64,000 bases of DNA. Origin: Candidatus Hydrogenedentota bacterium. Its GTDB lineage: Bacteria; Hydrogenedentota; Hydrogenedentia; Hydrogenedentales; SLHB01. Under the pieces are notes generated by a model. The model made no database searches. It was not told where the DNA came from and saw only the letters and a program-made list of their open reading frames with translations. Positions 1-64,000 of this stretch are shown one piece after another. The DNA is taken from assembly GCA_029552745.1 (NCBI GenBank), contig JAKPDK010000152.1, positions 345,902-409,901 of the forward strand, given 5' to 3'. A program made the position numbers and the translations under genes. How positions within the stretch are numbered: the stretch's first letter is position 1; every line of letters starts with the position of its first letter.

Positions 1-1098
1 TTTTCTTCCCCCCAGTTCCGGCTCCTTGTCTTCCGTCATAATGGTTTCCACGACCGAGGGAGACAGGAAACGTCCCAGCGTTGCCCTTTTTTTCTCCGCC
101 TCGATCATCCGTCGGTAAAGCCGAACGTTGTCCACCGCCAACGCGGACTGAGAAGCCACTGATGCAAAAAGTTCCAGGTCTTGTTCCGTGAAAGAAAAAT
201 CTGGCCTTCGGGTGTCGACGTATATCGATCCGAGTATACGGTCTTCCACATTCAAAGGGGCACACATAGCGCTGCTGATTCGCTGACGGATAATACTTTC
301 TCGTTCCGCAAATTCACGATCCCGTTGCGCATCGCGCATCAATACTGGCTTACCTGTCTCCGCCGCACGTCCCGCAATACCCATGCTGGGTGACCCTGCC
401 TGCAAATCTTGCCCCATTTTTCGCGCCGTATGAACGCGCAAAGCCCCTGTTTGCTCATCGCGCAACATAATAAATCCCCGTTCCGCCCCTGTAACTTCAA
501 TAGCCACATCCAATACTTTGGAGAGCCTATCCGGAAGCTCCGCATTCGAGGCAATCAACTTGCTCACTTCCGTATTTGCCTTATAGAGAGAAGCCAAACG
601 AGCATATGCTCTCCCGAGTTCTTGTAGCTCAAGCCCTGCAACCAGACCTTGTCCTGTTTCCACCTGTATAGGTCCAGCCGTTGTCTTTCCTAACAGGGTC
701 ATATTTCTTCCTAAGCGGTCAAGGTCTGCCCGAATCGAGTCCACATCTACATCGGTGGATACATACAGATCGCCCTCGTCGGCTACCTTGGACTGATTAT
801 CAACAGCACGATCATCGTGAAAAACGAGTTTGCACTTGCTGCCCAACCATATTTCATCCCTGTCGGTCAGGGAGCGTTCTATGACCCGTTGCCCGTTTAC
901 ATACGTGCCGTTGAGACTGTTCAAATCGATGATGAGAAACCTGTTCGCGCGGGCGACTACCTTTGCATGGTGGCGTGACACTTCGTCCGCTACGAGAATG
1001 ATACTGTTGTCCTCTGCCCGCCCTAACGTGGTCTCACTCCCGCGCAAAGGCGCACGTATGATGGGTACACCGGGTTGTTCAATCATGAAATAGGGCAT
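1..1098 (-). CDS. FHA-GAF signalling protein, probable nucleotide cyclase (C-terminus outside window)
   Basis: The frame stays open from an ATG at 1098 to the window edge (366 codons), so the gene is cut by the left end. Residues about 8-95 form an FHA phosphothreonine-binding domain, with the GR, SRHHA and NSLNGTYVNG signatures. After a linker, residues about 160-315 look like a GAF domain (ERGFIMLRDEQTG, RISSAMCAPL, ILGSIYVDTR). The last visible residues read LGRFLSPSVVETIM followed by ELGGKK. This is the usual lead-in to a class III adenylate/guanylate cyclase domain (LGGKKREVT-FADIRGF in the family), so a cyclase output is inferred but not seen. It would be a cytosolic sensor combining phosphoprotein binding, small-molecule sensing and cyclic-nucleotide synthesis. 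The Nudix gene ends 105 bases upstream on the same strand. Confidence 0.8.
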   Translation of the reverse strand, partial: MPYFMIEQPGVPIIRAPLRGSETTLGRAEDNSIILVADEVSRHHAKVVARANRFLIIDLNSLNGTYVNGQRVIERSLTDRDEIWLGSKCKLVFHDDRAVDNQSKVADEGDLYVSTDVDVDSIRADLDRLGRNMTLLGKTTAGPIQVETGQGLVAGLELQELGRAYARLASLYKANTEVSKLIASNAELPDRLSKVLDVAIEVTGAERGFIMLRDEQTGALRVHTARKMGQDLQAGSPSMGIAGRAAETGKPVLMRDAQRDREFAERESIIRQRISSAMCAPLNVEDRILGSIYVDTRRPDFSFTEQDLELFASVASQSALAVDNVRLYRRMIEAEKKRATLGRFLSPSVVETIMTEDKEPELGGRK

Positions 1099-1203
1099 TG
1101 CCTAAATACTCCAAACAAATCATAACAAGCACATGATATAGCTTCAAAGACTACAGCATGTACATTGGGAGAGGTGAGAGGGGCAGCCAACGAGAATATT
1201 GAA

Positions 1204-1722
1204 CTATCTTTTGAATCCAGAATCAAAAGCGGCGAGAAGTTCACGATGAGCCTGAAATGCTAATGGAGGACGTTCGTTGGGCGCGAAAAAACCAAGTTGT
1301 AGCGCATCGGAATGGGGACGGGGAATCCCATCCCATTCCTCTACGTAATATGCCAGAATAATCACTGTGCCAGAATACTTACTGTTCTGAGTATTCGTTC
1401 CCACAAGACGCAGACGTCTCCCTACTATGTTTGTTTCCTCATAGAGCTCGCGGAGGGCACCCTCTTCGGCAGTCTCGCCTAGTTCCATAAACCCGCCCGG
1501 CAAGGTCCATTGACCTCGGCACGGCTCGATTGCACGCTGAACCAGCAGTAGTTCATCGCCCTTCAAAACAAAACAACACGTAGCCGGAACAGGGTTAAAA
1601 TAATAAAAACGCACACACGTTTCACAAAACGGGCGCTGGTTTTCGCCATCGAAGCACATTTTTAGAAGATTCCCACATTGAGGACAATACTTCCACTGAA
1701 AAGGGGGTTTCGCGTCATGCAT
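1204..1722 (-). CDS. Nudix hydrolase with N-terminal zinc ribbon
   Basis: The protein has 172 residues. C13-x2-C16 and C33-x2-C36 form a zinc ribbon. The Nudix box follows with G77, E83, R91-E92 and E95-E96 in the right spacing (G-x5-E-x7-RE-x2-EE). The zinc ribbon plus Nudix layout resembles NudC/YfcD-like and ADP-ribose pyrophosphatase-like enzymes that hydrolyse nucleoside diphosphates linked to another group. The NudC hallmark SQPWPFPQS is absent, so NADH pyrophosphatase activity is not supported and the substrate is unknown. It follows the nitroreductase gene by 45 bases on the same strand and may be the last gene of that run. Confidence 0.88.
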   Translation of the reverse strand: MHDAKPPFQWKYCPQCGNLLKMCFDGENQRPFCETCVRFYYFNPVPATCCFVLKGDELLLVQRAIEPCRGQWTLPGGFMELGETAEEGALRELYEETNIVGRRLRLVGTNTQNSKYSGTVIILAYYVEEWDGIPRPHSDALQLGFFAPNERPPLAFQAHRELLAAFDSGFKR

Positions 1723-1767
1723 GGTATAGTCCTATTGATGTAAAAGAAAGAACAAAAGCGTCAAAAA

Positions 1768-2259
1768 TCAATACTTTTCCCAATGCAACACTTCGGAGAG
1801 AGGCCGTTTGTTGGGACTGTCCACGTGTGCTGGTTTTCCAATAGCAATGAGACTGACCAGCTTATAATCTTGCGGCGCACCGACGAGGGAGCAGATAGTT
1901 TCCGCGTACGGCTTCTTGTCACCGGCAACCCAGCAAGAACCCAAACCGTGTGCTCTCGCTGCGACCAAAATGTTCTGCGTTGCCGCACTACCGTCTTCTA
2001 GAAAGTATTTTGTTTCCTTGCAAAGTACCACCACACAAACAGGGGCATCGGCAATGAACGGTCCGTGATCTGTTGTCTGGGCGATTCTGCGCCTGGTTTC
2101 AAGATCCGTGACCACGACGAATTCCCAAGGCTGAAGATTGATTGCCGTTGCTGCCAACCTGCCGCAGTCAATAATATCCTCAATTACCTCCCTGGGTATT
2201 GGATCTGGTAGATAACGCCTTACCGACCGTCTTGTTTTCAGCGCCTCGATAGCATCCAT
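1768..2259 (-). CDS. Nitroreductase family FMN oxidoreductase
   Basis: This is a 163-residue flavoprotein of the nitroreductase fold. The N-terminal TRRSVRRYLPDPIP is the typical FMN-phosphate-binding start, NLQPWEFVVV the middle strand, and GLGSCWVAG with LVSLIAIGKPA the C-terminal core. The start is placed at the ATG at 2259 because the strong ribosome-binding site GGGAGGAA lies just upstream; the frame is open further upstream but overlaps the end of trxB. It is short but normal for the minimal family. It lies 34 bases after trxB on the same strand, suggesting co-transcription and a redox role. Substrate (quinone, nitro compound or flavin) cannot be told from sequence. Confidence 0.88.
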   Translation of the reverse strand: MDAIEALKTRRSVRRYLPDPIPREVIEDIIDCGRLAATAINLQPWEFVVVTDLETRRRIAQTTDHGPFIADAPVCVVVLCKETKYFLEDGSAATQNILVAARAHGLGSCWVAGDKKPYAETICSLVGAPQDYKLVSLIAIGKPAHVDSPNKRPLSEVLHWEKY

Positions 2260-2293
2260 AACTGTTTCCTCCCGTGTGGTTCTTTTGTTACCC

Positions 2294-3241
2294 CTAATGT
2301 TCCTGAGACTCCAACCAACGCACACAATCAATTGCTGCCATACATCCGGAACCCGCAGCCGTAATAGCCTGACGATATACTTTGTCTTGAACATCTCCAG
2401 CAGCGAAAACCCCTTCGATGTTGGTTTTGCTGGAACCCGATTGAGTGATCAGATAACCGGTTTCATCCATTTCGAGCACGCCGCGAAACAGGTCCGTGTT
2501 TGGCTTATGTCCAATGGCAGCGAAGTAACCAGAACAGCTGATTTCGCGTGTCGAACCGGTTACCACATCTCTTAGACGAACCGCCGTGACACCCTCCTTG
2601 TCGTTACCCAAAATCTCTTCGACAACACTATTCCATTCCACGGAAATTTTGGGATTTGCCAGCACCCTGTCTGCCATGATCCTGCTGGCGCGGAACTTGT
2701 CACGCCGGTGAACAACGTGAACGCGACTTGCAAAATTCGTCAAGAACAAAGCCTCTTCCATCGCCGTATCGCCACCACCCACAACGACTACAGGTTTGTT
2801 GCGAAAGCGTGGCAAAGCGCCGTCACAGGTCGCACATGCGGAGACTCCGCGATTCATGAAACGTGTCTCCGATTCCAAACCCAAATATTTCGCATTGGCG
2901 CCGGTAGCGATTATGACAGCCTTCGTTTCAAACTTTTCGGCATCGCAATGTATGATAAAAGGGCAAGTTCCGAAATCCACCTTGGTTGCCGTTTTCGAAA
3001 CCATACGAGCTCCGAACTTTTCTGCCTGTTGTTTCATCCGCGCCACCAATTCGGGACCAGTAATTCCGTCCGGGAATCCCGGGTAGTTTTCCACTTCGGT
3101 AGTGGTCATGAGTTGCCCACCGGGCAAAATCTCAGCACTGAGTTCACCCTCAAGAACCAGTGGAGCCAAATTTGCCCTTCCGGTATAGAGAGCTGCCGTA
3201 TATGCGGCCGGTCCCGATCCAATTATGATCACATTTTCCAT
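2294..3241 (-). CDS. trxB: Thioredoxin reductase (NADPH)
   Basis: The protein has 315 residues, standard for low-molecular-weight thioredoxin reductase. It shows the FAD-binding GSGPAAYTAA at residue 8, the redox-active CATC at residues 136-139, the NADPH-binding VVVGGGDTAMEEA and the second FAD motif GVFAAGDVQD near the C-terminus. It passes electrons from NADPH via FAD to thioredoxin in the cytosol. An AAAGG ribosome-binding site precedes the ATG. The gene lies between the epimerase-aminotransferase fusion (114 bases upstream) and the nitroreductase, all on the minus strand. No thioredoxin gene is in the window. Confidence 0.96.
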   Translation of the reverse strand: MENVIIIGSGPAAYTAALYTGRANLAPLVLEGELSAEILPGGQLMTTTEVENYPGFPDGITGPELVARMKQQAEKFGARMVSKTATKVDFGTCPFIIHCDAEKFETKAVIIATGANAKYLGLESETRFMNRGVSACATCDGALPRFRNKPVVVVGGGDTAMEEALFLTNFASRVHVVHRRDKFRASRIMADRVLANPKISVEWNSVVEEILGNDKEGVTAVRLRDVVTGSTREISCSGYFAAIGHKPNTDLFRGVLEMDETGYLITQSGSSKTNIEGVFAAGDVQDKVYRQAITAAGSGCMAAIDCVRWLESQEH

Positions 3242-3355
3242 TTTTCAGCCTTTCGTAATTTGCCAAAGCCTAAAAACAAGCACCCGGTAAACTCAACGAA
3301 TCATGCCCAACACATACGCCAAGTATTATGTAACAAACAGCGGTGAGAACGAAAT

Positions 3356-5530
3356 TCATTTCCGAGCATTCGCAATAACTTTTTTTAATGCAGCAGCCAC
3401 TTGGTGGACATGTCGTTCCTCCATTAGCGGAAAGAGCGGCAATGAGAGCATATCCATGGACGCCGCAGTAGCATAGGGTAAATCCTCCGGACGCCAACCA
3501 AAACATTCTCGGTAGAACTTATGGAGATGAAGCCCATAGAAATGCAGCCCGGTCCCTATATTTTCCTTACGCAAGTCTTCTCGGATTTCATCTCGCGTCT
3601 TACGAAGTTTTTCAAGTTTCAGTCGAACGATCATAAGATGCCAAGCATGCTCGATGTTTTCCAAAACTCGAGGTAAACGGATTTCCTCAATATCCGCCAA
3701 AGCCACGGCATAAAGTCGGGCAAGCCGTGTGCGGGCTGTTTTGAATGCAGGAAACTTCTTGAGTTGTTCTATGCCTATCGCGGCGTTTACGTCACTCAAT
3801 CTGTATTTGAAACCAGGAATGGTCACTTCATCTGGCGTTTGAGCCGCGCTTCGACCATAACGATCCCAGGCGGATTTTGACAGTCCATGATGGGCAAGTA
3901 CCGCGAGAGCCGATGCCGCCTCTTCGTTTTTTAGGGTAATGGCACCACCATCGATGGTGGTAATGTTCTTGATCGCGTAAAAGCTGAAACAGGTGTACTC
4001 ACCATAGGACCCTATGGGAACACCTTTGTAAGAGGCGCCCAAAGCATGGGCGGCGTCCTCTATGACAACCACCTTATGTTTCCGTGCAATTTCGTAAATT
4101 GGATCGAGATCACAAGGTTGTCCAGCCAAATGAACAGGGATTATTGCGCGGGTTTTTGGGGTGATAGCTTGTTCCAAAGCTTTGGGGTCCATGTTCAGCG
4201 TGTCGTCGCACACATCCACGAAAACAGGTGTTGCTCCCATGTTGACTATCGTGTTCGCTGTCGAGGCCCACGTCAAAGGACTCGTAATTACTTCATCTCC
4301 CGGTTTTACGCCAGCATAGACAAGACATAAATGAAGGGCGGCCGTACAAGAGATAACGGCTACTGCGTGGTTAGCGCCGACGCTTTCCGCCAGAAGCTTT
4401 TCAAACACAGGGACACGCGCAGCAGAGGTTAACCAACCACTCCGGAGTGTTTCGACAACAGCCCGCTCCTCTTCTTGTCCCAAGGTGGGACGATACAACG
4501 GCACAAATCGCGGCGGAACGGGTTCTCCGCCTTCATCTACAGGTAAATCAAGCAGTCGCCTCAGAGTACGTACGTTGTAGTAAATATCATCTGTCCAGTC
4601 GCTCTGGTGGTTGGAAGCCCATTCTTGAAGTTCCTGAATGCCTTGTTCCAATGAGAAAACGGCCTTGAAATCCAGCCTTTGCAGCAGCTTGTCAAAAGAA
4701 ACGTGAAAAGTTCGCTGATCATCGTCGTCTCGCGCCACTTCCAAGGCAACTCCGGGGAAAAATTGCTGGATCCTCTCAGCAAGCGCCCTTATCTGAAGAT
4801 TCCCTTCATTTACACCGACGTTGAAAACCTCGCCCCCGACAATAGAAGAGGGTGCATCTAGGAGGAGAAGCATCGCACGGGCGGCATCCTGAACATGAAG
4901 AAATGGACGCCACTGATTGCCTCCGCCTAGCAAATATATTCGCTTCTGGTGAACAGCCGTAGCAACCATCTGGTTCACCGCTAAATCCAACCGCATCCGA
5001 GGAGACACACCAAACAAAGTTGCCAGTCGAGCCACCACGGGCGAGAACTTTTCATTATGCAGAGGCAGCAGCGCTTGTTCCGCGCGCAGACTTGTCGCAC
5101 CGTAGGGTGATACCGGCGCCGGCGGGCTCGCCTCATCGAGAAAAGGAAACATGCCACGACCATATACGGCACAGGTAGACGCTAGAACAAAGCGGGAAAT
5201 ACCGTGCAACATGGCTTGATGCGCTAACTCACGAACGCTGTCGACGTTAATGTCTTCGGTCCGTTCCTCGTCCAGGGCACACGAGGGATCATTGGACAAA
5301 GCGGCTAAGTGGATTATCGCTTCGACACCTTCAAAAAGGCCAGCCGCTTCTTGGAGACGCCGGACGTCTCCTTTGACGATCTCAAAGTCTGGATGACTTT
5401 TCACATGGTCGGACAGCCGGTTACCAAAGCAGAAACGGTCAAAAACCCGCACCGCATGGCCACGTTCGAGCAATTGCTTCACTACATGGCAACCCAAGTA
5501 CCCTGCGCCGCCGGTCACCAACACTTTCAT
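3356..5530 (-). CDS. Fused NAD-dependent sugar epimerase/dehydratase and DegT-type aminotransferase
   Basis: This is a single 724-residue chain with two enzymes. Residues 1 to about 320 are an extended SDR nucleotide-sugar epimerase/dehydratase, with the NAD-binding GGAGYLG at 7-13, STCAVYG at 118-124 and WRPFLHVQDAA. The expected YxxxK is YGATS at 143-147, so Tyr143 is present but the catalytic lysine is serine. Residues about 340-724 are a DegT/DnrJ/EryC1/StrS PLP aminotransferase with the EDAAHALGA aspartate (D492) and Schiff-base lysine K521 in FYAIKNITTIDGG. Such enzymes are usually separate and act in series on nucleotide-linked sugars to make amino sugars for surface glycans. The start has a clear GAGGAG site. 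The M24-like gene ends 26 bases upstream. Confidence 0.9.
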   Translation of the reverse strand: MKVLVTGGAGYLGCHVVKQLLERGHAVRVFDRFCFGNRLSDHVKSHPDFEIVKGDVRRLQEAAGLFEGVEAIIHLAALSNDPSCALDEERTEDINVDSVRELAHQAMLHGISRFVLASTCAVYGRGMFPFLDEASPPAPVSPYGATSLRAEQALLPLHNEKFSPVVARLATLFGVSPRMRLDLAVNQMVATAVHQKRIYLLGGGNQWRPFLHVQDAARAMLLLLDAPSSIVGGEVFNVGVNEGNLQIRALAERIQQFFPGVALEVARDDDDQRTFHVSFDKLLQRLDFKAVFSLEQGIQELQEWASNHQSDWTDDIYYNVRTLRRLLDLPVDEGGEPVPPRFVPLYRPTLGQEEERAVVETLRSGWLTSAARVPVFEKLLAESVGANHAVAVISCTAALHLCLVYAGVKPGDEVITSPLTWASTANTIVNMGATPVFVDVCDDTLNMDPKALEQAITPKTRAIIPVHLAGQPCDLDPIYEIARKHKVVVIEDAAHALGASYKGVPIGSYGEYTCFSFYAIKNITTIDGGAITLKNEEAASALAVLAHHGLSKSAWDRYGRSAAQTPDEVTIPGFKYRLSDVNAAIGIEQLKKFPAFKTARTRLARLYAVALADIEEIRLPRVLENIEHAWHLMIVRLKLEKLRKTRDEIREDLRKENIGTGLHFYGLHLHKFYRECFGWRPEDLPYATAASMDMLSLPLFPLMEERHVHQVAAALKKVIANARK

Positions 5531-5556
5531 AAAGTTGTCTCCTCAAAAACGCTTTC

Positions 5557-6750
5557 TTAGCATGAAATATCAGACTTGCCCACTTCTGTATTTCTGCCAA
5601 GAACTTTGGCCAGATCAACTTGAGGCAGCATGGGAGTCGCGGTCACTATTTCTTTCGTACCGTCCGGCAGCAAAATAAAGGTATCTTCAGACTTGACGCC
5701 AGGCGCGGAAGGGTTCCATGCAAATGCCATCCCGAAAGGCACCTCTTCACCAAGGACGTTCTTAACATCTTTGCTCCATTGCGGATCGACTATCGGAAAT
5801 GATTCTCCCGGAGCCCCTTTACAAGTTCTACCTGCGTAACCCGTCGCACCACCTTGATGATGATGATGCCATTCGTTAACAGAAAACCCCAACGCAGGAT
5901 AAGCCTGCTGACATGCGGCAAATACATCGCCGAGCGTTTTTCCCGGCAAAGTAGCCTCCTGCACAAGGGCATCCACACCACAGATTCGGCAATAGGCATC
6001 ATGTATTTCCTTAGAAACCTCTCTCACCTTCTTGAAACGGGTCAAAGAAACTACAAGACCTTCCCTCAAAAAACAGCCCACAACCATGACGTAGGTCCGT
6101 ACGCAATTTTGGGAAGCATGATTACTCAGCAGCGGCGTTACGGTAGGAAGAGGATGTCGATATCTGGCGATACGTTCATCTGCCGCAACCAAAACAACAG
6201 GAACATGACACTGCCTCTTCCATCCCTCCGCCACAAGACGAGCGGCGATGTCAGCCTCCGTCATACCCGTGGAAATCGATTTAAGTGTTTCGCACATGGC
6301 TTCGGCAGCCAGTTTTCCCAAATGACGGTATTTTTCAAGTTCATACGTTGTGAGTGCGGCACGCAGTCTTGCAAGATCCCCGTTGACATTTGGTCCCAAA
6401 GAGCCATCATCTGAAACAAAGTTGCCGGCGAATTTTTTGCGGACAGCATTGGCAGCTGAGTCTGCAAACCAAAGAAACTCGATGGGCGCCTCGCAAGGAA
6501 GGTCAAACAACTCCTCGTCGCGTTGTCGCGGTGATTCAATCGTATTTCCCACAAAGACTGCCTTGCCTTCCTTGGTGACAAATAATGAATTCGCTCCAAC
6601 GTCTGAATAGGTATAGATGAAGTTTCTCCTTCCCCCGGTAGCCATGGCGTAGTTGTCACTGCGACTAAGTAGTATCCCGTCGTATCCGTTTTGAAGGAGA
6701 AAAGATTGCAGTAGGGCAAGGCGAATTGAAAATAGTTTGGATTGTTCCAT
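5557..6750 (-). CDS. M24-family (Xaa-Pro aminopeptidase-like) protein, probably without the usual metal site
   Basis: The protein has 397 residues with a creatinase-like N-terminal domain and a pita-bread M24 domain. The stretch NEWHHHHQGGATGYAGR and the C-terminal NPSAPGVKSEDTFILL match the fold of the Xaa-Pro peptidase group. The two metal-binding aspartates expected near the middle (DxGx-n-DxTR) are not visible in the matching region CVRTYVMVVG...SLTRF. It may therefore be a non-metal member like creatinase, or act on an unusual substrate. The start at 6750 is chosen because AAGGAC precedes it by six bases; another start ten codons upstream has no such site. It appears to be the first gene of the minus-strand run that continues into the epimerase fusion. 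Confidence 0.78.
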   Translation of the reverse strand: MEQSKLFSIRLALLQSFLLQNGYDGILLSRSDNYAMATGGRRNFIYTYSDVGANSLFVTKEGKAVFVGNTIESPRQRDEELFDLPCEAPIEFLWFADSAANAVRKKFAGNFVSDDGSLGPNVNGDLARLRAALTTYELEKYRHLGKLAAEAMCETLKSISTGMTEADIAARLVAEGWKRQCHVPVVLVAADERIARYRHPLPTVTPLLSNHASQNCVRTYVMVVGCFLREGLVVSLTRFKKVREVSKEIHDAYCRICGVDALVQEATLPGKTLGDVFAACQQAYPALGFSVNEWHHHHQGGATGYAGRTCKGAPGESFPIVDPQWSKDVKNVLGEEVPFGMAFAWNPSAPGVKSEDTFILLPDGTKEIVTATPMLPQVDLAKVLGRNTEVGKSDISC

Positions 6751-6855
6751 AAGTAATGTCCTTATTTTTTCGATGAACAAGAACTTGCTAGACTACGAAA
6801 ATAGAATATAGCAAACTCTTTAGTCGTCGTGATAGTTCCATGAGAAGGTTTTTTG

Positions 6856-7626
6856 ATGAGGTTGGTTGATGCTCATTGTCATCTTTCCTGCGCGGAATTT
6901 CGTCATAATGAGTCAAGAATTGTCGAAGATGCTAAACGCGTGGGGATAGTCGGCATGATTTCTGCCGCAACAAAAAGGGAAGAATGGGAAGAGGTTTTTC
7001 ATCTTGCCCGGAGGTTCCCTGAAGTGTATGCCGCTTGGGGGGTACACCCTTGGTATGTAACTCCTGAAGATGTTACGGAGATTGCTGCACTGCAAACCGC
7101 CCAGGTGAATGGTATAACCGCCATAGGCGAAATTGGCTTGGATAGGAAAATAAGTACGCCACCGTTTAAACTGCAGCTAGAGGTCTTCGAAGAACAACTA
7201 AAAATTGCGCGGGAATTAAACCTGCCCGTCGTGGTACATTGCCGCGGAGCTTTTAATACCCTAATTGATTCTGTCCGCCAGATTGGACTACCCAAAGCCG
7301 GTGGAATTGTTCATGCCTATTCGGGAAGCCTTGAGATAACAGAGGAACTAATAAAGCTGGGATTCAGCTTTTCCATGGGACGAGCCCTAACCTATCGTAA
7401 CAGTCCCAAACGTGTTGAAGTTTTGAAACGCATTTATCCCGAAAGGTTTTTATTAGAAACCGACAGTCCCGACTTGCCCCCTGTAGAATTACAAGGCATG
7501 GTAAACGTGCCCGCAAATCTAACCTACATGCTACGTGCTTCAGCCGAATTGTTGGAATTGCCCGAGGAAGAAATCGCTGAAAAAACCACAGAAAATGCCA
7601 TCCGTTTGTTTGGACTGAATGCATGA
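6856..7626 (+). CDS. tatD: TatD-family metal-dependent hydrolase / DNase
   Basis: This 256-residue TIM-barrel hydrolase has all the TatD metal motifs in order: DAHCHLS near the start, GEIGLD, VVHCRGA, IVHAYSGS and LLETDSPDLPP. The family removes nucleotides from DNA 3' ends and related substrates using two metal ions. The ATG at 6856 is preceded by AGAAGG at a good distance; a TTG three bases earlier is also in frame but less likely. The stop overlaps the start of tcdA by four bases (ATGA), so the two genes are translationally coupled. The gene is divergent from the M24-like gene. Confidence 0.92.
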   Translation: MRLVDAHCHLSCAEFRHNESRIVEDAKRVGIVGMISAATKREEWEEVFHLARRFPEVYAAWGVHPWYVTPEDVTEIAALQTAQVNGITAIGEIGLDRKISTPPFKLQLEVFEEQLKIARELNLPVVVHCRGAFNTLIDSVRQIGLPKAGGIVHAYSGSLEITEELIKLGFSFSMGRALTYRNSPKRVEVLKRIYPERFLLETDSPDLPPVELQGMVNVPANLTYMLRASAELLELPEEEIAEKTTENAIRLFGLNA

Positions 7627-8354
7627 ACATACATGAACGAACCCGCCTGTTGATAGGAGACCAGGGCATTCAACGCCTACGGGAATCTTCCGTCGCGGTT
7701 TACGGACTTGGCGGAGTGGGGGGATATGCTTTTGAAGCTTTGGTCCGAGCAGGGGTGGGGAAACTGTACGTTGTCGATTGTGACATTGTTGAGCCGTCTA
7801 ATCTCAATCGACAAATTCTCGCTACTCAGGAAACCATCGGTCGTAAGAAAGTGGATGTCGCTATGGAACGTGCAAAAGCCATTTGTCCTGATATCATCAT
7901 TGTGCCCGTTTACGAGAGAATCCTTCCTGAAAACGTTCATCAGCTGGTACCCAATGACATCACCTACGCAATCGAAGCGATTGATTCTTTAGGTGCAAAA
8001 GTGTCGTTGATCGCGGAAAATTATAGAAGGGGGAATATTTTCGTCTCTTGTATGGGCGCTGCTCGCCGACTGAATCCGGAAATGGTTCGTGCAGCCGACA
8101 TCAGCGAGACGTTTGGGTGTCCCTTGGCAAAACGAGTAAGAACCGCTCTAAGAAAACAGGGCATTGTTCGCGGAGTACGCTGCGTTTTTTCTGCGGAACC
8201 GCCCGTGGTGCAATACCAACAACCCAACGAAACAACGGGAGACAACGCCCTCGTCAAAAGACCCCAAGGCTCTTTGTCTTACATACCAGGAATGCTAGGA
8301 TTGTTCGCCGCGGGACTCATCCTTTCAGAGATTCTAAAAGGCGCGCTTCACTGA
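7623..8354 (+). CDS. tcdA: tRNA threonylcarbamoyladenosine dehydratase (ThiF/E1-like)
   Basis: This 243-residue E1-like protein has the nucleotide-binding GLGGVGGYAFEALVRAGV, the DCDIVEPSNLNRQ strand-loop that binds the adenylated substrate, and the GxxKV-like GRKKVDVA segment. Length and the C-terminal hydrophobic tail (GLFAAGLILSEI) fit TcdA/CsdL, which cyclises t6A37 of tRNA at the expense of ATP, rather than ThiF or MoeB. The paired zinc-binding cysteines of MoeB are absent, also as in TcdA. It overlaps tatD by four bases and converges with exbB downstream. Confidence 0.85.
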   Translation: MNIHERTRLLIGDQGIQRLRESSVAVYGLGGVGGYAFEALVRAGVGKLYVVDCDIVEPSNLNRQILATQETIGRKKVDVAMERAKAICPDIIIVPVYERILPENVHQLVPNDITYAIEAIDSLGAKVSLIAENYRRGNIFVSCMGAARRLNPEMVRAADISETFGCPLAKRVRTALRKQGIVRGVRCVFSAEPPVVQYQQPNETTGDNALVKRPQGSLSYIPGMLGLFAAGLILSEILKGALH

Positions 8355-8366
8355 AAGCCGCGCGGC

Positions 8367-8990
8367 TCACTCGGAACCTCTCCGTTTCTGGCTGGCAAGC
8401 AGACGAACAACAAATGCTGTGGCACGTTCCTGCATTTCAGTAGCGTAATCGTCCACTTTATGTGCCAGCCAACTGTGGCACGCCACGGCTGGGATAGCCA
8501 CACATAATCCCGCCACGGTTGTAATAAGGGCCTCGGCAATGCCTGAAGACAAAACTTGAGGATTTCCAATACCTTTAGCAGTGATTGCATTAAAAACACG
8601 AATCATACCCAACACCGTTCCCAATAACCCCAACAAAGGACTCACCCCCGCCACAATTTCCAGTATGTTCAGTCCTCTCTCCAGCCCGGCAATTTGAGTT
8701 CTGCCCGATGCGTGCATCGTTTCGATGATTTGGTCGTGTTCCAGATGCTTTACCCGAAGACATTCTTCAATCAGACGGGCAAAAGCCCCATGAGCTTGGC
8801 GACAAACCGCTAACGCGGCATCCGGCGAAGTCTTTTCCGAAAAACCTTCCGTGAGACGCAACACCCGCTCATCGAAAACAAGCCCGCGTCGGAGAGCGAT
8901 AAACCGTTCCACAACGATGGTCAACCCCACCAACGAGCATAGACCGATGGGTATCATCATCACCCCGCCTTGCACAAGCGTATGAAACAT
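8367..8990 (-). CDS. exbB: MotA/TolQ/ExbB proton-channel family protein
   Basis: The protein has 207 residues and three membrane spans: one at the N-terminus (GGVMMIPIGLCSLVGLTIVVE) and two in the conserved core (GVSPLLGLLGTVLGMI and EALITTVAGLCVAIPAVACH). The core sequences GLLGTVLGMI and ITTVAGLxVAIPA are the family signature. Together with ExbD it would form the proton-driven stator that energises TonB. It lies 24 bases after a TonB/TolA-like gene on the same strand. No ExbD/TolR gene follows; the next gene downstream is tcdA on the opposite strand. TolQ cannot be excluded. Confidence 0.9.
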   Translation of the reverse strand: MFHTLVQGGVMMIPIGLCSLVGLTIVVERFIALRRGLVFDERVLRLTEGFSEKTSPDAALAVCRQAHGAFARLIEECLRVKHLEHDQIIETMHASGRTQIAGLERGLNILEIVAGVSPLLGLLGTVLGMIRVFNAITAKGIGNPQVLSSGIAEALITTVAGLCVAIPAVACHSWLAHKVDDYATEMQERATAFVVRLLASQKRRGSE

Positions 8991-9014
8991 CCGAGCCTCC
9001 CTAAAGTTACGTTC

Positions 9015-9965
9015 TTACATAAAAAACGAAAATGTCCACCGAATCTCAATATTCTGAGAACGGAAAAAAGCAGGCACTTCCACCGGAAACTTGCCAAAAG
9101 GACCGCTTTGCTCTATCGCCTCTTTACACAAATAGGCGTACGTGGGGGAATCGCCGGGGTCCACCACACGCACATAAACCAAATTTCCGTCCGGACCAAT
9201 CGCACAATCCAGCACTGCCTGAGTAGACGCTGTCCCGGAATACCGAGTCTGTAAAATTGCTTTCCAACGATTCTCGACCTTTTGACGTACCTTCTGCAAG
9301 TACGGCGCCATCGCATGGCGGTGCGCTTCAAAACTTAAAATCCCAGTTTCCTTTGCGCCTCCTTCCACTCGCGCACGAGCAACGCGCCCCGACTGGGACT
9401 CTTTCGGTTGATTCTGCAATGGGGTATTTGGGGGCTGCTTTTGCTCGGTATCTGGTTCTGATTCCAAAGAGGGCTCAGACATAGGCACTTTTAGGCTAGC
9501 AACCTGTTTCTTCTCCGGGGCTGGTGACTTTGGAGATTGAGGCACTTTTTGCTCGGGCGGCGTCTCCTCCGTTAAAGGCGCTCTGCGCGGTGGTGAAGGT
9601 GAGTTGGAAAGACCCACAGCACCGGTTTCTTCAAATTCCGCTTTTTGAGGCGTGTGGGGGACACGCACATCCCCCGGACTTTCTTCCGTATCAGCGGCGT
9701 TTGAGTCTTGCTCAGCGATCAGTTCTGTCGTCGCATCCACAGGGCGCTCCGCCGGCAGGACATTTTCCACCAATCGTTTTGGGGACTCGGGGCGTGAAAG
9801 ATGCAGGACGAGAGGTTCGGCTTTCTTGGACAGGATAGCCCCTGAAACAGGTCCATGAATTGCACAAAAAGAAAACAAAATCATCACCACCCCATGTATG
9901 ACGCATGAGGTGATAGCAGAAAGGGTCAGTCGCCTTTGATAATCCAAGTCAATTCTACGGTACAT
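9015..9965 (-). CDS. TonB/TolA-like periplasm-spanning energy transducer
   Basis: From the ATG at 9965 the protein has 316 residues. It has one N-terminal membrane anchor (LTLSAITSCVIHGVVMILF), then about 170 residues rich in Pro, Glu, Lys and Ser that would cross the periplasm. A C-terminal TonB-like domain follows (APYLQKVRQKVENRW, AVLDCAIGPDGNLVYVRVVD, FFRSQNIEIRWTF). TonB proteins carry proton-motive energy to outer-membrane receptors. The start is uncertain: in-frame ATG at 10010 and GTG at 10019 would add 15-18 hydrophobic residues. The gene precedes exbB, the reverse of the common exbB-exbD-tonB order. Confidence 0.82.
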   Translation of the reverse strand: MYRRIDLDYQRRLTLSAITSCVIHGVVMILFSFCAIHGPVSGAILSKKAEPLVLHLSRPESPKRLVENVLPAERPVDATTELIAEQDSNAADTEESPGDVRVPHTPQKAEFEETGAVGLSNSPSPPRRAPLTEETPPEQKVPQSPKSPAPEKKQVASLKVPMSEPSLESEPDTEQKQPPNTPLQNQPKESQSGRVARARVEGGAKETGILSFEAHRHAMAPYLQKVRQKVENRWKAILQTRYSGTASTQAVLDCAIGPDGNLVYVRVVDPGDSPTYAYLCKEAIEQSGPFGKFPVEVPAFFRSQNIEIRWTFSFFM

Positions 9966-10079
9966 AAACTCGTCATATTGTAACAAAACTAGGAGGAATA
10001 TAACGTACATGGCGTTCACGACAAGGGAATTCCCTTAACCGCATAGTGAACTGGGGGCCTACTGCAGAGGTCGAACTTC

Positions 10080-10480
10080 AAACCGGAGTTCCTAAAGGGA
10101 TTGCCATCTCGTGCCTGTCAACACTCCACGCAGTGACACGAGTGGGGGCGTAGCGGAAAAAGGGGAGTGCGAATGCCAGTAATCCACGAGTTCGTGAGGG
10201 GCTCCACACGTCGTGCCTGTCCACACACTCCTCGCAATGACAACGCGAGGGACACCCAACGTGACTAGACGCAGGAGAACCCGTCCCATCCATCTCCTCG
10301 TGGGGACGAGGCTTGCTTCTTATATTCCGAAATAGGACCACGCGTCCCATCAATCTCCTTGTAGGGGCGAGGCAGTGACTCACCCTCCACATCTCCGCCT
10401 AAGACCATGCCTTTTCCGCCCTGTGCCCTCTGATGTCATTGCGAGTAGCAGAGTCCCCGACGCGACGAAGTCAATAAACG
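10080..10480. repeat. Gene-free region with copies of a dispersed REP-like repeat
   Basis: The 590 bases between the tonB start and gltX hold no convincing gene. They contain at least three degenerate copies of a repeat whose core reads GTCATTGCGAGGAG, then a variable part, then CACGACGTGGCAATCCC. Copies lie near 10097-10134 and 10196-10249 in one orientation and near 10433-10475 in the other. The same repeat occurs near 52.73-53.03 kb; 10226-10249 and 52856-52879 are identical over 24 bases. The pattern suits a palindromic, non-coding dispersed element rather than an insertion sequence, since no transposase is linked. Confidence 0.75.
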
Positions 10481-10555
10481 AAGGTGCATTTTCTTTGGAA
10501 AATGTGTATCCTTTTGCGGCTGGTTTTTCTTATCAACCCCCGAAAGGTAAAAGAG

Positions 10556-12046
10556 ATGGACATGAGTGGGATACGAGTGCGCATTGCGCCGTCTCCGACA
10601 GGTTTTTTTCATATTGGTAATGCCAAAACGGCATTGATAAATTGGCTGTTTGCCCGGAGCAAGGGTGGCACGTTTATCCTCCGTCTCGAAGATACGGATA
10701 CAGAGCGAAGCAAACCGGAATATGCCGATATTGTGTGCGAAGCGTTGAAATGGTTGGGTATCGACTGGGACGAGGGACCGTCTTTTCGCGATGAACCTGA
10801 ACGAGGCGCTTATGGCCCGTACCGGCAGTCAGAAAGAAAACATCTGTATTTACAGGAAGCAAATCGTCTCTTGAAAGAGGGAAAGGCATACAAGTGCTTT
10901 TGTTCCAAAGAAGAACTCGACGCAGAACGGGAACGTGCCAGAATCGAGAAACGCCCGCCCCGTTACAGTGGAAAATGCAGGAACTTGACCGAAAAGGAAA
11001 TCCGCGCCAAAGAAGGCCTGCCTTATTCAATACGCTTCAAAGTTCCGCCAGGCGTCACGGAAATTGATGACCTCATTCAAGGAAAGGTTGTAACCGACCA
11101 TACAGAGTTTGACGACTTTATTATCGTCAAACCCAACGGAGATGCTGTTTTCCACCTTGCCGTGGTCGTCGATGATGGCTTGATGAAAATTACCCATGTC
11201 ATACGAGGCGATGACCACCTCACCAACGCAACGCGTCATGTTATGCTTTTTCGAGCATTGGGCTATGAATTACCCCAGTTTGCCCATCTCCCGATGGTTC
11301 TGGATGAAAAGGGACAAAAGTACAGCAAACGACTACACGGAGCAAACGTGTTGGATTGGAGAGAGGACGGTTTTCTCCCGGAAGCGCTGGTTAACTACTT
11401 GGTTCTTTTAGGATGGACGCCCGGCGACGATCGGGAGGTCTTCTCTCGTGAGGAACTGATAGAGGCTTTTACCATCGAACGCCTGGGAAAATCTCCCGGT
11501 AAGTTTGATTATAAGCGCCTCCTCTGGTTAAACGGCCAGCACATTCGGAAACTTACCGCCGCAGAACTTTGTGAACGCGTATTACCCATACTGCGAAAAG
11601 CCGGTTTTGATGTTGATGCTTTCCCAAAAGAGTGGCTTATTCAAATGACGGCTATCTGCCAAGATCGTATCCCGACACTTAACGACATCATCGGTTACAC
11701 GGACTTCTTCTTTGTGGAGCCTCAATCTTACGAAGAAAAAGCCGTAAACAAACACTGGCGAAAAGAACCCCAAAATGCCGTTCAAACCCTTGAAAAAATT
11801 CGCAACATGATAGAAGAGACTTCAGACTTTTCCCATGATGGGTTGAAAGCCACCTTTGAGCAGAAGGCTGCTGCAGAAGGCGTTCCTGTGGCCCACTTCA
11901 TTCATCCGACACGGTTAGCCCTGACAGGGAAAAGTGTGGGACCCGGGCTGTTTGAGTTGGCAGCCCTGTTGGGCAAAGAAAAATGTTTGCAAAGAATAGA
12001 ACGGGCATTGGCGTTTGTACGAACGATCGAGGAAACTAAAATATGA
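10556..12046 (+). CDS. gltX: Glutamyl-tRNA synthetase
   Basis: The protein has 496 residues, normal for bacterial GluRS. The class I signature HIGN sits in RIAPSPTGFFHIGNAKTAL, followed by LRLEDTDTERS. The KMSKS loop appears as KYSKRLHGA. It charges tRNA-Glu (and possibly tRNA-Gln if non-discriminating, which sequence reading cannot settle). The ATG at 10556 is chosen because it follows GAAAGG at nine bases; an ATG two codons later is possible. The open frame extends upstream but without homology. The stop overlaps the start of the ROK kinase gene (ATGA). Confidence 0.96.
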   Translation: MDMSGIRVRIAPSPTGFFHIGNAKTALINWLFARSKGGTFILRLEDTDTERSKPEYADIVCEALKWLGIDWDEGPSFRDEPERGAYGPYRQSERKHLYLQEANRLLKEGKAYKCFCSKEELDAERERARIEKRPPRYSGKCRNLTEKEIRAKEGLPYSIRFKVPPGVTEIDDLIQGKVVTDHTEFDDFIIVKPNGDAVFHLAVVVDDGLMKITHVIRGDDHLTNATRHVMLFRALGYELPQFAHLPMVLDEKGQKYSKRLHGANVLDWREDGFLPEALVNYLVLLGWTPGDDREVFSREELIEAFTIERLGKSPGKFDYKRLLWLNGQHIRKLTAAELCERVLPILRKAGFDVDAFPKEWLIQMTAICQDRIPTLNDIIGYTDFFFVEPQSYEEKAVNKHWRKEPQNAVQTLEKIRNMIEETSDFSHDGLKATFEQKAAAEGVPVAHFIHPTRLALTGKSVGPGLFELAALLGKEKCLQRIERALAFVRTIEETKI

Positions 12047-13017
12047 GCGATGTACTTATAGGCGTAGACCTGGGGGGAACAAACATCAAGTCAGCAGCCG
12101 TGTCACGTGACGGCAGAGTACTGGGGAAAGACTCGCGTCCAACGGAAGCTGAACTCGGTTTGGAAGGCGTTCTCAAAAACATAGACGCTTCTGTGAGGTC
12201 TGTGCTGGAAAAGGCAGGAATCCCGTTTCAAGACGTCATTGCTGCCGGTGTTGGGGCACCAGGTCCCATGAATTGGCAAACGGGGGTTGTATTCAGTCCG
12301 CCAAATCTGCCCGGCTGGAAAGATGTGCCGCTTGCTGACCTACTCAGCCAGCGCTGGCATGTGCCCTGTTTTGTAGACAATGATGCCAACGTAGCCTGTT
12401 ACGGTGAGTTCTGGCTCGGTGCTGGTAGGGAAGTAGACAGCATGGTACTGTTGACCTTGGGCACTGGAGTAGGGGGCGGCATTGTGGTGATGGGTCAGTT
12501 GTTGCGTGGGCCAGACGGTACAGCCGGCGAAATCGGGCATTTGTGTGTGAGCCGCGGTGGCAGACAGTGCAATTGTGGGGCGAAAGGCTGTCTGGAAACG
12601 TATGCCTCTGTGACTGGTATGGTTCGCACGGCCTTGGAAGGAATCCAACAAGGGGAAAATACCATCTTGAAAGAGATGTGCGGTGGCGATTACTCAGGGT
12701 TGACTGGAAAAATGATCTCCGATGCGGCGGCAGCAGGAGATGAGTTCGCTTTGTGGGTAGTTCAGGAGACTGGGAAATGGTTGGGTACTGCCATCGGTAG
12801 CCTCATCAACCTTCTCAACCCAGAAAAAGTTGTGCTGTCGGGAGGAATGATAGCTGCTGGAGACCTCCTCTTTGCTCCTTTACGCGAAACAGCACTTCGA
12901 CAATCCTTTGAAGTGCCCGGTAAGCGAGCGATGATTGTACCGGCGGCATTGGATCCTGATTCGGGAGTGATCGGAGCCGCTGGTTGCGCATTAGAACGCC
13001 TGAACAAGGATAGCTGA
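12043..13017 (+). CDS. ROK-family sugar kinase (glucokinase-like)
   Basis: This 324-residue ROK protein has the N-terminal phosphate loop GVDLGGTNIKSA, the substrate segment FVDNDANVACYGE with the catalytic Asp, LGTGVGGGIVV, GEIGH and the zinc motif CNCGAKGCLE. The lack of a DNA-binding N-terminus makes it an enzyme rather than a repressor. It most likely phosphorylates glucose or a related hexose with ATP. Its start overlaps the gltX stop by four bases, so it is translationally coupled to gltX. Exact substrate is not decided by sequence. Confidence 0.92.
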   Translation: MSDVLIGVDLGGTNIKSAAVSRDGRVLGKDSRPTEAELGLEGVLKNIDASVRSVLEKAGIPFQDVIAAGVGAPGPMNWQTGVVFSPPNLPGWKDVPLADLLSQRWHVPCFVDNDANVACYGEFWLGAGREVDSMVLLTLGTGVGGGIVVMGQLLRGPDGTAGEIGHLCVSRGGRQCNCGAKGCLETYASVTGMVRTALEGIQQGENTILKEMCGGDYSGLTGKMISDAAAAGDEFALWVVQETGKWLGTAIGSLINLLNPEKVVLSGGMIAAGDLLFAPLRETALRQSFEVPGKRAMIVPAALDPDSGVIGAAGCALERLNKDS

Positions 13018-13165
13018 ATATTCCTTTTCAAGAGATTCAGTTACCCGGGAATTGATCGCGTGCGTGACGTTTTCTAAAATGATGCTGTGACGTTACGACG
13101 GGAGATGTGTTTCTTAATTGTGGGTTGCAGTCAGAGGCCGCGGTTTGTTTATGTGGGGTTGACGC

Positions 13166-13993
13166 ATGGCGGATGAGAAAGAAATGGGATTAAGCGCCTA
13201 CCTCGCGGAAATCTCCAAGATTCCGCTTCTTTCCGCCGCCGAAGAAATCGAACTGGCAAAAGCGGCTCGTAAGGGGGATGCTGCGGCACGACGTAAATTG
13301 ATCGTCGCCAACCTGCGCCTCGTCGTAAGTATCGCAAAAAAATACCTTTATTATGGGTTACCCCTTCAGGACCTGATCGAAGAAGGCAATATCGGTCTTA
13401 TGAAAGCCGTGGAACGTTTTGACCCCAATCGCGGCTGCAAGTTTTCAACCTACGCAACTTGGTGGATTCGACAAGCCATTACTCGTGCGCTCTCCAACTA
13501 TGGCCGTACCGTGAGAATACCGGTTTATGTGACCGATAATGTTGCCAAGTACAAAAAGACTGCCGAGGAGCTTTATACCAAGACCGGCAAGCAACCGGAA
13601 CCGGAAGAAGTGGCAAAGGTCATGGGTATAAAGATCAACGAAGCCAGAAAACTTCATGAATACAGTCAAGAAATCGCCCCTCTCGACAATCTCGAGTCGG
13701 CCACGGACGACGGGCGCGGCATTCCAGAAAGTATCGAACCACGCAAAACAGATACAGCAATCATAAACCTCGAAAGAGACCAGGAGTTAGAAGAGATTCT
13801 AAAACAGCTCAGCAAGCGAGAAGCCGATATTTTAAAATATCGTTACGGGCTCCTGGACTATAAGGCACACACTTTGGAGGAAACCGGCCGGAAGTTCAAT
13901 CTCACTCGAGAACGTATCCGCCAGATTGAAAACGATGCCATGAAGCGTCTTCGGGAATTTGTAAAGGAAAAAGAAGACTTTAAAAAGACGTAA
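13166..13993 (+). CDS. RNA polymerase sigma factor, sigma-70 group (RpoD/RpoS-like, lacking region 1.1)
   Basis: The 275-residue protein has region 1.2 ([14 protein letters not shown]), region 2 ([48 protein letters not shown]), region 3 and region 4 with the helix-turn-helix [20 protein letters not shown]. Promoter-recognition residues closely resemble the housekeeping sigma. Its small size and lack of region 1.1 point to a group 2 (RpoS/SigB-like) or a short primary sigma. There are 148 bases before it without a gene. It is followed after two bases by the GTG that could start apt. Confidence 0.93.
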
Positions 13994-14013
13994 TCGTGTC
14001 AGAGGTAGAGACT

Positions 14014-14535
14014 ATGGACTTTGAGTCGATCATAAGGAATATTCCTGATTTTCCAAAACCGGGCATACAATTTAAGGACATCACCACATTACTTAAGAAC
14101 GCTGAAGCGTTTCACGAAGTAATTGACATTTGGAAAAGTCGTTATACTGGCAAAAACATAGATGCCATAGTTGGAGCCGAAGCCCGGGGATTCATCTTTG
14201 GTGCCGCCTTGGCATACGCTATGGGGCTACCTTTCATTCCGGTGAGAAAACCTGGAAAACTGCCTGCGGAAACTATACGTGAGAATTTTGAGCTGGAGTA
14301 TGGCACGGACTCATTGGAAATACACATAGATGCGCTTAAAAAAGGGGACCGGGTCGTTCTCGTGGATGACCTATTGGCCACGGGCGGCACCATGGCGGCG
14401 ATTTGCCGTATGATGGAACGCTTGGGGGCGGAAATAGAAGAAATCGTGTTCTTAATTGAACTGGTACCTCTTAAAGGGCGGGAACGCCTTGCACCATATC
14501 CTGTGTATGCCCTAGTCCAGACTATGTTGGCATGA
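14014..14535 (+). CDS. apt: Adenine phosphoribosyltransferase
   Basis: The protein has 173 residues from the ATG at 14014. It shows the PRPP-binding motif VVLVDDLLATGGT, the family segment IVGAEARGFIFGAALAY and the N-terminal IPDFPKPGIQFKDITTLL. It makes AMP from adenine and PRPP for purine salvage. The ATG at 14014 follows an AGAGG site; an in-frame GTG at 13996, almost touching the sigma-factor stop, would add six residues and is less supported. The tight spacing implies co-transcription with the sigma gene. Confidence 0.95.
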   Translation: MDFESIIRNIPDFPKPGIQFKDITTLLKNAEAFHEVIDIWKSRYTGKNIDAIVGAEARGFIFGAALAYAMGLPFIPVRKPGKLPAETIRENFELEYGTDSLEIHIDALKKGDRVVLVDDLLATGGTMAAICRMMERLGAEIEEIVFLIELVPLKGRERLAPYPVYALVQTMLA

Positions 14536-14652
14536 CCCTTTCTTCCAAACAGAACAGTTCACGGTGAATAACAGGTCTTGTCGTTTCGTCTCTATATCCG
14601 ACCAAGTTTGAACGAGAAACGTGCCGAACCTTATGAACGGAGACGAAAGACA

Positions 14653-15006
14653 GTGAAACAGGAATATGCTTTTGCTGTAATACTACTGGGGGTCGCAATA
14701 CTCGGCTCAGCTTGCAACACAACCCCTGTGCAGGAAGGCGCTGTTATTGGTGGCATGTTAGGCGCGGCAACAGGAGCCATTGTCGGCCATCAGAGCGGAA
14801 AACAAGGTGAGGGAGCCCTGATCGGAGCGGGACTAGGCGCTTTAGCAGGAGCCTTGGTCGGGGATCAAGTTGCGGAGGCGGGGCGGGGTACCCATTCAAC
14901 TGTACCTTCTGCCTCGAACCCTTCATGCGGGCATTATGAGACCCGCGTGTTACGATCGCCCTCTGGGGAAAGATACGAAGAAAGAGTATGGGTTCCGACG
15001 AATTGA
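14653..15006 (+). CDS. Small glycine-zipper envelope lipoprotein
   Basis: From the GTG at 14653 the protein has 117 residues. The N-terminus is a signal sequence ending in ILGSAC, an imperfect lipobox with the cysteine in place. Next comes a glycine-zipper double segment (GAVIGGMLGAATGAIVG and GALIGAGLGALAGALVGDQ), as in Rick_17kDa/OmpA-linked 2TM lipoproteins. The polar tail contains CGHYETRVL. A GGAGA sequence lies before the GTG. It is probably inserted in or attached to the envelope; function is unknown. Confidence 0.78.
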   Translation: MKQEYAFAVILLGVAILGSACNTTPVQEGAVIGGMLGAATGAIVGHQSGKQGEGALIGAGLGALAGALVGDQVAEAGRGTHSTVPSASNPSCGHYETRVLRSPSGERYEERVWVPTN

Positions 15007-15009
15007 TTC

Positions 15010-15018
15010 TGGTATAAT
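15010..15018 (+). promoter_or_regulatory. Possible extended -10 promoter element
   Basis: TGGTATAAT is a perfect extended -10 element (TGnTATAAT). It lies 38 bases before the GTG of the next small membrane-protein gene. No good -35 box is seen at the usual distance, which extended -10 promoters can lack. Confidence 0.4.
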
Positions 15019-15055
15019 GTAATAGGTTTTTTAAGAAAGGGATGTTAAGCAGCAC

Positions 15056-15385
15056 GTGGTTAAACAGATCCACTGGCGAATCGGAGCAGCCTTTGCGCTC
15101 TTCGTATGTGCGATGATGGCGATGCTCGGCGTAGAGTGGGAGGCTTTGCGCCTGTTTTTACGACAGTCGGTTTGGTTCTTTTTGGGGTATTGGTCTCTAT
15201 TCTTCTTTTCGCTTTTTGCCGCGTTGTATATCGCTCTCATTGATATCCGATATATCCGCTTGCAGTACTATGCTGAAAAACGGGCGATTTTCCGCGAAAC
15301 ACTCGGGGACGAGCTTCTGAGGAACGCGTTGAATGAAGCGCTGCGGAAACGCCAAACAGACCTGCTGAAAAGCCGCAGAAACTAA
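15056..15385 (+). CDS. Small two-span membrane protein of unknown function
   Basis: The protein has 109 residues with two membrane spans (IGAAFALFVCAMMAMLGVEW and SVWFFLGYWSLFFFSLFAAL). A charged cytoplasmic C-terminal tail rich in Arg, Glu and Leu (ETLGDELLRNALNEALRKR) follows and is likely helical. The start is a GTG without a close ribosome-binding site, so it is uncertain. I do not recognise the family. It lies downstream of the glycine-zipper lipoprotein, and an extended -10 element sits between the two. Confidence 0.6.
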   Translation: MVKQIHWRIGAAFALFVCAMMAMLGVEWEALRLFLRQSVWFFLGYWSLFFFSLFAALYIALIDIRYIRLQYYAEKRAIFRETLGDELLRNALNEALRKRQTDLLKSRRN

Positions 15386-15405
15386 CCAAAACGCTCACCC
15401 AGACG

Positions 15406-15447
15406 ACAACTTAAGCCTCAGAAGGTGAACTTTTCGGCTTAAGTTGT
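15406..15447 (+). terminator. 12-bp perfect inverted repeat, possible terminator or operator
   Basis: ACAACTTAAGCC (15406-15417) and its exact complement GGCTTAAGTTGT (15436-15447) enclose an 18-base loop, 20 bases after the stop of the small membrane-protein gene. The T-run needed for a classic intrinsic terminator is weak (TATGATTA). Position suggests transcription termination; an operator for the next gene is the alternative. Confidence 0.5.
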
Positions 15448-15528
15448 TATGATTACGCAAAACAAAACTCGCGTGTGCTCGTATTGACGGTGTTTTTCGA
15501 CATGTTGATAGGGAGGTTTTTGACAACC

Positions 15529-16266
15529 ATGAAAACGTTTTGCGTTCCTATTCTAATAGCAGTATTGCTCTGCTCGTGCTTGCCTTCTGGACAAACCCCG
15601 AGCAATAACCAAACCCCTTCTCCGTCTGCTAAACCCAGCGAGTCATCAGCGGCACCCGCACCCGTCAAACCTGTACCCAAGAACATTGGGGATGTGGAGC
15701 AAACCGTCTTCATTAATGTGAAGGTGGCCGACAAGTCTAAGTCTCCGAAGGTTCTGGAAGAACCAAAAGCGGACGCTCTGGATAGGACACGCCTTTTGAC
15801 ACTGGATATCTTGCCACCGTTTCCAGAGGAATTGTGGCTGGATGTCGAATGTCAGTGCCGAGAGAATTATGATGAAGCTCCGGTAGTTATACGTGGAAAT
15901 TTCGCGATCGACGGCAAACCGACGCCAGAAGGGTTGAGCATTGTTCTGGGTGAACGGAGCAACCAGACGCATCCGTTGCCGCCAGTAGAAGTAATGCATC
16001 TAATTGGAAACCCGCCCCCCGAAACAGTTCTCATTAGTTTAAACCTCGAAGGGCTTTTGTTGCCCGTTGGTACTGACCCTGACAGCGTGAATCCACTTAC
16101 TGCAGAGACCACACCCGACCGGACTTCTCGGGCTGTTCTCGGGACCGCAGTCCGTATCAACTTCAGGAAAGAGGGCTTTGGCAAACCTGTTGAGCCGACT
16201 CCGGGACCGCCGTTAAATGAGTCTGGCGAGCCTAAAACAGAGCAGACCAGCACATCCAAAAACTAA
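15529..16266 (+). CDS. Hypothetical lipoprotein
   Basis: From the ATG at 15529 the protein has 245 residues. It begins with a signal peptide and a good lipobox (VLLCSC), then a Ser/Pro/Gln-rich linker of about 50 residues. The rest is a mature domain with no family I recognise (LDILPPFPEELWLDVECQC, VVIRGNFAIDGKPTPEG). The C-terminal tail is Pro/Thr/Glu-rich. A GGGAGG site lies 12 bases upstream; an in-frame ATG at 15502 is an alternative start. It is followed 17 bases later by a PIG-L deacetylase gene. Confidence 0.7.
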   Translation: MKTFCVPILIAVLLCSCLPSGQTPSNNQTPSPSAKPSESSAAPAPVKPVPKNIGDVEQTVFINVKVADKSKSPKVLEEPKADALDRTRLLTLDILPPFPEELWLDVECQCRENYDEAPVVIRGNFAIDGKPTPEGLSIVLGERSNQTHPLPPVEVMHLIGNPPPETVLISLNLEGLLLPVGTDPDSVNPLTAETTPDRTSRAVLGTAVRINFRKEGFGKPVEPTPGPPLNESGEPKTEQTSTSKN

Positions 16267-16283
16267 CGCCGTTGGGCAATACG

Positions 16284-17087
16284 ATGAACATAGTTTGCAT
16301 TGGAGCACATCCGGACGACTGCGAGTTCTTCGCCGGCGGTACCGCCCTAAAATGGGTTCAGCAAGGCGCAAATGTCTTGTTTGTGTCGCTGACCAACGGT
16401 GATAAAGGACACTTTGAAATCCTGGGACCTGAATTGGCGCGCAGACGGATTAAAGAGACTGAGGCTTCGGCTAAGATTGCCGGTGTAACCACGATGGTGC
16501 TTGACATCCCAGACGGTGAGCTCATGCCGACGCTAGAGTTGCGGAAAAAGGTAGTCGATATTATCCGACAACATGACGCCGACGTAGTTTTGACTCATCG
16601 TCCCAACGACTACCACCCTGACCATCGCTATACGTCGCTTCTCGTCCAAGATGCAGCCTTCATGGTTACCGTGCCCGGGTTTTCTCCCGATACCCCTCGG
16701 TGTGCATCCAATCCGTTTTTCTTTTATTTTCAAGACTTGTTTACAAAACCAACGCCTTTTTCTCCCGATGTTTCGGTCTCCATTGACGACGTTATAGAAA
16801 CAAAATGGCTGATGTTGGCTGCCATGGAATCGCAAGTTTATGAGTGGTTGCCATGGTTGGACAACAAATTGGACGAAGTTCCAAAGAGCCAACCAGAACG
16901 TCTGGAGTGGCTGAAGAAAACCTGGCGTCCGTTTTTTGCAGAATTCGCTCAGCATAGTTTTGCTGGTCTTGAACGTCGGTACGGTACGGAAAAAGCTCAA
17001 AAAGTTCAGTTTGCGGAATCCTTCGAGATATGCGAATACGGCAGAAAACCAACTCCCGAAGATTTGGAAAGTCTTTTCCCCCTATGA
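16284..17087 (+). CDS. PIG-L family N-deacetylase
   Basis: This 267-residue protein starts with the LmbE/PIG-L signature AHPDDCEFFAGG, where His, Asp and Asp bind zinc. A second ligand segment is HPDHRYTS, and THRPNDYHPDH is also typical. The family removes acetyl groups from N-acetyl sugars such as GlcNAc conjugates. The ATG at 16284 is chosen; a TTG at 16272 is in frame but its product lacks homology there. A strong ribosome-binding site is not visible. The next gene's signal-peptide start lies 17 bases after the stop. Confidence 0.9.
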   Translation: MNIVCIGAHPDDCEFFAGGTALKWVQQGANVLFVSLTNGDKGHFEILGPELARRRIKETEASAKIAGVTTMVLDIPDGELMPTLELRKKVVDIIRQHDADVVLTHRPNDYHPDHRYTSLLVQDAAFMVTVPGFSPDTPRCASNPFFFYFQDLFTKPTPFSPDVSVSIDDVIETKWLMLAAMESQVYEWLPWLDNKLDEVPKSQPERLEWLKKTWRPFFAEFAQHSFAGLERRYGTEKAQKVQFAESFEICEYGRKPTPEDLESLFPL

Positions 17088-17104
17088 ACACGAAGGAGGG
17101 TCTA

Positions 17105-17830
17105 ATGCAGTACTCAGGCGGCGTCGTTCTGTATATTGCGTTATCCAGTGTACTCTTGAGCCATCCCGCGTATGCACAAACCCAACCAGTTTCTCAACAG
17201 TCCATTGAAGCCAAAGGAGAATTCAACTTCAGCGTAGATCCCGAGTGTGCAGACTTTGATTTCGAAAAAACGGCTGGGGTCGTGAACATCCTAGCGGCGC
17301 AAGAACTGTCAGTAAATTTCGAAAAGCAAGTGCGAGAGCAACTCACGCTATCGGAGTTAGCGCCGTCGGAGATAGAAGGCTATGCCGTAGAGATTTACAG
17401 TCGTGCTTTGTCAAAATCCCAGGTACCTCCGCAGTCTGCAAAACCGCTGGAGGCTAGACTTAGGGTCCGCATACGTTTCTCGCTTGCTGATTTGGGAAAA
17501 ACGGAAGAACAATCCGAAGCGCTAGCAAGAATCTATGATAAGTTACGGAATATCGCTGCGGCCTTACAATGCCGCGTCAGTCTTCCGCGTTTGGGATTGT
17601 TTGAGCCTGTTTCGGCTGAGCGTACAGCCATCGGCAAAGCGGTAGAAGCGGCGTATCCGCACGGTGAGGCTGCTGCAGATATCATGCGGGTCCACATCGT
17701 TGCAGTCCAAAAGGTGCAAGTGGAAGAGGTAACATGGTTGAATCCATGTCAAGAGGGGGAACATGGGTTTCGATATGGGCCGCTGACGTGCCGTGCTCGT
17801 GTCGTAGTTACTTACCTCATCTCGCCTTGA
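17105..17830 (+). CDS. Exported protein with possible SIMPL-like (DUF541) domain
   Basis: The ATG at 17105 follows a strong AAGGAGGG site and gives 241 residues. Residues 1 to about 24 form a signal peptide ending HPAYAQ. The mature part (IEAKGEFNFSVDPECADFDF near the start, ARIYDKLRNIAAALQCRV in the middle, VHIVAVQKVQVEEV near the end) weakly recalls SIMPL-domain proteins, but the glycine pattern is poor and this is only a suggestion. It is probably periplasmic. It follows the PIG-L gene closely and is the last gene of this plus-strand run. Confidence 0.65.
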   Translation: MQYSGGVVLYIALSSVLLSHPAYAQTQPVSQQSIEAKGEFNFSVDPECADFDFEKTAGVVNILAAQELSVNFEKQVREQLTLSELAPSEIEGYAVEIYSRALSKSQVPPQSAKPLEARLRVRIRFSLADLGKTEEQSEALARIYDKLRNIAAALQCRVSLPRLGLFEPVSAERTAIGKAVEAAYPHGEAAADIMRVHIVAVQKVQVEEVTWLNPCQEGEHGFRYGPLTCRARVVVTYLISP

Positions 17831-17899
17831 AGATAGATTATTTTCTGCCGAACGTGGGGTAGAGGCAGCGGCGTTTTTCCCGCCACAACCCTCATGAAA

Positions 17900-18604
17900 T
17901 CACGCCCGATTCAAATGACGATTGTGATAAGGCAACAGAATGACGAACCCTCGCTCGGGCTGGTAGAATATAGTCCCATCGTGTTCCTGAACTATAGTTT
18001 GTGCCAGCGAAAGCCCCAGTCCAAAATGGAGTTCACTTTTTGTCGTGAAATAGGGCTCAAAGATTTTTTGGTGAAGCTCAGTGGGTATGGGTTCGCCAGA
18101 ATCCCAAATGGCAAACTCTACTGAATCGCCATTCTTGCAAACGGACATGCGTAGAAGTTTGTGCTCAACGCCTTGGATCGAATCAAGCGCATTCATTAGC
18201 AGGTAAACCAAAGCCAAGGTGATTTTGGGCAAGTCTACCGCAACCGTGCCCAAATCTCCTTGGAAATTGCGCTCAATGTTAACCCCTTGGGTGCGAATAG
18301 TGTACTGCAAGAGACTCAGAGCACGTTCCGCCAGTTGAGCAGGGTCAATGATTCGGATGTCTGTTCTCTCTTTACGGGCAATATCCGTGAGTGCGCCTAC
18401 TAACAAAGTGGCTTTTCGCACAGCAGAGATGATTTCCCGTAACATTCGCTGGGATTCAACAGAAATACTAGGATCAACTGAAAGCAGTTCCGAGTAAGCC
18501 AATATGACCCCCAACAAATTATTTACGTCGTGAGAGACACTATTGACACACATGCCGACTTGCGCATAGCGGAACAATTTGGCTATTCGTTCATCATCCG
18601 TCAT
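17900..18604 (-). CDS. Soluble histidine kinase (HisKA-HATPase), no sensor domain
   Basis: The protein has 234 residues. The H-box is SVSHDVNNLLGVI, with phospho-acceptor His at about residue 27. The ATPase domain shows the N-box LLMNALDSI, G1 IWDSGEPI, F-box FEPYFTTK and G2 GLGLSLAQTIV. There is no membrane span and no PAS, GAF or receiver domain, so its signal must come from a partner. No response regulator is adjacent. The ATG at 18604 follows AGAAGGAAA. It may be a NtrB-like or orphan kinase; partner unknown. Confidence 0.88.
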   Translation of the reverse strand: MTDDERIAKLFRYAQVGMCVNSVSHDVNNLLGVILAYSELLSVDPSISVESQRMLREIISAVRKATLLVGALTDIARKERTDIRIIDPAQLAERALSLLQYTIRTQGVNIERNFQGDLGTVAVDLPKITLALVYLLMNALDSIQGVEHKLLRMSVCKNGDSVEFAIWDSGEPIPTELHQKIFEPYFTTKSELHFGLGLSLAQTIVQEHDGTIFYQPERGFVILLPYHNRHLNRA

Positions 18605-18722
18605 CTCATTTCCTTCTATATTTGATACCCTATTCGGCACCCCTGCATGCGTTATTTTTGTCCAAAAAGATCCCCCGCGTCAAAACTTTTTTGAGAAGCA
18701 AAAAAAGAAAACTAGAAGATGC

Positions 18723-19682
18723 TCAGAAACCCTGCGTATCTTCTGGCGATAACGGAATGATTGCGTCAGGCTTAACTATCTGTTGCTGAGGGCGCCCTAG
18801 TTCATCTTGGGCTACTACCAAGGCCCACTCAGGACCTGAAGCCGCTGGCAAAGGAAATAGCATCGGTTGGATAGGTGGGGAGAACAGACCGATATCTTTC
18901 CCGCGACGTGCCGGTATAGACATTCTTGCATGATCGTCGTCTTCTTCGGAAGAAAAGAGGTCGAGCGGAAAACCTTGAGAAGCATCCTCAGATCCTATCT
19001 TGAGTTTCTTCTTTCTTTTTTTGAACCATTGAATCTGATTCCTAAGCATATGAGCCACGAGGCTCCTGGTCGGCAGATTTTGCTCACCAGCTAGTTTTTG
19101 GACTTGTTCCACCAAATCCCTAGGAAGTGTTAGCGAAACATAGTTTGCCTGCCTTTTTTTTCTATGAGACACGGCTTCCGCAGGCGATTGTGTCGATTTG
19201 TCGTCATCGTCTTTCCAAGGAATTGTAATGGGTATTTGAAGTTGGTCGTTGCTTGGAGAAATTGCCACCACTTCAAAGCGGGCACGTTTCATTTCGACCA
19301 CAGTTAAATAGTCTTCCAGCGCCTGTCTAATGACTTTCGAACGGTTTCTTTGGGTGGTAATCGCACAGATAGCTTCGATTTCTTTCTCATCTGAAGGAGA
19401 GATGCGAATCTCGAAAGAAGCCTCAGCCGGTTCTTTGGTTCCTTTACTCGTGGGAACGGGGTTACTTTGGTTATTGAAATCAGACATCTCACCCGTTTCG
19501 GCTTTCAAAAACGCCACCCGAAACCCCCGCGACTTAACCACAACAAGCGAGTAATACACTGATAGAGCCGCCCGTACCGCGCGGCTGCGTGTCCTCAGAT
19601 TGGTAACAGACATTAGAAAATCAAGTCGCTCTAAATCGCATTTCCTGAGGCGAACTCTAAACCTTCTTGACGGATGCTTCAT
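18723..19682 (-). CDS. Protein with three ribbon-helix-helix-like units (putative DNA-binding regulator)
   Basis: From the ATG at 19682 (GAGG eight bases before) the protein has 319 residues. Three segments each show a short strand, a helix, a turn with R/S and a second helix, the ribbon-helix-helix pattern. Unit 1 spans about residues 6-48 (FRVRLRKCDLERL, RTRSRAVRAALSVYYSLV). Unit 2 spans about 88-130 (FEIRISPSDEKEIEA, NRSKVIRQALEDYLTVV). Unit 3 spans about 180-222 (YVSLTLPRDLVEQVQKLA, TRSLVAHMLRNQIQWF). Units 1 and 2 share a following strand (GFRVAFLK, RFEVVAIS), suggesting duplication. A lysine patch (KKRKKKLK) follows unit 3, then a Pro-rich C-terminal tail. RHH proteins normally have one unit and dimerise. 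Its targets are unknown. The frame extends upstream to a TTG at 19793 without homology. Confidence 0.7.
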   Translation of the reverse strand: MKHPSRRFRVRLRKCDLERLDFLMSVTNLRTRSRAVRAALSVYYSLVVVKSRGFRVAFLKAETGEMSDFNNQSNPVPTSKGTKEPAEASFEIRISPSDEKEIEAICAITTQRNRSKVIRQALEDYLTVVEMKRARFEVVAISPSNDQLQIPITIPWKDDDDKSTQSPAEAVSHRKKRQANYVSLTLPRDLVEQVQKLAGEQNLPTRSLVAHMLRNQIQWFKKRKKKLKIGSEDASQGFPLDLFSSEEDDDHARMSIPARRGKDIGLFSPPIQPMLFPLPAASGPEWALVVAQDELGRPQQQIVKPDAIIPLSPEDTQGF

Positions 19683-19958
19683 CCTGCGAACCTCGGTTGT
19701 TTCGGAGAGGCCTTCCAGATAATTCTGAAAACAACTTGCCAGTTTCCCATCGAAGCTACTGAACCCTATTATAGTCTCCTTCAAATAAAACAAAAAGCGT
19801 GTTGCCGTCAGGAAGTGTGCAGCATGGGACTCTGTTAAGGAAAGAGCTCATGGTGAGCCCAACGTAAGCTACTCAGCACGAATAATGCATCACGTTCCGT
19901 GCTTTTGCGCGGCTTTACAAAGGTTGCTACTTATTCTTACCTTAAATCTTCGGACTCT

Positions 19959-20732
19959 TTACCAAGCCTGTGGTGGCGGGTTGGAAGGTGCCCCTCCAGG
20001 CCCAGGCGGAGGTGGAGGAACAGTGTCTTTTGCTGGCGGCGGCGGACTACCATCATGAGGAATTGGGTTCCCCGGAAGTTCATTTCGGCGACCTCCGTTC
20101 CATTCCTGGATACGTTTCCTAAGTTCACCCCGGATGGCTTCTTTGTCTCCACCTTGGAACTCGCGGGCACGCTCAAGAAGCTTACGCATGTCGCGCTCGA
20201 AATCTTGCATAAAAAGAAGAAGTTTCGCGCGTTGCGTTATAGTTAAGTCTTGCCCGGCCTTTTTCAACAAGTCTCTTCGTGCGTAGAAGCTCTCCTCCTC
20301 CAGTTTACTGAGGTCATTTAAAACCTGCTCTATTTCCGCTTCGGGCGCATTTTTGTTGACCTTGTCTCGCAATTGCTCCATCATCTGGTTACGTTTTTCC
20401 CAAAGATCTGAAATTTGCTTCTTCAGATCATCATATCGCCGCATCAGCATTACGGTTTGCTCATCCGTCAACTCTAGAGCGCGGGACAGTCGGAAAATCC
20501 TAACCGTGTCTATGAGCTCTTTAAGGTCTTTATCTTCCCAATCCGGTCCCATAGGACCCTTGTGCCCCTTAGGTCCTCCCATCCCAGGCCCCATTCCTTC
20601 ATGTTTGCCCGGCGGTTTTGGACCTGGCGCAGGACTGCCCACAGGCGGCGGCTCCTGGGCGTACATACTTTGCGCCAGTGCAACACTCAACATAATGACA
20701 ACTCCAACCAAGACGCGAATACTACGTTCCAT
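19959..20732 (-). CDS. Periplasmic Spy/CpxP/ZraP-like helical protein
   Basis: The protein has 257 residues. A signal peptide ends in SMYAQ, followed by a Pro/Gly/Met/His-rich segment (GKHEGMGPGMGGPKGHKGP) that could bind metal. The core from about residue 65 to 200 is highly charged and helical, with LELTDEQ and DLTITQRAKLLLF. These resemble the LTxxQ motifs of Spy, CpxP and metal-sensing ZraP/CnrX proteins. The C-terminal tail is Pro-rich. It starts three bases after the anti-sigma gene, as the third gene of an ECF operon. This suggests an envelope-stress or metal sensor or chaperone acting with that sigma pair. Confidence 0.75.
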   Translation of the reverse strand: MERSIRVLVGVVIMLSVALAQSMYAQEPPPVGSPAPGPKPPGKHEGMGPGMGGPKGHKGPMGPDWEDKDLKELIDTVRIFRLSRALELTDEQTVMLMRRYDDLKKQISDLWEKRNQMMEQLRDKVNKNAPEAEIEQVLNDLSKLEEESFYARRDLLKKAGQDLTITQRAKLLLFMQDFERDMRKLLERAREFQGGDKEAIRGELRKRIQEWNGGRRNELPGNPIPHDGSPPPPAKDTVPPPPPGPGGAPSNPPPQAW

Positions 20733-20735
20733 CGC

Positions 20736-21377
20736 TCAACCCTCCAACACGTATTCCGCAAGCAAATCACGCATGGCGCCCACCTCACCATTCTCCAGCG
20801 AGTCTATAACCGTATAAAAATCCGATTCCTCTTCCAAGGTAGCAAGCATCCGACCAAAAACCTCCGGAGAGTATATGGAAGCATCAGCTATTTCGTATTC
20901 AACCTCACTCCCACTGGTATTGGGCTCGAACATATCGAAGGCCTCGCCTTGCCAAGGCAGCTCCTCCCCCTGTGCAATACGTGTGACAATTACCTCCGAT
21001 AAAACATCGGGATCTATCGCCGTAAATTGAGATTGAGTGTTCGAACCGGAACGTGTATCTTGTTTATAGACCTCAAAGAATAGGACTGTCGCTATGACAA
21101 GGAGCGCGGCCGCGGCGGCCGGCAGCCCAACCCATTGCCAACGCGGCCGGACGCGCTCCATGTCTAATTGAGCAACATTTTGCATAACCCGTACCGAAAA
21201 ATCGGGCGAAACACTTGGCGACGGTAAAGAACGCAACTGAGACGACAAAGCCTGTAGTTCTTGGAAATATGCAGCTGCCTCGGGGTCGGTCTGAATCAGT
21301 TCTCGAACTCTCTCAGGATGACGGGATTTCCCATCGTAGTACTCTGAAACAAGACGACGTAACCGTTTCTTTCTCAT
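20736..21377 (-). CDS. Transmembrane anti-sigma factor
   Basis: The protein has 213 residues. A cytoplasmic N-terminal region of about 80 residues (LVSEYYDGK, AAAYFQELQALSSQLRSLPSP) resembles the helical anti-sigma domain but lacks the HxxxCxxC zinc motif. One membrane span follows (VGLPAAAAALLVIATVLFF) and a roughly 110-residue acidic periplasmic domain. Its start overlaps the ECF sigma stop by four bases and the Spy-like gene follows at once. By position it should bind and silence the sigma factor until an envelope signal arrives. Confidence 0.82.
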   Translation of the reverse strand: MRKKRLRRLVSEYYDGKSRHPERVRELIQTDPEAAAYFQELQALSSQLRSLPSPSVSPDFSVRVMQNVAQLDMERVRPRWQWVGLPAAAAALLVIATVLFFEVYKQDTRSGSNTQSQFTAIDPDVLSEVIVTRIAQGEELPWQGEAFDMFEPNTSGSEVEYEIADASIYSPEVFGRMLATLEEESDFYTVIDSLENGEVGAMRDLLAEYVLEG

Positions 21378-21967
21378 GGTTCATTTCCTCCCAACTCCAT
21401 CAAACGTAAACGGAGTTGTTCCCGAGCACGCGACAAACGACTCTTGACCGTGCCGACCAATGTCCCAGTTACTCGCGCAATCTCCTCATAGTCCATTTGT
21501 TCCACCTCTCGTAACAGGATAACTTCTCTATGTTCCGGCGCCAATGCCAACAATGATCTTTGTATTTTCTCGTCCAGTTCGCCCATCTCCGCCGTTCTTC
21601 TCGGGTCTTGCCTCTCATCGGGCAGATACCATTCACCTTTTTCAAGGTCTCCTGCCAAAGAAAATGTTTTGCTTCGCCCGCGCCTTTCGGCATCCCGTAT
21701 CGCGTTCAACGTCAAATTGCGGGCTATGCCGAACAAGACCGTTGTGAACTTAGCTTTGGGTTTCAACTGTGGCAAAACTCGGTACAGCCGAACAAAACAC
21801 TCTTGCGCGACGTCCTCAGCATCCTGCAACGACCCGATCATTCGTTGGCAAAAATGAACTACTGGGGTCTGATAACGTCTCAGCAATTCCTCAAAGGCTC
21901 GCATTTCACCATTTTTGGCACGTTCAACTAAATCCCAGTCGGGAATTTCTGCGATGTCCTGGGACAT
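21374..21967 (-). CDS. ECF sigma factor (RpoE-like)
   Basis: The protein has 197 residues with sigma region 2 (AFEELLRRYQTPVVHFCQRMIGSLQDAEDVAQECFVRLY) and region 4 (LLALAPEHREVILLREVEQMDYEEIARV, VGTVKSRLSRAREQLR), joined by a variable linker. It would direct RNA polymerase to a small regulon in response to the envelope signal sensed by the next two genes. An AAGGTG site precedes the ATG. It overlaps the anti-sigma gene (ATGA). Confidence 0.95.
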   Translation of the reverse strand: MSQDIAEIPDWDLVERAKNGEMRAFEELLRRYQTPVVHFCQRMIGSLQDAEDVAQECFVRLYRVLPQLKPKAKFTTVLFGIARNLTLNAIRDAERRGRSKTFSLAGDLEKGEWYLPDERQDPRRTAEMGELDEKIQRSLLALAPEHREVILLREVEQMDYEEIARVTGTLVGTVKSRLSRAREQLRLRLMELGGNEP

Positions 21968-22051
21968 GTTTCACCTTATATAACACCAGTTTCGATAGCG
22001 AGTTCCAAAGAAATGACGAGTGACCACACAATACTTGGTCTAGCCGAGACG

Positions 22052-22462
22052 TTAATGCCGCTCTTCCCGGGACTCTGCGTCAAGTGATTGCCTTGCTTTG
22101 AGATACATCCCATCAAGTGCGGCAAATAGCGAGCCTGCTTCCAGAACAAAACCCGAGATTTCACCCTCAGGCAACAGACCCGTGTGTTCGACAAGTCGAA
22201 GTAGGTGTTGCAGATGTCGCGCTGATTGACGTGCTGAGGAAATGTGACTCAAATAAGACCGTTTACTGGAAGTCACCAGTGCGTCTCCAGTATCTTCCGA
22301 TAAAGAAATGGCCGCCACAGCAATCTGGTCAAGCAGAGGCCCCGGAAACACGTCCTTGACTTGCACAATCCAGCGTAACAGGTCCGCCGCGAATTTCATC
22401 GAACGTTGTGGCACATCCCGCGGACGAATTTCCTTTATGTCGGCAGTTCTTGTAAGTCGCAT
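22052..22462 (-). CDS. Divergent four-helix-bundle protein (S23/Avd-like)
   Basis: The protein has 136 residues and is predicted all-helical. RSMKFAADLLRWIVQVKDVFP, LLDQIAVAAISLSEDTGDAL, YLSHISSARQSARHLQHLLRL and ISGFVLEAGSLFAALDGMYLKAR line up with the helices of the S23 rRNA-intervening-sequence/Avd bundle family, though conservation is low. A strong GGGGAGGGG site precedes the ATG. It sits between the ECF operon and cysS. Family members probably bind nucleic acid or proteins, but the role here is unknown. A canonical member is at 63.6 kb. Confidence 0.55.
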   Translation of the reverse strand: MRLTRTADIKEIRPRDVPQRSMKFAADLLRWIVQVKDVFPGPLLDQIAVAAISLSEDTGDALVTSSKRSYLSHISSARQSARHLQHLLRLVEHTGLLPEGEISGFVLEAGSLFAALDGMYLKARQSLDAESREERH

Positions 22463-22508
22463 GATGTAGCCCCTCCCCAGAAACCCATGTTTAGGAATGC
22501 AAGCTTTC

Positions 22509-23912
22509 CTAGGTTCTTTTTTTCAAATTAGGACCGTTTGGCGTATCTTCAACAATCCATCCCAACTCTAATAGTTTCGCGCGAATTTCGTCTGCACGAG
22601 CAAAGTTCTTGTGCCGTCGTGCGGCAGCGCGTTCTTCAACCAAAGCGATAATCTGTTCCGGAATAGGTTCTGCTTGTAAAGGCGGAAAAAGCCCTGTAGC
22701 CTCGTGAAGTCGGTCAAGAAGCGCTGTTATTTCTTGGACGCCGTCTTTGCCGACGCGGTCATCATCCAACAACTTATTGGTCTGACGGATAAACTCGAAA
22801 ACAACTGCGAGAGCCGCCGAGATATTCAGATCATCGTCCATCGCATCGCAGAATGCCTTTTCACAGGCCTCAACTTCGGGTTTCACATCTACGCCTTGAG
22901 CCCGCTTTACCTGTTGCAAACGCCGCCGAAAATCCCAAATACGTTGTAACGCTTCTTTTGCCGAAGCAAGGCCCTCTTCAGAAAAATTCGACGGCTGCCT
23001 ATAATGCGTGGTACAAAGCGCCCAACGGATGACGCGAGGGTCGTGACCTCGTTCCAATAGGTCTCGTAGAGTTATCACGTTCCCTAATGATTTCGAAATC
23101 TTTTTGCCATCGATGTTCAAATGCGCGGCATGAAGCCAATACTTGACAAAGGGCTTTCCTGTGCACGCCTCGGCCTGAGCGATTTCGTTCTCATGATGAG
23201 GAAATATGAGGTCGACTCCTCCGCAGTGGATATCAAATGTCTCGCCAAGATATTTCATGCTCATGGCGGAGCATTCAATGTGCCAGCCTGGTCGGCCTTT
23301 CCCGATGGGAGTTTCCCAAAAAACGTCGCCATCGTCTTCGTCGTAACCTTTCCACAAAGCGAAATCTTTGGCGTTTTCCGTCTCGTATTCGTCCGAGTCG
23401 ACTCGTCCACTGGCACCGACCTCCAAAGACTCCACATCGAAATGACTTAACTTACCGTAGTCAGAAAAGGATGTCAGACGGAAATAGATACTATCACCTG
23501 CACGATAGGCATAACCCTTCGCCATCAATTGCTGGATCAACTCGACCATTTCACGAATGTGTTCAGTCGCTTTAGGAGTATGATGGGGCTTCAACGCTCC
23601 CAGAACGTCCAAATCCTCAAAGAACGCCTGAATATACCGGTGGGTCAATTCTTCACGCGATTGCCCGGTTTGCCGACAAGCACGAATTATCTTGTCTTCA
23701 ACGTCGGTTATGTTCATCACATGGGTAACACGATAACCTCGGTAGGTGAGATGACGTCGTAGAATATCTTCAAAAAGGAATGTTCGTAAGTTCCCAATGT
23801 GAGCATAGTTATAAACGGTCGGGCCACAAGCATAGATGCCCACATCAGGTGGCCGCAAAGGCTCAAAAACTTCTTTTTTCCTGGTCAGGGTGTTATAAAA
23901 ACGAATTGCCAT
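22509..23912 (-). CDS. cysS: Cysteinyl-tRNA synthetase
   Basis: The protein has 467 residues, the usual length. The class I HIGH box is in [19 protein letters not shown], where Cys is a zinc ligand. Further zinc-site segments are WHIECSAM and [10 protein letters not shown]. The KMSKS loop is KISKSLGN. It charges tRNA-Cys. The gene is single with its own upstream region of about 210 bases, divergent from the sugar-isomerase-like gene. Confidence 0.97.
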
Positions 23913-24125
23913 AGTCTGTCTGTTCCGTGCTCCAGTATCAGTTAAGTTTTGTTGATTCTATATTTGTTAAGGCAGAACTTCAATTCGGCCGTGAATCTAC
24001 TCGACATTTGGTTTTACTTCTTTTCTGCTGTAGGATAGTTATGTTAGTTTGTCAAGAAGGCTGCTTGGGTGGTTTTTCATCAAGAGTCTACAGGAACCTA
24101 TCGTTCAAATAAGGAGTCCAAGACT

Positions 24126-24905
24126 ATGAAGTTGGGCATGGTAACCTATAACATGGGCAAGGACATGACCTTGCCCGAACTGATCGATTTTTGTCAAAAG
24201 ACAGGACTGGAAGGGGTGGAGCTGAGGACCTCCCACAAGCATGGTGTAGAACTGGAACTTAGTAAGGAGGAACGAGCTAACGTCCGAGCAATGTTCGCCG
24301 ACAGCCCCGTAACTCTTGCCGGATTAGGTTCTACCTATGAATTTCACAATCCCGACCCAGTAAAAGTCAAGGAAAACATCGAAGGGGCCATTGCCTATGC
24401 CCAGCTTGCCGCTGACGTCGGAGCCCAAGGGATTAAGGTGCGCCCAAACGGTCTGCCGGAAGGAGTACCGGTGGAAAAGACTTGCGAACAGATAGGAAAA
24501 GCTTTGAGACAGATAGCTACTTTTGCGGAGGGCATTGGAGTACAAGTCCGATTGGAAGTGCACGGGAAGGGCTCGAGCGACCCCGGCCTGGTCCGGAAAA
24601 TGATGGACTATGCGGATCACCCTAATGCCTTGGTTTGTTGGAATTCTAATGCCTCGGACATGGATGAAAACAAAAGCATCGACAAAAGTTTTGAATTGTT
24701 AAAGCATAAAATAGCCCTTGTACACATAACCGATATCGGCATTTACCAATACCCATGGCAAGACCTATTTAACAAGCTGAAGAGTATTAATTATCAGGGC
24801 TTTTGTTTGGCTGAGATTTCTTACAACGAGCAGCCCGAACGTTTCATGAAATACTATCGCACCCTTTTTGACCTGTATACGGGCCGTTATCACTGGCCGC
24901 AGTAA
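24126..24905 (+). CDS. Sugar phosphate isomerase/epimerase-like TIM-barrel protein
   Basis: This 259-residue protein fits the xylose-isomerase-like TIM-barrel family (AP endonuclease 2 superfamily). Visible features are KLGMVTYNMGKDMTLPELI at the start, GLEGVELRTSHKHGVE, VRLEVHGKGSSDPG, CWNSNASDMDENK, LVHITDI and GFCLAEISYNEQP, which hold the usual Glu, His and Asp metal ligands. The ATG at 24126 follows AAGGAG. There is no signal peptide, unlike many family members. Substrate unknown. recG begins 26 bases after its stop. Confidence 0.85.
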   Translation: MKLGMVTYNMGKDMTLPELIDFCQKTGLEGVELRTSHKHGVELELSKEERANVRAMFADSPVTLAGLGSTYEFHNPDPVKVKENIEGAIAYAQLAADVGAQGIKVRPNGLPEGVPVEKTCEQIGKALRQIATFAEGIGVQVRLEVHGKGSSDPGLVRKMMDYADHPNALVCWNSNASDMDENKSIDKSFELLKHKIALVHITDIGIYQYPWQDLFNKLKSINYQGFCLAEISYNEQPERFMKYYRTLFDLYTGRYHWPQ

Positions 24906-24931
24906 GACAAGATGACGACGAGAGTAAGGCA

Positions 24932-27013
24932 GTGAGAATCCAAGAGGATGCTGGACCTAGTTCAGCGGATGCCTTTTGGGGGGCTTCACCACAGACTTTG
25001 CCAGGTATCGGCGAAAAACGTGCCGAATTATTCCACCAAGCAGGTATAAAATGTCTTGGCGACCTGCTTTTTTATTTTCCTCGAGATTACTCCGATCGAA
25101 CGACCCTCAACTGCATCAAAGACGCTACCTTAGGCAGGACGCTTACATTTGTCGGAGAGGCAGTCCATACCCGAACAGTAAGATTGAGACGGAATCTTGT
25201 GCTTGTCGAAACCCTCTTTCGTGACACAACGGGTGAAATTAGGGCGATATGGTTCGGGAGACCTTTTTTGCAGCAGGTATTTCGTCCGAACACCCGAGCT
25301 TTATTGACAGGCAATATTACCGAACGTAAGGGGCTTGTTCTTTCAAATCCCGAATATGAACTTTTGTCCGAAGAAGACGAGAAGGATGAAGATCTGGGAC
25401 GAATTGTGCCGATTTACCGTTTGTCAGGAGGGCTGACCCAACGCTTGCTTCGCCGAACAATTGCGCTGGCTTTGGATAAGCTTCCAAACCCTATTCCGGA
25501 AACACTGCCCGATGACCTCAGACTAAAACACGGTTATCCCTGCATACGAGAAGCGCTTTTTGACGTACACTTCCCGGCAACCTTACAAAAGGCAAAAACT
25601 GCGCGCGACCGGTTCGCCTACGAAGAGCTACTGGCTATCCAGCTTGGCATTCTTATGTCGCGACGCGAAAGAATTGAACAAGAAAAGGGCATCTGTCATA
25701 CGGTTAATGGCCCTTTGCTGACACAATTTCGGAAGAAGCTCCCGTTTGCATTGACGACAGCCCAGCAACGTGCCGTGAAGGATCTTCTGACTGACATGAC
25801 CTCACCGCGGCCCATGGCGCGGCTGTTACACGGAGACGTCGGGTGTGGCAAAACAATTGTGGCAATTCATGCGGTTTTAGCAGCTGTTGATGGGGGATAT
25901 CAGACCGCCGTCATGGCGCCGACAGAGATACTCGCCGAACAACACTACTATACTTTACAAAGATACCTGAAGCCGTTAGGAGTTCCCGTTGCTTTGCTGA
26001 CAGGAAGTGTTTCGAATCCCGCCCTGTTGCGACAAGAAATGAGAGAAGGAAAATATCCGGTTGTCGTAGGAACCCACGCGCTCGTCCAAGAGACAACAGA
26101 ATTTTCAAGACTCGGTCTCGTGGTAGTCGACGAACAACATCGCTTTGGGGTGGTGCAAAGAGAGAAACTTGTTTCAAAGGGTTATAGACCAGACGTTCTC
26201 CACATGACTGCCACGCCGATACCCAGAACTCTGGCGCTGACCGTCTACGGTGGGATGGACATAACGGTTGTTGATGAAATGCCCCCGGGGCGAAGCCCCG
26301 TGAAAACCATACATGTACAAAAAAAAGACCTTCCGCGACTTTACGAATTTGTTAAAAAGGAAATTGCTCAAGGATTTCAAGCTTATTATGTTTGCCCGTT
26401 AATAGAAGAATCGCAAAATCGGAACTCCGCCGCACTCACAAAACATTATAGAGAAATGTCGCAAGGGGTATTTGCTGGATTGCGCACGGCAATGATACAT
26501 GGTCGCATGACGAGACAAGAAAAAGAAATGCTAATGGAGCAATTTCGGCGACGTGAGTTGGACATCCTCTTCAGTACAAGCGTTGTAGAGGTAGGGATAG
26601 ACTGCCCGAATGCAACCATAATGATAATAGAAGACGCCCCGCACTTCGGCCTGTCCCAGTTACATCAGCTTCGCGGACGCGTGGGAAGAAGCAACCGTCC
26701 ATCTTACTGTTTCTTGCTTGGAACCCCCAGGACATCGGAAGGCAAAAAGCGGATCGACGTGATGTGCAAAACTTCAAACGGCTTCGAAATCGCAGAAGAA
26801 GACCTCAAATTGCGGGGACCGGGAGAGTTTACCGGCGTCCGCCAAACAGGTCTAAGCGATCTCCAAATTGCTGACTTAATCCGCGATACTCGCTTGTTGG
26901 AGTCGGCAAGAAAAGACGCCGAAGCGATCCTCATGAGTAGTAGGGCCGAAATCATGAGCAAATTCCTCACGCTATGGGAAAAGGCCGAACGATTTAGAAG
27001 ACTAAGTTTGTAA
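24932..27013 (+). CDS. recG: ATP-dependent DNA helicase RecG
   Basis: The protein has 693 residues, normal for RecG. The N-terminal wedge/OB region begins LPGIGEKRAELFHQAGIK. The helicase core shows Walker A GDVGCGKTIVA, DEQH in place of the DEAD box, TATPIPRTLALT, and motif VI QLRGRVGRS. It remodels stalled replication forks and Holliday junctions. The start is a GTG with a close AAGG, so a slightly different start is possible. Confidence 0.95.
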   Translation: MRIQEDAGPSSADAFWGASPQTLPGIGEKRAELFHQAGIKCLGDLLFYFPRDYSDRTTLNCIKDATLGRTLTFVGEAVHTRTVRLRRNLVLVETLFRDTTGEIRAIWFGRPFLQQVFRPNTRALLTGNITERKGLVLSNPEYELLSEEDEKDEDLGRIVPIYRLSGGLTQRLLRRTIALALDKLPNPIPETLPDDLRLKHGYPCIREALFDVHFPATLQKAKTARDRFAYEELLAIQLGILMSRRERIEQEKGICHTVNGPLLTQFRKKLPFALTTAQQRAVKDLLTDMTSPRPMARLLHGDVGCGKTIVAIHAVLAAVDGGYQTAVMAPTEILAEQHYYTLQRYLKPLGVPVALLTGSVSNPALLRQEMREGKYPVVVGTHALVQETTEFSRLGLVVVDEQHRFGVVQREKLVSKGYRPDVLHMTATPIPRTLALTVYGGMDITVVDEMPPGRSPVKTIHVQKKDLPRLYEFVKKEIAQGFQAYYVCPLIEESQNRNSAALTKHYREMSQGVFAGLRTAMIHGRMTRQEKEMLMEQFRRRELDILFSTSVVEVGIDCPNATIMIIEDAPHFGLSQLHQLRGRVGRSNRPSYCFLLGTPRTSEGKKRIDVMCKTSNGFEIAEEDLKLRGPGEFTGVRQTGLSDLQIADLIRDTRLLESARKDAEAILMSSRAEIMSKFLTLWEKAERFRRLSL

Positions 27014-27072
27014 GTTTCTTTTCCTTTTCAAAAAATTGCATAAGGCTCTCCAACACTTGAAGGAATTAATGT

Positions 27073-28410
27073 ATGGAGTTTCTGAATAGTCTGCTTGAAA
27101 GTATTAGTAGCTGGGTATGGGGGCCCCCGATGTTGCTCCTTTTGATGGGCACGCACATCTTTCTCACCGTGCGCTTGAAGGGCATACAAAGAGAACTACC
27201 CACCGCCATACGGCTTTCTTTGAAACGCAATGCTGAGGGGAAAGGGGACATCAGCCACTTTGCTGCGCTCACCACCGCGCTGGCGGCAACCATTGGCACG
27301 GGAAATATCATTGGAGTCGCCACTGCAATAACAGCTGGTGGACCGGGGGCGGTATTTTGGATGTGGATAACGGGAGTACTTGGGATTCCAACAAAATATG
27401 CTGAGGCTTTGTTGGCAGTTAAGTATCGGGTTACAACTCACAGTGGCGAACAGGCAGGGGGTCCCATGTATGTGATCGAGAGAGGATTGGGATGGAAATG
27501 GCTCGGAATCGCGTTTGCCGTGTTCACAGCTTTTGCTGCCTTTGGTATTGGCAACACCGTTCAAGCAAATGCGATTGCTGATATGGCGCGTATCTCTTTT
27601 GGTATTCCGCCGATCACAACGGGGGTGGTATTGAGTTTTCTTACAGGCCTGGTGATACTGGGTGGTATTCGTTCTATCGCGCGGGTCTGCCAATTGCTGG
27701 TTCCGGTGATGGCATTGGTTTACATTGCCGGATGCTTTCTGCTTCTTATTAGAAATTTCTTCTCTTTACCTGACAGCATTCTCCTGATAGGGAAAGGGGC
27801 TTTTTCGGGGCAAGCAGCAGTAGGCGGTTTTCTGGGAGCAGGGGTAAGGGAAGCGGTACGTTACGGTGTGGCGCGAGGTCTTTTTTCGAATGAATCAGGC
27901 CTGGGTAGTGCTCCAATCGTTGCGGCAGCGGCACAGACGAACGACCCAGTTCGGCAGGCTTTAGTCTCCTCCACAGGAACGTTTTGGGACACCGTAGTCA
28001 TATGTTTCATCACGGGACTTGTGCTGGTGAACTCAGGGCACTGGCAAGACGGTTTGTCAGCGACAGAACTATCCAAGGCAGCTTTTGGCGAGTTGAAAGC
28101 ACTGGGGCCCTTTATTCTCAATTTCGGCCTTTTGACCTTTGTCTTTTCCACGTTGCTGGGTTGGTGTTACTACGGGGAAAAAGCCACGGAGTATTTGTTT
28201 GGCCCTCCGTCGGTTCCATTTTATAGGATCATTTGGGTTGCCGCTCCTTTGGTCGGTGCCACGGCGGCATCACATCTCACTTTGATTTGGAACCTTGCCG
28301 ATATTGCAAATGCACTCATGGCAATCCCAAATCTTGTCTCGCTCATCTTGCTGAATACCATCATTGTCCAAGAGACAAACCGGTACCACCGCAACGGATT
28401 CTTGGAATAA
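27073..28410 (+). CDS. Sodium:alanine symporter family transporter (AGCS)
   Basis: The 445-residue protein has about ten membrane spans and the AGCS signature segments TIGTGNIIGVATAI, GGPMYVIERGLG, RGLFSNESGLGSAPI and GWCYYGEKATEYLFG. It imports alanine or glycine with sodium across the inner membrane. The ATG follows GAAGGAA. It converges with sucB, with 59 bases between them. Confidence 0.94.
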   Translation: MEFLNSLLESISSWVWGPPMLLLLMGTHIFLTVRLKGIQRELPTAIRLSLKRNAEGKGDISHFAALTTALAATIGTGNIIGVATAITAGGPGAVFWMWITGVLGIPTKYAEALLAVKYRVTTHSGEQAGGPMYVIERGLGWKWLGIAFAVFTAFAAFGIGNTVQANAIADMARISFGIPPITTGVVLSFLTGLVILGGIRSIARVCQLLVPVMALVYIAGCFLLLIRNFFSLPDSILLIGKGAFSGQAAVGGFLGAGVREAVRYGVARGLFSNESGLGSAPIVAAAAQTNDPVRQALVSSTGTFWDTVVICFITGLVLVNSGHWQDGLSATELSKAAFGELKALGPFILNFGLLTFVFSTLLGWCYYGEKATEYLFGPPSVPFYRIIWVAAPLVGATAASHLTLIWNLADIANALMAIPNLVSLILLNTIIVQETNRYHRNGFLE

Positions 28411-28469
28411 CCTTTTTGCACACATCGAAGAATGGCTACAAAAGGGAAAGTGTTTTCGAAAGCGGGGTT

Positions 28470-29657
28470 CTAAAAATCGAAAAGCAGGATAGGTTTTTCA
28501 ATCAATTCCTTGATTCTCTTAAGAAAGGTAACCGCTTCTCGCCCATCGATGAGACGATGGTCGTAGGTCAGCGCAACATACATCATGGGACGAATGACAA
28601 CTTGACCTTCAAGAGCAACCGGGCGGTCCTGAATAGCATGCATTCCAAGAACAGCACTCTGAGGAGGATTTATAAGGGGCGTAGACATCAGAGACCCGTA
28701 AACACCACCGTTAGTAATTGTGAATGTCCCGCCTTGCAGTTCTTCAATTTTTAACCTGTTTTCTTTGGCACGCACCGCAAAATCTGAAATGGCTTGCTCA
28801 ATAGCCGCAAAACTCATTTTTTCCGCGTTACGGAGTACGGGTACAACAAGTCCTTTGCCAGCGCCGATGGCTACGCCTATATCGCAGTACTCAAAACGTA
28901 CCATCTGATCGCCACGGATTTGAGCATTGACCTCCGGGACATCATGGAGCGCTCGCACTACTGCTCGAACGAAAAACGACATATATCCCAACTTCACGCC
29001 GTGCCGTTTCTGAAATTCCTCTTGTAAATGTTCGCGTAATGTTTTGACCGACAACATGTCAATTTCATTGAATGTCGTAAGCAAAGCGGCGTTCTGTTGT
29101 GCCTCTAGTAGACGCGCCGCAATAGTCCGACGAATAGGAGACATTCTAACAACGGTCTCTTTTCTTGATTGTTCCATTGGCTCGCGTCTGCTAAGAACCT
29201 CGTTCTTCTCTAACGCCTTCAGCACGTCTTCTTTTAATACTCGGCTCCCCGGCCCTGAGGGCGAAACATCTTTTGTTTCAACCTGATGAACATCCATCAA
29301 ACGCTGGGCGGCTGGCATCACAAAGGGTTTTGCAGTTGGGGCTTGAGGAGGGGCAGGACTTTCTGCTGTTTCCGCCGAACCGGTATCGGGTTTCGAAGGA
29401 GCAACCGCAGGGGCAATCAAAGAAGTAGAGTCGATCAACCCAATGACTTCCCCGATCCTTGCGGTTTCACCCGTCTGCTTCGTTATTTCTGACAAGATAC
29501 CATCAGCTGGGCTGGGCAATTCAATCGTTGCCTTCTCGGACTCAATTTCTACCAAAGGTTCTTCCGACCGAACCTGTTCTCCAGGGCTTTTTAGCCATCG
29601 ACCGATTTCGACCTGGGATATACTTTCGCCAACTTCGGGAACTCGTAACTCAACCAC
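28470..29657 (-). CDS. sucB: Dihydrolipoyllysine succinyltransferase (2-oxoglutarate dehydrogenase E2)
   Basis: The protein has 395 residues. The N-terminal lipoyl domain carries the lipoylated lysine K42 in ESEKATIEL. After a Pro/Ala linker comes a peripheral-subunit-binding domain ([28 protein letters not shown]), then the acyltransferase domain with [12 protein letters not shown] and catalytic [11 protein letters not shown]. It transfers the succinyl group to CoA in the 2-oxoglutarate dehydrogenase complex. sucA ends 66 bases upstream on the same strand. No lpd (E3) gene follows. Confidence 0.95.
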
Positions 29658-29723
29658 TACACAGCCCTCACTTCATCTGATGACTAATCTTCAGCAACTT
29701 GTGCTATTTTCGATAAGTTATTA

Positions 29724-32540
29724 TTAAGATAAGGAAAACGCCTTGTCCAAAATTTCCTGCTGTTCCAGCTTATGGCAATTTGCCGAGCCCGTGGCGGGAC
29801 TTGCTGAAACTGCTCGAGAAATAACCCGTGGGGCTTTTCTCCCAGCAATGCCCGAGCAAAAACGGCTATGAATGTAAGGCCATGCTCCCATATTTTGAGG
29901 TTCTTCTTGCACCCAGACTACCTCAGCATTCTTAGGGTAAACCGACATTACTTCGGCAAGCAAACTCTCTTGAAGAGGATATAATTGCTCGACTCGAACG
30001 ATTGCGACATCCTTACGCTCTCGTTTTTCCCGTTGTTCCGCTAGTTCATAAAAGATTTTGCCAGTGCAAAGAATAATTCTCTTCACATGTTTCGCCTCGT
30101 TCAGAGTATCGGGCAAAATGCGTTTGAAACGCCCTTCAGCAAGGTCGCTCAAAGGGGATACGACCTGGGGATGTCGTAACAAGCTTTTGGGCGACATGAT
30201 TATCAACGGTTTCCGCCAAGGACGAAGCACTTGCCGACGGAGCACATGGAAAAATTGAGCGGGGGTGGTGGGATAGACCACTTGAATATTGTCCTCCGCG
30301 CACAGCGCAAGAAATCGTTCCAAGCGGGCACTGGAATGCTCCGGCCCCATACCTTCGAAACCATGCGGTAAAAGCATGACGAGTCCCGAAAGGCTTTTCC
30401 ACTTATCTTCTGCGCTTACAATGTTTTGATCAATAATTACTTGAGCACAATTGGCAAAATCCCCAAACTGAGCCTCCCATATAACGAGGGCATCGGGATA
30501 CCCGATACTGTACCCGTACTCGAACCCCAAAACGCCCGCCTCGCACAAGGGACTATTATAAATCTCCACAGGCGCTTGGTCTTCAGCAAGGTTCCCCAGA
30601 GGCATATAAGGCTCGCCAGTCTCATAATCAAATAGCACCGCGTGTCGATGACTGAAGGTGCCTCGCCGGCTATCTTGTCCTGAAAGCCGAACACGCGTGC
30701 CTTCGACCGCAAGTGTGGCAAATGCGAGGGCTTCGGCAGCAGCCCAATCGATAAGCCGAGTCCCGCGTGCCATCTCCGCCCTCTGTTCCAGCCAACGGAC
30801 AATCTTGGGGTGGGGGTAAAAATCTTCGGGCAGTTTGGTAAGCGCTTGGAGCAAGTTCTTTAAACGTTCCTGTGATACGCCAGTATCAACTTCCTCAACC
30901 TGAGAATCCGGTCCCCCTTTATAGTGCTGCCAGACACGTCCCAAAATGCTCGGGCGATTTTTCTCAGGGCGTGGGCCATCGGTTTGGGCTGCTTTCAGCT
31001 CCTCTTCCAATTCCGCCCGTCTACGCGCCGTGATTTCTTCTGCCTCTTCGCGGGTAATCTCATTCAGGGCGAGCAAATGTTCCAGGTAACCATCGCGAAC
31101 GGACTTTCTATGACCGATGATGCGGTACATGACTGGCTGCGTGAAAGAAGGCTCATCGCCTTCATTGTGTCCGCGCCTTCGATAACAATACATATCGATC
31201 ACAACGTCTTTCCTGAACGTGCGGCGAAAATCCATCGCTAAGGTCATCACTTGAGCAACTGCCTCAGGATTTTCTCCGTTGACATGCAGAATCGGAATCT
31301 GAAGCATTTTTGCCACATCTGAAGCATACACGGTGGAACGTGCATCTTTTTCTGTAGTAGTAAAACCAATTTGATTGTTAACGATGACGTGGATTGCACC
31401 GCCCACGCGGTATCCTTCTAGCTCGCTCATGTTCAACACTTCTTGAACAATACCTTCCCCAGCAAACGCCGCATCACCGTGAATGAGCAGGAGTAGGTAT
31501 TTATTCCTGAAAAGGTCTTCCATCCTGTCTTGCTTGGCACGGGTGCGCCCCATCGCCACAGGATTCACAAACTCCAGGTGGCTTGGATTAAAACATAAGG
31601 CGAGATGAACTTCTTTCCCACATGTGGTCACCCAATCATTGTGGAAACCCAGATGATATTTCACATCGCCACCACCCAAATACTTCTCGGGCTCGGTATC
31701 CGCAAACTCCTTAAAAATGGAGTGAAGGGACTTACCCATGATATTTGCCAGGACGTTAATGCGCCCCCGGTGTGCCATGCCAATGATTATCTCGTTCAAA
31801 CCGTCCGCCCCCGCTTTCTCAATAGCTAGGTCTAGCAAAGGGATCAGACTTTCCGCCCCTTCTAAGGAAAAACGCTTCATTCCCGTGAACTTATTTTGGA
31901 TGAACTCCTCGATCAGAACGGCATCACTCAGCCTCTTGAAAATCCGAAGTTGCTCTTCACGGTTGATTCGGGTGCGATTTGCCGGGTTTTCAATGCGTTC
32001 CTGCAACCACTCACGCACAAAAATGTCGTCAATGTGCATGAATTGGAAGCCTATATACCGACAATAGGTCTCCTTCAGACGCTGTACAATCTCTCGTAAG
32101 GGTATCATCGCATGAGGAGACAGCGAACCCGCAGAAAAGAGACGATCCATATGTTCTTCGGAAAGTCCGACGAACTCGGGTTCAAGCTCAGGCAAATGGG
32201 GGAGAGGGCGCCCCAATGGGTCTAGGCTTGCTGCCCGGTGACCCAGGAGCCGATAGTTGCGTATAAGTTGGTCGACACGGTGCTGCAAGGCGGCCATTTG
32301 CTCTTCTCGGCCACAAATGGCGCACCGAGGAGAGGCTTCGGAAACATGGACATTCCCTCCTTTGCAAGCTCGGGGAGTTTCTACAATCGGAGTGGAAAGA
32401 CTGCCCGAGAACCCGTTTGCACTTTCAAAAAACTCTTGCCAATCGGTGCCAAAACGGTCCGGATGATCCACAAACTCCTGATACAACGATTCCAAAAACG
32501 TAAGGTTTTGTCCGCTCAAGACTTCTGGCGGTTGGTCCAT
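29724..32540 (-). CDS. sucA: 2-oxoglutarate dehydrogenase E1 component
   Basis: The protein has 938 residues, as in SucA/OdhA. The N-terminal E2-binding segment reads LESLYQEFVDHPDRFGTDWQEFF. Thiamine-diphosphate motifs include GMAHRGRINVLANIMGKS and HGDAAFAGEGIVQEVLN followed by NNQIGFTT. It decarboxylates 2-oxoglutarate in the TCA cycle. Unusually, the linker after the N-terminal helix has C59, H65, C73 and C76 (CAIC), which could bind a metal; I do not recall this in typical SucA. The pair sucA-sucB forms an operon. Confidence 0.96.
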   Translation of the reverse strand: MDQPPEVLSGQNLTFLESLYQEFVDHPDRFGTDWQEFFESANGFSGSLSTPIVETPRACKGGNVHVSEASPRCAICGREEQMAALQHRVDQLIRNYRLLGHRAASLDPLGRPLPHLPELEPEFVGLSEEHMDRLFSAGSLSPHAMIPLREIVQRLKETYCRYIGFQFMHIDDIFVREWLQERIENPANRTRINREEQLRIFKRLSDAVLIEEFIQNKFTGMKRFSLEGAESLIPLLDLAIEKAGADGLNEIIIGMAHRGRINVLANIMGKSLHSIFKEFADTEPEKYLGGGDVKYHLGFHNDWVTTCGKEVHLALCFNPSHLEFVNPVAMGRTRAKQDRMEDLFRNKYLLLLIHGDAAFAGEGIVQEVLNMSELEGYRVGGAIHVIVNNQIGFTTTEKDARSTVYASDVAKMLQIPILHVNGENPEAVAQVMTLAMDFRRTFRKDVVIDMYCYRRRGHNEGDEPSFTQPVMYRIIGHRKSVRDGYLEHLLALNEITREEAEEITARRRAELEEELKAAQTDGPRPEKNRPSILGRVWQHYKGGPDSQVEEVDTGVSQERLKNLLQALTKLPEDFYPHPKIVRWLEQRAEMARGTRLIDWAAAEALAFATLAVEGTRVRLSGQDSRRGTFSHRHAVLFDYETGEPYMPLGNLAEDQAPVEIYNSPLCEAGVLGFEYGYSIGYPDALVIWEAQFGDFANCAQVIIDQNIVSAEDKWKSLSGLVMLLPHGFEGMGPEHSSARLERFLALCAEDNIQVVYPTTPAQFFHVLRRQVLRPWRKPLIIMSPKSLLRHPQVVSPLSDLAEGRFKRILPDTLNEAKHVKRIILCTGKIFYELAEQREKRERKDVAIVRVEQLYPLQESLLAEVMSVYPKNAEVVWVQEEPQNMGAWPYIHSRFCSGIAGRKAPRVISRAVSASPATGSANCHKLEQQEILDKAFSLS

Positions 32541-32706
32541 AAGGTAATCCCCGTTAAATTCTCCGTAATAAGTCGTTGCTAAGAATAATCATAACAAGCC
32601 ACAAAAGTAAACGCACGAAGAGGCAACAGTATGCCCAAGGACTTGTAGTAGTTCCCCCTAGATAAAAAGATAATTTCGGGTGCGTATTTGTGTCATAATA
32701 TAGGGT

Positions 32707-34131
32707 GTGAATTCTTATCTAAAATTACTCTGCGTCAGACGGTACCCTCGGTATTCTGCCAAAGGTTGGGTCAAAACCACAGTAATTGGTTTCGCGAGCT
32801 TTTTTCTAGCCATGGGTCTGGCCTTCGCTGTCGGACCAGGTCTTTATCCGGAACAAGAACAGGCGTTGCGCGCCGTGGCAAGAGGAGAGAAAGCCAACTG
32901 GCCCGGATTACAACCCGAGCAAACCCAAGCTCTTTTTAATGCCGCGGAAACTTTTCTAATCCATCTTCAGCAATACCATATGCCTCAAGGACTCGTGGCA
33001 GACATCTTATGGAGCGATTTTTCGCGTTCCAAGGTGGAGAAATATGAGGGTATCGGCGACAGCACCACATGGACAGGGGTTTACCTCGCGGTTCTCGGCC
33101 TTCGCTGGCATGTCCAACGAGACCCGCAAACACTTCAGGAAATTTACAGAGTACTCGACCGATTTGACATGCTGACCCGCGTTTCAGGTCGAATCGGTTA
33201 TCTAGCCCGCTATGCGGGAAATGCAGAGGACCCCGCGTATCAAGAGTACTACCGGTATTACGGCGGAAAAGAATCAACGGATCGTCCAGGTTTCGGAGTC
33301 CGCGCCTATCAAGGGCAAGGTATTTTCAGTCAGATGGTGTGGCTGGGTCACAGTTCTCGAGATACCTACGATGGTGCCTGTTTCGGATTTTCCGTCCTTT
33401 GGAAGTATGTTGAAGAAAACCAGGTGCAACAAAAAATCCGAGAACTCGTGGAACGCATAGGAGACCGCCTCGTCAAAGATAATTGGAAAATCCTGGATGG
33501 GAGAGGCAGTCACACTTGGCATTCATACCGTTGGAGAATTGCCTGGACGCGCTTGTTACTAAGTGTGAACCCCGAGAAATATGCTTTTCTTTCGCCATCG
33601 TACCATAGAATGGCACAGCGCTTTCCAAAGTCTGGCCCCAAAATACCCGGCAAGTACGACAGAAGCTATTACCCCGCCAACCTGAACTTTATGCGACTGT
33701 TTGTGCTGAACTTGCTTGAGGATGATCCGCAGCGCAGCGCAAGATTTCGAACTGCCATGCGCAACTTGTATCGCAAAAAGGTCTACGACCATTTAAATCC
33801 ACATTTTGCGGCACTCTACGTGGCGGCTACGGGTGATGTCTCGGATGAGAATGCGAGAGCAACCCTGGAAGGAATGCTTTGCGATTATCCTGAACTGCCA
33901 AAGTGGTCAAGGGAAGTCGAATTGCAAGGATTTCTCGAAAACCCGATGAAGAATAAGCATTCCGTTCGTTACGCCCTACTCACTCGGGAACGTATCCCAC
34001 GCGATTTTTTGTGGCAACGGCCTCCATGCCAAGTTATCGGTGGCAACAACAAACCCATCGAATATCCAACACTGGATTTCCTTTTGCCCTATTGGTTAGG
34101 AAGAGCCAGTGGTGTACTTAAGGCGCCTTAG
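32707..34131 (+). CDS. Exported protein of unknown function, probably all-helical
   Basis: The protein has 474 residues from a GTG at 32707; AGGG lies only two bases before it, so the start is uncertain. A hydrophobic segment (TTVIGFASFFLAMGLAFA, about residues 23-40) looks like a signal peptide or anchor. The mature part has repeated aromatic-rich helices (TWTGVYLAVLGLRWHVQRDP, DTYDGACFGFSVLWKYVEEN, SHTWHSYRWRIAWTRLLL). They resemble an alpha/alpha toroid like those of glycoside hydrolases or lyases, but I cannot name a family. It converges with a clan-A glycosidase gene. Confidence 0.7.
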   Translation: MNSYLKLLCVRRYPRYSAKGWVKTTVIGFASFFLAMGLAFAVGPGLYPEQEQALRAVARGEKANWPGLQPEQTQALFNAAETFLIHLQQYHMPQGLVADILWSDFSRSKVEKYEGIGDSTTWTGVYLAVLGLRWHVQRDPQTLQEIYRVLDRFDMLTRVSGRIGYLARYAGNAEDPAYQEYYRYYGGKESTDRPGFGVRAYQGQGIFSQMVWLGHSSRDTYDGACFGFSVLWKYVEENQVQQKIRELVERIGDRLVKDNWKILDGRGSHTWHSYRWRIAWTRLLLSVNPEKYAFLSPSYHRMAQRFPKSGPKIPGKYDRSYYPANLNFMRLFVLNLLEDDPQRSARFRTAMRNLYRKKVYDHLNPHFAALYVAATGDVSDENARATLEGMLCDYPELPKWSREVELQGFLENPMKNKHSVRYALLTRERIPRDFLWQRPPCQVIGGNNKPIEYPTLDFLLPYWLGRASGVLKAP

Positions 34132-34135
34132 GTTT

Positions 34136-35152
34136 CTACTCCTTGCTGACAGGTTTGGCTTTCTCTCCATCTTTTGTGACGCGTTGAAAGGCGAAAAATG
34201 CCGGTTTCTTTTCAAAATTCCTAGTGACTATCCCCATGGTCTCTTCGGGACCAAGGATGTTTTCTTCGGTGTCGCGCAATAAGAACCAGAATACTCGTTG
34301 AATTCGGAGCTCTTTTCGAGCGAAGCAGAAAGTATTTGCCAAGAGGGTGGCTTGGTCCTTGGCCGTGTCATGGTCGTTAATTCCAGCGCCTACTTCCGTG
34401 ATCCATAATGGTTTATGCTTATCTCCGTATTTTTCCATCAAGTTCAGTGTGTCATGGATAAGTTGCATCATGTATTCAGCCCCCTCATCGGGAAGCACAT
34501 AGGGATGAATATTACAAATATCAAAGTATTTCTGGGCACCAAGTTTGTACAAGTCCTCCAAGTATCCGGACACTTTAACAGCAGACCAAGGACTGGGAAT
34601 GATTCCATTCATTTGAAGTCCCCCGAGCACAACCTGGCAATCGGAATCGACCTGTTTGACAGCTAGATATGCTGCTTTCAGCAGTTCTGTATATTTCGAA
34701 GCATCAGAACGTGGTCGAAAGAAATCAACACCGTTTTGCTCGTTCCAAATTTCCCAATGGCGGATTCTTCCCTTGTAACGATCTACGACTTTTTTGACAA
34801 ACACTTCCCAATCACTCAAATCCTTGGGGGGATATGTGTCATACCATCCTTCACAATCGTCCGGGTTGACACCGTTTGCCCACGAAGGAATCGACATTAA
34901 AGTTGCGAGAATTTCGACAGAGTCAGGTATGGCATTGATCGCATCGTCTACAGTTGAGAAATTCCATTCACCCTGTCGAGGTTCCACCACACACCAACGG
35001 ATAGGCAAACGAATGCACTCGGCGCCCGACTCGTTTAAGGCGTTAATAATTCTTTCCCAGTCCGTTTTGGGCTCCCAGACAAGGTCACAATTAATCCCCA
35101 CAAACGGGGCCTGTGGGATGAGGAACAAGAGTGTAAAGAAAACGTTAGTCAT
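34136..35152 (-). CDS. Clan GH-A glycoside hydrolase (GH39/GH5-like)
   Basis: The protein has 338 residues in a TIM-barrel layout. The acid/base glutamate is in HWEIWNEQN at the end of strand 4, and the nucleophile glutamate in PLWITEVGAG at strand 7, as in clan A. Early segments (CIRLPIRWCVVEPRQGEWNFS) match GH39/GH5/cellulase-like enzymes. A short hydrophobic N-terminus (NVFFTLLFLIPQA) may direct export. It starts 19 bases after the stop of the large membrane protein, so the two are likely co-transcribed. Substrate unknown. Confidence 0.82.
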   Translation of the reverse strand: MTNVFFTLLFLIPQAPFVGINCDLVWEPKTDWERIINALNESGAECIRLPIRWCVVEPRQGEWNFSTVDDAINAIPDSVEILATLMSIPSWANGVNPDDCEGWYDTYPPKDLSDWEVFVKKVVDRYKGRIRHWEIWNEQNGVDFFRPRSDASKYTELLKAAYLAVKQVDSDCQVVLGGLQMNGIIPSPWSAVKVSGYLEDLYKLGAQKYFDICNIHPYVLPDEGAEYMMQLIHDTLNLMEKYGDKHKPLWITEVGAGINDHDTAKDQATLLANTFCFARKELRIQRVFWFLLRDTEENILGPEETMGIVTRNFEKKPAFFAFQRVTKDGEKAKPVSKE

Positions 35153-35171
35153 AGGGAAAGTGGTACTCCCG

Positions 35172-37217
35172 TTAACGGTGTTCCCGATCTCTCAAAATAG
35201 GATAAAGTCGCCACTCTGCCTGAGGTCCAAATCGGCGTCCGCCCTGCATGCCGGCCCCGGCAGGTTTGTCACCGTATACAAGACGTATTAAGGATGTGAA
35301 AACTACGATGCAAAAAATACACGCAGTCACCGCATAGATCATAACTGGTCTTAACATAACGTTCTTTGGAACAGGAGTCATTCTATCATTCTCGCTCGGA
35401 CAATAAGATATAAGAAACGTTGCGAGCAGTGCGTTTACGAACAACACCCCTTCCGTACCAAGTCTTTGCTCATGAAATCCCACCAATGCCTTCTCAAAAT
35501 TAAACGTAATGACGATCCAAAGAAAAACCAGATAAAGGAGCTGCCCTTTTCCCAGACTAGAAGTCGGAACAAAAGGAATCCTAGATTTGCGGCAATGGAC
35601 ATAGAGCAAACTCAAAAGGCAACATCCATATAAAATAAAAGCCAGGTTGAACCAAGTACGTGTGGATAGCTCGATATTTTCAAATAAGGGTGCTTTCATC
35701 ACCTCCGGCATACAACGAAAATTCTCGCCTGGTCCCCTCAATTTCGTGAACTCTGTCACGTTTTTGACCATGTTCAGATAGATGACGACGCCCAGTATGA
35801 AGAAAACGGCAAAGATTCTTGTCCAATGTGGCGATTTGGTATCTCGAGCGGGCAATGTGTTCGTATGCTGCGCCACGAAACCAAGCGCAACGGCCAAGCC
35901 AAGTCCGTAAATTAAGCCTACGCCTTGTTCAATGACGATGCTATGCCAATTGGCACTTTGCCAGTGCGCCCACGATCGGACTATTGTTTCTCGCAAATCG
36001 GGAGGCAAGTCTACCAGACGGTTCGGGTTCCCTGGAGCGATCAAAAGAAGCTTAAGACACTGAGTAAAGGCGATACCAAATCCCCCGATTGTCCCACCAA
36101 CTATCGAAGCATGTACCACAGGTTTGAGTCGATTCCGAAAACAATAAAGGTATGCTCCAAGAAGAACTCCCAGTACACCCGCCCAGTTATCATTACGAGG
36201 TGGAGTCATCCTGAATCCCAAAATCACCGGGAAAAGAAGAAATACAGCAAACCATCCCACAGACATGTACAACAACAATGCAGCGCCATCCTGCCATTTG
36301 CCGTACTTCCTGAAATAGATTACAGCACCTAGGACACCCCCAAAGACAAACCCAAGAAATTGTGAATACGTATGAAAGATTTTGGGCCAATTCGTCACCA
36401 TATTGTGAGCGTCAAAAGGTCTTCCATCCTCCGGACTCATCACCGTTAGGTCACCCTGCACGCGCACAAGCCAAGGCAAGGCACTTGCCATAACATCCGT
36501 GGATACCAATATTTTTTGAACGAGCGCGCCCCCGATCATACCCAACACGATAAACAAAGGAAGGTAAAAAATGTCCCGTGAACGTCTTGAGAATAGCTCA
36601 AAAAGGCAAACAGCAACCAAGGCAAACAGCGCCGGAATCCAATCCGAGTCAAGCCAATAGAAAGGATCGTTTTGTCGCATTTCTCTAAAAAGTCCACGCT
36701 CAGGACCTGTGACAACCCCGCCAGTTAAACTTGAAATAACGGGCAAGTTCATAACCGGCTCCCACAGAAAGTAATAAACTGTCCAAACGCCCAGGATCCA
36801 CATCAGAGGCTTGAAAAGTGCCTGAATGTCTTTTTCATCCGCCACTGCGGCATAAGCGGTACCTGCTGAACCCAAAGACGCCCAAAGAAAACCGCCAAGG
36901 AACAAGCCCCCGAAACCGTACAAAATCGAAGGGAGATGACCGGACTGGGTGTAATTCACCACTTTCATATAGGACATTGACCCGCCAAAAGCCCAGCCCA
37001 ATGCACCGAAAAAGGCAAAGTAAGAAACCCGGTCTCGCCAGTCTTCGCGACCGGATACTAGACATACAGCAATTGCAGCCAAAACCCCTGGAATCATCGC
37101 TCCGTATTCGTGGCCAAAGTTTCCCCGTATTCCCCATCCAATCGAAAGGCTGATAGCCACGAGAACTAACGACGCAATTCTAAAACTTGGAGAGACAGGC
37201 ACATAACGTATTTTCAT
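35172..37217 (-). CDS. Large polytopic membrane protein of unknown function
   Basis: The protein has 681 residues with about 15 or more membrane spans. Many are glycine-rich (FGALGWAFGGSMSYMK, GFGGLFLGGFLWASLG, GVLGVLLGAYLYCF). Conserved-looking polar residues lie within or next to spans, such as GWGIRGNFGHEYGAMIPG near the start, MTPPRNDNWAGVLG and NFEKALVGFHEQRLGTEGVLF. Charged motifs in the membrane suggest transport or an intramembrane enzyme. I do not recognise a named family. It is followed after 19 bases by a glycosidase gene, so a role in carbohydrate uptake or processing is possible but unproven. Confidence 0.72.
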   Translation of the reverse strand: MKIRYVPVSPSFRIASLVLVAISLSIGWGIRGNFGHEYGAMIPGVLAAIAVCLVSGREDWRDRVSYFAFFGALGWAFGGSMSYMKVVNYTQSGHLPSILYGFGGLFLGGFLWASLGSAGTAYAAVADEKDIQALFKPLMWILGVWTVYYFLWEPVMNLPVISSLTGGVVTGPERGLFREMRQNDPFYWLDSDWIPALFALVAVCLFELFSRRSRDIFYLPLFIVLGMIGGALVQKILVSTDVMASALPWLVRVQGDLTVMSPEDGRPFDAHNMVTNWPKIFHTYSQFLGFVFGGVLGAVIYFRKYGKWQDGAALLLYMSVGWFAVFLLFPVILGFRMTPPRNDNWAGVLGVLLGAYLYCFRNRLKPVVHASIVGGTIGGFGIAFTQCLKLLLIAPGNPNRLVDLPPDLRETIVRSWAHWQSANWHSIVIEQGVGLIYGLGLAVALGFVAQHTNTLPARDTKSPHWTRIFAVFFILGVVIYLNMVKNVTEFTKLRGPGENFRCMPEVMKAPLFENIELSTRTWFNLAFILYGCCLLSLLYVHCRKSRIPFVPTSSLGKGQLLYLVFLWIVITFNFEKALVGFHEQRLGTEGVLFVNALLATFLISYCPSENDRMTPVPKNVMLRPVMIYAVTACIFCIVVFTSLIRLVYGDKPAGAGMQGGRRFGPQAEWRLYPILRDREHR

Positions 37218-37526
37218 GAGTTCTCAAATGTCCCTTTTTAACCGCAAAAAGTCCGCGCGATCTGTAAATCTATTTTCTGAAAGTAACACTTCTTACTTGC
37301 AAAATGCCTCTAAGTAGCACAGGAAAGACGCGTTGCTGCACCTACGATATTAGCGTTAACAACAGGAACTAAAAGAATACAGAGCGTCTATCACATTTGC
37401 TCCACACCTATCTGTCATTCTATAGTAGACACAGGGAGAAAACAAGAAACGTTTGCCGCTTAACTACACACAACGAGTTTAAACTGGTTAACAAAGAAGG
37501 CAATTAAGTGAATAGAAAGGATTCCT
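37218..37526. other. Divergent intergenic region
   Basis: No gene is seen between the membrane-protein start and the small plus-strand gene. A possible plus-strand promoter is TTGCTC at 37397-37402 with TATAGT at 37421-37426 (18-base spacer). The sequence is AT-rich and no repeat stands out. Confidence 0.4.
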
Positions 37527-37688
37527 ATGGGCGGTTTCGACCAAGTGATTCAGTCACTTATTTCTCAAATTATCAATATCCCGTTGATAAACCCATTGAG
37601 CTTTGTCTATGTCGTGCTCAATGCGTTGCTGCTCCTATTCAGCACCTTTTTGAGCGGGAGTGGAAGTAGTCTCTTTGGAAACAACTGA
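37527..37688 (+). CDS. 53-residue hydrophobic small protein
   Basis: The ATG at 37527 is preceded by GAAAGGA at six bases, a good ribosome-binding site, and the frame runs 53 codons to TGA at 37686. The product starts MGGFDQVIQSLISQIINIP, continues with a hydrophobic helix (LSFVYVVLNALLLLFSTFL) and ends in a Ser/Gly-rich tail (SGSGSSLFGNN). It looks like a single-span or surface-seeking peptide. comEC begins 54 bases later on the same strand, so they may share a transcript. No family is recognised. Confidence 0.55.
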   Translation: MGGFDQVIQSLISQIINIPLINPLSFVYVVLNALLLLFSTFLSGSGSSLFGNN

Positions 37689-37742
37689 TTATTAGGGCAA
37701 CACCCTGTTTGTTTGTTGCCAAAACTTGGATCCAGCTCCTTA

Positions 37743-40100
37743 ATGAACCGCCCACTTGTTCCCCCTGCCGTTGCTTTCATCGCAGGGTTGTATCTCGCTT
37801 TGAAAGGTTCGGGTCACAACCCTTTGCTGCCGGGCGTCATTTTTGTTTTTTTGTTTGCCTTGGCATTCTTCTTAAGACGTCCTGGACAGCATCGAATTGT
37901 CCTTGTCAGCGCCTGTTTTTTTGCAAGCGGTTGGTTCATTGCCTGTATTAAAACCCCTTCTGACGATCTAGACGAACTTGCCCGTTTCATAGAAAGAGAA
38001 ACGCCACCCGTTCTGACCTTAGAAGGTACGGTAGAGCGTACGGATGTACTCCTACCAGATGATACGTTTTCTCAGTTCGTTTTTAACGTTGAAAGAACAA
38101 TTACTGCACAAGAAAGTATACCCATATCGGGGAAGATGATTGTCCGATGGACCAATCCTTCGTCTCCGGTTTTCTCGGGGGAACGAGTCCGCGTTGTGGG
38201 AGTACCAACTACAAAACTTTATTATGATAACCCGGGCGTCAACAATGTCAGAAGACAATTTCAAATACAGGGAATCCATTCGCTCATACGGTGTTCTGGC
38301 GCAGAAGATGTCCACGTCATTTCCGATGGGAAAACATCGCGGAGTCTCGGATATTGGATTTCTTATTTGCGCCAAGCCCAAGCCGACCGACTTGCGCGTG
38401 TCCTCCCGCGCTCTGTGCTTCCTTTTGTAGCCGCGGTCTGGCTTGGGCAACGACACGGCATCGCGAGGACGGAATACGAGAATTACATACGTTCCGGCAC
38501 GGCGCATATACTTGCAGTGTCCGGAATTCACGTAGGAATCGTGTTTTTATTCTGTTCCTTTTTTCTCGGTTTATTTATTAAGAAAGAACGGATCGCCGCA
38601 ACGATAATCTTCGCTGTAATTTTCCTATTTTGTCTCATGGCAGGCGCGAGACCTTCGGTTGTCCGAGCGTCCTTCATGATTTGGGTTTATTTAGCAGCAG
38701 ATTTTTTCGACAGAGAGCGTGACCCTCTTTCCGCGCTTGCGTTATCTGCCATACTATTGCCTGCTTGGGACCCTCTCATCGTTGAGGATGCGGGTTTTCA
38801 ACTTTCTTTTTTAAGTGTAGCATCGATAATTATTTTTCATAATCCCATTTCGGGGTTCCTACAGAACAAGCTTCGTTTGCCGTCCCTATTGGCTCAGCCG
38901 ATGGGCGGAACCTTGGCTGCGCAAATCTTGCCTCTGCCTTTGTCTGTTCGTCTGTTTAATGTATTGCCTTGGGCGGCTCCTTTGGCGAATTTCTTCATCA
39001 TACCCTTGTTATCTATTGCTCTTTGGCTCTGCATGCTCACATCGGTCTTCTCTTGGCTGAATCTTGAGATTGGTATGATCTTCGGACATGCCTTACTGCC
39101 GGTCGTTTCGTTAATTCGCGTCATAGCACGCTTCACGGTATCACTTCCCATGAGCTTCAGCACAATCACAACACCTACCCAGCTTGCGGTTATACTGTTT
39201 TGGATAATGTTAGGCGTCGCGATTACACCCATCCGCTTTGTTACCACACGGATTCGTTTCGTTTGCGCAGTGACCTTAGCAGTCTTGACCATTATTTTTT
39301 GGAAACCCCCGACAAAACCGGAGATCACTTTCTTGGACGTAGGACATGGAGATTCTATCTTCATTCGTTGGGCTTCTGGCGACACCATGTTGGTAGATGG
39401 CGGGGATAGATCGGAATATTTCGACGCAGGTACCTCTGTAGTAGCCCCTTTTTTATGGTATAAAGGTCTGAAGACAATCGACTATTTGGTGTGTACTCAT
39501 AGTGATCGGGATCACCTGGGCGGTCTGCTCACAGTTTTGCGAAATTTCAAGGTCCGTCATGTGATCACATCAACCAATGACAGTACCCAAGACCTCAAAA
39601 AAGAACTGTTGGAAACCTGCAAAAACAAAGGAATAACCGTCCGAGAAGTGGCACGAGGAGATACATTGGTTATTGGTGACAGTTCCGTGGAAGTGCTTCA
39701 CCCCGAAAAGCTGAACATATATGAACACCCAAACGATAGTTCCATTGTACTCCGGGTTGCGTGGGAGAAGCTCCATGTCTTACTGACCGCGGATATCGGC
39801 AAGAAGATTGAAGAGGAGCTAATGTCAATGGAATGCGAGTCTGAGGTGCTGAAAGTGCCACACCATGGGTCGCAGCGGTCCAGTTCCGCCGCGTTTCTGC
39901 GCAGGGTAAACCCCCTAGTTGCGGTTATTTCCGCCGGCAGTATTGACAAAAACGAGACGGAGGGCCTCGATACGTTGCCAGCTAAGTGTAATGTTCTTAA
40001 TACTTACAAAGACGGCGCAATCACGCTGATGCCTGCTCCGAATACAATCGAGGTGACGAGCCAACGTCGCGGCATCGTCACCTCAATTTACCGGAATTAG
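37743..40100 (+). CDS. comEC: ComEC/Rec2 DNA-uptake channel protein
   Basis: The protein has 785 residues from the ATG at 37743. An N-terminal membrane pair and OB-like domain ([12 protein letters not shown]) are followed by the Competence domain with [12 protein letters not shown] and [12 protein letters not shown]. The C-terminal metallo-beta-lactamase domain has [23 protein letters not shown] (the HxDxDH nuclease motif) and [10 protein letters not shown]. It carries single-stranded DNA across the inner membrane in natural transformation. An upstream in-frame TTG at 37713 is less likely. Its stop overlaps the stop of the convergent GH4 gene by two bases (TAG and TAA share 40098-40099). Confidence 0.93.
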
Positions 40101-41422
40101 ATTTCGATTTTCTTAAACTGCGGCAGATAAGGTTTGTTCTTGCGGAGCATTTCCTGAACCATTTTCTTGATCTCCGCCAAAGAAAGAACGGCAGCCGTCA
40201 GGGGGTCATAAGCAATGGAGTGGAATACCATAACGGGGTCACCCGTCAACGCAGCTTCCACCGCCATCTCTTCCACGGCGATGCTGACATTATTCAATGC
40301 GGCACATTGGGGCGGCAAGGGCCCAACATACATGGGATTTAACCCACGCTTATTGGCTAACACGGGAACCTCCACGCAGGCATTCATAGGTAAGTTAGGG
40401 ATCAAACCTGTATTAGGCACATTACCGTTGAATTCATAAGGCTCTCCGCCGAGGATAGCATTAATGATACATGCGGCATACTCACCGCCACGCTCCAAGG
40501 AGAAGGGGGCTCCCTTGTCGAACCATTCCTTCACTTCCTTCTTCCACGTTTTTTCCCGCCGCAGATATTCTTTCAAAATGTACGCGTATTCACCTGGATT
40601 CCAATTAGTACTTCCTAAACAATATTTCTTGATCAAATCCGGACGTTTCCTGAACCACCAGTTGTATTCGGAGTTGTGACCACTTGATTCTGTCACGTAA
40701 TACCCAAGATGGAGGAACATTTCATTCCGCACTAGTTCTTGTTGATAGATGGATTTTTTGGCGACAGCTTTACGAATGGCAGGGTATGCATCTTTGCCAT
40801 TTCGCTTGAACTCGACAAACCATGCCTGATGATTTATCCCTGCACACACATACGTTATTTCATCCATCCGTGCCCCTATCCAATTTGCTAGCATGTGTGC
40901 CGTACCTTGCACGCTATGGCACAAACCGCTCAACTTCACTTTAGTGGCACGTTGCATTGCCCGACAAAGCATCGCCATCGGGTTCGTGTAATTCAGCAAA
41001 AGCGCATCGGGACAATACTTTTCAATGTCCCGACAAATCTCCAACATTACCGGAATCGTCCGCAACGCCCGAAATACACCGCTAGGTCCCCGCGTATCTC
41101 CGACATTAGTGTCTACACCGTATTTTTTGGGGATTTCGATATCGTGGCGCCAAATTTGAACGCCACCCGCCAGGATCGTGCAAACTACCGCATCAGCACC
41201 TTTAAGTGCCTCTTTTCTATCTAAAGTCGCTTCAACTTTGGCGGGATAGTTTCCCCGTTCGATGATGGATTTGACGGCGCGATGGGCAAAATCCAGTCTT
41301 TCTTCGTCGATGTCCATCAAAGCAATGGTGGCGTCTCGCAAAAGAGGAAAGGTCAGTAAATCGCGGACTAGACCCCGTGTGAATCCAAGACTTCCCGCGC
41401 CGATAAACGCAACTCGAGCCAT
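40097..41422 (-). CDS. Glycoside hydrolase family 4, alpha-galactosidase-like
   Basis: The protein has 441 residues. The NAD-binding GAGSLGF is at residues 8-14, [13 protein letters not shown] is the family metal/NAD segment, and C168-H169-S170-V171 is the GH4 metal-site motif. In this family CHSV goes with alpha-galactosidases, while phospho-glycosidases have CDMP or CN-P forms. The reaction uses NAD and a divalent metal through an oxidation-elimination route. The ATG at 41422 follows GAAAGGA; the frame opens 19 codons earlier without support. There is no signal peptide, so it acts on imported oligosaccharides. Confidence 0.88.
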
Positions 41423-41555
41423 TTTTCGCTTTCCTTTCTGAATTGGTTCCCTGAAGTTTTTTCTGAACAAACAGGACAATTATCTAGACGTGACGTCTGG
41501 TTGTCAAAAAAGTCCGCAACTGTTTCCTCATCTTTACGAAGGCGATACGTACCTA

Positions 41556-43631
41556 TTACCGCTTGTAACGGACATCATAAATCCTATGGTTGATTCGACG
41601 TGCCGCTGTAACGAGCTCCGGGTAGGGAGAGTCGGTTACGGAGACAAATCCGATGTTATAGTTTTCACCATCAAACCACCTTCCCGTGATCGGCTCGTCA
41701 ATATATTGAAACCAGTGACATCCGACAAAAACGGGACAAGATGCTACACTTTCCACATAGCGACGATAAGCGCGAGCACGTTCGGTTTGGTCACGCGTTG
41801 GACACAGACCAGGATGAAACATCCCGCGGTCCAGGGCACCAAAATGGAATTCGCCCACGAGTACGGGCTTGTTGTAGTCGTTTTGACCTGTCCACTCTGC
41901 AGCGTCTAGGGTGTAATTGTACAGATTGACGCTTATGACATCTGCAACCTCGGCACACGCTCGTATCACAGGTTCCTCGGGTTTCCCCGCAAACCGACAT
42001 CCCAAATAAAGGTGATGGGGGGCATACTTTTTCACCACATTTCTCACAGTCAGAAAATAGGTCTTGGCGAAATCATAAACGTAACGGTCCATATCGGAGC
42101 GACATGTTGCATTGGGAGAAGATGGCAAACGAAGGTGGTCCCAGTCGGTTTCAGGAATTTCCCAAGCACGGCACAACTGTTCCGAACTACCATACTTGTC
42201 CATAAGTTGCTGAATAAGCATCTTACGGCACGGTTGGTCGGTAGGGGAAGACAAAGTGGCGCGTCGCGGATCTTCCCAACCCAGTTCGTTATCAACGAAA
42301 AAACCGATACATAGCGGATTGGATGCATACTTAGAAGCCATAGGACCTACGGAGGAATCTACCCTAACCGCAAAACTGGGGTCGTACACATCGTACATTT
42401 TGCTCCAATATCCAGAACCTGCCTCAATACGTCGCACTTCGCCGTGAATGCCGGTAATCGCGGTAAAGGGCAGAGGACTCTTTTCCAAAACGTCTTCCTG
42501 TGCCCACGCACCAATCGTATTGAATCCCCATGAATCCAGACGCCCATAGGCAGATTGCCTCCATCGATCTTTCCAGGGGCCTCCGTACTTTCGAATAAGA
42601 TTCGCACCATAAAAACTGAACGTCCAACCACCACCTTGAAGAATATCGGCCATACTATGGGGATTTTCGGCGAATTGATAGAGTTCTTGATAAGGAGACT
42701 CGATGTTACGGTTGGGAAGCCATTCAAACCAATCGTCCCTTTTCTCGACGAACGTACGTTCCCAGGTGCCCAGACAGTCCATTCCTAAAGAAAAGAAAAG
42801 ACGGCCATCCGGGGTCACAAGCCACCATTTGCCATCCAACTTCTCGGTACGAAACCAACCTGTGGCTTCCAGTTTGGGTCCCTTCGCCCAGCCTCGAAAA
42901 GGATTCCGGCTAAAGTCAGAAGAAAATCGTGCGAGAGTTTTTTCTTCCTTACGCGCCTCAGCGACAAGATCCTCCTCAGAGTGTATTTTGCACGGCCAAT
43001 CCTCGTGTTTGTATTGCCCGAACCGGTCAACAAAAGGAAGGCTTACCATATCTTCCAGCGGTTCTCCCTTCCCAAATAAACGGATATTATCGATGACCAA
43101 TCGATGCGGACGTGTGGGACGAGGTAAAAAGATTTGAAAGGCTACAATGCGAGTCAAATCGATCTCTTTTCCGGATGGCAACGGTCCCCAGACGGGCACA
43201 CCACGCATCCCCCAAAAAGGCTTGGGATTACGGACAAACCTCGTCATCATCGTTGTCCATTGCTTCGGTGGTGCCTCGATACAATGTGTGAGACAATTGT
43301 TCACCCCATCCGCACCCTCATTATCAACCCTCATGCAGACAGATAACGGTTGCTCCTCTGGATTAAAAATATCTACCGCTATGCCCTGATAAGAACTCCA
43401 GTCCCATGGTTTATCCCCTGCGGAGAAAAACACATTGGGCCAATCTACTTTCTGAAAATAGACTTGGAGTACTCTTCTGGCGTCTTTGCTGACAACTTTT
43501 GCGGTTGCGTGATTAAGTTGCACAATAGGCGGCAGTGTGCCTGAATCAAACGACTCAAAAACCACCGCGTCAGGAAGGTCGGCACCTATCCCACCAAACA
43601 AAGAAGCCAAAACTCCGCACAGGGCTAACAT
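41556..43631 (-). CDS. Exported GH50-like beta-agarase family glycoside hydrolase
   Basis: The protein has 691 residues with a short signal sequence (LALCGVLASLFGGIGA). Residues about 20-190 look like a carbohydrate-binding jelly-roll (VFESFDSGTLPPIV, WDWSSYQGIAVDIFNPE). The catalytic TIM barrel follows, with GRLFFSLGMDCLG, acid/base Glu in FFVDNELGWEDP and likely nucleophile Glu in LVGEFHFGALDRG. Near the end, GCHWFQYIDEPITGR is typical of GH50/agarase-like proteins. Substrate is inferred as a galactan or related glycan. The GH4 gene starts 133 bases after its stop on the same strand. Confidence 0.75.
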   Translation of the reverse strand: MLALCGVLASLFGGIGADLPDAVVFESFDSGTLPPIVQLNHATAKVVSKDARRVLQVYFQKVDWPNVFFSAGDKPWDWSSYQGIAVDIFNPEEQPLSVCMRVDNEGADGVNNCLTHCIEAPPKQWTTMMTRFVRNPKPFWGMRGVPVWGPLPSGKEIDLTRIVAFQIFLPRPTRPHRLVIDNIRLFGKGEPLEDMVSLPFVDRFGQYKHEDWPCKIHSEEDLVAEARKEEKTLARFSSDFSRNPFRGWAKGPKLEATGWFRTEKLDGKWWLVTPDGRLFFSLGMDCLGTWERTFVEKRDDWFEWLPNRNIESPYQELYQFAENPHSMADILQGGGWTFSFYGANLIRKYGGPWKDRWRQSAYGRLDSWGFNTIGAWAQEDVLEKSPLPFTAITGIHGEVRRIEAGSGYWSKMYDVYDPSFAVRVDSSVGPMASKYASNPLCIGFFVDNELGWEDPRRATLSSPTDQPCRKMLIQQLMDKYGSSEQLCRAWEIPETDWDHLRLPSSPNATCRSDMDRYVYDFAKTYFLTVRNVVKKYAPHHLYLGCRFAGKPEEPVIRACAEVADVISVNLYNYTLDAAEWTGQNDYNKPVLVGEFHFGALDRGMFHPGLCPTRDQTERARAYRRYVESVASCPVFVGCHWFQYIDEPITGRWFDGENYNIGFVSVTDSPYPELVTAARRINHRIYDVRYKR

Positions 43632-43803
43632 AATCGGGGTCCTCCGCAGGTTTCTGTGTCTGTTGGCAAACTGTCAAAACTCTCTTTTCCCGCGTGCACA
43701 ACTGCCTGTTAGCGAGTTAATACCAATATAACAGAACCAAAAACGGATAGAGCCCTGGAACCCAGAGAATAAATCTGCCTTCTTTGCAGGTCAGCCCTAA
43801 ACT

Positions 43804-45915
43804 CTATTTTTTGTCTTTTATGTTGGAGTCTAACTTAACGATGAATGAATTTCCCGGGTTCTGGCCCTGCAGCGGGTTTTTAGTTGGAAAGTCGGCAGAA
43901 CCGGTAGAACCGGTCAAAAAAACGCAACCACGGGAATCAACCGCAAGCGCCGCGCCCGCTTCATCCCCACCGCCGCCTAGTCGAATAGAGTAACCTAAGC
44001 CCCCAGAAGAAGTGAACATAACCAGCGCTGCATCCTTGCCCCCGCCCTGCACGGAAGGCAAGGGATTGAAGGTCGGAAAATCAGAGGAGCGTGTGGACCC
44101 CAAAACATAGACGTTGCCATTACGATCGACCTTTATGGCGTGAGAAGCCGGACGATCATCTCCACTTCCGCCCATGTATGTTGACCAGAGTATTTCTTTG
44201 GCATCCGCTGAAATCTTTGTAATGAAGAAATCAGCCGCTCCGCCGGCATAAGCGGATTGCACCGGTTGCTTCGTTGGGAAATCCACGGACGATGTATCTC
44301 CAGTGACAAAAACATTACCTTTTGCATCAACGGCGACGCCTTCTCCTTTGTCGTTACCCGTGCCTCCCAAGAACGTGGAAAATACAAGCTGGGTTCCATC
44401 GGGATTGAATTTGGTTACAAAAACGTCAAGTTCGCCGAAATCCCCTGATGGATCTCCGCCAGCATGTTTAGGCTGGATTACGCCCTCGGTTACAGGAAAG
44501 TCTTTGGACCCCGTATATCCGGTGACAAAGACATGTCCCTGAGGATCCATGGCACAACCCCACGCCTTGTCGTAACCGTGGCCACCCAGAAAACTGCAGA
44601 AAACTAAACCAGTTCCCGATGGGTTAAATTTCGCGACAAATGCATCTTCTGCTGTAAAGGGTTTCCCGCTCTTTTTTGTAGGATCAGGCTCTTTCGGGTC
44701 TGTATAAACCGGCTTGAACGAATTGGGCGTGGTTGGAAAGTCGGTAGAATGGGTGCCTCCGACGACTGCGCAGTTTCCCGCCGCGTCATAGGCTATCCCT
44801 CGCACCTCTTCCATGGACTCTCCGCCAAGCAGAGTAGAGTAAACGAGGTGATCGCCATTCGGGTGAAGTTTTGCCACGATATTGTCATAGGTCGCTTTAT
44901 GAACCCGACAAAACGCCTCCTCCGTCGTGGGAAAGTCTGGGGACTTCGTACGACCGCCCAAATAAACATACCCTTTCTCATCTACCGCCATTGCTTTGAT
45001 ATCGTCGTCGTTGGACCCACCTATATACGTGGCATAAAGAATGGTATCGAGTTCCGGATTCAGCTTGGCCACAAAAATGTCGAGTTTCCCTGCGTTTTGG
45101 TTTTGGTAGGCATTTTCTACTGGGAATGCGGAAGAATGGGTAAATCCCCCAACATAGACATTACCTTCCGCATCTACGCCGATACCTCGTGAGGATGTTG
45201 CTTCTTGGAAATAAGACGAAAATAGAAGCACCGGGTCGATAATCAAAGGTAGAGAATGGTCATATTCTCCCAAAGTGAATGTGACGTCCCCATTTGCATT
45301 GATGACGTAGGTGCAACTCACGCGCTGAACCGAACCATCCCTTTCCTGGTAGGCAAAAGGAGTCGGACAAATCATCTTTTTGGATTTTGTGCATATGACG
45401 AGGTTGCCCGTAGAATCTAAAAGAACACGCTCTGCGCCGCAGAAATGCATACGAATACGAGAAGGGTCTGCGAACGGCTCTACCACAAAATCGTATTCAA
45501 GTTTCCCTTGCGTGCCATGTAGAATCAGGTCGATTCCATCGTAAACCCTGGGGCAACGAACAGAGGCGAATAGGGGAACCCCAGACACCCATTTCGAAGG
45601 CTCATCGCCAAGCATGTAGTTTGCTTTACCACTATACTCTGCTTTTCCCTCCGGCAAAAGTAAATTATCGGTGCCAAGAAGTTGGAGAGTTATTTTCTCA
45701 CCGTTATCGAAATAGACGCCGATATTTTCCCGCGTGACCCATAAAACTTGATCAAAACCTGTCGAAGTAAAACAAATCTCTTCTGGATGTTGACCAACGT
45801 TTGCTTCAAACCACAACGGCACATTCCGCAATACGTGGTTACTCTGAGATACGGCTGGCGATGCAAGGAGACAAAAGAACACACCAAATAAAGAAACCGA
45901 CCACATTTTAGTCAT
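43804..45915 (-). CDS. SBBP-repeat beta-propeller exported protein
   Basis: The protein has 703 residues. A signal peptide ends in SPAVSQ. Residues about 30-230 match the N-terminal domain often found before SBBP repeats (WFEANVGQHPEEICF, YDGIDLILHGTQGKLEYDF). At least seven repeats follow, each with a version of AVDxxGNVYVxGxTxSxDFPT, forming a beta-propeller likely exposed at the surface. The ATG at 45915 follows GGAGG by eight bases; an ATG at 45930 overlaps that site and is unlikely. No C-terminal sorting domain is seen. Ligand unknown. Confidence 0.88.
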   Translation of the reverse strand: MTKMWSVSLFGVFFCLLASPAVSQSNHVLRNVPLWFEANVGQHPEEICFTSTGFDQVLWVTRENIGVYFDNGEKITLQLLGTDNLLLPEGKAEYSGKANYMLGDEPSKWVSGVPLFASVRCPRVYDGIDLILHGTQGKLEYDFVVEPFADPSRIRMHFCGAERVLLDSTGNLVICTKSKKMICPTPFAYQERDGSVQRVSCTYVINANGDVTFTLGEYDHSLPLIIDPVLLFSSYFQEATSSRGIGVDAEGNVYVGGFTHSSAFPVENAYQNQNAGKLDIFVAKLNPELDTILYATYIGGSNDDDIKAMAVDEKGYVYLGGRTKSPDFPTTEEAFCRVHKATYDNIVAKLHPNGDHLVYSTLLGGESMEEVRGIAYDAAGNCAVVGGTHSTDFPTTPNSFKPVYTDPKEPDPTKKSGKPFTAEDAFVAKFNPSGTGLVFCSFLGGHGYDKAWGCAMDPQGHVFVTGYTGSKDFPVTEGVIQPKHAGGDPSGDFGELDVFVTKFNPDGTQLVFSTFLGGTGNDKGEGVAVDAKGNVFVTGDTSSVDFPTKQPVQSAYAGGAADFFITKISADAKEILWSTYMGGSGDDRPASHAIKVDRNGNVYVLGSTRSSDFPTFNPLPSVQGGGKDAALVMFTSSGGLGYSIRLGGGGDEAGAALAVDSRGCVFLTGSTGSADFPTKNPLQGQNPGNSFIVKLDSNIKDKK

Positions 45916-45970
45916 GGGACAAACCTCCATTTTTTATTTGCCTGATACTCTCGACTGTCAAAACAAAAAA

Positions 45971-45994
45971 GGACTTGCGCAACCGCGCAAGTCC
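45971..45994 (-). terminator. Intrinsic terminator after the tRNA-like element
   Basis: On the minus strand a perfect 10-bp stem (GGACTTGCGC with GCGCAAGTCC, loop GGTT) is followed by TTTTTTGTTTT. It closes the tRNA-like unit that starts at 46076. It resembles the terminator after the true initiator tRNA at 57023-57046. Confidence 0.85.
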
Positions 45995-46002
45995 GAAAAA
46001 AC

Positions 46003-46076
46003 TGGCTAGAAGAGGTATTTGGACCTCCTCTTACAGGGTATTAAACCCGTACGCTATCAAACTACTTCACCCCGCA
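46003..46076 (-). pseudogene. Degenerate initiator-tRNA-like element (tRNA-fMet paralogue, anticodon altered)
   Basis: This 74-base minus-strand segment aligns along its length with the genuine tRNA-fMet at 57058-57134. Shared parts are the 5' end GCGGGGTG, the D-arm region (AGTAGTTTGATAGC against AGCAGTCTGGTAGC), the anticodon-loop flanks GGG and CCC, and a terminal CCA. The anticodon loop reads TTTAATA instead of CTCATAA, so CAT is lost and position 37 is T. T-arm and acceptor pairing are weakened, and the T-loop lacks TTCGA. It has its own promoter and terminator in the same places as the true gene. It is therefore either a decaying duplicate or an RNA with a new role. Translation as a normal tRNA is unlikely. 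Confidence 0.6.
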
Positions 46077-46087
46077 AACGTACGACA

Positions 46088-46116
46088 ATGCTACTCCCCT
46101 AAATTGTAATTGTCAA
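46088..46116 (-). promoter_or_regulatory. Sigma-70 promoter of the tRNA-like unit
   Basis: On the minus strand TTGACA (46111-46116) and TAGCAT (46088-46093) are 17 bases apart, placing transcription start just before the tRNA-like body. The layout matches the true tRNA-fMet promoter (TTGACT, 17 bases, TAACAT). Confidence 0.65.
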
Positions 46117-46220
46117 AAACTTATATGAGCCCAATGACTTTGGCAGTTCTCGTGGGTGTGCTAAAAAAATGAAGAAAATTACTCAATGAATAACACAACC
46201 CAAGCCGTGCAACTCTTCCG

Positions 46221-49200
46221 TTATTTTGTGGGTAGCGTTTCCACATTTCCAAGTGGGAGAAACCAACGCCAGCATCTCGCTGAAAATCTACTTAAATCAT
46301 CCAGAAGAGAGTAGATGACTGGAATGACAACCATAGTAAGAAAGGTACCAACAAGCAAACCCGAGGCAGCAACTATACCTAGGGGACTCATACGCTCCAG
46401 CCCGACCGCCATCTCGAAAATGAGAGGAACAAGGCCAATGATAGTTGAAACTGTGGTCATCAAAACCGGACGCAAACGCAATAATACGGACTGTAGGATA
46501 GCCTCGTCCCGCACCATGCCTTTAGCCCGCGCGTTGATGATGAAATCAAGTAGAAGGATACTGTTGTTAACGATGGTGCCGCCTAAGAGTATCATGCCCA
46601 TCATGGCAGGTTTGCACATGGGTTTATCAAAAATAAGCAACCCCCAAAAACCGCCAGCAATACCAAGAGGTATAGCGGCCATAATGGTGAACGGATGCAA
46701 GAACGACTCGAACATAGCCACCAACAAGATAAACAGAAGCACAAAACCAATTATGAGAGCTTGTCCCATTTCCTGTTGCCCTACTTGCAAATCCTCTGCC
46801 GAACCAGAGACTTGGATTTTGTACCCGAGGGGGAGTTTTAAGCCAGCAAGTTTTTCTTCCACCTTTTTGCCGACCTGGCCAATGGTATATCCCCGATTAA
46901 CGCCCGTGATACTTATGGTGCGTACCAGGTCTTCGCAAGTAAGAAACGGCTCAGTTTTGTGTGGATAAATTTCAGCCAAGCTGCGCAAAGGCACCTGACC
47001 GACGGGAGTGTCGAGGTACACGTCTAGTAACTGGGATGGGGACTCTATATCGGCACCTCGGTACTGTACAGTAATGGGGATATCAAGATACCCGTTTAAC
47101 CGCATGAGCGTAGATGAAACACCCTTGACAGCTGTCCGCAGTTCCGTAGCAATGGCGGGAGGTGAGACCCGATAAAGCTCCGCCAGCTCTGGATTAATGA
47201 CGATATGACGATCGCCCTTGTCTATATACCAACTGCGACGGACATCCACAAGACCTGGTGTCCCATCAAGCGCTAGCAAAACATCGCCAGCCAATTCGTC
47301 CAGTTTACGTGCGTCAGGTCCACTGATGATGACATCTAGGGGAGCACGCGTTGTCGAGAGGGGAGTGGCACCGTACTCCGCCATAGAGAAATCCTTGACG
47401 CCTTGGATTTTTCGTAAAGCAGTGCGCCATTGATCCTGAATTTTCCAAATATCATCTACTCGTTTCGTCCGATCAACGAGCGTAACTTTAATACGGCCGG
47501 ACTGCACCGTAGACTCACCGCCACCAAAGCTGATCTCCCCGGGTTCCGAACCGACCACAGAGGACATCATAAGTATCCCGGGTGTTTCATAAAGCATTGA
47601 CTCGATTTCGGTTAGAGTTGCTTCGACTTGACGCGGTGTATAGTCCGAAGGTGTTTTAAAATCAATATTGACAATCCCCGTGTCCATGGCCGGCATTAAC
47701 TCTCCACCAACAAGCGGCTTAACTTGCCTCATGGTCACGATAAAGAAAACAAGGGCAGCCACAACAACAAGCCAACGATGACTCAGCGCCCTGCGCAAAA
47801 TCCCAAGATAAAAACGCCCCAACCAATCGACTCCTCGGTCAGTAACCGATACGATCCGCTCTATAAAATTGCGTTTTCGTTCACCTCTTGCCAGCAGGCG
47901 GGACGCCATTAAAGGCACAACAGTCAACGACGCGAGCAAAGACCCAACAAGAGTAGCGGAGATGACTAAGTTGAGTGGACGCATAGTTTGCTGGGTGTAA
48001 CCACCCGCAAACATGACCGGAATAAGTACAATAACCGTGGTTAACATCCCTGCCGTAACAGCCAGCGCCACTTCCTGGGCACCAAACAAGGCAACTTCTT
48101 GCGGGCTTTTGCTTGGGTCCTCTCGATGATGGCGATAGATATTCTCTAACACCACAACGGAAGCATCAACGACCATACCAACTGAAATGATCATACCTGA
48201 GAGCGTGACCATGTTGACGGTGTAGGGACTAAACCAAAGCACCACGACACCAACGAAAAAGGACATAGGAATACTTACAGACACGACAAGCGCCGCCCGA
48301 ATGTCTGCGAGGAAAAAGAAGATTATCAACACCGTGAGAATAACAGCCTGATACAAAGACGACCACATGCCCTGCACGTTCAGATCTATGATCGGCTGCT
48401 GGTCATCGGTAATTACAAAATCAATATCGGGATACTCCGCCTGGAGTCTAGGTAAATATGCCTTGACATTGCGTATCGCCGCGACCGTCGCACCATGTTC
48501 CGGCCGTAAAATGTTGACAGCAATAGCCGCCTTACCATTGCCATGGTAAATACTGCGTTGTTCCACTTCGCCCAATTTAACTTCCGCGACATCGCGCAAG
48601 CGAAGCACCCCCCCGTCTTCGAAACGCACCGGAGTTTGGCGAATCTCGTCAAGATTCGTAAACTCGCCGAAGACCTTCAAAAGATATTCTCGTTGTGAAG
48701 AGTAGACTGTGCCCGCTGGCGCGGAAACGTTATGCCGAGCCAGTGCCGCCAAGATATCGGCTAACGTCAAATTGTGCGCGGCAAGATCTTCACGCCCGAC
48801 GAGGACCTTTACCTCAGGTCGATGAGCGCCAAAAACATCCACATCAGCTACACCGGGAATATTCAGTAACTCGTCTTCAATCTGATTTTCCGCAAGCAAC
48901 CGTATTTGCGAAAGATCTTTCGCTTCGTTGCCGGGTTTGGGAGAGAGGGACAACGTTAAAAGAGGACGTGTCGCATCCGAAATACTGAAGATACGCGGCT
49001 CGAGGATGTCCCCCGGTAAAGAGGCACGAACACGGTTCAACGCGTTCTGCACATCTAGAACAGCTTCTCCCAAGTCCTTGCTATAGAAGAACTCGGCATT
49101 GATTGATGAGACCTCATCCCGACTTGTGCTTCTGATACGATTGAGCCCACTAAGCGTGTTCAGTTCCTTTTCAATGGCTTGAGTCACTTTGTCGGCGATG

Positions 49201-49373
49201 TCGTCGGCATCGGCTCCAGGCCATACCGTAACTACAACGACCTGCGGAGGAACCGTGTCCGGAAAAAGATCCGTGGGCATACGGAAAAAGGCAAAGACTG
49301 CAAGGGCTGCGATAAAAAGAGAAGCTGCGATCACCGCATAGGGGGATTTTATGGAGAAATCCGAGAGGTTCAT
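46221..49373 (-). CDS. RND multidrug efflux permease (AcrB/MdtB-like)
   Basis: The protein has 1050 residues with the RND plan of twelve spans and two large periplasmic loops. It starts MNLSDFSIKSPYAVIAASLF and shows FPDTVPPQVVVVTVWPGADADDIADKVT, SGMIISVGMVVDASVVVLENIYRH (span 4 acidic residues) and IGLVPLIFEMAVGLERMSPLG. It exports small molecules using the proton gradient. It is the last gene of the operon; its start overlaps the adaptor gene by four bases. Hydrophobic-compound pumps (HAE-1) are the closest type; substrate unknown. Confidence 0.95.
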   Translation of the reverse strand: MNLSDFSIKSPYAVIAASLFIAALAVFAFFRMPTDLFPDTVPPQVVVVTVWPGADADDIADKVTQAIEKELNTLSGLNRIRSTSRDEVSSINAEFFYSKDLGEAVLDVQNALNRVRASLPGDILEPRIFSISDATRPLLTLSLSPKPGNEAKDLSQIRLLAENQIEDELLNIPGVADVDVFGAHRPEVKVLVGREDLAAHNLTLADILAALARHNVSAPAGTVYSSQREYLLKVFGEFTNLDEIRQTPVRFEDGGVLRLRDVAEVKLGEVEQRSIYHGNGKAAIAVNILRPEHGATVAAIRNVKAYLPRLQAEYPDIDFVITDDQQPIIDLNVQGMWSSLYQAVILTVLIIFFFLADIRAALVVSVSIPMSFFVGVVVLWFSPYTVNMVTLSGMIISVGMVVDASVVVLENIYRHHREDPSKSPQEVALFGAQEVALAVTAGMLTTVIVLIPVMFAGGYTQQTMRPLNLVISATLVGSLLASLTVVPLMASRLLARGERKRNFIERIVSVTDRGVDWLGRFYLGILRRALSHRWLVVVAALVFFIVTMRQVKPLVGGELMPAMDTGIVNIDFKTPSDYTPRQVEATLTEIESMLYETPGILMMSSVVGSEPGEISFGGGESTVQSGRIKVTLVDRTKRVDDIWKIQDQWRTALRKIQGVKDFSMAEYGATPLSTTRAPLDVIISGPDARKLDELAGDVLLALDGTPGLVDVRRSWYIDKGDRHIVINPELAELYRVSPPAIATELRTAVKGVSSTLMRLNGYLDIPITVQYRGADIESPSQLLDVYLDTPVGQVPLRSLAEIYPHKTEPFLTCEDLVRTISITGVNRGYTIGQVGKKVEEKLAGLKLPLGYKIQVSGSAEDLQVGQQEMGQALIIGFVLLFILLVAMFESFLHPFTIMAAIPLGIAGGFWGLLIFDKPMCKPAMMGMILLGGTIVNNSILLLDFIINARAKGMVRDEAILQSVLLRLRPVLMTTVSTIIGLVPLIFEMAVGLERMSPLGIVAASGLLVGTFLTMVVIPVIYSLLDDLSRFSARCWRWFLPLGNVETLPTK

Positions 49374-50569
49374 GGACGAGCCTCCACTTTCAGCCCGTCA
49401 GATAAGCGCGCCCACCCTAGAAATGAATTGACGACAACCTCTTCCCCTGGCTCCAACCCCTGCACACCCGCCAGTTCACTAGCAGTACCCAAAACGCGTA
49501 CTTCGCGTACCGCAAGAGTGCCGTCTTTCACTACATAGACCCGGGTACCTTTATCTGAAGCGCCTTCGATCAGCGCATCTGTGGGAATGAGACAAACTCC
49601 GCTGAGTCGGTTAAAAACAACCGAGGCCGTCAGGTACTGCCCGCTGGTCAAACCTGTCGCTTGATTGTCATCGAGTACAACCTCAGCACGCACCATACGA
49701 GCACGATTTAAGGAAGGATACAGGCGCGTGATTGAAGCATCCCGCGTTTGTTCACCTATCTTGAATGTTACCTTCAGACCGGGCTCAACGGCAGGGAGAT
49801 CACTCTGAGGTATATCAAAAGCGATCATCTTTGCCCCGGCACTTTCAATCACCACCAACGTTTTGCCCGGAGCCGCTTCGTCGCCGGGATCAACAAGACG
49901 TGACGTCACGATTCCGGCAAAAGGGCTTACGATTTCGCAATAGCTCAAAGTAGTCTTAAGTTCTTCCAGACGGGCGTCAAGGGACTTGATTTGTTGTTCA
50001 AGAGCAGCGGATTGCTGGCGGGCAGCAGACAACTTCCCTTCAACCTCGCTCTTCTTGTCCAACGTAGCTTCCCCAACCGATTGCGGAATGGCTTCCGTTT
50101 TCACCAATTCCATGTCTCGTTCTGCTTCACGACTCCAATAAGCGACAGACTCTGCCAGGGATGCAACCGTGGATTGGTTAGCCTGAAGTTCCGCTTGCTT
50201 CTGACGAATCTGTGCTTGCACGGCCTCAATTTGAGCATCGATCTGTCGACGATCCAGCTTCATAAGGGTTTGTCCAGGGATGACGGAGTCACCTTCATCA
50301 ACAGCTATGGCTTCAATAGTAGCAGTGAGACGCGCTGTAATATTAGCCGCCTGGATTGGCTCCACCCTAGCCAAATAGTCGTGTGACTCGGTGAGGTCGC
50401 CCACAGACACCTTCACAGTATCGACCAAAGTTGCTGGCAAATGGTTATGCTGTGCTTTTGCAAGCGCTCGTTTCTTTTTTTGAATCATCGCCAAGCCACC
50501 CAAGACCAGCAAGGATATAACTATCCCCGCAACTACCCAGCGTATCGCAGTTCCTGATACGTTCTTCAT
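49370..50569 (-). CDS. RND efflux periplasmic adaptor (membrane fusion protein)
   Basis: The protein has 399 residues: one N-terminal anchor (WVVAGIVISLLVLGGLAMI), a lipoyl/barrel-sandwich half (VSVGDLTESHDYLARVEPIQ, IAVDEGDSVIPGQTLMKLD), a long coiled-coil hairpin (about residues 110-215), the second lipoyl half (IVSPFAGIVTSRLVDPGDEAAPGKTLVVI) and a beta-barrel domain. It links the permease to the outer-membrane channel. Its gene overlaps both neighbours by four bases, giving strict co-translation. Confidence 0.94.
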   Translation of the reverse strand: MKNVSGTAIRWVVAGIVISLLVLGGLAMIQKKKRALAKAQHNHLPATLVDTVKVSVGDLTESHDYLARVEPIQAANITARLTATIEAIAVDEGDSVIPGQTLMKLDRRQIDAQIEAVQAQIRQKQAELQANQSTVASLAESVAYWSREAERDMELVKTEAIPQSVGEATLDKKSEVEGKLSAARQQSAALEQQIKSLDARLEELKTTLSYCEIVSPFAGIVTSRLVDPGDEAAPGKTLVVIESAGAKMIAFDIPQSDLPAVEPGLKVTFKIGEQTRDASITRLYPSLNRARMVRAEVVLDDNQATGLTSGQYLTASVVFNRLSGVCLIPTDALIEGASDKGTRVYVVKDGTLAVREVRVLGTASELAGVQGLEPGEEVVVNSFLGWARLSDGLKVEARP

Positions 50570-52215
50570 TTAAGTCCTCCTGTGGCAAGAGCAATTTGTG
50601 CGAGCGCCACATTTGTATCCGCCAACGCGCGGTAATAGTTCGTCTGAGCAGTGAGAAGCGCCGCCTGTGCATCAAGAACATCAACAATGGCGCCCTTTCC
50701 GTAATCGTACTTCTGTTGCTCAATTCGTAGGCTTTCCTCAGCTTCGGCTATACTCTTTGCTGTTACCTCCACACGGTCTTGAGCAGACTTGAAGTTTAAC
50801 AACGCCGTCTCCACCTCAAGACGTATCTGAAGTTCCAGTTTACGTACACGCTGCTGAGCAGCCTGTAACCGGGCGCGCTCTTGTTCTATCTGCGAGCGAA
50901 TCCGTCCCCCTTCAAATAGAGGAATGTCAACCGTAAATCCGATTCTACCCACATCTTCAAAAGCGTCCGCGGGTTTTATGCCTGACCCCGCTATCCGCGT
51001 CGTGACGCTGCCCGTGTTACTCGTTGTTGTCGTGAGAGAGCCGCCATTCGATAAAGGAGTGGTGATGGAACTCGATATGCTGGGTTGTTGGCCAAAAGTC
51101 CAAGAGTAACTGCTCGAGGGTGGCGTTGCCGTTTCACCTGAGCCCCCAATCCCCCAACGCCCACCATAAGACGCTTCAAGCCATACTTGAGGCTCGCGTT
51201 GGCCACGTGCAATGTCCACGCGCCTAGCCTGGGCTTCTAATGCGGTGACCGCTGCGGCGTAATCATGGCGCTGTTCATAAGCCCTTGCCAAAACCTTCTC
51301 TACATCTTGTTCGACGTTCGTATCGGGACGCGTAAGGTCTCCCGCTAAGGTGATGCTCTGGCCGGTGTATTCATCCATACCCATCTGGTTTGCGAGCAGC
51401 CGATATTGAATCTCCTGCACATTCCTTGCTTGAAGCAACTGCTGGTCGATGTCAGATAAACGCACTTCTGTGCGCAAGGCGTCCACTTTCGTAGCCTTTT
51501 GCGCTGCAATAAGATTTTTAACTCGTTCTAAATGTTGAGACAGTACCTTTTTAGAGAATTCCAACGACTCGATCACATGGCGTTGGGACAAGATGTTGTA
51601 ATAAGCGCTCGTTACATTGAAAACAAGTTCCTCCTTCGTACGAGCAAGGGTATGTTCTGACGCCCGCAAGAGAAAATCCGCCGCCTTAATCTCGTTAATA
51701 AAGCGCCCTCCTACATAAAGGGGCAATCGCAACACGATATCAGCTGAAACCAAGTCGTTGGAAAAGTAGGCTGGTGAAGTTGGCGAAGTCGGCGCAACAA
51801 GCCGCTGGTCATCCTGATAATGGAAGTAACTCCCATTAAGATGAATATTGGGATACCTTGAAGCGGCTTTGATTTGTTTTTCGGACCGGGCGACCGCAGC
51901 ATCCCAACTCACAGCGGAAAGTTCTGGATTATTTTGCAGGGCAATTTCAATGCAACGCTCGAGCGTTAACGGGTTTGTAGCAGACTGGGACCCAAATGTA
52001 TCTTGACTCGCCCCGGTTTCGGGTATTTCAGATGAGAGCGATTCGGTCGAAGTTTTGTATTCTCCCTTTTGAGACGCAGTGGAAGGCTTGGTAGGGGTGA
52101 GAGTGGTACATCCTACTAGCAGAAGCAGAAAGCTAATAAAAACACAGACAACTAGGCAAAAGGCAACCGTGGAGCTTCGCTTACGGGCGTTTGAGCCGAT
52201 CATTGCATAACTCAT
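50566..52215 (-). CDS. TolC-family outer-membrane efflux lipoprotein
   Basis: The protein has 549 residues. The signal peptide has a good lipobox (LLLVGC), so this is an OprM/NodT-like lipoprotein rather than classical TolC. Two OEP repeats follow: LERCIEIALQNNPELSAVSWD with a long helix, and VDIPLFEGGRIRSQIEQERARLQAAQQ. A Ser/Thr/Gly-rich loop at about 345-405 (SSSYSWTF, TTTTSNTGSV) is longer than usual. It forms the outer-membrane duct of the pump. AAGGAC precedes the ATG. It is the first gene of the operon. Confidence 0.93.
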   Translation of the reverse strand: MSYAMIGSNARKRSSTVAFCLVVCVFISFLLLLVGCTTLTPTKPSTASQKGEYKTSTESLSSEIPETGASQDTFGSQSATNPLTLERCIEIALQNNPELSAVSWDAAVARSEKQIKAASRYPNIHLNGSYFHYQDDQRLVAPTSPTSPAYFSNDLVSADIVLRLPLYVGGRFINEIKAADFLLRASEHTLARTKEELVFNVTSAYYNILSQRHVIESLEFSKKVLSQHLERVKNLIAAQKATKVDALRTEVRLSDIDQQLLQARNVQEIQYRLLANQMGMDEYTGQSITLAGDLTRPDTNVEQDVEKVLARAYEQRHDYAAAVTALEAQARRVDIARGQREPQVWLEASYGGRWGIGGSGETATPPSSSYSWTFGQQPSISSSITTPLSNGGSLTTTTSNTGSVTTRIAGSGIKPADAFEDVGRIGFTVDIPLFEGGRIRSQIEQERARLQAAQQRVRKLELQIRLEVETALLNFKSAQDRVEVTAKSIAEAEESLRIEQQKYDYGKGAIVDVLDAQAALLTAQTNYYRALADTNVALAQIALATGGLK

Positions 52216-52387
52216 TGCAAGTCCTTCATAAAACCTCGCTGATTGCGGTCAAAGTTCCGAAAAATCAAAGTGCCTTTTTGCAGTTCCTTCGGCTAGGACC
52301 ACCGACACATCCAAAGAATGCTTCCATTGTAGATCGGGCAAAAGAAAATTCCTTTTTTAAGAAGCAGAACGCGCCAATTATTTTTCT

Positions 52388-52424
52388 TATTTGGTAGTAT
52401 AACCAAATAGTGGCTCCGTATCAA
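52388..52424 (-). promoter_or_regulatory. Efflux operon promoter with overlapping palindromic operator
   Basis: On the minus strand TTGATA (52419-52424) and TATACT (52396-52401) are separated by 17 bases. The -10 box is exactly the centre of a perfect 22-bp inverted repeat, TATTTGGT, six bases, ACCAAATA (52388-52409). A repressor bound there would block the promoter. The leader to the TolC-type gene is about 170 bases. No TetR/MarR-type regulator gene is next to the operon. Confidence 0.7.
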
Positions 52425-52599
52425 CACTGCTTGTTGAGCCAATGCTTCACATAATTTTAATTGTATACCATTGAAGAAAATCCATTAACAAGGTGATGTA
52501 TTCGCCCAGCAGCCTCGGCACTTTTTGTTACGTTGGATGAGAAAGTGAAGAAAGCATTTTCCAGGAGGGTTATTGAGAGGAAGGCACTGACGCGTAGCG

Positions 52600-53036
52600 T
52601 CATAGCTGGGTTTGAACTATCTATGCCCCCCTTAGTCTCCCCGCACGCGGGGGGATACAGGGGGGCTGAACCGTGTGACTGGCGCGCGGTAGGGCGAGGC
52701 ATGCCTCGCCCATCTTACCCCGCCATTTATGGTTGTCATTGCGAGAAGCGAGTCTTCGAAGCGACGAAGCAATCCCCTCAACCGCGTAGCGCAAGATAAC
52801 CCAGGCTATGGTCATCCCCGAAATCCCGAGGGGATTGCCACGTCGTGCCTGACGGCACTCCTCGCAATGACAACGCGAGAGACGTAGTGCAAGAGTACAA
52901 CGGGTAAAGACAGGGGAGGGCGAGCACAGGGGCTCGTTCTTACATGGGATAACAGGAAGAGGTTTCAACCCATCTTGTTGGGTTTAGTACCCCGGTTGTC
53001 ATTACGAGGAGTCCCCGCAGGCACGACGCGGCAAAA
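52600..53036. repeat. Gene-free palindrome and dispersed-repeat region
   Basis: This region, part of the roughly 600 bases between the efflux promoter and the URO-D-like gene, has no convincing gene. It holds an imperfect 42-base hairpin at 52624-52665 with a CCCCGC/GCGGGG core, a perfect 20-base palindrome at 52692-52711 (GGGCGAGGCATGCCTCGCCC), and three copies of the dispersed repeat GTCATTGCGAG...GGCAATCCC. The copies at about 52733-52780 and 52838-52885 are inverted and could fold into one large hairpin; the third is near 52997-53033. The region matches the one at 10.1-10.5 kb. No transposase is linked. Confidence 0.78.
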
Positions 53037-53037
53037 A

Positions 53038-54129
53038 CTAACCAGCGTAATTTAGAGCCTCTTCAACCATGGCAAAATAGTTTTGAGGAGGCACATAGTT
53101 ACAGACCGTGTTTCCTGAACCCAGGGCGAAACGACCGCCTGGCATACAAGCATCAATCACTGATCGAACATACCTGCGCAGCTCTGCTTCGGACAACCGC
53201 GCTAACTTGTCTACGTCGATACCCCCGAGAACAGCCACTTTATTCCCATACTTCCGCTTGAAATCAATGACCGAATTCCCCTCGTCCTCAAAAGAGTGCC
53301 GAGCGTCGATGCGCACACCTTCTATGAGGTCCATCACAATCGCCTCTAGGTTCCCGCAGGAATGGAGCAAATACACAAGCCGATGACGATGTGCCAGTTC
53401 ACAAAGTTTCTTATGCCAGGGTAATACATATGCCCTCAAATGATCCGGCGAGATCAGAGTTCCCGTTTTAAACCCCATATCGTCTCCTTGAAAAAAGCCA
53501 TATAGATTGGGCAGTCCTAAGAGACGTTCGTACATGCCTAAGATGATCTTCCCGACACGGTCGAACACTGCCTTAACCAAATCGGGCTGTTCATAGATCA
53601 ACACACACAGGTTTTCGTAACCCAGCAACGTATCAAGAGGAATTTCCAAAAAACCGCTGCTGGGACAAACAAGCAGGCCCATACCCTCAGGAAGATTCTC
53701 GGCAACATACTCATAGGGCCAAAGATCTGCTTTTGCAGGATCAGGCCAAGGATATTTTTCATAATCTTCCCAAGATGCAATAGGTCCTCGCGCCTCGTTG
53801 ACCCAATGACGATTGCCACGCGATAACGCTGCCGTGTCTGCCGCAGCTAAATAATGGCCGGGAAAATCCAACCCGCCCGACATGCGAATACAATCGTAGC
53901 CCATACGATAATACACATCGATACGGTTACGAAGATACACCTTTAGAGAATCGGGAGAACTCCACGGATCTGCCCAAGATAATCCCAAGCATGAAGTTGC
54001 GATCTCGCGTTCTACCTCATAGTCCAAAAATAGCTCTATCAAGGGAGGACGTTCGGGTACTACTTTCCCTTTGATTACATCAATGAACTGCTTAACGTCA
54101 GGTTTTGGCTTTTTCAAGGGAACGTTCAT
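53038..54129 (-). CDS. URO-D superfamily protein (methyltransferase-like)
   Basis: The protein has 363 residues from the ATG at 54129, which follows GAGG by seven bases. The TIM-barrel segments resemble the uroporphyrinogen-decarboxylase superfamily branch that includes corrinoid-dependent methyltransferases. LLHSCGNLE supplies His-x-Cys and GSGNTVCNYVPPQNY a later Cys, matching the zinc-binding set of MtaA/MtbA-like enzymes. True HemE arginine motifs at the N-terminus are not visible. It stands next to glycan-degradation genes, as is common for this subfamily; substrate unknown. Confidence 0.82.
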   Translation of the reverse strand: MNVPLKKPKPDVKQFIDVIKGKVVPERPPLIELFLDYEVEREIATSCLGLSWADPWSSPDSLKVYLRNRIDVYYRMGYDCIRMSGGLDFPGHYLAAADTAALSRGNRHWVNEARGPIASWEDYEKYPWPDPAKADLWPYEYVAENLPEGMGLLVCPSSGFLEIPLDTLLGYENLCVLIYEQPDLVKAVFDRVGKIILGMYERLLGLPNLYGFFQGDDMGFKTGTLISPDHLRAYVLPWHKKLCELAHRHRLVYLLHSCGNLEAIVMDLIEGVRIDARHSFEDEGNSVIDFKRKYGNKVAVLGGIDVDKLARLSEAELRRYVRSVIDACMPGGRFALGSGNTVCNYVPPQNYFAMVEEALNYAG

Positions 54130-54339
54130 CGGCACCTCACTTCCGAACCTTTATAAACATGAGACTACATCCTCTGCAAATAAATGCAGTGGGATCTCAT
54201 ACGTCTTTAAAGAAGATATTACAACTTATGTCACTGGTAGAAAAGCGGCGGATTTCAACCCTTTTAGACCGTTTTTCAAAAAGAAGAGGCCCCAAGTATC
54301 AGTTTAATTTCGCTACCGTTCTGGAGAATTAGAAAAATA

Positions 54340-55715
54340 TTACTCTGTAGAGAATGCGTATAAGGTGGAATTCTTCAATTGGAACTCTAGACGAACGGGT
54401 GTTTCCTTGAGTTGTTCAAGGGGTTGAGCCCACCGAACAGGGAGATCCAGTCCATCTTCGCTTATGGGAATGCAGTCCTCAAAAGCGAATCCTGGCAAGG
54501 GACGTCCCGAGTCGTTGCAGATTTGCACACGCACCCAGCCCTCTTTGGCATCTGCATTCACCGTCATTGAATTCGCTTTCAGGATCAATAACGGCGTCGT
54601 GATTGTCCCCACCTCTTGGAATGCCTGGTGGCCAACGTAACGGTCTCTTTTCATGATAGCGAGACCGATTTGACGCTCCTCCAAGCGGTTGACTTTGTGC
54701 CCGCGGGCGTAACCGCCATAATAAAGATAAACAGAGTCATTCACAAGGACCTGCTCATCTATCCAAGCGTGTGCGTGATCCCAAGTCCCCTTTTCGGGAT
54801 TAGGCAAAAAAAGGGCTCCGGATCGCGGAACCATGTCTCCCCGTCGCGTGTCCAGACAAGTTGCGTGTAACCCATCCCGTAAGCGTCCGGTGGGTCGGGA
54901 GGATCATCGACCTTCACATCATCTCTGAGGATTTTTGCCATGCCAATGATTAATTCCCCTCGTATAATAAAACCATCCATTGCGTAGAATTGAGTTTCTC
55001 CATCGTCTTTTATCGGATCCGGGAGCAGAATATAATGGGGCTTTGTCCACTTCATAAGATCTGGACTACAACTTTGCATGGTAACTCGACGATTTCCCTG
55101 CCAAGTATCGCCGGACCGATAGACGGACACAATCGCTACATACATTTTCCGGAGCTTGTCATAAAAGATACCGGTAATATCGTGATTGTGAAATAGAACT
55201 GGCTCTGGACAAAGCGGCGTCCACATTAACCCGTCGGTTGATGTAGCAATCTTCAACCCTCCGTCATTCCACCAAGCATATTTGAAACGTTTTTCGTCGG
55301 GCGTATCATTGGGACCTTCCGCTATGACGCTGACACCGAAGCATATGGGGGCGGGATCATTTAGGACGCGCACCGGTTTGTCCCAATGTATACCGTCTTT
55401 GGATTCGGTATAGCCAATATGAGAACGGCCCTTGTCTCTGCTTTCGACACGGTGTCCAAACCATAGGCGAAAACGTCCCGTTGAGTCGTCTCTTATGACG
55501 CTCATGAAAGGTTGAAAACAACCATCTGTCTTGCCGTCGATAATGGGATTTTGAATTGATGGGTCACGCTGTAAGACGTTAACCACTCGTTTCACATTTG
55601 TGCTTGCTTCGATAAAGTAATCGTCAATGAAAAGATGAGGGCCTGCAGAAAGGGGTATTGGCCCGTCATATTCCGCCGTGCGGGTTACACAACGTTCCAT
55701 GTGGGCAAATGGCAT
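54340..55715 (-). pseudogene. Frameshifted glycoside-hydrolase-like (five-bladed propeller type) gene
   Basis: Two minus-strand frames make up one gene. The upstream frame (55715 to about 54805) has LFIDDYFIEASTNVKRVVN, SHIGYTESKDGIHW, KIATSTDGLMWTPL and TQLVWTRDGETWFRDPEPFF, typical of GH32/GH43-like sugar-active propellers. The downstream frame continues with LPNPEKGTWDHAHAWIDE and YLYYGGYARGHKV to the stop at 54340. The switch lies at a run of seven A (T on the coding strand) near 54806-54812; one extra base would restore the frame. This may be real decay, slippage or a sequencing error. The 5' end is also doubtful: the first 17 codons are antisense to sulfatase code. Confidence 0.7.
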
Positions 55716-56758
55716 CAGGATCGGGACAGCTTCAGGCGGTCTTATTTAATGGGAGAAGCCATCCACTTTAGCGGCATGAGCGATCATTACGCGGTCGATA
55801 TTCGTCCCTTTGATGCCTCCGGTGTTTATCCCGATAGCGATGTGCGCATCGAGAAGGGAATCCATTCCAGCGAGTTATTCGCGAACGCTGCCGTTCGTTT
55901 TCTGCGCTCAGAAGATGCTCAAAAGCCTTTCTTTGCCTACATAGCTTTTACGGCGCCTCACGACCCGCGTGAAGCACCTCGGGAATATCGGGGTAGGTAC
56001 GAAGCGGCGGATATGCTACTGCCGCCCAACTTCATGCCACAACACCCTTTTGACAACGGAGAATTGAAAGTGCGCGACGAGTTGCTGGAATCGTATCCGC
56101 GAAAGCCCAAGGCTATACAAAAGCATCTTGCGGATTACTATGCAATGATATCCCACCTCGACTCCCCAATAGGACGAATTCTCGAAACATTGGACGAAAC
56201 AGGTCTAGCTAGCAATACCATCGTTGTGTTTGCGGGCGACAATGGCATCGCCTTGGGGCAACACGGTCTTATGGGAAAACAGAACCTCTATGAACACAGT
56301 CTGCACGTTCCCTTGATTTTTCGTGGACCAGGGATAGCAGCAGGCAAGACCTGTGATGCCTTGGTATACCTGTCTGACGTCTACCTGACCTTATGCGACC
56401 TGGCTTCTATACCAAGACCTCCTTTGATTGAGGGAGAAAGCCTGGTGACGGCGATGAACGACAATGCCAGCGGTAGGGATTCCCTTTTCTTTGCCTACAA
56501 GCACTTTCAACGCGCATTGCGTTGGAGACCATGGAAACTCATTCTTTACAACGTCCGCGGTAATGAACGGACACAACTGTTCAATCTCGAAGAAGATCCT
56601 TGGGAAATGCAAGACAGGTCAGAGGACCCGTCATGCACTTCTCGGTTAAGGAAATGAAAGATCGCTTGCGTGTCATAGGCAAGGAGTTAGGAGACCCCGG
56701 TGACATCAGGCTGCGGGATTGGGGCGTGCCTGAGATTCCCCCTTGGACCGCTCGGTGA
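55662..56758 (+). pseudogene. Truncated and frameshifted sulfatase remnant
   Basis: The plus-strand frame from about 55662 encodes the middle and C-terminal parts of a sulfatase: FRRAGYTTFHVGKWHQDRDS, PFFAYIAFTAPHDPRE, TIVVFAGDNGIALGQHGLMGKQNLYEHSLHVP and LFNLEEDPWEMQD. The N-terminal 90 or so residues, which should hold the metal-binding Asp pair and the CxPSR formylglycine site, are missing, so the product cannot be active. Near 56640-56655 a frameshift ends the main frame at 56657, while KEMKDRLRVIGKELGDPG continues in another frame to 56758. It abuts the broken propeller gene head to head at about 55665. Confidence 0.75.
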
Positions 56759-57022
56759 ACCAACCTAAATATATGGGCTTCCGGTTTCAGCGTATTCCGA
56801 TCGTCGGCGGATGGGGGGAGAGGGTTGTGACAACAACATCCTAATCCTGCTCGGGAACCATGTGCAACTATATGTGGAGAAGTGCGTGTCACAAAAGGTC
56901 AACCTCAGACGCCTTCGACAGGATGCGCTTTGGCGCAAGGCACATGTACAACATGTTTCGAAGCAAAAAATTGGCAGACAAAGTGGCCAGCCTCGGCTTT
57001 TTCCCTTTTTCAATTAAAAAAA

Positions 57023-57046
57023 GGACCCACGCCTCCGCGTAAGTCC
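57023..57046 (-). terminator. Intrinsic terminator of the initiator tRNA gene
   Basis: On the minus strand GGACTTACGC pairs with GCGTGGGTCC (10 bp with G-T pairs, four-base loop) and is followed by TTTTTTT. It lies 11 bases beyond the tRNA CCA end. Confidence 0.85.
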
Positions 57047-57057
57047 TAACATGACAA

Positions 57058-57134
<77 letters not shown>

Positions 57135-57145
57135 GTATACATTAA

Positions 57146-57174
57146 ATGTTACTCTTCTGTTTGGGCAAAGTCAA
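57146..57174 (-). promoter_or_regulatory. Promoter of the initiator tRNA gene
   Basis: On the minus strand TTGACT (57169-57174) and TAACAT (57146-57151) are 17 bases apart, 12 bases before the tRNA 5' end. The arrangement is near identical to the promoter of the tRNA-like unit at 46.1 kb. Confidence 0.65.
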
Positions 57175-57396
57175 GAAGCAATCCTTATGAACGGGCTGCA
57201 ACAAAATAGGGCTTCCGGAAAGGGGCCTACATAGTAAAATCTTGAAGAAATACTCAATAAAGAAAAGCTTTTACTTGTATCCCAGCGCGAGCAATACCCC
57301 GAAAATTAAACTTAAGCTATAACACGGAATGAGATGCTTGGTCTGACACACATCCAACATTCAGGAAATCTCAACTAATCGTATTTCCCCTTATCG

Positions 57397-58857
57397 TCAA
57401 ACAGAAACTTGTGCCTTAGCGATAGCATCGAGCTGGCTATTGATGTAAGCGGACGCGCGCTTGTTCTCTTTCACAGGGTCACATATTTCAAACAAACAAG
57501 TCTCTAAATCACGGAATACATCCTTCTTGTCTTTGGACAGGTCCCGAAGTTCTTCCGGATCTTCTTGAAGATCAAACAACAAGTGAGGAGCCTCGGCACA
57601 CCAGATTAATTTCCAATTACCGCGACGAATGACATAGCCGCTGCCACGGACTCCGTGGCCATGGTATTCGGAGAAGACGACCCGATCGGATGATGCGCTT
57701 TGCAAATCCTGTAAAGCCGTGCCAACCCAATCTTTTGGACGTTTTGTCTGCGTAGCGGCAAAAAGCGTGGCTTGGACATCGAGTAAATCAACGGGGACTC
57801 GTACGCGTTGTTTGGGCGTAAAGCCGGGACCCGCTACGATTAGCGGCACACGCACGGAGTCCTCGTACAGAGAGCACTTCCACCACATGCCGAATTTCCC
57901 CAACATTTCACCATGATCAGACGTGTATATGAAAACCGTATTCTCCGACAGACCCGTCTCGATCAACACATCAAGCAAGGCTCCCACAACCTCGTCAATA
58001 AAAAGGACACACGCAAGATAGCCTCTGCGCAGCCCGCGAACATCTTCCTCTGGAAAAGAGTCCGTTTGAAAATGTCGGCGCAAATCCAGTGCGTAGGGGT
58101 GATTGGCGGAAGGCTGGTCAGGACCGTACATAGGCAAATCGGCGCCTTCAGCACAACGTTCCCACAAGTCAGGAGTAGCAAAATGCGGAAAATGAGGAGC
58201 ATGAAGATTTATAGCCAATGTAAATGGCCGCTGACATGTCCTTCCCTGATTTTTCAGCCATGACAATGCTTCATCGAGCAACATGCGGTCGTGTTTCCAA
58301 GCATCTGGGGTAGGACCGTACCCCTTAGACCGTTTTTCCGCATCGGACCGGATTGACAAGGGGGCACGCGAGATATTGGTATCTCCCGGCGGCGTGCGGT
58401 CTCCCGGATGAATCACTTCGGAAAAGCCAAGTTCACTTGCTGGACGATACACGTCAGCTTTACCTAAATGCACGGAATGGACTCCCTGCTGATTTAAGAC
58501 TTCCCCATACGACATGTAATCATGCGGAAAAACGTTGCAATTACTGTAGCATTTAATGGAATGAACCCGCTGCCCACTCATAAAGGCGCTACGACTGGGC
58601 ATGCAAAGTGGCGACGGACAGTATGCGTTTTCAAATACAACACCTTGGGAAGCCAAACGTTCCAAATTAGGCGTATGAAGAAACGGATGACCGTACACGG
58701 AAGAATAACGGGGGTTATGTTCGTCTGACATCAGCATAACGACATTCGCCGGCTGTCTACCAACGTTGTCGTTGCCGTAGAACGTCAGATCGGCAATTGC
58801 TAGACTGCTTGCGACGGAACACGACAAGAAACACCGCCTGCTGATTTGCTGTTTCAT
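57397..58857 (-). CDS. Exported type I sulfatase
   Basis: The protein has 486 residues from the ATG at 58857, preceded by AGGGAGA. The N-terminus SRRCFLSCSVASSLA is a Tat-like or Sec signal. The metal-binding start is MLMSDEHNPRYSS, and the formylglycine signature is C85-M-P-S-R in CPSPLCMPSRSAFMSG. Later segments HAPHFPHFATP and IYTSDHGEMLGKFGMWWK complete the active site. It hydrolyses sulfate esters, probably on polysaccharides, in the periplasm. It needs a formylglycine-generating enzyme, which is not in the window. The phospholipase-D-like gene lies 34 bases upstream on the same strand. Confidence 0.92.
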   Translation of the reverse strand: MKQQISRRCFLSCSVASSLAIADLTFYGNDNVGRQPANVVMLMSDEHNPRYSSVYGHPFLHTPNLERLASQGVVFENAYCPSPLCMPSRSAFMSGQRVHSIKCYSNCNVFPHDYMSYGEVLNQQGVHSVHLGKADVYRPASELGFSEVIHPGDRTPPGDTNISRAPLSIRSDAEKRSKGYGPTPDAWKHDRMLLDEALSWLKNQGRTCQRPFTLAINLHAPHFPHFATPDLWERCAEGADLPMYGPDQPSANHPYALDLRRHFQTDSFPEEDVRGLRRGYLACVLFIDEVVGALLDVLIETGLSENTVFIYTSDHGEMLGKFGMWWKCSLYEDSVRVPLIVAGPGFTPKQRVRVPVDLLDVQATLFAATQTKRPKDWVGTALQDLQSASSDRVVFSEYHGHGVRGSGYVIRRGNWKLIWCAEAPHLLFDLQEDPEELRDLSKDKKDVFRDLETCLFEICDPVKENKRASAYINSQLDAIAKAQVSV

Positions 58858-58891
58858 GACTTGATTCTCCCTGTGAAACTCGAAAAAGACT

Positions 58892-60085
58892 TCAATTGTT
58901 TTCCCTAACAATCTTTGCGCTTCGAATTAGACGATGAAACTCTTCAACATACTTCTGCGCCACCTGGCTGGATTCTATAATAAGAACATTTTCATCGTTT
59001 TCCTTCTCAGCGGCACGCGAAAAATTGTAGCTACCTGTTACCACTTTTACTGAATCAAGTACCATCACTTTGTGATGCATGGAATCGGGATTACCATCAT
59101 AATAGACCTTTGCACCTTTCGAAATTAGGTATCTGTCTTTACTCTCGTTCGTAGCGGCGTTCCTTTTTTCCAGGAGCACCTGAACATCCACGCCACGTTG
59201 GGAAAGCCTACCCAATTCATTTGCCAGGTCGTATGACGTGAAGGAGAATGCCATCACCCATATTGCCTTGTCGGTCTTGCGAATCTCCGAGGCAATCTTG
59301 TCCTCTATTTTATCTTCCGGCGCGAAATAACAACGAACGGCGGCGTCTTGGAACGTGACAATCTTACCTGACGTGTTGCAGGGTGAACGAGGTCCAAATT
59401 TTGCATCAAAAAACATTTCATCAAATTCCAATATGTAGTCGCTCGCCAACATCGGCGATTTTATCAAGACACTATTGTTGTCATTATGATAAAAACAATT
59501 TCTTGTGAAATTCGTAGAACCTGTCCAAACATATTCGTCATCTACAACACAGAACTTGTCGTGCATGAAAGCCTGGCGAGTATCAAAAACCACGGGTATT
59601 CCAGCCTTCATACAAGTCCGGACGGCTTCCCGTTTGAAATAATCTCCATCTGAGACGATCCGAACAAGGGTGCCTGCTTTGTGTTTGTTAATAAGGATTT
59701 CGGCAATATCGGAGTCTTCCAAATCGTATACGGCACAATAAATGGAACGACGCGCTCCAAGCAACAAATGCTCCAACACGCTCTTTAGTCCGTTTTTGTC
59801 GTCAGGTTCACATGGCGCAAAGTAGACGTTTATATTCTTAGAAGAATCAAGGGTAAGCTGCTCTTTCTCGGGCGTCAAAGCAGAAAACTTTAACCGAATA
59901 AATGTCCGAAGAAAACGCGGGAATGCCTTCACTACTGCACCAAGATGTTTCGTGTTATGAGGGATTGACTGCCCCTTGTCAGGATGGAGCGAAAGAAACA
60001 AAATAGACAACGCGAGGATGCAACCAACAAGCGGCCAAAACCTAGTAAAACGACGAACAGGAATTCTTTTTTTTCTTTTGTGCAT
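58892..60085 (-). CDS. Phospholipase D-like protein with two HKD motifs
   Basis: The protein has 397 residues. A basic start (MHKRKKRIPVRRF) and one N-terminal span (FWPLVGCILALSILFLSL) anchor it in the inner membrane. Two HxKx4D motifs form the active site: MHDKFCVVDDEYVWTGSTN and MHHKVMVLDSVKVVTGSYN, each followed by the conserved N. The family includes cardiolipin synthases and nucleases (Nuc-like). The short form with a span and conserved GS-N fits an exported PLD-type nuclease or lipase, and sequence cannot decide which. It is divergent from ruvAB. Confidence 0.85.
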   Translation of the reverse strand: MHKRKKRIPVRRFTRFWPLVGCILALSILFLSLHPDKGQSIPHNTKHLGAVVKAFPRFLRTFIRLKFSALTPEKEQLTLDSSKNINVYFAPCEPDDKNGLKSVLEHLLLGARRSIYCAVYDLEDSDIAEILINKHKAGTLVRIVSDGDYFKREAVRTCMKAGIPVVFDTRQAFMHDKFCVVDDEYVWTGSTNFTRNCFYHNDNNSVLIKSPMLASDYILEFDEMFFDAKFGPRSPCNTSGKIVTFQDAAVRCYFAPEDKIEDKIASEIRKTDKAIWVMAFSFTSYDLANELGRLSQRGVDVQVLLEKRNAATNESKDRYLISKGAKVYYDGNPDSMHHKVMVLDSVKVVTGSYNFSRAAEKENDENVLIIESSQVAQKYVEEFHRLIRSAKIVRENN

Positions 60086-60166
60086 ACTGAAGCACTATCC
60101 TAAGTGGGAGAAACTAGTCTTTCAATTTGGAAAAATCCGGTCGTTCCAGGTACGATCAAAGATGCT

Positions 60167-60769
60167 ATGTTTGCTTTTTTGCGCGGTATAGTTGATCGAA
60201 TTGCCCCAGGGCTAGTTGAAATTGACGTCAACGGCGTGGGCTATTTAGTTTGCGTCCCCGACCGTGCCTTAAAAAGACTACATGTGGGGGGGACAACCAA
60301 ACTGTTAACCTACTGCCACATTCGCGAAGACATCTTTCAAATCTATGGCTTTCTGAGCGAAGACGAGCGCACTCTGTTCTCAACGTTACTTTCAATTAAT
60401 GGCGTAGGACCTAAAGTAGCCCTATCGGTGTTGTCGGCGATGTCCGTGCAAGAGTTTGGCAGAGCCGTTTCTGAAAACGACGTCACCGCTTTGACAAGAA
60501 TCAGTGGAATCGGGAAAAAAGGCGCTCAACGGATCATACTCGAAATGAAAGCTAAACTGGGACAAGATGCCGAATTGAGCGCAATTCTCCAGGAAAGTGC
60601 CGAGCATGGGGGAGACCAAGATGAAGTTCTGGAAGCCCTTTGCGCGCTAGGGTGCACAACCCCTGAAGCCAGAAAGGCGGCAACATACGCACGCGAAAAA
60701 CTCGGGAAAGACGCCCCCGTAGAAGAGTTAATTCGTATGGCGCTGCGGTCTCTTGCGAAGGTTAAATAA
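60167..60769 (+). CDS. ruvA: Holliday junction DNA-binding protein RuvA
   Basis: The protein has 200 residues: domain I (MFAFLRGIVDRIAPGLVEIDVNGVGYLVCVP), domain II with two helix-hairpin-helix motifs (LLSINGVGPKVALSVLS and LTRISGIGKKGAQRIILEMK) and domain III (ALCALGCTTPEARKAATYA). It binds Holliday junctions and loads RuvB. The ATG at 60167 is chosen by family length; no strong ribosome-binding site is visible. ruvB starts directly after its stop. ruvC is not adjacent. Confidence 0.96.
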   Translation: MFAFLRGIVDRIAPGLVEIDVNGVGYLVCVPDRALKRLHVGGTTKLLTYCHIREDIFQIYGFLSEDERTLFSTLLSINGVGPKVALSVLSAMSVQEFGRAVSENDVTALTRISGIGKKGAQRIILEMKAKLGQDAELSAILQESAEHGGDQDEVLEALCALGCTTPEARKAATYAREKLGKDAPVEELIRMALRSLAKVK

Positions 60770-61795
60770 ATGTCGCTAAAGAATGACATCATACGAGCCA
60801 CGCCCACAGCCGATGAAACACAATACGAAGAACAAATTCGGCCCCAACGCCTGGATGAATTTCCTGGTCAGGAGCCGATAAAAGAAAAATTACGGATTGC
60901 GATCGCTGCTGCAAAGGGGCGCGGAGAACCTTTGGACCATTTGTTACTGGCGGGTCCCCCTGGGCTTGGAAAAACTACCCTCGCGCGAATCCTCGCCAAC
61001 GAAATGGGGGTGGACATGAAATCCACGTCAGGTCCCGTGGTGGAACGTCAAGCCGATTTGAGCGCCATTCTGACAAGCTTGGAAGAATTTGACATCCTGT
61101 TCATAGACGAGATCCATCGCCTGAACCACGCCGTTGAAGAAACACTATACGCCGCAATGGAAGATTTCGAAGTAGACATTATGCTGGGCAAAGGACCAAC
61201 GGCACGTTCCATCAAAATCGGGTTGAAGCCATTTACGCTGATAGGGGCAACTACCCGTGCCGGACTCCTCACGCCGCCATTGCGGGCACGGTTTGGCGAC
61301 GTCTGCCGTTTTGAGTTTTACACGCCAGAAGAACTGAAAATCATTGTGTTACGAAGTGCACGAATTTTGGGAGTACAAATCGACCCAGAAGGAGCCATCG
61401 AAATTGCATCCCGCTCTCGAGGTACTGCACGAATTGCAAACCGGTTACTCCGGAGAGTTCGCGATTACGTGCAGGTGAAAGGCGACGGTGTCATCACCCG
61501 CGACATGGCAGCTGCAGCTCTTGCCATGTTACGGATCGACGGGCTTGGACTTGACGACATGGACAGACTCATTCTGTCCACAGTAATAGAAAAATTCAAT
61601 GGGGGACCGGTCGGTTTGGGCTCACTGGCCGTTGCTGTAGGTGAGGAACCCGACACCATCGAGGAAGTGCACGAACCTTTCCTTATCCAACTCGGCTTGT
61701 TGAAACGAACACCGCAAGGACGCGTCGCGACCGATCTGGCTTATAGGCACTTGCAAAGTAAACCCGTTTCATTGGACCAGCCAGAACTGTTCTAA
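60770..61795 (+). CDS. ruvB: Holliday junction branch-migration helicase RuvB
   Basis: The protein has 341 residues, the family norm. The AAA+ core shows Walker [16 protein letters not shown], Walker [12 protein letters not shown], sensor 1 [20 protein letters not shown] and arginine-finger region, then the winged-helix C-terminus ([16 protein letters not shown]). With RuvA it drives branch migration in recombination and repair. The ATG follows the ruvA stop with no gap, so the two are translationally coupled. Confidence 0.97.
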
Positions 61796-62248
61796 CAGCG
61801 CGCCCCATCCACGTCTCAAGTTTTCGTCGATTCTGCCGATAATCTTTTCAGAGCCAAGACAAGGAGGTCGAGGCAAAACGACAAGGAAGTCGGTCCCAGT
61901 AAAGCTTGACCGTCCCAACGTTGTAGCGTCCGTCCCAACGCTGCGACAATCCAAAAGGTCTCAAGCTACCCTCCAAGAGTTCGCCACAACCCAACCGGTG
62001 TTTGTGGCGTTTCTCTTTTTCAGCCAAGAGTAACAGCACTCAAGTTTTTTGGCGTTTTGTCGATAAATACCAGTGGTAAGCCAAGACAAGGATGTCAAGG
62101 CGGGCATGACACGGAGGTCAAATTTTTCGAACTTGCCGCTTCCGTGGGCGGAGACGTCCCACCGCCCAGGCGCCAAAGAAACGGCAAGGTCGATCACCCC
62201 CTGAGAGTGCGCCGTGGGAGTAGCCATGGCGCATTTCCTTTTGAAGCC
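61796..62248. repeat. Repeat-rich gene-free region
   Basis: No gene with recognisable content lies between ruvB and truA. Two imperfect direct copies of about 75 bases occur at 61817-61893 and 62045-62118, sharing AGCCAAGACAAGGA, then GTC, AGGC and GACA-GGA-GTC. A shorter tandem CGTCCCAACG unit occurs twice near 61912-61943. The rest, around 62120-62230, is GC-rich with CGCCCAGGCGCC-like short palindromes. It resembles accumulated non-coding repeat sequence rather than a decayed gene. Confidence 0.6.
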
Positions 62249-63007
62249 CTAATAACTAACAGAGACCAGCGTCAGACCATGAGCGGGCGCGGTCAATCCA
62301 ACAAACGGTCCTGAAGATTCTAACCGTTCCTCCAGCCAAGACTCCGTTCGTTTGCCTCGTGCAATTTCAACCAACGTCCCCACAATATTCCGCACCATGT
62401 GATACAGAAAACCGTCCCCCTCAAAAACGATCTGCCACGCGTCTTTCACGTCAAATGGACTTATCGCACAGCCATCAGATACCTCAACTCGATACAAGGT
62501 GCGCACGGTAGACCCACTTGGTGAACCAGCACTTTGAAAGCCAGAAAAGTCCCGCGTCCCACAGAGTTTTTCGGTCAACTTCTGAAGTAGGCCCCTGTCT
62601 AAATCCCAAGGGATATGCCATGCATATCGCGCAAGAAATGGGTCAATCGTGCATCGTTGAACGAGCGAATACACATAGCGTTTCTTTTTTGCGGAAAACC
62701 GAGCGTGAAAATTGTCATCCACCTGCTCTACTCCAAACACATTGATTTCAGGCGCCAACATACTTGACAAAGAGCGGGGGAGAGTAGCATAGGGTTTCGT
62801 GCTGGGCCAACGAAAGGAAAAGACCTGTTGGAGCGCATGTACCCCCGCGTCTGTCCTGGATGCCCCAACGACGCGGATGTTCTGCCCGGCGATTTGAGTT
62901 AGACAGCGTTCCAGTTCGCCTTGCACAGTCCGGACATGAGGCTGGACTTGCCAACCAGAGAAATTTGTACCGTCATAGCGTACGTTGCCTTTGAGATTTA
63001 CAGTCAT
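62249..63007 (-). CDS. truA: tRNA pseudouridine synthase A
   Basis: The protein has 252 residues. The start GNVRYDGTNFSGWQVQPHVRTVQGELE and the catalytic Asp in GASRTDAGVHALQQV are diagnostic, with FHARFSAKKKRYVYSL and FLYHMVRNIVGTLVEIARGK later. It makes pseudouridine at positions 38-40 of tRNA anticodon stems. It ends beside the repeat-rich gap that separates it from the convergent ruvAB. Confidence 0.96.
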   Translation of the reverse strand: MTVNLKGNVRYDGTNFSGWQVQPHVRTVQGELERCLTQIAGQNIRVVGASRTDAGVHALQQVFSFRWPSTKPYATLPRSLSSMLAPEINVFGVEQVDDNFHARFSAKKKRYVYSLVQRCTIDPFLARYAWHIPWDLDRGLLQKLTEKLCGTRDFSGFQSAGSPSGSTVRTLYRVEVSDGCAISPFDVKDAWQIVFEGDGFLYHMVRNIVGTLVEIARGKRTESWLEERLESSGPFVGLTAPAHGLTLVSVSY

Positions 63008-63107
63008 GGTAAAAAGGTATTGACACGCAGAATACCCTGTTTGTGTGGGAAACTACACATTTCCACCCAAGGATTTCTGCGACACCTGTTTTAGCCCACT
63101 TCTGTAA

Positions 63108-63602
63108 TCATGAGCTGGAAGCCATTTGACGAAACATAAAAAAAGCAGCGGCAACAAGATACGGGCTAGCCCAAAAATAATCCCATGAAAGCTTTTGCTT
63201 CATGTAAAAAACACAAAACAACGCGAAAACCAGCATGGTCACCACTTCTTGAATGACTTTCAGCTGAGGGAGTGAAAAATAATGACTCCCGAGCCAGTTT
63301 GCAGGAACCTGCAGGCAGAATTCAAAAAAAGCCACACCCCAACTCACAAGAATCGCAACCAAAATCGGACGAGCCCGCATGTCTTTCAGATACCCGTACG
63401 AGGACTGAGCAGGTGAAAGAGCGGAAGCATCAACGCGAATGATCGAATCACTCGACGGGAGCCAAATACGAAAAGAACTATTCCCCCAAAGAGCCGACTT
63501 TTCGATAACCTTGCCCAACATCTGTTGGGGACGCACAAGAACCCAGTCTCCTTCGGAAAAGGATTGAGGACTGAGCGATGAGGACTGAGGCAATCGATTC
63601 AT
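63108..63602 (-). CDS. DUF486 (DMT-like) membrane protein with its N-terminus replaced
   Basis: The protein has 164 residues. The last 95 or so ([72 protein letters not shown]) match the second to fourth spans of the DUF486/DMT_6 family, which is normally about 115 residues with four spans. The first span is missing. In its place is a soluble stretch of about 65 residues ([30 protein letters not shown]) that looks like a small beta-barrel. The junction is a GAGGACTGAG repeat, and more copies lie at the start. The ATG overlaps the stop of the S23-like gene. It is probably a product of insertion and may not be functional. Confidence 0.7.
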
Positions 63603-64000
63603 TTCCCTCCATCCCTCCGTTGTTTGTCCACAGCTGCTCGCAATCCACCAAGAATGCGAGCAAGTTCTTCGGCCTGCTCCATCAATCGACCGAAACTCGC
63701 TTGATCAAGATACCCGACATCAAGCGCCACATACAGTTGCGAACGCACTTCGGCGCAGGAAGCCTTCGCGGTTGAAAGAAACTGGTGGAACTCACCACAA
63801 CCACCACGCTCGAAGCCTTCGGCGATGTTGGACATGATGGAAACGGCGGCGCGCTGAATCTGACCGCTAAGCCCATAATCTTTGGCGAACGATCCTTGCC
63901 GCGTCGCCTCATAGATAGCTCGCGTCAGTTCCCTTGCCTTCTGCCAAGCAATCAAATCCTCGAATCGTTCGATTTTCGCCATACTCAGTCCTCAGTCCTC
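63400..64000. repeat. GAGGACTGAG repeat set bounding two inserted segments
   Basis: GAGGACTGAG occurs at 63400-63409, 63566-63575 and 63580-63589 on the plus strand. Its complement occurs at 63984-63993 and 63991-64000, as a 7-base tandem CTCAGTC. The repeats bound a 156-base segment and the S23-like gene, the latter by inverted copies. Both segments sit inside the DUF486 coding region, which points to insertion at these repeats. Confidence 0.65.
63599..63982 (-). CDS. Four-helix-bundle protein of the S23 / rRNA intervening-sequence family
   Basis: The protein has 127 residues and is a canonical member: [75 protein letters not shown]. The family was named from proteins encoded in 23S rRNA intervening sequences, but most members stand alone and are often mobile; some (Avd) assist diversity-generating retroelements. 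No reverse transcriptase or template repeat is seen here. Inverted GAGGACTGAG repeats flank the gene, and its stop overlaps the next start. Confidence 0.92.

Follow-up and report, generated by a model that had tools for sequence, protein, structure and literature searches.

Pseudo-tRNAs and tRNA gene fragments in prokaryotes

Fragments and pseudogenes of tRNA genes that derive from mobile element insertion or from CRISPR arrays are described in archaeal gene sets (PMC9897764). In Bacillus cereus, the pseudo-tRNA known as tRNA-Other is tRNA-like, carries a Trp anticodon, lies inside a longer transcript and has measured deletion effects (PMC3399842). Within the literature examined, tRNA-Other appears to be the nearest described pseudo-tRNA that is not involved in translation. 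The few terms tried against the open-access literature brought up no small RNA that originates from the gene of an initiator tRNA.

Here we analyze an element in a 64,000-nucleotide stretch of a Candidatus Hydrogenedentota contig (hereafter, the window) that resembles the transcription unit of the initiator tRNA gene (tRNA-fMet). Similarly to the fragments in PMC9897764, the element is a non-canonical tRNA relative that exists besides an intact tRNA gene set, but in contrast to the fragments as presented there, it is equipped with promoter-like and terminator sequences of its own and falls below even a low-scoring tRNA call. As with tRNA-Other, we are apparently dealing with a tRNA relative that lacks a role in translation and is possibly part of a regulatory RNA; however, the tRNA fold is gone from the element, which would form a unit of about 115 bases and is known from its sequence.

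Layout of the locus

The element is located between the stop codon of an efflux transporter gene (46221) and the start of a beta-propeller gene (taken as 45915). The initial annotation reported a promoter, a 5' end, a CCA and a terminator hairpin, as well as a true tRNA-fMet gene about 11 kb away; all these landmarks were recovered, on the minus strand, where the annotation had put them, and the tRNA-fMet gene was identified by both ARAGORN and Rfam. The features are as follows.

46116-46088, minus strand: promoter-like site TTGACA-17-TAGCAT with 10 of 12 consensus bases (sequence, consensus scan, and rarity in the window)
46116-46111 and 46093-46088, minus strand: the -35 hexamer TTGACA and, after 17 bases, the -10 hexamer TAGCAT of this site (sequence)
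46076-46003, minus strand: tRNA-fMet-like body of 74 bases with the 3' end CCA (homology; no tRNA in ARAGORN or Rfam)
45994-45965, minus strand: intrinsic terminator, with a perfect 10-pair stem (45994-45971), the loop GGTT, and then T6 to 45965
46083-45966, minus strand: predicted transcript of about 115 bases, with start and end inferred from the promoter and terminator positions
46083-46049, minus strand: predicted hairpin P1 (fold), with 7 outer pairs that tRNA-fMet lacks
46048-46036, minus strand: predicted hairpin P2 (fold), built on GGG/CCC of the former anticodon stem
46034-46005, minus strand: predicted hairpin P3 (fold), with 9 continuous pairs (46031-46008) replacing the T-arm and the 3' acceptor strand
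57134-57058, minus strand: true tRNA-fMet (CAT) gene (ARAGORN, Rfam)
57174-57146, minus strand: promoter-like site of tRNA-fMet, TTGACT-17-TAACAT, 11 bases before the tRNA (sequence)
57047-57022, minus strand: terminator of tRNA-fMet, identical in type to that of the element
43804-45915, minus strand: downstream gene, DUF7948 and SBBP beta-propeller repeats; start codon picked by eye after GGAGG
46221-49373, minus strand: upstream gene, AcrB/AcrD/AcrF-type efflux transporter (RND; domain match), with its stop at 46221

The beta-propeller gene is adjoined by a gene (41556-43631 of the window) that contains an agarase CBM-like domain and also matches glycosyl hydrolase 42.

On balance, we favor the interpretation that the element is a duplicate of tRNA-fMet that is dead as a tRNA but whose transcription unit is likely still active and would yield a transcript of about 115 bases that is not involved in translation. 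Under this scenario, the tRNA-fMet gene would have been duplicated, and the copy would have died as a tRNA with its promoter-like and terminator sequences persisting. Because these sequences, the terminator being of the tRNA type, are intact, the element would still be transcribed. Transcription by RNA polymerase would run from about 46083-46080 to about 45966, and the resulting RNA, predicted to fold into three hairpins followed by the terminator, would be neither charged nor used for initiation. In the long run, the element would act only as a transcription stop between the efflux pump and beta-propeller genes, while the body drifts.

Loss of tRNA identity

The true tRNA-fMet, the likely parent, is a member of the Rfam family RF00005 (63.5 bits), whereas the element, searched with 301 bases, showed no RF00005 match up to an E value of 10. 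ARAGORN made no tRNA call on the element either. The sub-threshold Rfam matches of the element, to OmrA-B (E 0.17), CRISPR-DR63 (E 0.44) and RmaA (E 6.7), were treated as chance.

The anatomy of the body agrees with these results. As originally described, the anticodon loop is TTTAATA and TTCGA has disappeared from the T-arm, the T-loop region now reading TCCAAAT. The GGG/CCC of the anticodon stem is present, but the stem of the D-arm, which had also been reported as retained, is not kept: GAGC/GCTC of tRNA-fMet is replaced by AAGT/GCGT at equal offsets. The acceptor strands would form mostly G-T pairs and one C-C opposition. A cloverleaf drawn by homology reaches only -2.4 kcal/mol, compared to -24.4 kcal/mol for the best fold. 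Thus, the element has neither a tRNA call by the tRNA finder or Rfam nor a cloverleaf with acceptor, D, anticodon and T stems. The possibility that the element works as a tRNA with an altered anticodon (UAA by position) was considered and rejected: there is no tRNA fold, and a regular tRNA-Leu(taa) exists in the genome.

Resemblance to the tRNA-fMet transcription unit

In the element (46116-45965, minus strand), promoter, body and terminator are ordered as in the tRNA-fMet unit (57174-57022). The initial annotation held that the 74-base element aligns end to end with the tRNA-fMet gene, and the resemblance goes beyond chance for the unit as a whole. The whole-unit local alignment score was 78, whereas none of 3000 dinucleotide shuffles scored above 49. 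Against 15,330 real sequence windows, drawn from the 64-kb window minus the parent and from 25 RND gene loci (L141-L165), the best offset of the element scored 67 and the best unrelated one 45; further offsets of the element itself, which belong to this set, likewise scored high. This does not extend to the body alone: in the same set, the 77-base tRNA body gave 37 for the element and up to 39 for unrelated windows, that is, not above chance, and the first 43 body bases gave 33, a tie with other windows. The case therefore rests on the order and near-equal spacing of promoter, 5' part and terminator, together with the terminator type, and the descent of the body is inferred from its context because the body by itself shows no significant similarity to tRNA-fMet. 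When the element was compared with the 45 distinct tRNA genes called in the genome, the best match was tRNA-fMet (score 28; runner-up, 14). A duplicated stretch surrounding the element and tRNA-fMet units was not seen.

We regard it as very unlikely that the element is an unrelated RNA gene that was never a tRNA gene and resembles one by chance. The chance-level score of the body would be expected under this explanation, as would the weakness of the plain BLAST matches of the tRNA-fMet unit in the window (two pieces, E 0.028 for the terminator and 0.34 for the 5' part), and promoters and terminators can be alike through shared function. However, the unit scores well above both unrelated windows and shuffles, the spacing is near parental, and the terminator is of a type that is tied to tRNA genes in this order.

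A terminator type associated with tRNA genes

A shared terminator, GGACTTRC...GYRRGTCC followed by a T-run, is found behind Met, Leu, Glu, Lys, Ala, Ser, Asp, Arg and Pro tRNA genes across the order. When the 68 genomes of the order were searched with the pattern GGACTTRC-N(4-16)-GYRRGTCCTTTT, 49 matches were obtained, distributed over 30 genomes, and the backwards control pattern yielded one. All 49 were read, and the 15 without an ARAGORN call were sorted by eye. A tRNA gene or part of one precedes 45 of the 49: an intact tRNA called by ARAGORN in 34 cases (20 of these are Met(cat), initiator and elongator pooled), a tRNA 3' part without a 5' half in seven, and a tRNA interrupted by Ns or a contig end in four. 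The remainder consists of the opposite strand of an already counted fMet terminator, two copies of one non-tRNA sequence in a single genome, and the terminator of the element itself. In its own genome, this terminator type occurs only behind tRNA-fMet and behind the element. In the element, 8 bases separate the CCA from the stem, compared to 10-21 in the 34 intact cases.

Because the terminator type is bound to tRNA genes, it connects the element with a tRNA gene without recourse to the body, the similarity of which is weak. An origin from the initiator tRNA gene is thus supported: the unit and the terminator type both indicate descent of a pseudogene from a tRNA gene, with the body alone not significant. 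In practice, the GGACTTRC...GYRRGTCC terminator can serve in this order as a marker of tRNA genes as well as of their displaced halves.

Such displaced halves are present in several relatives. Parts of the tRNA-fMet 3' region, mostly from the anticodon loop on, carry the tRNA-type terminator and lack the 5' half (L118, 1173-1256; L121, 1049-1130), and the sequences preceding these two halves look similar in the respective genomes, G008 and G017. Likewise, tRNA-fMet 3' parts without a 5' half are located upstream of the terminator in L181, L182, L183 and L201, and 3' parts of other tRNAs, also without a 5' half, in L169, L176 and L200 (judged by eye, the tRNA in L176 is elongator Met and that in L200 is Asp). 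The displaced tRNA-fMet 3' parts are probably attachment sites of integrative elements in tRNA-fMet.

That the element itself is such a remnant, a displaced tRNA-fMet piece left by an integrative element, is extremely improbable on anatomical grounds. The fragments in relatives share its terminator type and start at the anticodon loop, but they keep a near-normal 3' half and lack the 5' half, whereas the element retains the promoter and 5' part and has diverged in its 3' half.

Search for relatives of the element

The search model R1 was derived from a single sequence, that of the element, supplied as two identical rows. Applied to 68 genomes of the order (E up to 0.1, strict filters), R1 recovered only the element. 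Thus, the search for the element in related genomes suggested by the initial annotation yielded no counterpart in the 67 other genomes, none of which belongs to the same genus. Over 21 sources including the window, R1 matched the element, four tRNA-fMet genes in relatives (E 0.11-4.3) and three chance-level pieces (E 2-7.4). BLAST of the element against 60 genomes (its own and 59 relatives) retrieved, besides itself, only short pieces, mostly of the terminator, the best of which (E 2.2e-4) is a displaced tRNA half in G008. The phage and plasmid collections contained no match to the element.

The upstream RND gene was represented by 25 loci, and its closest named relatives are in a Sumerlaeota MAG (77% identity, the best) and in Hydrogenedentota, Nitrospiraceae and Proteobacteria MAGs (76% each). 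A copy of the element was absent from ten of these loci by R1 (L141-L148, L150 and L153) and from six by ARAGORN (L141-L146); the remaining 15 of the 25 served as unrelated sequence in the window-score comparison only. The downstream gene has no confirmed relative in the genome-contig collection; relatives were found in 34 of the 60 genomes, and the R1 search of downstream-gene loci covered five (L024-L027 and L030).

Decay and selection in the element

The main rival to the favored interpretation is that the former tRNA gene now encodes a three-hairpin RNA that is under selection and has other RNAs as its targets, one conceivable mode of action being the pairing of its CU-rich strand ACCUCUUCU with Shine-Dalgarno regions. 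The element would then be a newborn bacterial small RNA, in which the initiator tRNA gene kept its promoter and terminator and the middle was rebuilt into a regulatory RNA. We advance this possibility tentatively, as clearly the less probable one.

Several features would be expected of such an RNA. The promoter-like site is strong: only 6 of the 127,942 window positions, that of the element included, match 10 or more of the 12 consensus bases when the spacer is 17 bases long. The four differences between the terminator stem and that of the parent are all pair-preserving. When six changes over 24 bases were simulated starting from the present parent form, all pairs were kept in 616 of 100,000 runs, and with four stem changes, in 899 of 100,000; starting from a perfect-stem ancestor, as seen in some relatives, this was the case in 24,853 of 100,000. 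The RNA from 46083 to the CCA folds at -29.8 kcal/mol, with only 2 of 2000 shuffles as stable (12 and 52 of 2000 for two alternative start points), and it contains helices that tRNA-fMet lacks. In simulated decay of the parent with a random leader, the stability of leader plus body was reached in 58 of 5000 cases. In these models, the stable fold and the pair-preserving terminator changes would fit selection on an RNA.

Other observations run against an exapted RNA. Bodies as stable as that of the element arose in 320 of 5000 simulated decays, and a hairpin helix of at least 9 pairs arose in 486 of 5000. Among the 19 body substitutions relative to tRNA-fMet, 14 are GC-to-AT and 2 AT-to-GC (p 0.04 relative to available sites), along with 11 gap columns, and this lean fits decay. 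As modeled, neutral decay would account for the body not badly. Furthermore, the CU-rich strand is buried within the predicted P3, and the strictly filtered search of the order yielded no counterpart in the 67 other genomes.

The claim that promoter and terminator are kept while the body drifts depends on the reference. Hexamers and terminator stem are changed at 6 of 32 positions, compared to 19 of 28 in the promoter spacer taken together with the 11 bases that follow the -10 hexamer (p 0.0002), a difference that would also be expected of an exapted RNA. The difference is not clear against the body, where 19 of 70 aligned positions (p 0.46) or, counting gaps, 30 of 81 columns (p 0.07) are changed. 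As for the suggestion of an expressed tRNA-derived RNA, the tRNA origin is supported and, given the terminator type and the rare promoter, the transcription unit is likely live; the step to function is thinly supported, with no counterpart in the 67 genomes under strict filters and with a body that neutral decay would explain not badly.

If the RNA is made and used, the element would be a clean case of small-RNA birth, in which a tRNA gene contributes both a promoter and a terminator, each of them strong, and change is required in the middle only. Even if dead, the element would show that the transcription unit of a tRNA gene can persist after the tRNA itself is lost.

Position relative to the downstream gene

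The terminator lies on the strand of the beta-propeller gene and ends 50 bases ahead of its start codon (45915), and a scan of 45850-46250 gives no second promoter on that strand. The promoter and terminator could serve the beta-propeller gene, with the tRNA-derived leader setting the frequency of polymerase read-through. We consider such a leader attenuator unlikely because the sole antiterminator candidate is far weaker than the terminator: no competing structure was found except for one by-eye candidate (AGGUCC with GGACUU) at -31.7 kcal/mol, compared to -49.3 kcal/mol for the predicted transcript stretch 46083-45966, in which the terminator stem has a pairing probability above 0.99. In addition, inspection by eye revealed TTGACA-17-AATAAA at 45961-45933, behind the terminator, a site missed by the rule of the scan; a start from this promoter-like site would fall inside the Shine-Dalgarno site.

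The initiator tRNA of Escherichia coli has the C1-A72 combination. The initiator tRNA of the window has C1 and U72 (57134 and 57062), as do those of all 30 tRNA-fMet loci listed (L083-L112).
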